Part shown: positions 1 to 35,058 of the stretch, piece after piece
Position numbering within the stretch: position 1 is the first letter of the stretch
Layout of the letters: the number at the start of each line of letters is the position of its first letter
Source of the DNA: Rhodospirillaceae bacterium
GTDB taxonomy: Bacteria > Pseudomonadota > Alphaproteobacteria > UBA828
Assembly: GCA_018666805.1 (NCBI GenBank)
Contig: JABIXB010000084.1
Location: 1 to 35,058, forward strand
Direction of reading: 5' to 3'
Length of the DNA: 35,058 nucleotides
Made by a program: the position numbers and the translations under genes
The notes under the pieces: model-generated
Database searches by the model: none
What the model was told of the DNA's origin: nothing
Seen by the model: only the letters and a program-made list of their open reading frames with translations

Positions 1-73
1 CGATCAAACCATATTCAATGGCCGTCACACCGGATTTATCTTTCAAAAACTTGAAGAACTTGTTCATCATCAT
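1..73 (-). CDS. flp: Flp/Fap-type pilin, N-terminal part (cut by window edge)
   Basis: Only the first 24 codons are present. They encode a short basic leader, then Gly followed by VTAIEYGLI. This is the class IVb Flp prepilin signature: the prepilin peptidase cuts after the Gly, leaving mature Glu5 and Tyr6. Flp is the major subunit of tight-adherence (Tad) pili. Three ATG codons lie in a row (73, 70, 67). A GGAAGAG ribosome site at 74-80 is best spaced for the second or third, so the true start is probably 67 or 70. The gene runs in the same direction as the tadE/tadG-like genes at 226-2603 and is separated from them by about 150 AT-rich bases that probably carry its own promoter. Confidence 0.85.
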   Translation of the reverse strand, partial: MMMNKFFKFLKDKSGVTAIEYGLI

Positions 74-175
74 CTCTTCCTTGATTGGTTGTAACATGAG
101 TAATTATGGTCTCAATGTATTAAAATCGGATTAACTTGCGGTCATTTATTTATATTTTTTGATTTTATATTGTAA

Positions 176-203
176 AAATTTACATTAAATTTGATGTAAA
201 TTT
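176..203. promoter_or_regulatory. Perfect 10-bp inverted repeat upstream of flp
   Basis: AAATTTACAT (176-185) and its exact reverse complement ATGTAAATTT (194-203) are separated by 8 bases, in the AT-rich gap between the tadE-like gene and flp. The stem is too AT-rich to be a convincing intrinsic terminator, though a few T residues follow it on the minus strand. A binding site for a dimeric regulator is equally possible. The half-site GTAAATTT recurs at 2724-2731 on the other side of the pilus gene block. Confidence 0.4.
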
Positions 204-225
204 GTATTTACTTGTTATTACAGGA

Positions 226-783
226 TTATTCGACGGTTTGATTGCCGCCCGTGAGCAGGGTGGTGGAGAAATCAGGCAAAACCAGCGCGCTCGGCAGGCC
301 CGGCACCAAAGCGGCCAGCACCGCATAGGAATGGTCCACGCCGCTTAGCCTTACTTGTACGAGGGGAAGAATGCCGCCTGGCGTGCTGGCGTCGCCCAAA
401 TCGCTTTGCGAGTAGATGATTTCGATATTTTCGTCGGCGATGGCCGGCAACATCGCGCTCATGCTGGCGAGAACACTATCGAACGTCTCCGGCGCGACAA
501 CGGTTCCGCCGCCACAGGCCGCCATCTCGCCGGAAGAAGTGCAGGTGACGGATGCATTCGCCGGCAGGGCCGAGAGATCGGCGACAGGGGGCAGGATAGC
601 GGCAAGCCGCGCGCCGCGCCGGGTCGCCTCACCAGCTCGGTGGTAATCGAGGCTGACGCTGGCAAATTCCAATATGGCGACGCTGACAATCGCAATGAGC
701 GGAATAACAAGCGCGAATGACACCGTCATCGAGCCCTGCCGCTCGCGCCAACACAAATGGAGAAAAAACTTAGAGGCCGACAT
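226..783 (-). CDS. TadE-like minor pseudopilin
   Basis: Probable Tad (Flp) pilus assembly protein of the TadE family, about 185 residues. After a short basic N-terminus ending in RERQGS there is one hydrophobic segment (roughly residues 20-42), then an extracytoplasmic domain with two cysteines that could form a disulfide. TadE pseudopilins normally have a Glu just after the cleavage Gly, as in the neighbouring gene; here the corresponding stretch reads GSMTVSFAL with Ser in that place, so processing by the TadV peptidase is uncertain. The ATG at 783 was chosen because it overlaps the upstream gene's stop by 14 bases and keeps the short leader; an in-frame TTG at 861 would add an unlikely extension. 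It is translationally coupled to the gene at 770-1255. Confidence 0.75.
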   Translation of the reverse strand: MSASKFFLHLCWRERQGSMTVSFALVIPLIAIVSVAILEFASVSLDYHRAGEATRRGARLAAILPPVADLSALPANASVTCTSSGEMAACGGGTVVAPETFDSVLASMSAMLPAIADENIEIIYSQSDLGDASTPGGILPLVQVRLSGVDHSYAVLAALVPGLPSALVLPDFSTTLLTGGNQTVE

Positions 784-1255
784 AGGCCTGTTCATGGCTG
801 AGCCGAATGGTGTAATCGTCAAGCCCAAAACTGGCGGCGAGGCCGGGAACCAACGGTTCAAACGGAACTTCTGCCGCGATGCGAATCACCGCTAAATTCT
901 GCTCGCCAAGAACGAAATTCCCGAGCGTGATATCGAGCACCGAATTGCCCTGCTCCCAACCGGGCGCCAGAAACGGTGCGTCGCCGCCGATCCGCCCGGT
1001 GCGCACTAATTCAGATGCGGTCGCCTGCGCCGAAGCCGCCGCCGGATCGTCGGTGCGGGCAAGATAGAGAGCTCCAGCGCGCAGACCCTTCTCAATCGCG
1101 TTGGCCTGCTCATAGGCACGGCCAACTTCGATCAGGCCGCTGAACAACAGGAGAAAGATCGGCATCACCACGGCCACTTCAACCGCCGCGACCCCGCGCC
1201 GGTCGCGCGCAAACGCCGTCAAACGGCTGAGAATTTTAGCGAACCAAGCGTACAT
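770..1255 (-). CDS. tadE: TadE-like minor pseudopilin
   Basis: 161-residue TadE family protein. A basic leader (FARDRRG) precedes VAAVEVAVVMPIF and a single hydrophobic segment at about residues 22-44. The Glu a few residues after the Gly is the conserved pseudopilin processing signature. A small extracytoplasmic domain follows. In Tad systems such proteins are cleaved by the dedicated prepilin peptidase and act in pilus biogenesis or secretion rather than as the major fibre. The ATG at 1255 lies within the 3' end of the upstream tadG-like gene (20-base overlap), indicating one operon: tadG-like, tadE, tadE-like. Confidence 0.8.
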   Translation of the reverse strand: MYAWFAKILSRLTAFARDRRGVAAVEVAVVMPIFLLLFSGLIEVGRAYEQANAIEKGLRAGALYLARTDDPAAASAQATASELVRTGRIGGDAPFLAPGWEQGNSVLDITLGNFVLGEQNLAVIRIAAEVPFEPLVPGLAASFGLDDYTIRLSHEQAYVGL

Positions 1256-2603
1256 TGGCGTGAAAATCCGGGTTGTTGGCGGGGGTTAGCGGGCGCACCA
1301 CTTCGGCATAGATCGCCGCTTCGGGCGGTGCACCAACCGATTCGGTGATGAAAAGTTCGACATATTTACCGTCCGTCGGATAGCTCGCATGGCCACCGAT
1401 ACCTTGCGCGACACACTGCAACAACGGCACCTGAACAAGACGCCGGGCGGGGCCGTTTGCCGCAATCTCGCCTGTAGCAACGCCGTCGAAATCGGGATCG
1501 TCGCTATTGGCCGGATCGAGCGCGACAGGAATATCCGCGGCATCGGGGCTGACCACGGTAAACCCCTCGGGCAGCGTGCCGTCAAACGGGTAAATCGTGC
1601 GCCGGCCATTGCGCGCGAATTCAAGACCAAGCTCATAAAGATAGGCCTGATAGCGCGATGCATCGGCGAGTGCCGGCGGCGGCGCGACGCCGTGCTTGTC
1701 CTGCCAATAGCCGCTGATATCCCACACACCGTCGCCGGCGAGAGCCGCCGCATCAGCAATCAGCGTGTCATCACGCGGATAATTAATGACGTCGGGTGCG
1801 GGAAAAGGCCAGCCGCTTGCCACGTCGAAACGTGCATTCATGCCGGCACGCACCTTCTCGGTCTTGGAGCCGGTCGCCGTTGTAACGTCGAGAGAGTAAC
1901 AATTCTCCGGCTCCACGGCGGCCAGCGCGCCCTCGATATCATTGGCGCCGGCACTGCCGTCGGACAGCGCGAGCAAGCCAAAATTTCCGGGCGCCAGCGG
2001 TCCGCCCGAATTTTGCGCTTCTTTGAGACGCACCTGCCGCCCGGCATTTGCCACCTGAGTGAAATCGAGACTGGCATCGATCTCGCTCAGATCACACATC
2101 ATCAAAGGCGGCGCATGGCAGATAAATGGGTCGATCCGCGCCGTGGCAACGGCATTCATGCTGCTCACGGTCGATGACGTGGTATTTGTGACGGCGTTAA
2201 GCAGCGGCTGAAACAGGATCTCCACCTGTTTTGGCTCCAACTCGACTTCAATAAACACCGCATCCGCATCGCTCGTGGCGACAACCGGAGCCGGCTCCAG
2301 AGCGCTATAATAAATCACCGACGCGACGTCGAGATCGCCGCCGCCCGACGGAATGGCACTCCAGCCTTGGGCCGCATTTGTGGCAACATCGAGGGCGCGA
2401 GCGCGCGCATTGTCCCGCCCATCGAGCTGAACCGCGCCGGCCATCGCCGCCGCATCGGCAGTATTTTGCATTTCGCTGCGCAACACCGACATACGCCCGA
2501 CGTCAACCGCAAGGGTGCCGGCGGAAACGCCGGCGGTCAGGAAGAGCGCTGTGTAAACAGTAATGCTACCGCGTCGATCTCTAAACATTGGATACCTGTT
2601 CAT
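1236..2603 (-). CDS. TadG-like pilus assembly protein
   Basis: Protein of 455 residues (450 from the second ATG). The N-terminus FRDRRGSITVYTALFL gives one membrane segment. It is followed by DVGRMSVLRSEMQNTADAA, the hallmark of the TadG / 'Flp pilus-assembly TadE/G-like' family, where RxxLQxAADAAALAGA-type sequence follows the helix. The rest is a large extracytoplasmic domain with a few cysteines and no von Willebrand MIDAS that I can recognise, so it is a short TadG relative. The ATG at 2588 has AGG about six bases upstream and may be the real start; the ATG at 2603 has no clear ribosome site. It is the first gene of the minor-pilin operon and its upstream region is unusually AT-rich. Confidence 0.75.
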   Translation of the reverse strand: MNRYPMFRDRRGSITVYTALFLTAGVSAGTLAVDVGRMSVLRSEMQNTADAAAMAGAVQLDGRDNARARALDVATNAAQGWSAIPSGGGDLDVASVIYYSALEPAPVVATSDADAVFIEVELEPKQVEILFQPLLNAVTNTTSSTVSSMNAVATARIDPFICHAPPLMMCDLSEIDASLDFTQVANAGRQVRLKEAQNSGGPLAPGNFGLLALSDGSAGANDIEGALAAVEPENCYSLDVTTATGSKTEKVRAGMNARFDVASGWPFPAPDVINYPRDDTLIADAAALAGDGVWDISGYWQDKHGVAPPPALADASRYQAYLYELGLEFARNGRRTIYPFDGTLPEGFTVVSPDAADIPVALDPANSDDPDFDGVATGEIAANGPARRLVQVPLLQCVAQGIGGHASYPTDGKYVELFITESVGAPPEAAIYAEVVRPLTPANNPDFHANVRLVR

Positions 2604-2808
2604 TCGTCATAATTAAACAATATATCCGTTTTAATACAGCACCCATTACAATTTGTTTAATATTAATAGACATTTTACTGTTGTTTTACTGTATATTTAT
2701 TTAAATATTACATGAAATTTCCAGTAAATTTCGCGCACTTGAGGCTGACGCATGCCGGCGCTAGCCTGTACGCTGGCAGCAAAACCCATCGGCCGGAAAG
2801 GGCAACGC
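2604..2808. promoter_or_regulatory. AT-rich divergent control region with several small repeats
   Basis: About 205 bases without a gene separate the tadG-like gene (minus) from the amidohydrolase (plus). The region is far more AT-rich than its surroundings. It contains a 9-bp inverted repeat (ATTAAACAA 2612-2620, TTGTTTAAT 2653-2661), two direct copies of TTTTACTGT 11 bases apart (2673-2681 and 2684-2692), and a 7-bp inverted repeat GAAATTT/AAATTTC (2714-2720, 2726-2732). The layout fits binding sites for a regulator of pilus gene expression. No individual promoter hexamers can be assigned with confidence. Confidence 0.4.
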
Positions 2809-3711
2809 ATGTACCAAGGCGATATTATCGATCCGCATCACCATCTCTGGGATCTCAGCACTGGCTGGTACCCGTGGCTCACCACGGAACGGCCGAAGGA
2901 AATGGTATTCGGCGACCCGGAGCCGCTCGCGCGCGACTATTTGCCGCCCGATTACCGCGCCGATATGGCGGGCGTGAATCCGGTGAAAACGGTTCACATC
3001 CAAGGCAGCGGCAATCGCGACGACCCAGTGGCAGAGACGCGCTGGCTCGAGGCGCTCCATAAGGAATATGGCATGCCGAACGGCATCGTTGCCTCCGCGC
3101 CACTCGATCAGCCGGGCGTGGACGAGGTGCTGGCGGCGCAATGCGAGCATCCGCTGATGCGCGGCATCCGTTCAATCGTCAGCTGGCACAGCAATCCGGT
3201 GTTTAATTTCAACGAGCGCGACGATCTCATGCGCGACGATGTGTGGCGCGCCGGTTACGCCCTGCTCGGCAAATATTCGCTGTCCTTCGATATGATGCTG
3301 TTTCCGAGCCAGCTCAATGATGCCCTCGACCTGGCCCGCGCCTATCCCAACATCCAGATTATCCTCAACCATACCGGCAGCCCGGCGGACCGCGACGAAG
3401 CCGGCATGGCGCGCTGGCGCGACGGCATGCAGGCGCTCTCGGCGGCGCCCAACGTGGCGGTGAAGATTTCCGACCTCTGCGCCTATGATCATGATTGGAC
3501 GGTCGCGAGCTTCCGTCCCATCATTCTCGACACCATTGAGTGGTTTGGCGTGGCGCGCTGCATGTTTGCCAGCGACTTGCCGGTGGTGGCGCTACATGGC
3601 GGTGCAGAGAAGATCTACGCCGCGTTCAAAGAGATCGTCGCCGCCTTCAGTGAAGACGAGCAACGTGCTCTCTTTCATGACAATGCGGCTAAATTCTATC
3701 GTCTGAACTAA
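2809..3711 (+). CDS. Amidohydrolase family protein (COG3618 type)
   Basis: 300-residue TIM-barrel metal-dependent hydrolase of the amidohydrolase-2 family, which includes lactonases such as 2-pyrone-4,6-dicarboxylate hydrolase and L-fuconolactonase. Visible signatures are the N-terminal metal motif DPHHHLW, an internal VHIQG strand, NHTGSPAD with the mid-barrel His, KISDL, and the C-terminal metal/catalytic Asp in MFASDLPV. The substrate cannot be told from sequence. The ATG at 2809 is preceded by GGAAAGGG at a good distance and starts the protein right at the family N-terminus; an in-frame upstream start at 2752 would add 19 atypical residues. The gene stands alone, convergent with the next gene, with 24 bases between the two stops. 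Confidence 0.85.
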   Translation: MYQGDIIDPHHHLWDLSTGWYPWLTTERPKEMVFGDPEPLARDYLPPDYRADMAGVNPVKTVHIQGSGNRDDPVAETRWLEALHKEYGMPNGIVASAPLDQPGVDEVLAAQCEHPLMRGIRSIVSWHSNPVFNFNERDDLMRDDVWRAGYALLGKYSLSFDMMLFPSQLNDALDLARAYPNIQIILNHTGSPADRDEAGMARWRDGMQALSAAPNVAVKISDLCAYDHDWTVASFRPIILDTIEWFGVARCMFASDLPVVALHGGAEKIYAAFKEIVAAFSEDEQRALFHDNAAKFYRLN

Positions 3712-3735
3712 TTAGCGACTGTTCCGTAACGCGAG

Positions 3736-5814
3736 CTACCGCCCTTCTGAGCGCATATTCCAGACCGCCTTGGGTTGCGCCGGGCGCCAGCCGGAGCGTT
3801 TTCTGGCGCGCCTGCGCGCAGATTTTGACGCTTTTTTTCCGCTCAGCGTAAAGCGGCAAACCTGTCCTTCTTCCTCGGGCTCAACCCACGCGCGGCCACC
3901 ATCCAGGCCGGCTGATTGATTGGCGTCTCGCAACGCCGCGCCGGTCAAATGCGCGGCGCCCACACCCTCAGCAGCGGCCCCGGCGCGCAGAACAATAAGG
4001 TGAATTTCACCCTTCTCCTCATAAGCCATGACGGCAAGCGAGGGTGGCGCCGCACCCGCTTGATGTTCAGCACCCAGCGAAACGCGCAACACACCCTCGA
4101 GCGCGCCGCCGATCGTTTTCTCGTCTCCCGACATCTGCAAGCCGTCAGCGGCATCAAGCCCGAGCTGTGTGGCGACGCCCTCATCCACCAGGCGCCGGGC
4201 AACGCGTTCGAACATGCCACGGATATCGAACCGGCCCAATTCCACCGCAGCCTCACCAACCGAGTGGCGCGACTTGCGATCTTTTTTCCACTTCCGTGCC
4301 AGGGCCGAGGCAGACGCACGGTGCATCTCAACCTCCGCCGCTACCGTGGCATCCTGTTCCGCCAGCGCCTGGAAGGCAGCGCCGCCAAGCGACGCTTCGA
4401 CGATGACGCGTGACCAATCTTCAGCCGCGCCGAAGGCCAATTGATGCGCGACTTTCAGCGCCAGACCGTCTTCGCGCGCGCCGTCATCAGATTGCCATTC
4501 GACGCGCCGTTCACCCCTGGCAAAACCAGCCAGCGCGGCGCCAAACGCCGGACCGCCGCGCAGTTCCGACATGCCGCCCTGAAGCGGCCAGCGAATGAGG
4601 GCGCGGGCATCGTCCAGCATGCGCGGATTGCGCTCGAGCCGGCTGCCAAGTTCGGCCCGCTCGGCCGTGCTCATACTGGCGACCAGCACTTTGAGCTGAG
4701 ACCAATCCTCCGGCCAGCGCGAATAAACGATTTCGTCGCCCATACTGCCGAGCTTGTCTGTTTTGCCTTGCCCGCCAGCGCCTGCGTGGCGAATGTTCCC
4801 GGCGCGGAAAAAGAGATAGATCGGAATTAAAACGAGAGCAACCGCCAGCCCAGCTAAAATTTCGAGCCAGGATACGGATTCCACCCAGCCGTTATCGCGC
4901 ACGGCATTTTGCCGGGCAGCGGCGACAGGCGGCCCAACCCGCGCGGCGGCGGTGAAATTTCCCGCCGCCCCAATGCGGTCGCTGGCGCTGTAATCGACAA
5001 ATAGAATTTCACCGTCACCGCGCCGCACAAATAAATGGCCACCGCCATCCACCGCGCCGGATTCGAGGGCCTCGCCCGGCGGCACGTTGTGGCGCGAGAC
5101 GACATGCGCCACGGGCGCCGGCTGGATTTGAGCGATTTCATCTTCGCCGATGAGAATGAGCTCACCGTTCAGCGGATCGTCGACCACATCCTCTGCCGCG
5201 GGCAAACCTTCAAGCAGCCGCGTCGTCGCATTGGTATCCAGGTCGATCTCACCGAAGGTGCCACCGGCCTCACCATCCTCGGCAAAATAATAGGCCCTGC
5301 CATCGGCCTCGACCGCGACATGGCTGAGCGAAATATCATCGCCCGTAAGCATGCCACCTATTGCCTGCAGCTCCGGGGCGGCGGGCCGGTGCGGCACATC
5401 CTCCCAGCTCTCCAATTCGATTCTGAGCGCAGCACCACCAGTTTCTTCTGGCACGCTGAAGGCGCCGCTCGCATCGCTCGTGACGCGCTGTATTTGCCGG
5501 CGCGGGCGGCTGCTCTTGGGGCTACGCAGACTATCCAAACGCCGCTGAACATCTCCGACGCCGCGCAAATCATGGGTTTTGCGTGAGCGCGCCACATTGA
5601 AATTCTGACCGTCATAATCGAATTCAACGCGCTCAATGCGTACGGAATCGCGCGATCCCACGGCATGAAGCTCGCCCTTCAGCCCCTCGCCGGCCTGTCC
5701 TGTTCCAGCGCTGAGGGGAAGCGCAACAAGCATGGCAAAGAGCAGGCGAAAAGCCCGGCCCAGGCGACATAGACGGCCCGCACGAAGAGCAGAATAAAGG
5801 CGCGTTAGCATCAT
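3736..5814 (-). CDS. Membrane protein with periplasmic sensor-like region and degenerate histidine-kinase-like C-terminus
   Basis: 692 residues from the ATG at 5814 (an ATG at 5811 and a TTG at 5847 are alternatives). A signal peptide ends near residue 41. A periplasmic part of roughly 270 residues follows, including beta-propeller-like strands such as GRAYYFAEDG and HLFVRRGDGEILFVD. One membrane helix lies at about 317-337, then a cytoplasmic part of about 350 residues. Around residues 528-590 the order FDIRGMFERVARRL...GDEKTIGGALEGVLRVSL matches the region leading into the N-box of histidine kinases, and VCRFTLSG near the end resembles their last strand. No H-box His, no N-box Asn and no DxGxG motif are visible, so it is probably not an active kinase. 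The C-terminus is strongly basic. Function unknown; the kinase-fold relation is inference. Confidence 0.7.
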   Translation of the reverse strand: MMLTRLYSALRAGRLCRLGRAFRLLFAMLVALPLSAGTGQAGEGLKGELHAVGSRDSVRIERVEFDYDGQNFNVARSRKTHDLRGVGDVQRRLDSLRSPKSSRPRRQIQRVTSDASGAFSVPEETGGAALRIELESWEDVPHRPAAPELQAIGGMLTGDDISLSHVAVEADGRAYYFAEDGEAGGTFGEIDLDTNATTRLLEGLPAAEDVVDDPLNGELILIGEDEIAQIQPAPVAHVVSRHNVPPGEALESGAVDGGGHLFVRRGDGEILFVDYSASDRIGAAGNFTAAARVGPPVAAARQNAVRDNGWVESVSWLEILAGLAVALVLIPIYLFFRAGNIRHAGAGGQGKTDKLGSMGDEIVYSRWPEDWSQLKVLVASMSTAERAELGSRLERNPRMLDDARALIRWPLQGGMSELRGGPAFGAALAGFARGERRVEWQSDDGAREDGLALKVAHQLAFGAAEDWSRVIVEASLGGAAFQALAEQDATVAAEVEMHRASASALARKWKKDRKSRHSVGEAAVELGRFDIRGMFERVARRLVDEGVATQLGLDAADGLQMSGDEKTIGGALEGVLRVSLGAEHQAGAAPPSLAVMAYEEKGEIHLIVLRAGAAAEGVGAAHLTGAALRDANQSAGLDGGRAWVEPEEEGQVCRFTLSGKKASKSARRRARKRSGWRPAQPKAVWNMRSEGR

Positions 5815-5943
5815 TTTCGGACTACCAAAGCCGCATTCACCCACCAATGCGGGGGCGGATTAAATCCCTGTCTCTACGACTATGCACAAGGTGTGCTAAG
5901 GAAGGTTAAATGTGCTGAAATAAAGACAAAATCGGAGGGGCAT

Positions 5944-6699
5944 ATGAAACTGGCCGGAAAAACGGCAATTATCACCGGCGGCGCTATGGGAATTGGCCGC
6001 GTTTTGGCTGAAGGCCTGGCGGCGGAAGGGGCAAATATCATTATCGCCGACCGCGCCGGGGCGGCGGAAGCGGCGGCGGAAATGGCCGCGGCCGGCCACA
6101 GCGCGCGCGCCGTCGCCTGCGATGTCTCGTCCGAGCAGGAGACCGAGAGCATGGCGGGCGAATGTATAGAGGCGTTCGGCGCCATCGACGTGTTGGTCAA
6201 TAATGCCGGCATCTATTCCAGCCTAACGCCGCAGCCGTTCGAAGCGCAAAGCGCGGAAGAATGGCGCAACATTCTCGACGTCAACGTCATCGGTACGTTT
6301 CTGTGCTGTAAGGCAGTGGTGGCCCAGATGCGCACCCAGGGCGGCGGGCGGATTATCAACCTCTCCTCCGGCACACCGTTCAAAGGCGTGCCCTACCTGC
6401 TGCACTATGTCGCGAGCAAGGGCGCCATCAACGCCATCACCAAATCGCTCGCCAAGGAATTGGGTAGTGACGGCATTCTCGTGAACGGCATCGCGCCGGG
6501 CTTTACCCTCTCGGACGGGGTGATGGCCAATCCGGTACAGCTTGAGAAGCTGAAGGACATTTCCCTTCAGGCGCGCACCTTGCAGCGCGACCAACTGCCG
6601 TCCGATCTGGTTGGCGCGGCGGTCTATTTCGCCAGCGCCGATTCGGCCTTTGTCACCGGCCAGACCCTGGTCGTCGATGGCGGCGCTTATTTCCATTGA
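5944..6699 (+). CDS. SDR family NAD(P)-dependent oxidoreductase
   Basis: 251-residue classical short-chain dehydrogenase/reductase. It has the cofactor motif TGGAMGIG (residues 11-18), NNAG (86-89), the catalytic Ser in NLSSGTP (141 or 142) and the YxxxK pair Tyr155/Lys159. An Asp (IIIADR) at the end of the second strand favours NAD over NADP. The C-terminus FVTGQTLVVDGG is typical. The ATG at 5944 follows a strong GGAGGGG ribosome site; an upstream in-frame start at 5893 is unnecessary. It starts a three-gene plus-strand group with a cupin and an ornithine cyclodeaminase-family protein, so it probably reduces or oxidises an intermediate in the same pathway. The substrate is unknown. Confidence 0.9.
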   Translation: MKLAGKTAIITGGAMGIGRVLAEGLAAEGANIIIADRAGAAEAAAEMAAAGHSARAVACDVSSEQETESMAGECIEAFGAIDVLVNNAGIYSSLTPQPFEAQSAEEWRNILDVNVIGTFLCCKAVVAQMRTQGGGRIINLSSGTPFKGVPYLLHYVASKGAINAITKSLAKELGSDGILVNGIAPGFTLSDGVMANPVQLEKLKDISLQARTLQRDQLPSDLVGAAVYFASADSAFVTGQTLVVDGGAYFH

Positions 6700-6727
6700 T
6701 GCAACGAAAAGAACGAGCAGAACAAAG

Positions 6728-7360
6728 ATGACGAAAGGTTACCAGCTGGCACTGTCGCATGACCGGCTCGACCCGGGCGCAGAGTTTAAAACAATGGCGG
6801 CGCACAACACTATTCTCTATGTCGCGCGCGGCAGTGCTCTGATTGCGGGCGCAGCATATGACCTCGATACAGCATGGTTCGGCGCCGGCCCGGTGTCGTA
6901 CCAGGCCGGAGCGGGCGGCGCCGAGCTGTGGCGCTGGGAGCTCCGCCCGATTGGCAGCGAATGTACGGCGAGCGCTTTGCTAGCGGCGCCGATCACTACG
7001 CTTAAGGTCGGCGATGGCTGGCTGATGCGCTGCGACAGCGTCGCCCTACCGCCCGGAGATTGCGCCTACCGCCATGTTCACCAGGGCCCGGGGATCCGCT
7101 GCCTGCTCGAAGGCGGCATCCGGGTGAAAACCGGCGGTTCGGTGCATGATTATGGCTGCGGCGAAGCTTGGTTCGAGGACGGCGTTACGCCGGTCTTCGC
7201 CGAGGCCACCGGAGATACGCTGATGCGCTTCATCCGGGTGATGATTCTGCCGCGCGCGTTACAAGGCGAGCGCTCCATCCGCTATATCGATGATGCCGAC
7301 CGCGACAAGCCGAAGCGTCAGACCTATAAAATCTATAGCGACGAATTGGTCGAATTTTAA
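6728..7360 (+). CDS. Cupin-fold protein
   Basis: 210-residue protein with two cupin-like halves. The first (about residues 10-60) contains LYVARGSALIAGAAYDL and lacks metal-binding His. The second (about 110-190) carries HVHQGPGIRCLLEGGIRV, a cupin motif 1 with HxH and a following Glu, then GEAWFEDGVTPVFAEA where the usual motif 2 His is missing. It may be a metal-dependent isomerase, lyase or dioxygenase, or a ligand-binding bicupin. The ATG at 6728 was chosen because it lies 28 bases after the SDR stop; the upstream in-frame start overlaps the SDR gene by about 30 codons. Co-transcription with the SDR is likely. Confidence 0.7.
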   Translation: MTKGYQLALSHDRLDPGAEFKTMAAHNTILYVARGSALIAGAAYDLDTAWFGAGPVSYQAGAGGAELWRWELRPIGSECTASALLAAPITTLKVGDGWLMRCDSVALPPGDCAYRHVHQGPGIRCLLEGGIRVKTGGSVHDYGCGEAWFEDGVTPVFAEATGDTLMRFIRVMILPRALQGERSIRYIDDADRDKPKRQTYKIYSDELVEF

Positions 7361-7527
7361 GAAGCGCAGAAAAGGGACGATGGCGATCTTCCCGATCTAT
7401 TGGCTGCATCGGGTTACCCCGATTACCCGGGGCACACGAGATGTTGCGGTCGGCTGGGTGCCCGGGCCAAGCTACCGCTAGACGTAAGATCCGGGCGAGC
7501 GAACAATCATCCACAAGGGAGATAAAA

Positions 7528-8562
7528 ATGGCGACGACAAGCTGGCGCAACCGCAAGACACTCATTCTCAGCCGCACCGACATGATGGGCCTCTTGACCC
7601 CGGCGGAATATGTCGATTGCGTCGAAATGGCGTTCCGCCGCCATGGCGAGGGGCGCTGCTATCTCGAGCCCAAGGGCCATATCGTACTCGACAAATATCC
7701 CGGCGAATGGGAGGTCATGCCATCCTATATCGAGGCGCCGCTGCCGGATGTCGATGAGGCGGCGGCGTGCAAATGGGTGTCGATCCGCGAAAATAACCGC
7801 GCCAAATTCGATCTGCCGACGGTCTTCTCGATCCTCGTCTATACCCACCCCGAGACCGGCTTTCCGCTCGCCATTGTCGATGGCAGTTATCACACCATGA
7901 TGCGCACCGGCGCTTCCGCCGCCGCCTCGCTGCGCTGGATGGCGCGCAAAGATTCGAAAGTGCTGGCCCTGGTTGGCGCCGGCGATGTCGGCATCGGCGC
8001 ACTCCGCACCTGCGCCACCGTGTTCGATTGGGACGAGGTGCGGGTTTGGAGCCGCGGCCAGGAAACGCTCGATAATTTTATGGCGAGCGAGGAAAGCCGC
8101 CACCCCGACATCACCATCAAGCCCTCGACAAATATCGAGGATGTGGTGCCGGGTGCCGATGTGGTGGTCACCATGACCACCGGCGGCGATATCGTGGTGC
8201 GTGATGAGCATGTCTCAGAGGGCATGCATATTGCCGCACTCGGCTCCGACCTTGCCGGCAATCAGGAACTGGAAGGCGCCATAGCCAAACGCGCGCGCAT
8301 CTTCGTCGACGATATCCGCCAATGCCGCTCGGACGGTGAGATCAACATGCCGCTCACCAATGGCGATATCACGGAGGCCGATGTCGCCGGCGAAATCGGC
8401 GAGATCATCGCCGGCAAAAAAGAGGGCCGCACCTCGCAGAGCGAAATTACGCTGTTCGATTCGACCGGCATCGCGATCCAGGATTCGGCCACCGTGCCGC
8501 TCGAATATCAGCGCGCGGTGGAGGCCGGGGTTGGTGTCGAGAAGAAGATGATCAGCACGTAG
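7528..8562 (+). CDS. Ornithine cyclodeaminase / mu-crystallin family protein
   Basis: 344-residue member of the OCD/mu-crystallin family, NAD(P)-dependent enzymes that cyclise ornithine or reduce ketimines, or form N-substituted amino acids. Visible features are KWVSIRENN with the substrate-contact Lys, MRTGASAAAS (the conserved RT(A/G)A region), the Rossmann motif LVGAGDVGIGAL (about residues 149-160), FVDDIRQCRSDGEIN and TLFDSTGIAIQD near the C-terminus. Full family length. The ATG at 7528 has AAGGGAG at a good distance. It lies 167 bases after the cupin gene; that gap has no convincing gene. Specificity (ornithine, alanine, ketimine) cannot be decided here. The nearby urease could consume urea made alongside ornithine, but it is on the opposite strand. 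Confidence 0.88.
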   Translation: MATTSWRNRKTLILSRTDMMGLLTPAEYVDCVEMAFRRHGEGRCYLEPKGHIVLDKYPGEWEVMPSYIEAPLPDVDEAAACKWVSIRENNRAKFDLPTVFSILVYTHPETGFPLAIVDGSYHTMMRTGASAAASLRWMARKDSKVLALVGAGDVGIGALRTCATVFDWDEVRVWSRGQETLDNFMASEESRHPDITIKPSTNIEDVVPGADVVVTMTTGGDIVVRDEHVSEGMHIAALGSDLAGNQELEGAIAKRARIFVDDIRQCRSDGEINMPLTNGDITEADVAGEIGEIIAGKKEGRTSQSEITLFDSTGIAIQDSATVPLEYQRAVEAGVGVEKKMIST

Positions 8563-8573
8563 GAGAGGCGCCG

Positions 8574-9521
8574 CTAAGCTGTCCCGAACGCACGCTTTAA
8601 TGCGGCGCAGGCCATTGCTTGCGCCTCGGCCGCGATGTCGAAGCGCGCGGTCGCCACCCAGAAATCGTGGATGAAGCCTTCATAGTTTAAATATTCGGTC
8701 GGAACACCTGCCGCACTGAGCTTTTGTGCATAGCCGGCGCCATCATCGCGCAGCGGGTCATGGCTCGCGGTCATAACCAACGCCGGCGGCAAACCGCTTA
8801 GGTCGGGAGCCCTGAGTGGCGCCGCCGCCAGATCGGATTTCTCCGCCTCGCTGTTGAAATAGCAATCGAAAAACCAATGCATCAGATCGGCTGTCAAAAG
8901 ATAACCGTCGGCGAACTCGCGATAAGATTCGGTGTCTTCGCGCGTATCGGTGACAGGATAGACGAGGAGCTGAAAGACAAGTGGTGGGCCGCCTTCTGCT
9001 TTCGCCCGCTGCGTGACCACCGCCGCGATGCCACCACCGGCGGAATCGCCGCCAACCGCGATACGCGCCGGATCGCCACCCCATTCGCTGCAATTCTCCG
9101 CCACCCAACAGGTCGCCGCCCATGAATCATCGGTCGGTTTGGGGAACTTGTTCTCTGGCGCCTTGCGGTAATCAACGCCGACGACAATGCATTCGGCGCC
9201 CTGACACAATGCGCGGCAGACATGATCGTAATTATCAAGCCCAAGGACGACAAACCCACTGCCGTGAAAATTGATGAATACAGGCAAGGGCTTTGCCGGA
9301 TCGCTTGCTTCCGGCCAGTAGATACGCAGCGGAATCGGACCGTGCGGGCCGGGAATTTCGCGGTTTTCAACCCGCAACAATTCGGGGCCCGGTGCCGCGA
9401 GTTCATTCGCCAGTTCGTCGAATTCGGCCCGCACTTCTGAGATCGGCCGATCCCATACCGATTCCGCTTCAAGCGCATTCATCTCATCAACCAGTTGCTG
9501 GACCTGCGGATGGAGAGGCAT
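8574..9521 (-). CDS. Alpha/beta hydrolase, hormone-sensitive-lipase family esterase
   Basis: 315-residue family IV (HSL) esterase. The oxyanion motif is HGSGF in place of the usual HGGGF. The nucleophile elbow is GDSAGGG, the acid lies in HDPLRDDG and the catalytic His in EGFIHDFW near the C-terminus. HSL enzymes cleave short-chain acyl esters. The ATG at 9521 is preceded by GGGGGAA; the longer in-frame start at 9722 would run through the neighbouring glutathione transferase gene. It follows that gene by 13 bases on the same strand, so it is probably the last gene of the transcript that begins with ureE, though its role need not be linked to urea. Confidence 0.88.
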   Translation of the reverse strand: MPLHPQVQQLVDEMNALEAESVWDRPISEVRAEFDELANELAAPGPELLRVENREIPGPHGPIPLRIYWPEASDPAKPLPVFINFHGSGFVVLGLDNYDHVCRALCQGAECIVVGVDYRKAPENKFPKPTDDSWAATCWVAENCSEWGGDPARIAVGGDSAGGGIAAVVTQRAKAEGGPPLVFQLLVYPVTDTREDTESYREFADGYLLTADLMHWFFDCYFNSEAEKSDLAAAPLRAPDLSGLPPALVMTASHDPLRDDGAGYAQKLSAAGVPTEYLNYEGFIHDFWVATARFDIAAEAQAMACAALKRAFGTA

Positions 9522-9534
9522 GGTGATTCCCCCG

Positions 9535-10227
9535 TTATGCCGCGACCCGGGCGCCGACGATGCTGCGATAGCCGCCACGATCCCGCCCGACCATTTTATC
9601 GAACTGTTGACGCAGATCCTTAGGCGCCGAGCCCTGAACACTCTCCCGTTCGGCCAAAGCGCGCCACAAGCCGGCAACCTTTGGCCGTGCCGCGAATAGA
9701 GCCAGCGGCGGATGGATTTCATTGGCCCAGGTCAAGCGCTGCAGCGCTGGCGTCATGGCGGCATCGACCAGCGAGACCTCGGCGCCAAGAAAGAACGGCC
9801 CACCCTTGATTTCGCGCTCGAGCCGGTCAAGCTTGTCGCCGAGCTTGGCGAGAATTTTCGCCAATTCCGCCTCGTCCTCTACCGATGTGACGGTAAACGC
9901 GTCGCTCAGCAACGCATTGCCGAACTCGATCCAGGCGCGGCAATGAGCGCGCTCGAGCGGATCGGCCGGCAGCATGTTGCCCTCTGTCACCTCATCGAGA
10001 TATTCATTGATCACCACCGATTCAAACAGCACCACTTTTTCGCCGTTGTCGCGCGTGACCTCCAATACCGGAACCTTGCCGAGCGGGCTCATTTCGACGA
10101 ACCAATCCGGCCGGTCGCCGAGTTCGACATAGTCGACTTCATGCGGAATTTTCTTCTCGCGCAACGTCACCACGCAACGTTGCACATAGGGGCACAGTTC
10201 AAAGCTGATCAGTCGGAAGTGGGGCAT
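9535..10227 (-). CDS. Glutathione S-transferase family protein
   Basis: 230 residues. The N-terminal thioredoxin-fold half (about 1-80) has FELCPYVQR with Cys12 at the catalytic position and the cis-Pro segment GKVPVLEV, followed by FESVVINEYLDE for glutathione binding. The C-terminal half is all-helical. A catalytic Cys in a CPYxQR motif is typical of omega-like and dehydroascorbate-reductase-like GSTs, which tend to do thiol transfer or reductive deglutathionylation rather than simple conjugation. It starts 17 bases after the ureG stop and is followed 13 bases later by the esterase, so these genes are likely co-transcribed with urease. Confidence 0.88.
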   Translation of the reverse strand: MPHFRLISFELCPYVQRCVVTLREKKIPHEVDYVELGDRPDWFVEMSPLGKVPVLEVTRDNGEKVVLFESVVINEYLDEVTEGNMLPADPLERAHCRAWIEFGNALLSDAFTVTSVEDEAELAKILAKLGDKLDRLEREIKGGPFFLGAEVSLVDAAMTPALQRLTWANEIHPPLALFAARPKVAGLWRALAERESVQGSAPKDLRQQFDKMVGRDRGGYRSIVGARVAA

Positions 10228-10244
10228 GTCGTATTCTCTTTTCG

Positions 10245-10880
10245 CTATTCCGCCATCAATACGTCATGGGATAGTCGCGACACCACATCATCCAACCCCT
10301 CGCCGCTCTGGCAATTGGTGAGGATCACCGGCTTGCCGCCGCGCACGGCCTCGGCATCGGCGCGCATCGATGCGACATCCACCCCGACATGGGGCGCCAG
10401 GTCGATTTTGTTAATGATCAGCAGATCGGCCTGGACGATGCCGGGGCCCTTCTTGCGCGGGATATCGTCGCCGCCCGCGACATCGATGACAAACAGCCAA
10501 TAGTCCACCAGGTCGAGTGAGAAAGTCGAGGCGAGATTGTCACCGCCGCTCTCGATAACGATCAGGTCGAGCGGCGCGAATTTACTTTCAAGCAGATCCG
10601 CCGCCTCGATATTGAGCGTCGGATCCTCGCGGATCACCGTGTGCGGGCAAGCGCCGGCCTCGACCCCCATGACGCGCTCCGGCGCGATCAGGCCACCGCG
10701 CTGCAGGCGCTCGGCATCCTCCTTGGTCACCAGGTCATTGGTCACCACGGCAAGCGAGACGCCTCGTGCTGCCAGGAGCGGCAACAGACGCTCGATCAGT
10801 GCGGTCTTACCCGACCCCACCGGCCCGCCGATGCCGACACGGGCCGAAGAAACCGCACCGGCTTGTGCTGGATTGGTCAT
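10245..10880 (-). CDS. ureG: Urease accessory GTPase UreG
   Basis: 211-residue SIMIBI-class GTPase that drives nickel insertion into urease with UreD and UreF. The P-loop is [11 protein letters not shown] (about residues 18-28), followed by [13 protein letters not shown], the metal-binding Cys-Pro-His in [22 protein letters not shown] and the base-recognition NKID. Slight differences from the common form (GVEAGACPH versus GVETGGCPH) are conservative. A GAGG ribosome site lies about 11 bases upstream of the ATG. Between ureD and this gene is a 172-base gap containing copies of a dispersed 73-bp repeat, unusual inside an otherwise compact operon. Confidence 0.96.
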
Positions 10881-10914
10881 ATGATCCGTTTCCTCTTTGT
10901 CTGTTCCCTCAAAC

Positions 10915-11020
10915 GCCGGGCGGTCGCATCCGCGACCTTGGCTACCTCGTATTAACTCGGGCGCACTCTTTATTTAAACCCTCAATCGCCGGGCGCGCGC
11001 ATCCGCGCGCTTGGCTTGGC
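10915..11020. repeat. 73-bp repeat family, one full and one partial diverged copy
   Basis: A full unit (10915-10987) beginning GCCGGGCGGTC and ending CCCTCAATC is followed in phase by a partial unit from 10988. Both belong to the family repeated in tandem at 34902-35058. The first unit can fold GGTCGC (10922-10927) with GCGACC (10932-10937) around loop ATCC. The second has the same loop with GCGCGC (10995-11000) and GCGCGC (11005-11010), so the stem is kept while its sequence changes. It lies between ureD and ureG and would be transcribed with them. The right-hand boundary is approximate because the second copy degenerates after about 30 bases. Confidence 0.85.
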
Positions 11021-11052
11021 GCGCTTGCCAGAATGCCCTATGCATACTGGAG

Positions 11053-11922
11053 TTATTTGGGCCGCTTGGCCGGTTCCGCGCCGCTAACTTTGAGCCGCGC
11101 CGCCGTCCAGCTCGCCTTAATCGCCGCGCGCAGCGCCAAACCGTCTTTAGCAAGTATACGCACCCAGGCGCCGCTCTCCTGCGGCAGGGTTGAGGCGCCG
11201 GCATAGATGCCCTGACACGACCCCAAAGCATCGCGCAGCACCGCCGCCATTTCTTCCGCCGAGCAACCGGTATGGACGACCATCAGCGTACCATGCGCGG
11301 GATAGGCCTCAGCCTTTCCGTCGAGATGCGCCTCAGCCACGTCGCCATCGATATCGAAGCGGTCAAAGGCGAGCAGCGTACCGTCCGGGCGCTCGATCCT
11401 GGTCTCGGCCGCCAGGCGGGCAAAGCGCCCGCCCGCTTCATCCGAATCATGCTGGGTGAAGGCGTCCGAGAGAATGACCGTGGCGCTCGGCTCGGCCGCC
11501 ACCCGAAGTGTGGTCTCAAACTGCGCGCCGGGAAACAGGATCAATGGATCGGGCAGATATTCCAGCAGCGCGCCTTCGCCGGCACGGATCACCATGTCCT
11601 GACGCGCCGCACCATCGGTTTTCATACGGTGCACGATAGTCGCCGACTGGGTCGTCACCTGAGCCAGCGCGCCGGCCTCGGCTTCCAGTGTGAGAGCCAA
11701 CGCCTCGCCGCGGTAAATACCACCCGAGACCGACTGCAAATAAAGCGTCAGCATGCCTTGTGGCACCTTGTCGAGGTAGAACGGCCGGGTGATGTGGAAC
11801 GGATAGCCGACGCGCTGATGCGAGATAAAGGTGTGCCCGTCCGGCGCACGGGTGAACACCAGTTCAGCCTGGGGCTGAACAGCCAGCGGCGCAGACTCGG
11901 CCAAGTTATTTGCTTGCGACAA
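11053..11922 (-). CDS. ureD: Urease accessory protein UreD
   Basis: About 289 residues; UreD (UreH) is the scaffold that binds apo-urease and channels nickel from UreG. Family features are LVFTRAPDGHTFISHQRVGYPFHITRPFYLD, the YLQSVSGGIYRGEAL segment, LEAEAGALAQVTTQSATIVHRM and ALLEYLPDPLILFPGAQF. The start is uncertain. A TTG at 11922 is chosen because it lies 11 bases after the ureC stop and has AGGGA at a normal distance; a GTG at 11985 would overlap ureC by 52 bases. It sits directly downstream of ureC and upstream of the repeat-containing gap before ureG. Confidence 0.9.
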   Translation of the reverse strand: MSQANNLAESAPLAVQPQAELVFTRAPDGHTFISHQRVGYPFHITRPFYLDKVPQGMLTLYLQSVSGGIYRGEALALTLEAEAGALAQVTTQSATIVHRMKTDGAARQDMVIRAGEGALLEYLPDPLILFPGAQFETTLRVAAEPSATVILSDAFTQHDSDEAGGRFARLAAETRIERPDGTLLAFDRFDIDGDVAEAHLDGKAEAYPAHGTLMVVHTGCSAEEMAAVLRDALGSCQGIYAGASTLPQESGAWVRILAKDGLALRAAIKASWTAARLKVSGAEPAKRPK

Positions 11923-11933
11923 TAGCCGTATCC

Positions 11934-13643
11934 CTAGCGCATCAGATAGTTCTGGCCGAGCGTCACTTCCGTCGCCGGCTCGCACGCCGCCAGCTCGCCA
12001 TCGACAAACACGTCGAAGGTCGAGGGGTCGACACGGATATCCGGGCAGAAATCATTATGCAACATGTCTTTCTTACCGAGCTTGATGAAGCTCGACATGG
12101 GCAGCATTTTCTTGGCCAAGCCCAAAGTGCCGGGCAGATCGATATCGAGCGCACGTTGATGCACGAAGTTGACGCTTAAGCTTTGCGGCGCCCGGCCGCA
12201 ACCACCGAATTGGGCGCGCTGGATCACCGGCTCGGTCTGGAAATAGCTGCCCGCACTGTCGCCGGTGGCGCCGTGCGCGACAAAGCCGCCCTTGATGGTG
12301 CCGAATGGCTTGATGCCGAAGAAGGCCGGCTTCCACGCCACCAGATCGGCCATCTTGCCAACTTCGATCGAGCCGACATATTGATCGATGCCGAAAGCGC
12401 GCGCCGCGTTGATGGTGTATTTGGCGACATACCGCTTGATCCGCTCATTGTCGGCATCAACGGTTTTCTCATGTGAGAGGCGGCCGCGCTGAGAGCGCAT
12501 CTTGCTCGCCAACTGCCAGCAGCGCGAGATCACCTCATTGACCCGGCCCATGCCCTGGCTGTCGGAGCCGAACATCGAGATCGCGCCCATATCGTGCAGC
12601 ACATCCTCGGCCATCATGGTTTGCGGCCGCACCCGGCTTTCAGCGAAGGCAACATCCTCCGGCAAATCATAGCGCAGCAGATGGCAAGACATGGTCATGT
12701 CGAGGCCCTCGTCAAACGCGTTCAGGGTGTAGGGGTTGGTCGGGTTGGTCGAAGACGGCAGCAGATGCGGCTCGCCATTGCAGCGGATGATATCCGGCGC
12801 ATGGCCGCCACCACCGCCTTCGGTGTGATACATGTGCATGGCGCGGCCATTGATGGCGGCCAGCGTATCCTCATAAAAGCCCGATTCATTCAGCGTGTCG
12901 GTATGGATCATGACTGGGAAGTCATATTCCTGCGACGCGGTGAGGGCGCCGTTGATGGTCGCCGGCATGGCGCCGTAATCCTCATGGATCTTCATGCCGA
13001 TAACGCCGCCGTCGAGATGCTCGGCCACGGTATCGGGATCATGCGACGAGCCGCGCCCGAAGAAGCCGAAATTGATTGGCCACTTTTCCGATGCCTCATG
13101 CATGCGCGCGGTGTTCCACGGGCCGCCGCAATCGATGGCAAAGAGCGGCCCCATGCTGCCGCCGATCATCGTCGTGAGGCCGGTCGAAATGGCATTCTCG
13201 CACTGCTCGGTCGAGAGAAAATGAATGTGCACATCGATCCCGCCGGGCGTCACGATCAGCCCACCGGCCGGGTAGTAGGTGGTGTTCGGCCCGCACACCA
13301 TATTGTCGCTCACACCATCCTGGATATTGGGATTGCCGGCCTTGCCGATGCCGGCAATCTTGCCGTCGCGCACGCCGATATCGGCTTTGATGATGCCCTG
13401 CACCGGATCGATAATGGTGGCATTCTCGACCAGCATGTCGAGCGCGCCATCGGCGCGCGAGGTATGCGCGTCATAGGCCATGCCGTCGCGCATCACGCGC
13501 CCGGCGCCGGTCCAGCATTCCTCACCGTATACCGTATGGTCGTGCTCGATTTCGGCCAGAAGCGAGGTATCACCGAGGCGAATCTTATCGCCCTTGGTCG
13601 GACCATAGAGGCTGGCATATTGTTTTCTGCTGATTTTCGCCAT
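11934..13643 (-). CDS. ureC: Urease alpha (catalytic) subunit
   Basis: 569 residues, the usual length. It hydrolyses urea to ammonia and carbamate at a di-nickel site. Metal and active-site residues are in place: His139/His141 (DVHIH), the carbamylated Lys218 and His220 (GMKIHED), His247 ([11 protein letters not shown]), His273 ([14 protein letters not shown]), flap Cys320-His321 (SCHLL) and Asp361 (GSDSQGMGR). Between the HxH pair and Lys218 the protein is about four residues shorter than the Klebsiella enzyme, and the usual GTGPA-GT-ATT-TPG stretch is replaced by [15 protein letters not shown]. The second flap His is Leu. The ATG at 13643, with GGGGAG about nine bases upstream, gives the standard N-terminus ([13 protein letters not shown]). 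Confidence 0.97.
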
Positions 13644-13647
13644 GATT

Positions 13648-14343
13648 CTACGCTCCCCGGAAGCCGTTTTCACGGGCGCGCCCAATTGCCGCCTGCTTTA
13701 TCTCATCCGAATCGACATTGCCTTCTGTCAGACTGTTGAAGCCGGTGACGTTGCGCCGCCCACCGATCTCGACCAGATTCACTGCAAAAGTCTGGCCCGG
13801 CTCGAAGCGCACCGCCGTGCCAGAGGGAATATCGAGGCGCATGCCGAAGCTCGCTACACGATCGAAATCGAGCGCCTTATTGACCTCGAAGAAATGAAAG
13901 TGGCTGCCGACCTGGACCGGCCGGTCGCCGCTGTTGGTAGCGGTTAAGGTTAATGTCCGGCGCCCGGCATTGAGCTCGATCTCACCCTCGGGCGTGATCA
14001 CTTCACCAGCCGAGACGCGGGCCGGCTGCGGCTTGGCGCCGGGACGGATTGGCTGGTGCACAGTGACCAGTTTGGTGCCATCGAGGAACATCGCCTCGAT
14101 GTGAATGACCGGAATCAGCTCGGCCACACCAGGCAACACATCGTCGCTGGTAAGCAATTGCGAGCCCAGACCCATCACCTCTTTCAGGGATTTCCCCTGG
14201 CGCGCGCAATAAAGCACTTCGTCACAGATATAGGCGATCGCCTCGGGGTGGCTGAGGGCAATACCACGCTTCTGATGCTCGCGCGCCAATTGGGCGGCGG
14301 TAAATATTGTTAAGCGTTCCTGTTCCGTGGGGGTCAAATTCAT
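13648..14343 (-). CDS. ureAB: Urease gamma-beta fusion subunit (UreA-UreB)
   Basis: 231 residues joining the two small urease subunits in one chain. Residues 1-100 are UreA/gamma ([26 protein letters not shown] at the start, then [15 protein letters not shown] and VHQPIRPG). Residues from about 105 are UreB/beta ([54 protein letters not shown]). The same fusion is known from Helicobacter, where it is called UreA, and from some other bacteria; most alphaproteobacteria keep two separate genes. It lies 23 bases after ureF and four bases before the ureC start. Confidence 0.96.
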
Positions 14344-14366
14344 CGCTTGTCTCCCGGCCTATTTGT

Positions 14367-15053
14367 TCAATTGGAGAATAATCGGCTGTCCTGCGTTTCG
14401 TGACGCATCATGGCGATATCGGCCGCCGGCGCATAGGCATGCAATTCACCGAGCGGCGGCGGCGCGGTGCGTAGAATTTCATCCATCGATTTATGCAAAC
14501 GGCCCAAAATGGCCTGGCTGTCGACATGGCCGATCAGGCCGAGCCTGAGCGCCGCGCCCAACAGACCGACCGAGAGGCCATGCGCCGCCATATGGCAGGC
14601 ACTATCCATATCCAGGCCAAGCGCCCGCCACAGCAGACCCTGAATCACCGCCACATGGCCGGGCGCCTCGCCGGCGCGCACCCGCGCCTGGTAGTCCTTG
14701 GCGCCAGACGTGCCGAGGCGCCCGTGAATATTAAGCAGCGCCGCGCCCATACGCTTTGAGCCTTCGCGCTGTTCATACGCCAGGCTGTTCGCCTCCATCA
14801 ACTGATCAGCGGCGAAGACGCACTCCAGATCACCGCCGGCAGCGTGCGCTGCGCATAAAACCGGCCGATCCGAGGACGCCCAGCGGCCGCGCAATTGATG
14901 CGCCACGAAGCGTTCGACATCCGCCGCCTTGACGATCTTGCCATCGGCGCCAAGCGCTTCGATGCCCCACGAAAACGACACCGCACCGGAGGGAAAGAAA
15001 CTATCGCCATGCTGCAACATGGCGAGAAGGGTGCGTCCGTTAGTCATCGTCAT
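14367..15053 (-). CDS. ureF: Urease accessory protein UreF
   Basis: 228-residue all-helical accessory protein that joins UreD and UreG in the pre-activation complex. Family signatures are LLAMLQHGDSFFPSGAVSFSWGIEAL near the N-terminus, the central LEANSLAYEQREGSKRMG-like helix and a C-terminal AAALRLGLIGHVDSQ segment. The ATG at 15053 overlaps the ureE stop as ATGA, a sign of translational coupling. Another ATG lies at 15047. Confidence 0.94.
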   Translation of the reverse strand: MTMTNGRTLLAMLQHGDSFFPSGAVSFSWGIEALGADGKIVKAADVERFVAHQLRGRWASSDRPVLCAAHAAGGDLECVFAADQLMEANSLAYEQREGSKRMGAALLNIHGRLGTSGAKDYQARVRAGEAPGHVAVIQGLLWRALGLDMDSACHMAAHGLSVGLLGAALRLGLIGHVDSQAILGRLHKSMDEILRTAPPPLGELHAYAPAADIAMMRHETQDSRLFSN

Positions 15054-15514
15054 TCATCATCAGCGCGCCGCGCCCGGCCATCGGCAAAATGCGCGGCCAG
15101 GCGATCGAGATAGTTTTGTTCCGGGCCGTCCAGGGCGATTTCCAATATCTCGCCGGCAAAACGTACGCGCCAATGCAGATTGCCGACGAAATAACCGAGC
15201 TCCAACGCCGCCGCTTGGTCAGCCGGGACAATGCGCAACCATTCGGTTTCCAGCATGCGCACGACGATGGCGCGCTCGTCTTCAAGCAACAGCACCGAGC
15301 CATTCTCGAGCGACAGCTCGCGATTCAGCGCAATCGCGCAATCGGTGCCCTTATCGGTGGTCACGCGCAGACGCTTGCGCGCCGTATCGGCGGCGCTCAG
15401 TTCGATTTTTTCAAGGCTGCCGGCATGCGACAGGCGATGGATCTTTTCCGCCATCTCGCCGCCGCTGGCATTGCCCAATATGTGATTCAAATGCAGCACG
15501 GCGGCAGCATACAC
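15050..15514 (-). CDS. ureE: Urease accessory protein UreE (nickel chaperone)
   Basis: 154 residues, first gene of the urease operon. It has the peptide-binding N-terminal domain (ARKRLRVTTDKGTDCAIAL, ENGSVLLLEDERAIVVRM) and the metal-binding C-terminal domain with YFVGNLHW, where the His corresponds to the conserved LGNRH-type nickel ligand. It lacks the His-rich C-terminal tail found in some UreE proteins. The GTG at 15514 has CAGGA just upstream; an ATG at 15454 would cut into the N-terminal domain. The 109-base region before it is shared with the divergent gene at 15624 and probably holds the operon promoter. Confidence 0.9.
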   Translation of the reverse strand: MYAAAVLHLNHILGNASGGEMAEKIHRLSHAGSLEKIELSAADTARKRLRVTTDKGTDCAIALNRELSLENGSVLLLEDERAIVVRMLETEWLRIVPADQAAALELGYFVGNLHWRVRFAGEILEIALDGPEQNYLDRLAAHFADGRARRADDE

Positions 15515-15623
15515 AATCCTGCCCCCGGGGTAAAAATTGTCCGTGAAATTTATCGGGGAAATTGTACATGGCGGTCGCCTGCCTTAGCATTACGGCCTTG
15601 CGCTGGCATGGAGAGGTAGGCAT

Positions 15624-16739
15624 ATGGAACGGCTGGTGGACGCCATCCGCGCCGACATCGCCGAGCAGGTTTATGACGGCGCGGAAGTGATTGTCGCGCG
15701 CGGCGGTGAGATGTTGCTGCATAGCGCGCTCGGTTTCGCACACCGCGACTCCGGCCGCGAACTGCAAAAGTCAGACGTCTTCGCCCTTTTCTCTATCAGT
15801 AAATCCATGACCGCCTGCCTTGCCCTGCAACAGGTCGAATGCGGTCATATAAGTCTGAATACAGCCGTGGCCGAAGTCATTCCGGAATTCGCGGCCAAGG
15901 GCAAGGCGGGCATTACCCTGGCGCAGTTACTGTGCCATATGGCGGGCATGCCAGGGACGAACCCCGATGTTGCACTGGAATATCAGGGCGATCTCGAGCA
16001 TGTCATGGCGTCGGTCTGCCAGGAGGCGCCGGTGAGCGTGCCGGGCGAGCGGGTAAGCTACAGCCCGATCATGGCGCATGCGACAATCGGCGAGATTGTG
16101 CGCCGGCTCGAAGGCGGCCAACTGCGCCTCCGCGATATCATGGCTCGCGATATTTTTATCCCACTTGGCATGCGGGATAGCGCGCTCGGCATGCGTGACG
16201 ACCTTGTGGCCCGCGCCGTGCCCGTGGTGACGCGCGACCGCCGCCCGGGCATGTTCGAGCCCGAGAGCGCCGAAGCCCTCGGCGCCCTCCTGCTCGACCC
16301 CATAGCTGATACCGAAATGCCGTCAGGCGGCGTGGTGAGCACGGCGGAAGACGTCTTTAGATTTGCCGAGGCGTTGCGTAGCGGCAGCCAAATTCTCTCG
16401 CCCGCAACTCTGGCGCTCGCCACGCGCATCCACACCGGAAGCAAGCCGAACAATCTTTATGATTTCGCCCGCGATATGCGCGATTGGCCGGAATTCCCAG
16501 CCAATCTGGGTTTCGGCTTTTTCATCCGCGGAACGGGACTGCACCCGACCTATTTCGGAGCGCTTGCCGCGCCCTCGACATTCGGCGCCATGGGCGCGGG
16601 CTCGACGTTGTTCTGGGTCGACCCCGAGCACGAGTTGACCTTCGTCTGCCTGACGGCCGGGTTGATGGAAGAGACCTATAGCTGCGACCGTTTCATGCGC
16701 CTCTCGGATATCGCCATCGCCGCGGCACTAGCCGCCTGA
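15624..16739 (+). CDS. Serine hydrolase, beta-lactamase fold
   Basis: 371-residue protein of the class C beta-lactamase/esterase/DD-peptidase superfamily (COG1680). The nucleophile motif SxxK is Ser57-Ile-Ser-Lys60. The second motif is Tyr146-Ser-Pro (YSP rather than YxN), in the usual PGERVSYSP context. A Gly-rich GAMGAGSTLFWVDPEHEL segment replaces the KTG strand. No signal peptide is evident, so it is likely a cytoplasmic esterase-type enzyme rather than a beta-lactamase. The ATG at 15624 has GAGAGG upstream. It is divergent from ureE and ends 14 bases from the convergent mlaA. Confidence 0.85.
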   Translation: MERLVDAIRADIAEQVYDGAEVIVARGGEMLLHSALGFAHRDSGRELQKSDVFALFSISKSMTACLALQQVECGHISLNTAVAEVIPEFAAKGKAGITLAQLLCHMAGMPGTNPDVALEYQGDLEHVMASVCQEAPVSVPGERVSYSPIMAHATIGEIVRRLEGGQLRLRDIMARDIFIPLGMRDSALGMRDDLVARAVPVVTRDRRPGMFEPESAEALGALLLDPIADTEMPSGGVVSTAEDVFRFAEALRSGSQILSPATLALATRIHTGSKPNNLYDFARDMRDWPEFPANLGFGFFIRGTGLHPTYFGALAAPSTFGAMGAGSTLFWVDPEHELTFVCLTAGLMEETYSCDRFMRLSDIAIAAALAA

Positions 16740-16753
16740 GCGAAAACGCCGCT

Positions 16754-17923
16754 CTATTCAAAATCGTCGAATTCAGTGCCGAGAATATCCTGCTCCGGAT
16801 CAACGCCGCGCCCCAACTCGACCGCGCGATTTTGATAATAGAGACTGCGCAGCGCGGCGTAATAATCGACCGAGGTTTCGCGTACGGCATCGAGTGATTC
16901 CAATAATTCCTCTCGCTGCACCAAGCCCTTGGCACCGGCGATGATTAAATTTTCCTCCGGCTCGAGCAACCAGGTAAGAGGGTTCAGAAGGGTGTCGACC
17001 GCTCGCCCAAACCCATCACGCAAATTGCTCGGCCCGAGCAGTGGCAGCACAAGATAGGGGCCTGGGCCAACGCCATAAGTATGTAGCGTCTGGCCGAAAT
17101 CGGCCTCATGCGGCTCAAGGCCGATTTCTGATGCCACGTCGAACAATCCGGCCAAGCCAATCGTCGAATTGATGAGAAACCGCGCGCTGGTCTCAGCCGC
17201 ATCCTCAAATTCAAATTGCAGCAAATCATTGGCGAACACCACCGGAGCATTGAGATTGGTGAAAAAATTGCTCACCCGCTGTTTGGCGAATGGCGGCACG
17301 TAATTGCCATACACCCAGGCTATGGGGCGGACTAAGATCGTATCCAGCCCGCCATTTACGAAAAAGATGGCGCGGTTAATCCCTTCCAGGGGATCGCTGA
17401 TTTCCTCCGGCCCGAGGCGGTCGGCGCTGATCGCTGTTTTAGGCTTTAAAGCCTGCTCAGCGACCGGTGAGGATTGTTGCGCTTGGATTGTCTTCGTTTC
17501 TACCGGCGGCGCCATTCGTGCCCGCGCCTGAGCGGCCTGAATGGCGGCGAGGAAGCCCGGAAAGGCGGCCGTTGCGTCGGAGACAATTCCCGCCTCGAGG
17601 TGCGGTGCGGCGCGAATCGCCGCCTCGACAATCTCTTCCGCCAAGAGCGGCATCTCGGCGATGGCGCCGATCACCGCCGCGGCCATGGCTCTTTCACCAC
17701 CGCGCCGCGCCGCGCGCGCGGTCAAGCTGGCAAGATCATCCCCAGTTGCCGCACCGGCGCCCGCAACATCTTGGTTGTTCCCGGCAATACGTTCAAATTC
17801 AGCCGTCAAACCCGCCGGTAGCGCCGCGCTGACAACAGACGGCAGAGCAAACGCCGTCACCAGCACAATCGTCAATAACAGAAATAGGCTAGCGCCAAGG
17901 CGGCTGCGGGGGGCGGGCAGCAT
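16754..17923 (-). CDS. mlaA: MlaA (VacJ) family protein with N-terminal extension
   Basis: 389 residues. MlaA is the outer-membrane part of the Mla pathway that removes mislocalised phospholipids from the outer leaflet. The MlaA domain occupies about residues 180-385: EGINRAIFFVNGGLD, NFFTNLNAPVVFANDLLQ, ARFLINSTIGLAGLFDVA, EADFGQTLHTYGVGPGPYLVLPLLGPSN. It starts with a hydrophobic signal segment (about residues 10-34) but no Cys lipobox, unlike the E. coli lipoprotein. About 140 extra residues before the domain are Ala-rich helices (AAAVIGAIAEMPLLAEEIVEAAIRAAP), perhaps an anchor or partner-binding part. It is last in a run with mlaC and a Sel1 protein. Confidence 0.9.
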   Translation of the reverse strand: MLPAPRSRLGASLFLLLTIVLVTAFALPSVVSAALPAGLTAEFERIAGNNQDVAGAGAATGDDLASLTARAARRGGERAMAAAVIGAIAEMPLLAEEIVEAAIRAAPHLEAGIVSDATAAFPGFLAAIQAAQARARMAPPVETKTIQAQQSSPVAEQALKPKTAISADRLGPEEISDPLEGINRAIFFVNGGLDTILVRPIAWVYGNYVPPFAKQRVSNFFTNLNAPVVFANDLLQFEFEDAAETSARFLINSTIGLAGLFDVASEIGLEPHEADFGQTLHTYGVGPGPYLVLPLLGPSNLRDGFGRAVDTLLNPLTWLLEPEENLIIAGAKGLVQREELLESLDAVRETSVDYYAALRSLYYQNRAVELGRGVDPEQDILGTEFDDFE

Positions 17924-17945
17924 GTTCGCTATCAGACCACGAGGA

Positions 17946-18764
17946 TTAGTCGGAGCCGGTTTTCCATTCGGCGATGCGCTCGCGTGCCGCCTCGATATCC
18001 GCCGCGCTCATCTCTTCCGCGAGCTTGGTGCGGCTGGTGAGGGCACGCGGCAAGCCCTGTTCGGCGGCCATGGTCATCCAGAAGAAAGCGGTCACCATAT
18101 CCTGCTCGACGCCTTCTCCCTTGGCATAACGCAGCGCCAAACTGGCCTGCGCCTTGGCATAACCCTGCACGGCAGAGCGGCGGTACCAGTCAACTGCCTT
18201 CTCAAGGCTCGCTTCCGTGCCAATACCGTCGCGGTACATCTTGCCAATATTATATTCGGCCCGCCGATTGCCGTTTATCGCCGCTTTGTGGATCCAGTCA
18301 AAAGCCTGAACCTGATCACGTGGGACGCTAAGCCCATAGCTGAACATTTTTCCCAGCGTATATTGCGACCTCACGAAGCCCTGATGCGCCGCCGCATGCA
18401 GCCAATGGGCGGCGCGCTCCATATTCCGCTCCGCGCCGTCTCCAGAGATAAACGCGTTGGCAAGATTGTGCTGGGCGCGCGCATAGCCGCTCTCGGCCGC
18501 CGCCGCCCATAACTCTACGGCGCGCTGCTGATCGAGGACGACGCCCTTGCCTTCATCATACATGGTGCCAAGGTTAAACAGAGCGCGTGTGTCTCCGGCC
18601 TCGGCCAACGGCTGCCATTCATCCAACGCGGCAGAAAAATCTCCGCGCTGATAGGCTTCCCAACCGGCGTTAAAATCGGCCCGCGCGTCAGGCGCAGAGG
18701 CGGCGAACAGCAGGCATAACAAAGCGGCGAACGCGCCGGACTTGGATAAATTTCTGATCCTCAT
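17946..18764 (-). CDS. Sel1-repeat (TPR-like) protein, exported
   Basis: 272 residues. A signal peptide (LCLLFAASAPDARA, cleaved near residue 29) is followed by about five to six Sel1-like repeats of 36 residues, for example DTRALFNLGTMYDEGKGV, YARAQHNLANAFISGDG and RRAEYNIGKMYRDGIG. Such solenoids act as periplasmic scaffolds for protein interactions. It lies between mlaC and mlaA, with gaps of 16 and 22 bases, which suggests a role in the same envelope-lipid process. That link is inference; no Sel1 protein is part of the E. coli Mla system. Confidence 0.88.
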   Translation of the reverse strand: MRIRNLSKSGAFAALLCLLFAASAPDARADFNAGWEAYQRGDFSAALDEWQPLAEAGDTRALFNLGTMYDEGKGVVLDQQRAVELWAAAAESGYARAQHNLANAFISGDGAERNMERAAHWLHAAAHQGFVRSQYTLGKMFSYGLSVPRDQVQAFDWIHKAAINGNRRAEYNIGKMYRDGIGTEASLEKAVDWYRRSAVQGYAKAQASLALRYAKGEGVEQDMVTAFFWMTMAAEQGLPRALTSRTKLAEEMSAADIEAARERIAEWKTGSD

Positions 18765-18780
18765 GTTTTTGCCTCCGACA

Positions 18781-19407
18781 TTAATCCGCAGACGCGGTGG
18801 CGCTTAATTTATTGGATTGCGCATCAAGAATTTGAATAAGCCCGTCAACGCCATGGCGTTGCACCACCGATTTGAATTCGGCGCGCTGGGTCACCGCCAT
18901 GCTAATACCCTCGACCACGACATCGATGATACGTAGCGCGCCATCTTTGCCGCGCACCCGCCAATAGGTCTCGATCGGCGGCCCGCTCGGCCGGTCAATG
19001 CGGGTATGGACCATCACATCCTTGTCGCCCGACGCCTGCTCCGAGACGACGGTCAACACTTCGCCCGAATAGCCACCCAGCATGGCGGAATATTTGCGCA
19101 CAATAAATTCGCCGAACGCGCGCAGATAATTGATCTGCTGCTCTTTATTCGCACGTTTCCAATGGCGCGCCAGCACAAAGCGGCCGATCAATTTGAGATC
19201 GAAGCCTTCAACCAGAATGTCACGAAACAGCGCTTCGCGCTCCGCCAGGGAGATGCCGTCATCCTGCAGCACGCCGATCGCCTGATCGCCCAATCGCTGG
19301 ACGAAATTCGATGCCTCGCCATTAGCCTGCGCAGGGGCAGCCCAGAGAGCATGCAAGGCAACAATTAGCGCCAGGGAGATACAAATTATGGTGCGGCGAG
19401 AAAACAT
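18781..19407 (-). CDS. mlaC: MlaC / Ttg2D family phospholipid-binding protein
   Basis: 208 residues. A signal peptide (MFSRRTIICISLALIVALHA...AQA) precedes an MlaC domain: FVQRLGDQAIGVLQDDGISLAEREALFRDIL, FDLKLIGRFVLARHW, INYLRAFGEFIVRKYSAMLGGYSGE, then THIDRPSGPPIETYWRVRGKDG-like strands and IIDVVVEGISMAVTQRAEF. MlaC ferries phospholipid between the outer-membrane MlaA complex and the inner-membrane MlaFEDB transporter, which is not in this window. The ATG at 19407 gives a clean signal peptide; longer in-frame starts (19452, 19623) would extend towards or into the upstream gene. Confidence 0.92.
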   Translation of the reverse strand: MFSRRTIICISLALIVALHALWAAPAQANGEASNFVQRLGDQAIGVLQDDGISLAEREALFRDILVEGFDLKLIGRFVLARHWKRANKEQQINYLRAFGEFIVRKYSAMLGGYSGEVLTVVSEQASGDKDVMVHTRIDRPSGPPIETYWRVRGKDGALRIIDVVVEGISMAVTQRAEFKSVVQRHGVDGLIQILDAQSNKLSATASAD

Positions 19408-19495
19408 ACGGCGTGGCTCGATTCCGTGGCTATTGCCGGTTTCAACCTGCATGAAACTTTGCCACGCGCCCGCTTTAGAGGCAAGCAAACTCACC

Positions 19496-20209
19496 TTAAC
19501 TGGCGATATCCACCGCTTCCGCATCCGCTCCCGCCCGGAGCGCCGCCATGACCTTGCTGCATGGCAATACATCGCCCATGGCCTGCAGGAAGGTCGCCAA
19601 TGTTGCCATGTGCTCCTCGTCATTGCGGGCCGCGTTGGCGTCTTCCACCATAATTGTCTTGAAGGCCAGCGCCGCCGATTCCCGCGCGGTGGTTTCGCAA
19701 CATATGTTGGTTACCGTGCCGGCGATCAGCACGCTGTCTATGCCGCGATCGCGCAATGCCACCTCAAGACGGCCCTGGCTGCCGATAAAGGCGCCAAAGC
19801 GGTTTTTTTCGACGACGATGTCGCCGTCACGATAATCCATATCGGAATGGATCGTGTGGCCGGGGGCGCCGGTGCTAAGGGCGTCGCGAAAGCGCGTTCC
19901 GGGCTCGGGGTCCATGACATGATCGAAAAATGTCGGCCAGCGGTCTGATTCGCCCGGGCCATAGGTCGAGACCACCCACACCACAATCCCACCGGTGTCG
20001 CGGACGCATGACGCCAACGCATTGATATTCGGTATTATTTCCCTGGCGACCGGTATTTCAGCGGCGGCGTCGATGGAAACAAACGCCGTTTGCATATCGA
20101 CCACCACCAGCGCCGTGCGCGCGGCTTCTAGCTCATCATACATATGTAATTTAGTCCGACGGCGGGCAATCCTGGCCAAAACCTGCTGTGAAAACTCTAC
20201 TTTATGCAT
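19496..20209 (-). CDS. Isochorismatase-family cysteine hydrolase
   Basis: 237 residues with the Asp-Lys-Cys triad of the family: Asp38 in LVVVDMQTAF, Lys135 in VVEKNRFGAF and Cys170/171 in GTVTNICCETTARESA, with the cis-peptide just before. Members include nicotinamidase, ureidoacrylate and biuret amidohydrolases and isochorismatase. The TN(I/V)CCETTAR form is common in amidohydrolases, but the substrate cannot be fixed. The ATG at 20209 has GGGGGGA at the right distance. It lies 88 bases upstream of mlaC on the same strand, so it may or may not be in that operon. Confidence 0.88.
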   Translation of the reverse strand: MHKVEFSQQVLARIARRRTKLHMYDELEAARTALVVVDMQTAFVSIDAAAEIPVAREIIPNINALASCVRDTGGIVVWVVSTYGPGESDRWPTFFDHVMDPEPGTRFRDALSTGAPGHTIHSDMDYRDGDIVVEKNRFGAFIGSQGRLEVALRDRGIDSVLIAGTVTNICCETTARESAALAFKTIMVEDANAARNDEEHMATLATFLQAMGDVLPCSKVMAALRAGADAEAVDIAS

Positions 20210-20532
20210 AGGTGTCCCCCCCAAAATCAGTCTCTAATATCCAGCGCGCATTTTTCCATTTTGCCGGATCGGTGTCCATGACTGCTAATTTTTTCCACCA
20301 CTCAAAGCTCTCGGCCCGGGGGGGGTGATCCGGAAAAAACACCATTAAATCTGTAACTTTAGTAAAGCCTTAATCGTAAATGGATGTAAATGGGGGCTGA
20401 AGAACCGCTGGATGGGGCAGAAACCACTCAATCGGTTGGCACTGGGGCACTCGTCATTTTAACCAAGACGAGGTGCCGCGAGCCAGTTTGCACGATCGAT
20501 ATTCTGTCACCTGTCAAATATTGGAGCATGTT
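20210..20532. promoter_or_regulatory. Gene-free divergent control region
   Basis: 323 bases between the isochorismatase-like gene (minus) and the DUF2336 gene (plus). It holds a 7-bp inverted repeat CCGGATC (20264-20270)/GATCCGG (20327-20333), a run of eight or more G near 20318-20325, and two direct copies of GTAAATGG exactly 10 bases apart (20376-20383, 20386-20393). A possible hairpin around TCGTC/GACGA lies at 20451-20471. No convincing gene or promoter hexamer pair is seen. It presumably contains both divergent promoters. Confidence 0.45.
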
Positions 20533-21684
20533 ATGCCGGCCACAAATACAGCGCCACAAATCAACCATGATGATCTCACTTTGGAAGAGCTGTTTGCGCT
20601 CGCCCAGGATAAATCCTCGGAGGGCCGCCAGACATTGTTCGAAAACATGCGCGATATGTTTTTGGATAATGGGCGCAGCGTAAGCGACCGCGAACGGGCG
20701 CTGATGAGTGAGATCCTGCGCCGCCTGGTGCATGATGTTGAGAAGAAATTACGCAAGAGCCTGGCCGAGAATTTGTCGAAGCGCTCCGACACGCCACATG
20801 CGCTGATCGTCGAACTCGCCAATGATGAATTTGAGGTCGCCCATCCGATCCTGATCGAAAGCAATGTGCTGCAGGACCAGGATCTGATTGAAACCATCAA
20901 ACACCGCACGATGGAGCATCAACTTGCCATTTCGATGCGCAAAAACTTAAGCGAGGATGTGTCCGAGGCGCTGGTCGAAACCGGCGAGCAGGATGTCATT
21001 GCCAACCTCTTGAACAATCACGGCGCCAAAATTTCGCGCCATGTGATGGATTATCTGGTGAGCGAATCCAAGCGCGTCGATTCCTATCAGAACCCGCTGG
21101 TCCAGCGCCCCGATCTACCGCCGGAGCTGGCCGAGCGCATGTCTTGGTGGGTTTCGGCGGCGCTGCGCGAACACATCTCGAACAAATTCAATCTCGACCT
21201 CGGCGAGTTGGACGACGCGATCGAGACCGTGGCAACGGAGCAATTCGGCGAAAAATCGGAAGATATGCCGCCCGCCTCGAAAGCCGAAGAATTGATCGAG
21301 CGCTTGTCGGATTTGGGTGAGCTCAATCCCGCGTTTCTCATCAAGGCCCTGCGTCAGGGCGAAATTTCCCTGTTCGAAGCGGCCTTCTGTAAGCTGACCG
21401 GGCTTAAACTGAAACTGCTCCGGCGTATCCTGTTTGAGCCGGGCGGCGAAGCGCTTGTCCTGTTGTGCCGGGCAATCGATGTCGGCGCCGATACCTTTGC
21501 CGAATTGTTCGAATTATCGCGCCGCGCCAAGGACCGGGAAGAGGAAATTTCGGCCGACCAAAAAGAGCGCTTATCCAGCCTTTACGACAAAACAAAGCCG
21601 GAAGACGCCAAACGCATTCTCAAGCGCTGGCGCCGAAGCTCGGATTATCTGTTTGCCGTAAAACAAATATCGAAGACCGCCTAA
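20533..21684 (+). CDS. DUF2336 domain-containing protein
   Basis: 383-residue soluble, all-helical protein of the DUF2336 family, found mainly in alphaproteobacteria and of unknown biochemical role. Typical segments are LVHDVEKKLRKSLAENLSKRSDTPHALIVELANDEFEVAHPIL, IKHRTMEHQLAISMR and RHVMDYLVSESKR, arranged like HEAT-type helical repeats. No catalytic motif is visible. The ATG at 20533 has GGAG seven bases upstream. It is followed 16 bases later by a PAS histidine kinase on the same strand, so a signalling role as partner or output of that kinase is plausible but inferred. Confidence 0.88.
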   Translation: MPATNTAPQINHDDLTLEELFALAQDKSSEGRQTLFENMRDMFLDNGRSVSDRERALMSEILRRLVHDVEKKLRKSLAENLSKRSDTPHALIVELANDEFEVAHPILIESNVLQDQDLIETIKHRTMEHQLAISMRKNLSEDVSEALVETGEQDVIANLLNNHGAKISRHVMDYLVSESKRVDSYQNPLVQRPDLPPELAERMSWWVSAALREHISNKFNLDLGELDDAIETVATEQFGEKSEDMPPASKAEELIERLSDLGELNPAFLIKALRQGEISLFEAAFCKLTGLKLKLLRRILFEPGGEALVLLCRAIDVGADTFAELFELSRRAKDREEEISADQKERLSSLYDKTKPEDAKRILKRWRRSSDYLFAVKQISKTA

Positions 21685-21700
21685 GGCGCAAGACAAGCAA

Positions 21701-23641
21701 GTGGTACATCAAGTTTTCTCGCGTCAAGACCTGGAACACCAAGAACCTGCCGCGCAACCAGGCAGCACGCCGCCCCGGTGGCTTGGTGCCCTGGCCGAGA
21801 GCGGCCCCGCTTCGGTCATTCTCGACGGCGCCGGAAAACTGTTATTTGCCAACCCTGCCTATCAGGCGCTGGCCCAGCGTATCGACCCCAATCTGCACGG
21901 CGAAGTCGGCGAGGCGGCGACGATAGCGAGCAAGATTCTGTCGCGTGTCTTGCGTGACGGCGGGCCGGTCGAAGATCGGCAATTGTTCAAAAACCCGCAC
22001 GGCGTTACCGCGCTCCGCAGCCGCTATTGGCTGCTCCCCGGCAGCACTGGCCAAAACCAGGAAATCGCCGGCCTCATATTCGACGAAAGCCCGGAAGTAG
22101 ACGCCATTCGGGCGGAGCGCCAGTCCCGCGCGCGGTTTGATGATATCGCGCGCCTCACATCCGATTGGGTATGGGAAATCGACGAGTCATTTTGTTTCAC
22201 CTATGTGTCGCCGCGCGTCGCCGAGGTGCTGGGAATTCCGGCCCAGCTCGTTCTGAGTCACAATTTATTCGATATGGGTCGATTTGACGGCTTCGAACAG
22301 GCCAACAGAACCGAGCACCCCAATCCGGAATCGAGAGTGCCCTTCTCCAGCGTCCATTATACGATGTTGGCCGCCGATAAGACCCCGCGCCTGTTCGAAT
22401 TAAGCGGCGTGCCTGTATTTGATGAGCAATCAGGCCAGTTTGGCGGCTATCGCGGCACCGCCACCAACATTACCGCCCAGTCGGAAGCGGAGGACCGCGC
22501 GACACGGGCACAGCTCAATTTAATCAGCACCGTCGAATCGATGCCGCAAGGTTTTGTACTCTGCGATTCGGACGATAAAATCCTTCTCTGCAACTCTCAC
22601 TTCGAGGCATTTATCACGCCGGGCGGCGACATGATTTCGCCAGGAGCCGATTATCACGCCTTGATCGAGAAAGCGGCGAAGAGCGATATTTTTGATTTCC
22701 CACCGGACGGCCTCGACGCCTTTGTTGCCGAACGGATCGCCAGCCACAAATTGGCGAAGCATGATTCGGAATACCAATTGGCCGATGGCCGCTGGGTGCA
22801 GTTGTCCTGCGAAATGACCGAGGATGGCGGCGCGATCGAAACCTGGATTGACATCACGCGCATGAAAGAGCGTGAAGCCGAACTGCTCGAAGCCGAGGCC
22901 ATTTCCCGCCACGGCCGCGAACAGGCCGAACATGCGAGCCGGACCAAATCGGAATTCCTCGCCAATATGAGCCACGAGCTGCGCACACCCTTGAACGCCA
23001 TCATCGGATTTTCGGAAATCATCAAAGACGAAGTGCTCGGGCCGCTCGGCAACGAACAATATAATAATTACGCTGCCGATATTCACGACAGCGGCCTCCA
23101 TTTGCTCGGCCTGATCAACGATATTCTCGACTTCTCCAAGGCCGAGGCCGGTAAAATCACGCTGGTTGACCAGCCGATGGATTTGGCCGCCGCCGTCGAG
23201 GGCTGCGCGCGCCTATTGGCGCCGCGCGTCGCCGGCACCGAAATCACGATCGAAACCAATATTCAGGCCGACTTTCCGCGTGTGCGGGGCGATCTGACCA
23301 GGATCAAGCAAATCATCCTCAACCTGCTGTCGAATGGCGTGAAATTCACCGAGCAGGGTTCGGTCACCGTATCCGCCGAATTCGATTTTAAGGCCGGCAT
23401 CACCGTGCGCGTGTGCGACACCGGAATCGGCATCGCCGAAGAGGATATCGATCAGGCATTTTCCCTGTTCGGCCAGGTCGACAGCGCGCTGAGCCGAAAA
23501 TTCGAAGGCACCGGGCTCGGCCTGCCGCTATCGCGCTCGATGGCGCAATTGCATGGCGGCGATTTGGTTCTCGAGAGCGAGGTCGGCAAAGGCACCTGTG
23601 CCATCATCACCCTCCCGGCGGAACGCCTCATCCAGCCCTGA
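21701..23641 (+). CDS. PAS-domain sensor histidine kinase, cytoplasmic
   Basis: 646 residues, GTG start at 21701. No membrane segment is visible, so it senses an internal signal. Three PAS-like domains precede the kinase core: about residues 30-125 (SVILDGAGKLLFANPAYQAL), 145-265 (DWVWEIDESFCFTYVSPRVAEVLG) and 275-390 (GFVLCDSDDKILLCNSHFEAF). The dimerisation helix has the H-box NMSHELRTPLN with His425. The ATPase part has the N-box around Asn541, DTGIGI near 573 and GTGLGLPLS near 606. All catalytic motifs look intact. No receiver domain or adjacent response regulator is present, so its partner lies elsewhere. It follows the DUF2336 gene by 16 bases. Confidence 0.93.
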   Translation: MVHQVFSRQDLEHQEPAAQPGSTPPRWLGALAESGPASVILDGAGKLLFANPAYQALAQRIDPNLHGEVGEAATIASKILSRVLRDGGPVEDRQLFKNPHGVTALRSRYWLLPGSTGQNQEIAGLIFDESPEVDAIRAERQSRARFDDIARLTSDWVWEIDESFCFTYVSPRVAEVLGIPAQLVLSHNLFDMGRFDGFEQANRTEHPNPESRVPFSSVHYTMLAADKTPRLFELSGVPVFDEQSGQFGGYRGTATNITAQSEAEDRATRAQLNLISTVESMPQGFVLCDSDDKILLCNSHFEAFITPGGDMISPGADYHALIEKAAKSDIFDFPPDGLDAFVAERIASHKLAKHDSEYQLADGRWVQLSCEMTEDGGAIETWIDITRMKEREAELLEAEAISRHGREQAEHASRTKSEFLANMSHELRTPLNAIIGFSEIIKDEVLGPLGNEQYNNYAADIHDSGLHLLGLINDILDFSKAEAGKITLVDQPMDLAAAVEGCARLLAPRVAGTEITIETNIQADFPRVRGDLTRIKQIILNLLSNGVKFTEQGSVTVSAEFDFKAGITVRVCDTGIGIAEEDIDQAFSLFGQVDSALSRKFEGTGLGLPLSRSMAQLHGGDLVLESEVGKGTCAIITLPAERLIQP

Positions 23642-23685
23642 CGGCGCTCATATTCTTCTTATCGGCGCTCACCTCCCGGTGTTCT

Positions 23686-24855
23686 CTAGGCCGCGCACAC
23701 CTCATCAAGCAAGCGGCGCATGAACTGCTCGCAGGCGCGCACTTCACTCAGCTCAATAAATTCATTCGGCTTGTGCGCCTGTGCGATGCTACCCGGCCCA
23801 CATACTACCGCCGGATTACCGGCCTCCTGAAATTGGCCGGCCTCGGTGCCATAAGCGACGACCTCGGTTGTGTTCTTGCGCGCCAACGCCAGAACCAGCG
23901 CCTCGGCCGACGAGCCGTCCTCCGGCGCCAATCCGGGCACAAAGGCGCGCACCTCCGTTTCGATGCCGGTCGATTTATCAACCGCATGCATCTTCGGCAG
24001 CACCACATCATCGACATAAGTCTGGAAGCGATCGCGGATCTCATTCGCGTCGGCGCCGGGCATAAGGCGGTATTCCCAACTGAAGGTGCAGTGCAGCGGC
24101 ACAATATTTTGCGCCGTGCCACCCTGAATCGTACCGACATGAACGGTTGTGTAGGGCGGATTGAAGCCGCTCTCGGGCTGGCTCCGTTGATCGCGCATTT
24201 CGTCGCTGATGCCGCTCAGGAAATGCACCAGCTCCGCCGCATAGGCAACCGCATTGACGCCGCGGTCGATTTCGCTCGAATGGCGCTCCAATCCATGCAC
24301 GGTGGTGTAAAAGCTACACACCCCCTTATGCGCATTCACCACCGACATCAGGGTCGGCTCGCCGACGATCACCGCGCGCGGCTTGGCGCCGAACTGATCC
24401 ATTTTCGCGATCATCAGCGGCGCCCCGATACAGCCGACTTCCTCATCAAACGACAAGGCCAGGTGAATTGGCGTCTTCAGTTTTGTTGTGGCGAATTCGG
24501 GCGCCATGGCGAGCGCAATGGCGATGAAGCTCTTCATATCCGAGGTGCCGCGGCCATAGAGCTTGCCGTCTTTTTCGACTACTTCAAAAGGGTCGCTGTC
24601 CCACGCTTGGCCGTCCACCGGCACCACATCGGTATGGCCTGAGAGAACAATGCCCGGCACGTCCGGCGGGCCGATGGTGGCGTATAAATTGGCCTTTTCA
24701 CCGCCCGCATCGTGGATCAAATTGGATTCCACGCCAAGGCTTGACAGATAATCGGAAACGAAATGAATGAGTTCCAAATTAGACAGCCGGCTGGTGGTAT
24801 CGAAAGAGATCAGCTTTTTGATCATCTCGATCGCGCTATATCGATTATCGGGCAT
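23686..24855 (-). CDS. argE: Acetylornithine deacetylase-like M20 peptidase
   Basis: 389-residue zinc-dependent M20 deacetylase, most like ArgE, which removes acetate from N-acetylornithine in arginine synthesis. Metal-site motifs are SGHTDVVPVDGQ (His and the base-supporting Asp), GRGTSDMKSF (bridging Asp), SFDEEVGCIGAP (catalytic Glu-Glu) and CGPGSIAQAHKPNEFIE (C-terminal His). The dimerisation domain lies in the middle, around HSSEIDRGVNAV. ArgE versus related succinyl-diaminopimelate or carboxypeptidase enzymes is a judgement from overall sequence. ATG start at 24855. It is convergent with the kinase and divergent from the efflux operon. Confidence 0.88.
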   Translation of the reverse strand: MPDNRYSAIEMIKKLISFDTTSRLSNLELIHFVSDYLSSLGVESNLIHDAGGEKANLYATIGPPDVPGIVLSGHTDVVPVDGQAWDSDPFEVVEKDGKLYGRGTSDMKSFIAIALAMAPEFATTKLKTPIHLALSFDEEVGCIGAPLMIAKMDQFGAKPRAVIVGEPTLMSVVNAHKGVCSFYTTVHGLERHSSEIDRGVNAVAYAAELVHFLSGISDEMRDQRSQPESGFNPPYTTVHVGTIQGGTAQNIVPLHCTFSWEYRLMPGADANEIRDRFQTYVDDVVLPKMHAVDKSTGIETEVRAFVPGLAPEDGSSAEALVLALARKNTTEVVAYGTEAGQFQEAGNPAVVCGPGSIAQAHKPNEFIELSEVRACEQFMRRLLDEVCAA

Positions 24856-24963
24856 GTGCGGAGGCTTTCAAATATTGCGGTGCAGGCGGCGATAGTCGCC
24901 GCACGCCGCCAACTTTTCAAGAACGATGGCGCGACTTTGGCATAGAGAGCTTGGAACGTTGTA

Positions 24964-24991
24964 TTGACACAGCCGATCCCCCATATAGCGT
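24964..24991 (+). promoter_or_regulatory. Probable promoter of the RND efflux operon
   Basis: A perfect -35 hexamer TTGACA lies at 24964-24969. Candidate -10 elements follow: TAGCGT (24986-24991, 16-base spacer) or TATAGC (24984-24989, 14-base spacer). Transcription would start near 24998, leaving a short leader before the TTG start at 25031. The -10 match is weak, so this is a sequence-based guess. Confidence 0.4.
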
Positions 24992-25030
24992 TGGTAAGGG
25001 CAGCTTCGAAATAACTGAAAAGCTTAACTT

Positions 25031-26281
25031 TTGCGCCGTCGCCAGCGAACCTTAAAGATAGTTCTGCCGATCCTCGTTCTCCTCGGAGCCCTGGCCGTTG
25101 CGGGCTATCTACAGGCGACCAAGCCCCAGCTCGAACCCGAAGCGCCAGAGGAGCGCAGTTGGCTGATCGCCGCCACCCCGGCGGTGATTGCCGACCAACA
25201 GCCGGAATTGCTGGCATATGGCGAAATCGTCGCCCAGCGTGACGTCGAAATGCGCAATCTCGTCGCCGGCCAAATCACCGCTGTTGGCGAAAATTTCGTC
25301 GACGGCGGCGTGGTGCGCGCTGGCGACCTTCTGGTGCAAATCGATTCGTTCGAATTCGACGCGGCCGTGGCCGAGCGCGCCGCCCAGGTCAAGGAAGCCG
25401 AGGCGCGGCTGGCTGAGATCAAGGCACAAATCGCCGCCGAAGTGAGCAATCTGACGTTCGACCGCGAGCAGCTGGAAATCGCCGAACGCGAGTTGCGGCG
25501 CCGCGACGTGCTGGCCAGAGACAAGGTTATCTCCGAAAAGGCGCTCGATGATGCCCGCCTGGCGCGCAATGAACGGGCGCGCACGGTTTCGCTTGGCGAG
25601 CGCAACCTGCAAATGCTGCGCGCCAACGGCGACCGCCAGCGCGCCGTGATCGCGCAAACCGAGGTTGGCCTCAAGCGGGCGCGGCGCGATTTGCGCAACA
25701 CCCGCCTGCTCGCGCCGTTCGACGGCTTTTTGACCGAAACCGGCGCCGCCATCGGCAAGCGCCTGCCGGTCAACGGCCAGGTCGCCCGCCTGATCGATCT
25801 CAACCATCTCGAAGCGAAGATTCATCTCAGCGATGATGAATTCGGCCGCCTCGTCAAACCGCCGGAAAGCCTGCTCGGCCGCCCGGCGCGCGCGCTGTGG
25901 CGTGTGGGTGCGGAAATTTTCGAATACCGCGCCGAGATCGCCCGCGTCGGCGCGGAAATAGATGCCGCCAGCGGCGGCGTTCAGGCCTATGCCCGCATTG
26001 ACAGCGCAGGTCTGAAAACCGCCCTCAGGCCGGGCGCTTTCGTCGAGGTTTATCTGCGCGACCGGCACTATCGCCAAGTCGCCCGCCTGCCCGAAAGTGC
26101 CCTCCACAACGACGAAAAAGTCTATGTCATCGTGGATGGCCGGCTGGCCCAGCGCCTGGTCGAATTGGTCGCGCGCATTGGCAATGATGTCCTGGTGCAT
26201 GGCGAGCTCGCGCATGGTGAAATCGTGGCGACAACGCGATTTCCCGGCATCGGCCCGGGAGTCAAGGTCACAGCCAGATGA
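25031..26281 (+). CDS. RND efflux periplasmic adaptor (membrane fusion protein)
   Basis: 416 residues from a TTG start; an in-frame stop lies two codons upstream and no better start precedes the membrane anchor. Residues about 8-25 form the N-terminal anchor (VLPILVLLGALAVAGYL). A lipoyl half-motif follows (AYGEIVAQRDVEMRNLVAGQI), then a long alpha-helical hairpin (about 110-215), the second lipoyl half (LLAPFDGFLTETGAAIGKRL) and beta-barrel and membrane-proximal domains. It links the inner-membrane pump to an outer-membrane channel. Its stop overlaps the pump start as ATGA, so the two are translated together. No TolC-type gene is present nearby. Confidence 0.92.
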   Translation: MRRRQRTLKIVLPILVLLGALAVAGYLQATKPQLEPEAPEERSWLIAATPAVIADQQPELLAYGEIVAQRDVEMRNLVAGQITAVGENFVDGGVVRAGDLLVQIDSFEFDAAVAERAAQVKEAEARLAEIKAQIAAEVSNLTFDREQLEIAERELRRRDVLARDKVISEKALDDARLARNERARTVSLGERNLQMLRANGDRQRAVIAQTEVGLKRARRDLRNTRLLAPFDGFLTETGAAIGKRLPVNGQVARLIDLNHLEAKIHLSDDEFGRLVKPPESLLGRPARALWRVGAEIFEYRAEIARVGAEIDAASGGVQAYARIDSAGLKTALRPGAFVEVYLRDRHYRQVARLPESALHNDEKVYVIVDGRLAQRLVELVARIGNDVLVHGELAHGEIVATTRFPGIGPGVKVTAR

Positions 26282-29200
26282 AGGCGCCGCGGCGTGACCT
26301 GATCGGCGTCTTCGTGCGCCACGGCACCGCCGCCAATCTGCTGATGGCCTTCCTGATCGTTATCGGCCTGTTTTCCCTGGCCCGGCTGAACACCCAGTTT
26401 TTCCCCAAATTCACCGTCGACTGGATCACGGTGACCGTCGATTGGCCGGGTGCCAGCGCCGAGGATATCGACGCCAATATCGTCAGTGTGATCGAGCCCA
26501 AGGTGCGCTTTCTCGATAGCGTCTACCGTGTCTCATCGCAATCTTCCGAAGGCGTCGGCCTGGTTGCCATTCAGTTTCAGCAGGGCACCGACTTGCAAGC
26601 GGCGCTCGGCGATGTGGAATCGGAAGTGGCCCAACTCACCACCCTGCCGGCCGACAGCGAGAATCCGGTGGTGCAGCGCGTCTATAGTTATGAGCCGATC
26701 GGCCGCCTGATTCTCTCCGGCCCCTATCCTGAAGCCTCTCTCAAGTCACTGGCCAAGGACATACGCGAAGGACTGCTCGCCAAAGGGGTTGACCGGGTCG
26801 GGCTGGCGGGAGCGCGGCGTGAGGAAATCTGGGTCGAATTGCACCCGCGCACCATGCGCCGGCTTAACCTTGAAGCCGAGGAGATTGCCACCAGCATCCG
26901 CCAAAGCTCGCTTGACCTGCCGTCGGGCATCGTGCCGAGCGGCACCGACAAGCAAATCCGCAGCCTCGGCCTGGCAAAGACCGCCGAGGAGATCGGCCAT
27001 ATCGAAGTGCGGGCGCTCGACAATGGCGAGAAAATCCGCTTGCGCGATATCGCCCATATCTCCGACCGCTTCAACAAGGACGATCCGCTCGTCTTCCGCA
27101 GCGGCCAGCCCGCCATTGAACTGCAGGTGCAACGCGCGCCCTCATCCGATGCCTTGGAGCAGACCGCGCTGCTGAATGAATATGTGCGCGAGATCCGGCC
27201 TTCGCTGCCCGCCAATCTGAAACTTGAACAATATAACGACGTCGCCGAAGCGATTAACGACCGCATCAATCTACTGCTCAAGAACGGCGCCAGCGGGCTC
27301 GCCTTGGTCGTCGCCGTGCTATTTATTTTTCTCAGCGGGCGGGTTGCCTTCTGGGTTGCGGTCGGCATTCCCGTCGCCATGCTGGCAACGCTCGCGGCAA
27401 TGGCGCTGATGGGGCAATCGATCAATATGGTCAGCCTGTTTGCCATGATCATGGCGATCGGCATCATCGTCGACGATGCGATCGTCGTCGGCGAGCATTC
27501 AGTTACCCGGCGTGCGCTCGGCGATTCGCCCACCCAAGCGGCCGAAACCGGCGCCAAGCGCATGTTCGCGCCGGTAATCGCGGCGACTCTCACAACCCTC
27601 GCCGCCTTTCTGCCGCTCCTCATGGTCACCGATATCATCGGCCAGATCATCTACGCCATTCCGATGGTTATTATTGCCATTCTAATCGCCAGCCTGATCG
27701 AATGTTTTCTTATCCTTCCAGGCCATCTCAGGGGCGCGCTCAAAACCGACCCGCGCGCCGAAAACCGCTTCGCACGCTGGTTTAATCCACGCTTCGAAGC
27801 ATTTCGGGACGGCGCCTTTCAGCGTTTCGTCCGCGCCTGCCTGGCATGGCGCTATTTCACCCTGAGCATTGGCCTGGGTCTGCTCATTTTCCTGATCGGC
27901 TTGATGGGTGGCGGGCGGATCGGCTTCGTTTTCTTTCCTTCACCCGAATCCGATACAGTTTACGCCAATGTGGTGTTCGTTGAGGGCACTAAGCGCGAAA
28001 CCAGCATGGCCATGCTGGAGGAATTGGAACGCGCCCTCCATGTCGTCGAAGATAAGTTAACCGGCGGCGAAGGCGGCCTCGTGGTGATCAGCGTGGCCCA
28101 GCTCGGCAAGCCGATTGGCCGTTCGGACAGTTTCTTCCTGGGTAGCGGCGATCATATTGCCGGCATGCGGGTGGAGCTTGTGCCATCCGACAGCCGCAGT
28201 GTGCGAACGACGCAGTTGCTCAGTAACTGGCGCGACGAAATCCGCCTGATGGCCGGCACCGAAAGTTTCACCTTGATCGAGGAACAGTCAGGGCCGCCGG
28301 GGCGCGAAATTGACCTCCGTATCAGCGGCCAGTCGCTCACCGACCTCAAGGCGGCGGCATTGGAGGCGCGCGCCCTTCTTGGGCGTTTCCCCGGCATCAG
28401 CGATGTCGACGATGACCTGCCTTTCGGTAAGCAGGAAACCATCATGGAAGTAACGCCACGCGGCCGCGCCCTCGATTTCACCACCGAAAGCGTCGGGCGC
28501 CAGGTTCGTAATGCCTTCGAAGGGGCCATTGCCAAACGCTTCGCGCGCGGCGATGAAGAAATTACGGTACGTGTGCTTTACGCCCGCGATTCCTTGAACG
28601 AGGCCGATTTTCGCGGCCTTTATCTGCTCAGCCCCGGCGGACAGGAAGTCCCCCTGGCGGAGGTCGTTGCCTTCCGCGAAAAAGCGGGTTTTGCCCGCAT
28701 TCGCCGCGAGGACGGTCTGAGAACGGCCAGCGTCACGGCCGAGGTCGACGAGCTCGTCAACACCAGCGATCAGATAATTCAGGCCATGCACCAGGAGGGG
28801 CTGCAGGCTCTGGCGAATAAGCATGGCGTCAGCGTCGAATTCCGCGGCAAGGCGGAAGAACAGGAGCGCACCCTTGGCGACATGAAGCTCGGCACCTGGA
28901 TCGCCCTGATCGCGATTTACATGATTCTGGCGGCGATTTTTTCGAGTTATATACGGCCAATATTCGTCATGGCGGTGATTCCGTTTGGCATCGTCGGCGC
29001 CATTCTCGGCCACCTTATTCTCGGCTTCGATGTTTCTGTGCTCAGCCTTGTCGCCCTGTTGGGGTTGGCCGGCATTGTGGTCAATGATTCGATCATTCTG
29101 GTGCGCTCCATCGAGGAGCGTTTACGCGCCGGCGAGGCGCTGGTTGAGGCTGTCGTCGGCGGCGCGCGCGACCGCCTGCGCGCGGTTATCCTCACCTCGG

Positions 29201-29421
29201 TCACCACCATGTTCGGTCTCTTGCCGCTGCTGTTCGAAACCAGCCTGCAGGCGCAATTCCTCAAACCGATGGCCGTCACCATCGTTTTCGGCCTGCTCGG
29301 ATCGACCATTATCGTCCTGGTTTTGGTGCCGATCCTGCTCGTCATTCAGGCCGATATCACGGCCCTCTTTGCGCGCTTCAAATCATACTTTACCGGGCGG
29401 CGGAACACCGCAAACCTCTAA
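26278..29421 (+). CDS. RND family efflux transporter permease
   Basis: 1047 residues, the normal RND length, with twelve membrane helices in two blocks (after residues 10, 340-480, 530, and 870-1035) and two large periplasmic loops. The proton-relay pair is Asp399-Asp400 in AIGIIVDDAIVVGEH. In helix 10 the motif is GLAGIVVNDSIILV, so the Lys of AcrB (KNAILIVEF) is absent; this form is common in RND pumps outside the AcrB/MexB group. The exported compounds are unknown. It overlaps the adaptor gene by four bases and its 3' end overlaps the convergent trkH gene by four bases. Confidence 0.94.
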   Translation: MKAPRRDLIGVFVRHGTAANLLMAFLIVIGLFSLARLNTQFFPKFTVDWITVTVDWPGASAEDIDANIVSVIEPKVRFLDSVYRVSSQSSEGVGLVAIQFQQGTDLQAALGDVESEVAQLTTLPADSENPVVQRVYSYEPIGRLILSGPYPEASLKSLAKDIREGLLAKGVDRVGLAGARREEIWVELHPRTMRRLNLEAEEIATSIRQSSLDLPSGIVPSGTDKQIRSLGLAKTAEEIGHIEVRALDNGEKIRLRDIAHISDRFNKDDPLVFRSGQPAIELQVQRAPSSDALEQTALLNEYVREIRPSLPANLKLEQYNDVAEAINDRINLLLKNGASGLALVVAVLFIFLSGRVAFWVAVGIPVAMLATLAAMALMGQSINMVSLFAMIMAIGIIVDDAIVVGEHSVTRRALGDSPTQAAETGAKRMFAPVIAATLTTLAAFLPLLMVTDIIGQIIYAIPMVIIAILIASLIECFLILPGHLRGALKTDPRAENRFARWFNPRFEAFRDGAFQRFVRACLAWRYFTLSIGLGLLIFLIGLMGGGRIGFVFFPSPESDTVYANVVFVEGTKRETSMAMLEELERALHVVEDKLTGGEGGLVVISVAQLGKPIGRSDSFFLGSGDHIAGMRVELVPSDSRSVRTTQLLSNWRDEIRLMAGTESFTLIEEQSGPPGREIDLRISGQSLTDLKAAALEARALLGRFPGISDVDDDLPFGKQETIMEVTPRGRALDFTTESVGRQVRNAFEGAIAKRFARGDEEITVRVLYARDSLNEADFRGLYLLSPGGQEVPLAEVVAFREKAGFARIRREDGLRTASVTAEVDELVNTSDQIIQAMHQEGLQALANKHGVSVEFRGKAEEQERTLGDMKLGTWIALIAIYMILAAIFSSYIRPIFVMAVIPFGIVGAILGHLILGFDVSVLSLVALLGLAGIVVNDSIILVRSIEERLRAGEALVEAVVGGARDRLRAVILTSVTTMFGLLPLLFETSLQAQFLKPMAVTIVFGLLGSTIIVLVLVPILLVIQADITALFARFKSYFTGRRNTANL

Positions 29422-30875
29422 TCGCGCCAAAAGGTCGGCACCAGGAGGATGAGGACGGTAAAGAGCTCTAGGCGGCCGAGCAGCATGGCGAAAGAGAGCA
29501 GCCATTTGGCGGCCTCCGGCAGCGGCTGGAAGGTGCCGCTCGGGCCAATGATCGGACCAAGGCCGGGCCCGACATTGGCGAGCGCCGTGGCCGCGCCGGA
29601 AATGCTGGTGATGTAATCCAGCCCCATCAGCGACAGCGCCATGGCCAGCACGCCGAAGCTGACAATGAACAGGAAGAAGAAGCCCATCACCGCTCCCGGC
29701 ACCGTTTCCGGTATGGGGCGGTGATTATATTTCATCGGAAAGACGCCGTGCGGCTGAATCAATTGGTGAATTTGCACCCGTGCCGTGGCGTAGAGCACCT
29801 GGAAGCGAAATACCTTGATGCCGCCCGTGGTGCCGCCGGTGCAGCCGCCGATGAACATCAATACGGTAAAGGCCGGCAGGGCAAAACTGCCCCAGCCGCT
29901 GTAATCGGCGGAGGAATAGCCGGTTCCGGTCAACACCGAGATGGCGTTGAAGCTGGCATAGCGCACCGCATCGTCAATCGCCATGCCACCGGCCAACCAT
30001 TGCCAACCCGACAGCGCCAGCAGCGCCACCAGCACGATGCCCATAAACCAGCGCACCTGGGTATCGCGCCACAGGCGCTTCGCACCGCCGCGTACGGCAT
30101 GCAGATAGAGCACAAACGGCAATGAGCCGAGCACCATAAAGACAATGGCGATGCCCTCAATGACGGCATTGTCGAACATTCCGAAAGAGCGGTCCGAGGT
30201 CGAATAGCCGCCCGTCGCAATCGTCGTCATGCCGTGGCAAATCGCCTGAAACGCCGTCATACCGGCCAGCCAATAGGCCAGCGCATTGATGATCGTCAGC
30301 GCCAGATAAACCAGAAAAATGGCGCCGGCGAGTTGCGCGGTGCGCGGCAACACGCGTTCCGACTGATCCGAGGATTCGGCGCGGAAGAGCTGCATGCCGC
30401 CGATCCGGAGCATCGGCAGAATGGCGATGGCGGTGACAATGATGCCGATGCCGCCGAGCCATTGTAAGAGGGCGCGCCACAGGAGAATACCGGGCGGCGC
30501 ATCGTCGAGCCCGCTGATCACGGTCGAGCCGGTCGTGGTCAGGCCGGACATCGCCTCAAAATAAGCATCGGCGTAACTGAGGCCGAGATCGGAGAAGACG
30601 AAGGGCAGGGCTGCGAAAGCCGAAATGATCACCCAGGCGAAGGTGGTCAGGATAAACGCCTGCTTGACCGTCAGATTGGCCTCACCGGTACGGTTGACCA
30701 GAGTCATGGCGACGCCGATGAACAGCGTGAAAACACCGGCGGCGAGAAAGACGCGCCAATCCTTATTGCCGGCAATGCCGTCGGCCACCGCCGGCAACAT
30801 CATGGCCAGCGCGACCGTCGTCAGCAGAACCCCAATCACAAAGAATATGGGGCGAAAATCCTTAACCGAGCCCAT
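29418..30875 (-). CDS. trkH: TrkH-type potassium uptake protein
   Basis: 485-residue potassium channel/transporter subunit with the four-fold repeated membrane-pore-membrane layout. The four selectivity-filter loops are seen: GLTTTGSTV, TIATGGYSTSD, LTGTGYSSAD and ALANVGPGLGP. The gating-related loop GGCTGGTTGGIKVFRF lies before the third-to-fourth repeat junction. TrkH works with the cytoplasmic NAD-binding ring TrkA, not encoded here. ATG start at 30875 with GGAG ten bases upstream. The gene is preceded by folE on the same strand, about 80 bases away. Confidence 0.94.
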   Translation of the reverse strand: MGSVKDFRPIFFVIGVLLTTVALAMMLPAVADGIAGNKDWRVFLAAGVFTLFIGVAMTLVNRTGEANLTVKQAFILTTFAWVIISAFAALPFVFSDLGLSYADAYFEAMSGLTTTGSTVISGLDDAPPGILLWRALLQWLGGIGIIVTAIAILPMLRIGGMQLFRAESSDQSERVLPRTAQLAGAIFLVYLALTIINALAYWLAGMTAFQAICHGMTTIATGGYSTSDRSFGMFDNAVIEGIAIVFMVLGSLPFVLYLHAVRGGAKRLWRDTQVRWFMGIVLVALLALSGWQWLAGGMAIDDAVRYASFNAISVLTGTGYSSADYSGWGSFALPAFTVLMFIGGCTGGTTGGIKVFRFQVLYATARVQIHQLIQPHGVFPMKYNHRPIPETVPGAVMGFFFLFIVSFGVLAMALSLMGLDYITSISGAATALANVGPGLGPIIGPSGTFQPLPEAAKWLLSFAMLLGRLELFTVLILLVPTFWRD

Positions 30876-30904
30876 TCAACCGGTGCTCCAGCCTAGTGGA
30901 CGAA

Positions 30905-30937
30905 ATCCAATATATGGTAGTCGGGCGCCTATTGGAT
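30905..30937. promoter_or_regulatory. 8-bp inverted repeat between folE and trkH
   Basis: ATCCAATA (30905-30912) and its exact complement TATTGGAT (30930-30937) are separated by 17 bases, 18 bases downstream of folE and upstream of trkH. It could be an operator or part of an RNA hairpin; no T-run follows, so a terminator is unlikely. Confidence 0.3.
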
Positions 30938-30954
30938 CGGCGCTTGCCTATATT

Positions 30955-31599
30955 CTAGCCTAAGGGCTTGCCGAGCTCGTGCCCGATCACCGCAAGAAAT
31001 TCGCGCCGTGTCTTCGGGTCGGTGCGAAACGTTCCCAGCATGCGGCTGGTCACCATCATCACGCCACGTTTTTGAATACCGCGGGTGGTCATGCAGTGAT
31101 GCGCCGCCTCGACCACCACACCAACGCCGCGCGGCTTAATGACATCACCCAGGGCATCGGCGATCTGCGCCGTCATCTTTTCCTGAATTTGCATACGCCG
31201 GGCATAAACCTCGACAATACGCGCCAATTTGCTGATCCCGACAACGCTCTTATCGGGCAAATAGCCGATATGCACCCGCCCCACGATCGGCGCCATATGG
31301 TGTTCGCAATGAGAATTGATTTCGACGCCCTTCAGCACCACCATTTCGTCGTAACCATCGGTCTCTTCGAAGGATTTATTGAGAATTTCGACGGGATCCT
31401 GACGATAGCCGGCATAATATTCCTCATAGGCGCGCACAACGCGGTCGGGCGTATCCAACAGGCCCTCGCGGTCAGGGTCGTCGCCGGCCCACTTGATAAG
31501 GGTGCGGACGGCGTCGCGCGCTTCCTCTTTGCTGGGCCGATTCTTGTCGAGAGCGGAAACTTTCGCCGGACGGGAATCGGTCGCTTCGTGTTTACTCAA
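30955..31599 (-). CDS. folE: GTP cyclohydrolase I
   Basis: 214 residues. The enzyme turns GTP into 7,8-dihydroneopterin triphosphate, the first step of folate (and queuosine-type) synthesis. The zinc and active-site motifs [19 protein letters not shown] and HHCMTTRGI are complete, as is [23 protein letters not shown]. This is the classical zinc-dependent FolE1. The likely start is TTG at 31599, seven bases after GGAG (31607-31610). The first 25 residues are a variable, charged extension common in the family. Confidence 0.95.
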
Positions 31600-31767
31600 A
31601 ACACTTCTCCTATGGACGAAATAATCTGTGGGTAAGACGCCTGCGCAGGTCTCGGTGGCAATTGGGGTATGGGAATTAAGTGAGCCAATGGCGCGCGCCC
31701 TATTTATCGCCTAATACGCTCGCGTGCAAGCAGCAGGGACCCGAAAAAGAGCAAAAACTGCGCCCAC

Positions 31768-32160
31768 CTAATTTAACCTCACTTGCTGATTCGGATCGTC
31801 GAGCGAAAATGTCGGAATAACCGCCTCAAACCGTTCGCCGCCATCCACTTCCATCTCGTAGAAACCGGCCATAATGCCGGATGGTGTCGATAGCGGGCAG
31901 CCGCTGGTGTATTCGAAGCTCTCTCCCGGCGCCAATATCGGCTGTTCACCGATCACACCAGGGCCACGAACCTCCTGAATTTGGCCCAGCCCGTCGGTAA
32001 TGTGCCAATATCGGTTCAATAATTGTATCGTCGCGCCGCTTTGGTTGTGGATGGTGACATGGTAGCCCCAGACATAGCGGCTTTTATCCGGCTCGGATTG
32101 CTCGTCCAGGTAAAATGGGTTAACCGTAATTTCAACCGAATTTGTCAGCTTTTGGTACAT
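31768..32160 (-). CDS. apaG: ApaG domain protein
   Basis: 130-residue fibronectin-type-III-like beta-sandwich protein of the ApaG family. The core is [66 protein letters not shown], with the family GxGVxGxxP motif. ApaG has been linked to cobalt and magnesium efflux in enterobacteria; its biochemistry is poorly known. ATG at 32160, with ACGGAAA just upstream. It follows metZ by 115 bases on the same strand, and a strong hairpin lies between them. Confidence 0.93.
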
Positions 32161-32188
32161 TTTCCGTCCGATACCCGCGAAACTTCAA

Positions 32189-32208
32189 GCGGGGCCGTAT
32201 GGCCCCGC
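32189..32208 (-). terminator. GC-rich hairpin between metZ and apaG
   Basis: A perfect 8-bp stem (32189-32196 with 32201-32208) encloses the loop ATAC (minus strand), downstream of metZ. On the minus strand only a poor T-tract follows (TTGAAGTTT), so it may act as a weak terminator, a mRNA-stabilising end for metZ, or an attenuator before apaG. Confidence 0.45.
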
Positions 32209-32275
32209 CCGGTGCTCGGCTAATATTGTGGCAAGCAGCGCCTTTGTCCAGTGCCAGAGCACATGTATAGGCTTC

Positions 32276-33469
32276 TCAACCTATAGCCTGGGCAAGGTCT
32301 TCCTTGACGTCCTCGACGTCCTCCAGGCCCACGGAAAGGCGCAACAGGCCGTCCGAGATGCCGAGCGCCGCCCGTTCCTCCGGCTGAAGGCGCTGGTGGG
32401 TTGTCGTCGCCGGGTGGGTAATCAGGCTTTTCGCATCTCCGAGATTGTTGGATATATCGATCAGCTGAAGGCGGTTAAGCAGGTCGAACGCCGCCGCTTT
32501 ACCGCCCGACATATCGAAACTGACAACCGTGCCGCCGGCGCTCATTTGGCTTTGCGCGAGCGCATATTGCGGATGGCTCTCAAGGCCCGGATAAAGCACC
32601 TTTCCGACCGCGCCGCATGATTGCAAAAAGCCCGCAACCGCCAGCGCATTGGCGCACATGCGCTCGACCCTTAATTCCAGCGTCTCCAGGCCCTTCAACA
32701 AGACCCAGGCATTAAACGGGCTGAGCGAGGGGCCGGTGTGGCGCAGGAACGGCAGCAATTCGTCATCGACAAAGGCCTGGTCCGACAATATCGCGCCGCC
32801 AAGACAGCGGCCCTGGCCGTCGATATGTTTGGTCGCGGAATAGACAACGATATCAGCGCCAAGCTGCATGGCGGGCTGCAACAGGGGCGTGGCAAATACA
32901 TTGTCGACAATCAGGCGCGCGCCGTTTTCTTTCGCCAGCGCCGAAACCGCCGGCAAATCAATTATCTCAAGCGTCGGATTTGACGGTGATTCCAAAAAGA
33001 CGCAAGCCGTCTCGGGCCGGAACGCCGCTTGCCACTGGGCCATATCCGTGCCGTCCACAAGCGTTACCTCGATGCCATAGCGCGGCAGTAATTCACCGAC
33101 AATATAGAGGCAGGAGCCAAACAGGGCGCGCGACGCGACAACATGATCGCCGGCCCGCAGCTGCGCCATCAAAGCAGCGAACACAGCCGCCATACCGGTG
33201 CTCGTCGCCTTGCACGCCTCGGCGCCTTCCAACAGGGCCAAGCGCTGTTCGAACATGGCAACGGTGGGGTTGCCAAAACGCGAATAAACAAAGCCTGGCG
33301 CCTCGCCCTTGAAGCGCGCTTCCGCCTCGGCCGCGCCGTCATAGACATAGCCCGAGGTCAGAAATATCGCCTCGCTTGTCTCGCCATGGCCTGAGCGCGT
33401 CGTGCCGCCGCGCACCAGACGGGTTGCCCGGCGCCACTTCTTGCCGTCGCTGCTGCTGTTCTTCGCCAT
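32276..33469 (-). CDS. metZ: O-succinylhomoserine sulfhydrylase
   Basis: 397-residue PLP enzyme of the Cys/Met metabolism family, making homocysteine directly from O-succinylhomoserine (or O-acetylhomoserine) and sulfide. Features: TRLVRGGTTRSGHGETSEAIFLTSGYVYD at the N-terminus, YSRFGNPTV, the PLP Lys in YSATKHIDGQGR and SVGLEDVEDVKEDL at the end. The N-terminal pattern is closest to MetZ; MetB/MetC-like activity is the alternative. ATG at 33469 with AAAGG upstream. The leader carries a SAM-II riboswitch and an intrinsic terminator, which fits methionine-pathway control. Confidence 0.93.
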   Translation of the reverse strand: MAKNSSSDGKKWRRATRLVRGGTTRSGHGETSEAIFLTSGYVYDGAAEAEARFKGEAPGFVYSRFGNPTVAMFEQRLALLEGAEACKATSTGMAAVFAALMAQLRAGDHVVASRALFGSCLYIVGELLPRYGIEVTLVDGTDMAQWQAAFRPETACVFLESPSNPTLEIIDLPAVSALAKENGARLIVDNVFATPLLQPAMQLGADIVVYSATKHIDGQGRCLGGAILSDQAFVDDELLPFLRHTGPSLSPFNAWVLLKGLETLELRVERMCANALAVAGFLQSCGAVGKVLYPGLESHPQYALAQSQMSAGGTVVSFDMSGGKAAAFDLLNRLQLIDISNNLGDAKSLITHPATTTHQRLQPEERAALGISDGLLRLSVGLEDVEDVKEDLAQAIG

Positions 33470-33486
33470 CTCGAACCTTTCCCAAT

Positions 33487-33513
33487 AAAAAACCCCGGCC
33501 GGTCAGGTCGGGG
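33487..33513 (-). terminator. Intrinsic terminator in the metZ leader
   Basis: On the minus strand CCCCG-A-CC, loop, GG-C-CGGGG forms a hairpin directly followed by six T residues. The first arm CGACC (33510-33506) can alternatively pair with GGTCG (33530-33526), which overlaps the 3' edge of the SAM-II aptamer. SAM binding would therefore free the terminator arm and stop transcription before metZ. The switch mechanism is inferred from base pairing. Confidence 0.75.
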
Positions 33514-33528
33514 CTCATACGGGCTCGA

Positions 33529-33582
33529 CCTTTTAGCGGTTTGTTTTACGTGGCCGCAAGCCGGTCGGCTCAAATCACCACG
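33529..33582 (-). ncRNA. SAM-II riboswitch aptamer
   Basis: Reading the minus strand, helix P1 is CGTGG (33582-33578) paired with CCACG (33553-33549). Inside and after it are the conserved blocks of the SAM-II (metA) class: TGATTTG right after the first P1 strand, GCTTGC before the return strand, CACGTAAA just after it, and CGCTAAAAGG at the 3' end, which forms the pseudoknot. SAM-II is largely confined to alphaproteobacteria and sits ahead of metA, metX or metZ, exactly as here. When S-adenosylmethionine is plentiful it represses the gene, here most likely through the terminator just downstream. Confidence 0.9.
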
Positions 33583-33594
33583 TTCGAGGGCCCT

Positions 33595-33623
33595 TGAAAA
33601 GCATGTATCGCCAACGCCGTCAA
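33595..33623 (-). promoter_or_regulatory. Probable metZ promoter
   Basis: On the minus strand TTGACG (33623-33618) fits a -35 element; 17 bases later TTTTCA (33600-33595) is a weak -10. Transcription would begin near 33588, just before the SAM-II aptamer at 33582, which is the expected geometry. The -10 is poor, so confidence is moderate. Confidence 0.45.
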
Positions 33624-33647
33624 GGGGCGGCTATGAAAAACGCCCTC

Positions 33648-34622
33648 TTAAGCGCCGCTTGCGGTCGCGCTGCAGGCACCGCCGCCAAGCACACAGAAAC
33701 GCGCGCAGTGCGGGTGATTGAGGCTTACCGGCAGGCGGATCGCTTCGCCCAGCGTCTCGCCAAGCTCGAACTCGGGCGCGTAGGGCAACAGGGTGCAGGC
33801 CACCACCGCCGGGCGCGCCGCCCCCTTGCGCCGCACCACCATGCGCGACGTGGCGCACATCATGCTATCCGGATTGACGCCCAAGATACCCCAACAAGCC
33901 GTGGTGATTTCGGCCACGTCGCTGGTGGCGTCCATTTCCGGGAAGAGCACAAGATGCTCCGGATTGTGCGCATCCAGGACGACGCCGTGCTCGGCAAAGA
34001 GGGCGGCATATCCGGTGCGCAAATCGCCCTCGCTCTCACGCCAGCAGGTGCGCCCGGCGACATTCAGGGCAAATCCGTTTTGCACCAGCCACTTAAACCC
34101 GACCATCATGCGCGTCCACGAGCCCTTGCCGCGCTCCATATCGTGCAAAGCGGTGGAATAATGGTCGATCGAAATCCGGAGCACCAGTTTGGCGCCGAAT
34201 TCAGCTTTGAGTTCCGCCAAACAGGCCTTGTGGTTCAGCAGCGGGCGCATGGCGTTGGTCAGCACCAACACGCGATAGCCGCGCACCAGGCAATCGCGCA
34301 GATGGCTGATAATGTCCGGATTCATAAAAGGTTCGCCGCCGGTAAATCCGATCTCCTCGGCTTGCCGGCCCGAATCCGCCAGTTCATCGAGATATTGGCG
34401 TATGTCGCGCCGCGTCAGATAGGACAGACGGTCATTGCGCGGGCTCGATTCGATATAGCAATTACCGCATGTCACATTGCACAGGGTGCCGGTGTTGAAC
34501 CAAAGGGTGCGCAAACCGCCAAACGCCACATCGGCGCGCGGCGCACCGTCCTTGGTGCGCGCGGGGTGTTTGAATTTACCTGGATCGAGTGTCGGGCTCA
34601 GGAGCGGCTCGGATTGAGACAT
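33648..34622 (-). CDS. Radical SAM protein with C-terminal cysteine-rich domain
   Basis: 324 residues. The [4Fe-4S]-SAM motif is Cys48-x3-Cys52-x2-Cys55 (LCNVTCGNCYIE), and GFTGGEPFMN (95-98) is the SAM amino-group motif. Later strands include VLVLTNAM and VLRISIDHY. Six further cysteines (243, 256, 276, 306, 310, 317) are arranged like the auxiliary Fe-S cluster ligands of SPASM/twitch radical SAM enzymes (MMCATSR...VVACTLLP...HPHCARFCVLGGGAC). Such enzymes often modify peptides or other large substrates; no small precursor peptide is seen next to it. ATG at 34622 with GAGAAA upstream. It precedes the metZ leader on the same strand, but metZ has its own probable promoter. Confidence 0.85.
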   Translation of the reverse strand: MSQSEPLLSPTLDPGKFKHPARTKDGAPRADVAFGGLRTLWFNTGTLCNVTCGNCYIESSPRNDRLSYLTRRDIRQYLDELADSGRQAEEIGFTGGEPFMNPDIISHLRDCLVRGYRVLVLTNAMRPLLNHKACLAELKAEFGAKLVLRISIDHYSTALHDMERGKGSWTRMMVGFKWLVQNGFALNVAGRTCWRESEGDLRTGYAALFAEHGVVLDAHNPEHLVLFPEMDATSDVAEITTACWGILGVNPDSMMCATSRMVVRRKGAARPAVVACTLLPYAPEFELGETLGEAIRLPVSLNHPHCARFCVLGGGACSATASGA

Positions 34623-34807
34623 CTATTTCTCGGTTTGATGGGCGCGGGGCCGGCAGAAGTAGGCACGCAATGTCACGGCAATACAGCTAAGCATACGATT
34701 ATGGCAATTCAATTATCGGTGTTTAAATACCGCCAGGGTAGAAGCAACAGCCGGCGCAAGTTGCGGCTTGCCTCGCCGGGGTTAAATTCTCTATCGTTGC
34801 CAATGTT

Positions 34808-34881
34808 GCGGGTGTAGCTCAATGGTAGAGCATAAGCTTCCCAAGCTTGTGACGGGGGTTCGATTCCCCTCACCCGCTCCA
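34808..34881 (+). tRNA. tRNA-Gly (anticodon CCC)
   Basis: 74 bases with a complete cloverleaf: acceptor stem GCGGGTG/CACCCGC, D arm GCTC-AATGGTA-GAGC, anticodon arm with loop TTCCCAA (anticodon CCC, reading GGG), T arm with TTCGATT loop, discriminator T and an encoded CCA tail (34879-34881). Upstream, TTGCCT and TATCGT may serve as promoter hexamers. It is followed within 20 bases by tandem copies of the 73-bp repeat. Confidence 0.96.
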
Positions 34882-34901
34882 TATTTGTTCGCCCCTCAGA
34901 T

Positions 34902-35058
34902 GCCGGGCGGTCGCGTCCGCTCCCTTGGCTACCTCGTATTAACTCGGGCGCGCTCTATATTTAAACCCTCAATCGCCGGGCGGTCGCGTCCGCTCCCTTG
35001 GCTACCTCGTATTAACCCGGGCGCGCTCTATATTTAAACCCTCAATCGCCGGGCGGTC
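34902..35058. repeat. Tandem 73-bp repeats, running off the window
   Basis: Unit 1 is 34902-34974, unit 2 is 34975-35047, and a third begins at 35048 and is cut by the window end. The two full units differ by a single base (CTCGGG versus CCCGGG). Each begins GCCGGGCGGTC, contains ACCTCGTATTAAC and ends CCCTCAATC. A related fragment may precede unit 1 (CCCCTCAGAT, 34892-34901). The same unit occurs at 10915 between ureD and ureG. The repeat follows tRNA-Gly. It has one long open reading frame in translation, but nothing suggests it is a gene. Confidence 0.93.

Follow-up and report, generated by a model that had tools for sequence, protein, structure and literature searches.

Tandem 73-bp repeats behind a tRNA-Gly gene as probable half-copies of a MITE-like, multi-hairpin element of Alphaproteobacteria

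What kind of element produces near-identical 73-bp units in tandem behind a tRNA-Gly gene and further units of the same kind within a urease operon? The question is raised by a stretch of 35,058 nucleotides (the window), which is the entire contig C298 of a Rhodospirillaceae draft genome (3.92 Mb in 317 contigs, 98% complete). A preliminary description had suggested a REP/MITE-like mobile or structural repeat, possibly genome-wide and lineage-specific.

Tandem Repeats Finder (TRF) detected on the window a period of 73 bp at 34893-35058, with 2.3 copies and 96% matches, which confirms the tandem units after tRNA-Gly (Table 1). The start had been placed at 34902; this is the first base of a hairpin inside the unit, while the unit itself begins with CCCTCA at 34893. 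After the CCCTCA motif, unit 1 contains hairpin 1 (34902-34929), the region of hairpin 2 and the left half of the hairpin 3 stem, and it closes with the leader of the following unit. Because the contig ends within the array, the number of units at tRNA-Gly is a lower bound. The T-rich leader between the tRNA gene and unit 1 probably belongs to the inserted DNA. The units follow each other without spacers, as had been noted, and a CRISPR-like array is ruled out on that ground.

A full and a partial unit had also been described within the urease operon, and both were found between ureG (10245-10880, minus strand) and ureD (11053-11922, minus strand), genes that were called with a simple codon model trained on the window itself. 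The first of these units is 90% identical across the 73 bp, and the arms of its hairpin 1 are paired throughout (GGTCGC-ATCC-GCGACC). The second, terminal unit consists of CCCTCA, hairpin 1 (10988-11015), a shortened link and an end palindrome CCAGAATGC..GCATACTGG (11028-11050); it resembles the 73-mer only over the first 38 bases (10979-11016), beyond which its right end is a different one. Three positions, 10937, 34924 and 34997, carry the 20-mer CTTGGCTACCTCGTATTAAC; shuffled sequences give a value of 0.01 for it, hence the shared 20-mer is not a matter of chance.

Table 1. Repeat units and adjoining features in the window.
Feature	Position	Strand	Basis and remarks
tRNA-Gly (CCC)	34808-34881	+	directly 5' of the array; ARAGORN, Rfam tRNA
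T-rich leader TATTTGTTCGC	34882-34892	+	comparable leaders before most copies
73-bp unit 1	34893-34965	+	TRF, whole-genome search, alignment of copies
73-bp unit 2	34966-35038	+	TRF, whole-genome search
Start of unit 3, interrupted by contig end	35039-35058	+	whole-genome search
73-bp unit, ureG-ureD gap	10906-10978	+	whole-genome search; presence varies within the genus
Terminal unit, ureG-ureD gap	10979-11050	+	covariance model matches

The proposed spread over the genome, mainly intergenic and mobile in appearance, was borne out. Searches of the whole genome and of its relatives gave dozens of copies, so those in the window are not the sole ones: a covariance model found 83 matches in the window's genome, at about 65 sites, and 84, 28, 103, 11 and 1 matches in five congeners. 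What occupies these sites is a multi-hairpin element composed of the leader, CCCTCA, hairpins 1-3 and an end palindrome. Local expansion of a simple minisatellite, at two places, would explain the strict 73-bp period at 34893-35058, but it is an extremely improbable explanation, refuted by the dispersed sites and by the fact that longer, non-tandem copies are the usual form; moreover, the tRNA-Gly site of two congeners (G001 and G003) holds single full copies.

The 73-mer itself has 52 matches in the genome, most of which span only about bases 1-61 and then diverge. The 73-bp unit is the left half of a longer element and not a free-standing element of 73 bp. An alignment of 19 copies gave the usual order as CCCTCAnnC, hairpin 1 (GCCGG-GC-[arm]-ATCC-[arm]-TTGGC), a link (CTACCTCGTATTAA), hairpin 3 (CGG-GC-GCGC-AGTC-GCGC-TTG) and the end palindrome CCGGAATGC..GCATTCCGG. 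A T-rich leader precedes most copies and the tail TTGGTGGTGCCGTTTGGAAGAATC often follows. In the 73-bp unit this order breaks off within hairpin 3, in its left arm, and the next leader follows directly (CTCGGGCGCG-CTCTATATTTAAA-CCCTCA). The 73-bp tandem is a derived, secondary form of the family. Its strict period is real for the tandem half-element and is not a family trait, since copies mostly stand alone and measure about 95-145 bp. Further derived forms are units of about 79 bp in L249 and of about 83 bp in congener G002 (locus L291); in the latter tandem array, at about 3960-4480, the left portion of hairpin 1 runs straight into the right portion of hairpin 3.

The right end of the tRNA-Gly site is carried by another contig of the assembly. 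This contig, C303 (L004), opens within a unit and carries a gene with 76-83% identity to the one that lies downstream of tRNA-Gly in the four congeners G001-G004; C298 and C303 therefore very probably flank a single assembly gap at the array.

Comparison with the congeners revealed that insertion sites are polymorphic, including both sites in the window, each of which is occupied in three species. The element is present between ureG and ureD in G000, G001 and G003; in G002 and G004 the gap measures about 60 bp and is devoid of the element, and G005 has no copy there. After tRNA-Gly the sequence runs directly towards the convergent gene in G002 and G004, and no copy occurs in G005. Four further loci (L003, L019, L036 and L045) are likewise empty in G002. 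The flanks of sister species are only 70-85% identical, which rules out reading a target duplication directly in this genus, and most copies in the genus are without recognisable terminal inverted repeats.

The ends can be seen in relatives from several genera, where the complete element measures 137-174 bp and has TACC...GGTA ends. It is flanked by TNA on both sides, and in a manual count from the list of complete copies across genomes the middle base was identical in 25 of 29. Azospirillum sp. RU38E (G308) has terminal inverted repeats (ATACCAATC/GATTGGTAT), as expected of a MITE, and identical TNA flanks in 20 of 22 scorable copies; internally deleted derivatives of 84 and 112 bp retain these flanks. 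A 3-bp stagger in the cut would suggest a DDE transposase and not an enzyme of the HUH/RAYT kind, and TNA duplication is attributed to IS5-group elements of the IS1031 type. None of the six DDE_Tnp_1 (PF01609) loci of RU38E has TACC..GGTA ends that would mark an autonomous partner. In the window no transposase had been seen before, and this holds for the window proteins compared with Pfam, a subset of the ORFs.

RU38E also contains many free-standing palindromes of 31 and 39 bp (TACCAACGGTCAT..ATGACCGTTGGTA and TACCAAGTTGCGATGAG..CTCATCGCAACTTGGTA; for example C16:26201-26231), which share the ends of the composite element. The end hairpins of the element resemble palindromes such as the first of these, and the free-standing forms may be the minimal mobile unit. 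The palindrome pattern is commoner backwards than forwards, so that evidence comes from the repeated identical palindromes and not from the raw count.

These data bear on the REP half of the earlier label. Movement of a REP/BIME element by a RAYT (Y1, HUH) transposase that acts on single-stranded hairpins would agree with the imperfect hairpins with their constant bulge and G-T pairs, with the bias towards gene 3' ends and with the tandem arrays, and in congener G003 a Y1 gene has an element copy at its 3' end. However, there is no copy on the other side of this gene. The proposed search for a RAYT-type transposase detected no Y1_Tnp in the window's genome, while control genomes gave a signal, and Y1_Tnp is also absent from eight of the 12 other carriers (G001, G002, G004, G010, G195, G032, G065 and RU38E). 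Furthermore, neither a GTAG nor a CGTC tag is conserved, the bases beside hairpin 1 differ between genera, and the TNA duplication in relatives contrasts with HUH transposition, which is not known to leave a target duplication. A REP in the RAYT sense is therefore very unlikely, whereas the MITE-like part of the label stands on the TACC...GGTA ends and the TNA duplication of the relatives.

Taken together, the units probably represent a MITE-like, non-autonomous mobile element of Alphaproteobacteria, whose left half is here repeated in tandem. The ancestral form would have been inserted at TNA sites by a DDE-type transposase supplied in trans, with the hairpin ends serving as its substrate, and in the window's genus most copies would have lost or replaced their TACC/GGTA ends. 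Unequal recombination or slippage, with GGGCGCGC in hairpin 3's left arm and GCGCGCTC in the leader as the two partners, could have produced the 73-bp tandem; recombination over a shared GCGCGC-type sequence would drop the right half and repeat the left half. Copies would persist where they are least harmful, between convergent genes and after tRNA genes, and as RNA they could form stable 3' hairpins.

The positions of the copies were compared with gene orientation. The 62 element-bearing gaps in the window's genome comprise 34 convergent, 26 tandem and two divergent ones. With 460 element-free gaps of congener G002 as the null, because the gap sample from the genome itself was chosen around elements, convergent gaps are in excess (34 of 62 against 14% expected, p=7e-14) and divergent gaps are depleted (2 of 62 against 23% expected, p=5e-5). 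One of 72 copies overlaps a gene, as called with the codon model trained on the window. In tandem gene pairs 12 copies have the same orientation as transcription and 17 the opposite one. Such a placement would be expected if copies insert, or survive, behind gene ends and have no strand preference. An intrinsic terminator is ruled out: on neither strand are the hairpins followed by a T-run, and the T-rich leader is on the wrong side.

The claim that the repeat is specific to one lineage was not upheld, since the core hairpin occurs class-wide. The core pattern CCCTCANNCGCCGGGCGN{6,20}CTTGGC matched 21 of 289 alphaproteobacterial genomes, with up to 181 copies in one of them (G064), and the reversed control pattern gave zero matches among the same 289. 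In a phylum-wide sample of 398 genomes nine matched, all of them Alphaproteobacteria. Among the matches listed, the carriers are Azospirillum, Niveispirillum, Nitrospirillum, Aerophototrophica, Magnetospirillum and relatives, and Phyllobacterium; one MAG (L160) carries a variant identical in type to that of the window. Another MAG, C5coas_bin-2163 (CAIXKV01), has many near-identical composite elements, and because these are located at contig ends the family probably fragments its assembly.

The class-wide copies also allow a test of folding. The 16-nt inner strings of hairpin 1 were perfectly paired in 24 of 47 distinct cases, against 5.0 expected, and none of 2000 shuffles gave more than 12; this test speaks to the arms only, as the search pattern itself fixes the flanks. 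The stem of hairpin 1 thus changes by compensating pairs while its flanks are constant, and here the class-wide test is stronger than the single-genome covariance model, in which covariation was modest (three pairs with two-sided change). In many copies two additional hairpins, whose loops are short and recurrent, form downstream of hairpin 1; folding of this region had a mean z of -1.7 over 93 diverse copies, of which 35 were below -2. Across the class, conservation is highest in this internal hairpin core; that it is not highest at the ends is unusual for a MITE.

Such conservation could also mean that the three-hairpin core is a structured RNA or a protein-binding DNA under selection, acting in 3'-end processing, mRNA stability or as a bidirectional transcription barrier, and that mobility is secondary. 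The compensatory changes, the recurrent loops and the location after gene ends would agree with this, as would the GG/TT that is retained as G-U pairs in 19 of 19 model copies. However, neither strand is favoured in tandem gene pairs, the missing T-run speaks against a terminator, and the distribution is patchy, with individual sites not conserved; we judge this explanation unlikely. We can suggest only tentatively a combined form, in which the class-wide core with its three small hairpins, fixed flanks and recurrent loops is under selection for structure and is a functional RNA or folded-DNA module for some recognising factor, spread among Alphaproteobacteria by terminal palindromes (TACC..GGTA, TNA duplication) that were repeatedly swapped.

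The mobile element that we favour was compared with known systems. No Rfam family matched it at or near the gathering score. BOX elements of pneumococcus, which belong to a different phylum, are modular, and one module may be tandemly reiterated; the present element is similar in this respect, by description only and not by sequence. Bacterial MITEs such as ERIC, RUP and NEMIS/Correia served as the main comparison group (PMC2229807). Like these, the present element is about 100-170 bp long, non-coding, abundant, intergenic, foldable as RNA and without a transposase of its own, and its complete copies have terminal inverted repeats and a short target duplication. Unlike in these MITEs, the duplication is TNA (3 bp) instead of TA, each end folds back on itself as a separate hairpin instead of pairing with the opposite end, and an internal core with covarying stems is conserved across the class.

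The GTAG/CGTC REPs, of which the CGTC type is common in Alphaproteobacteria, are single hairpins of 20-40 bp with a GTAG or CGTC tag (PMC3733652). They too are palindromes in high copy number; those of the CGTC type, short hairpins that carry the tag and have CCA tails, differ from the present element, which is multi-hairpin, has target duplications and is without a RAYT partner. CIR1-4 of Caulobacter and Brucella are intergenic repeats of about 110 bp with hairpin arms, a linker and uncertain mobility, features that the present alphaproteobacterial element shares, and are defined by conserved GANTC (CcrM) sites (PMC2229807). In the core of our element GANTC is depleted (two sites in 200 copies against about 34 by base shuffling, none in the window copies), which rules out a CIR on the basis of that defining site and not of CIR sequences. 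A search of literature text with fragments of the element gave only chance primer matches; subscription papers are sparsely covered in it, so that novelty is unproven.

The element is thus ordinary in kind, a small non-autonomous repeat, but the family is widespread, has an unusually conserved folded core and is apparently undescribed. With up to 181 core copies per genome it occupies many of the intergenic gaps and interrupts assemblies. Since its core varies through compensating pairs and its ends are not fixed, it lends itself to testing whether the folded core, and not the ends, is the reason why a small mobile repeat is retained. The signature TNA-TACC...GGTA-TNA is diagnostic for finding the transposase.

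Several other features were noticed. A second repeat, AATTATGGTGACAG / CTGTCCCCATAATTA, is present at L374 (G003:C55) 1-1400 and in the flanks of L006, L022, L025 and L033; it recurs beside elements, borders the Y1 transposase gene in G003 and looks like a separate family with terminal inverted repeats. A 5_ureB_sRNA match in the window (13193-13497, plus strand, 57.8 bits, Rfam) is on the strand opposite the urease alpha gene and may reflect merely conservation of coding sequence. Finally, a SAM-alpha riboswitch (33513-33591, minus strand, 71.1 bits, Rfam) is located just upstream of a 397-aa ORF (32276-33469).
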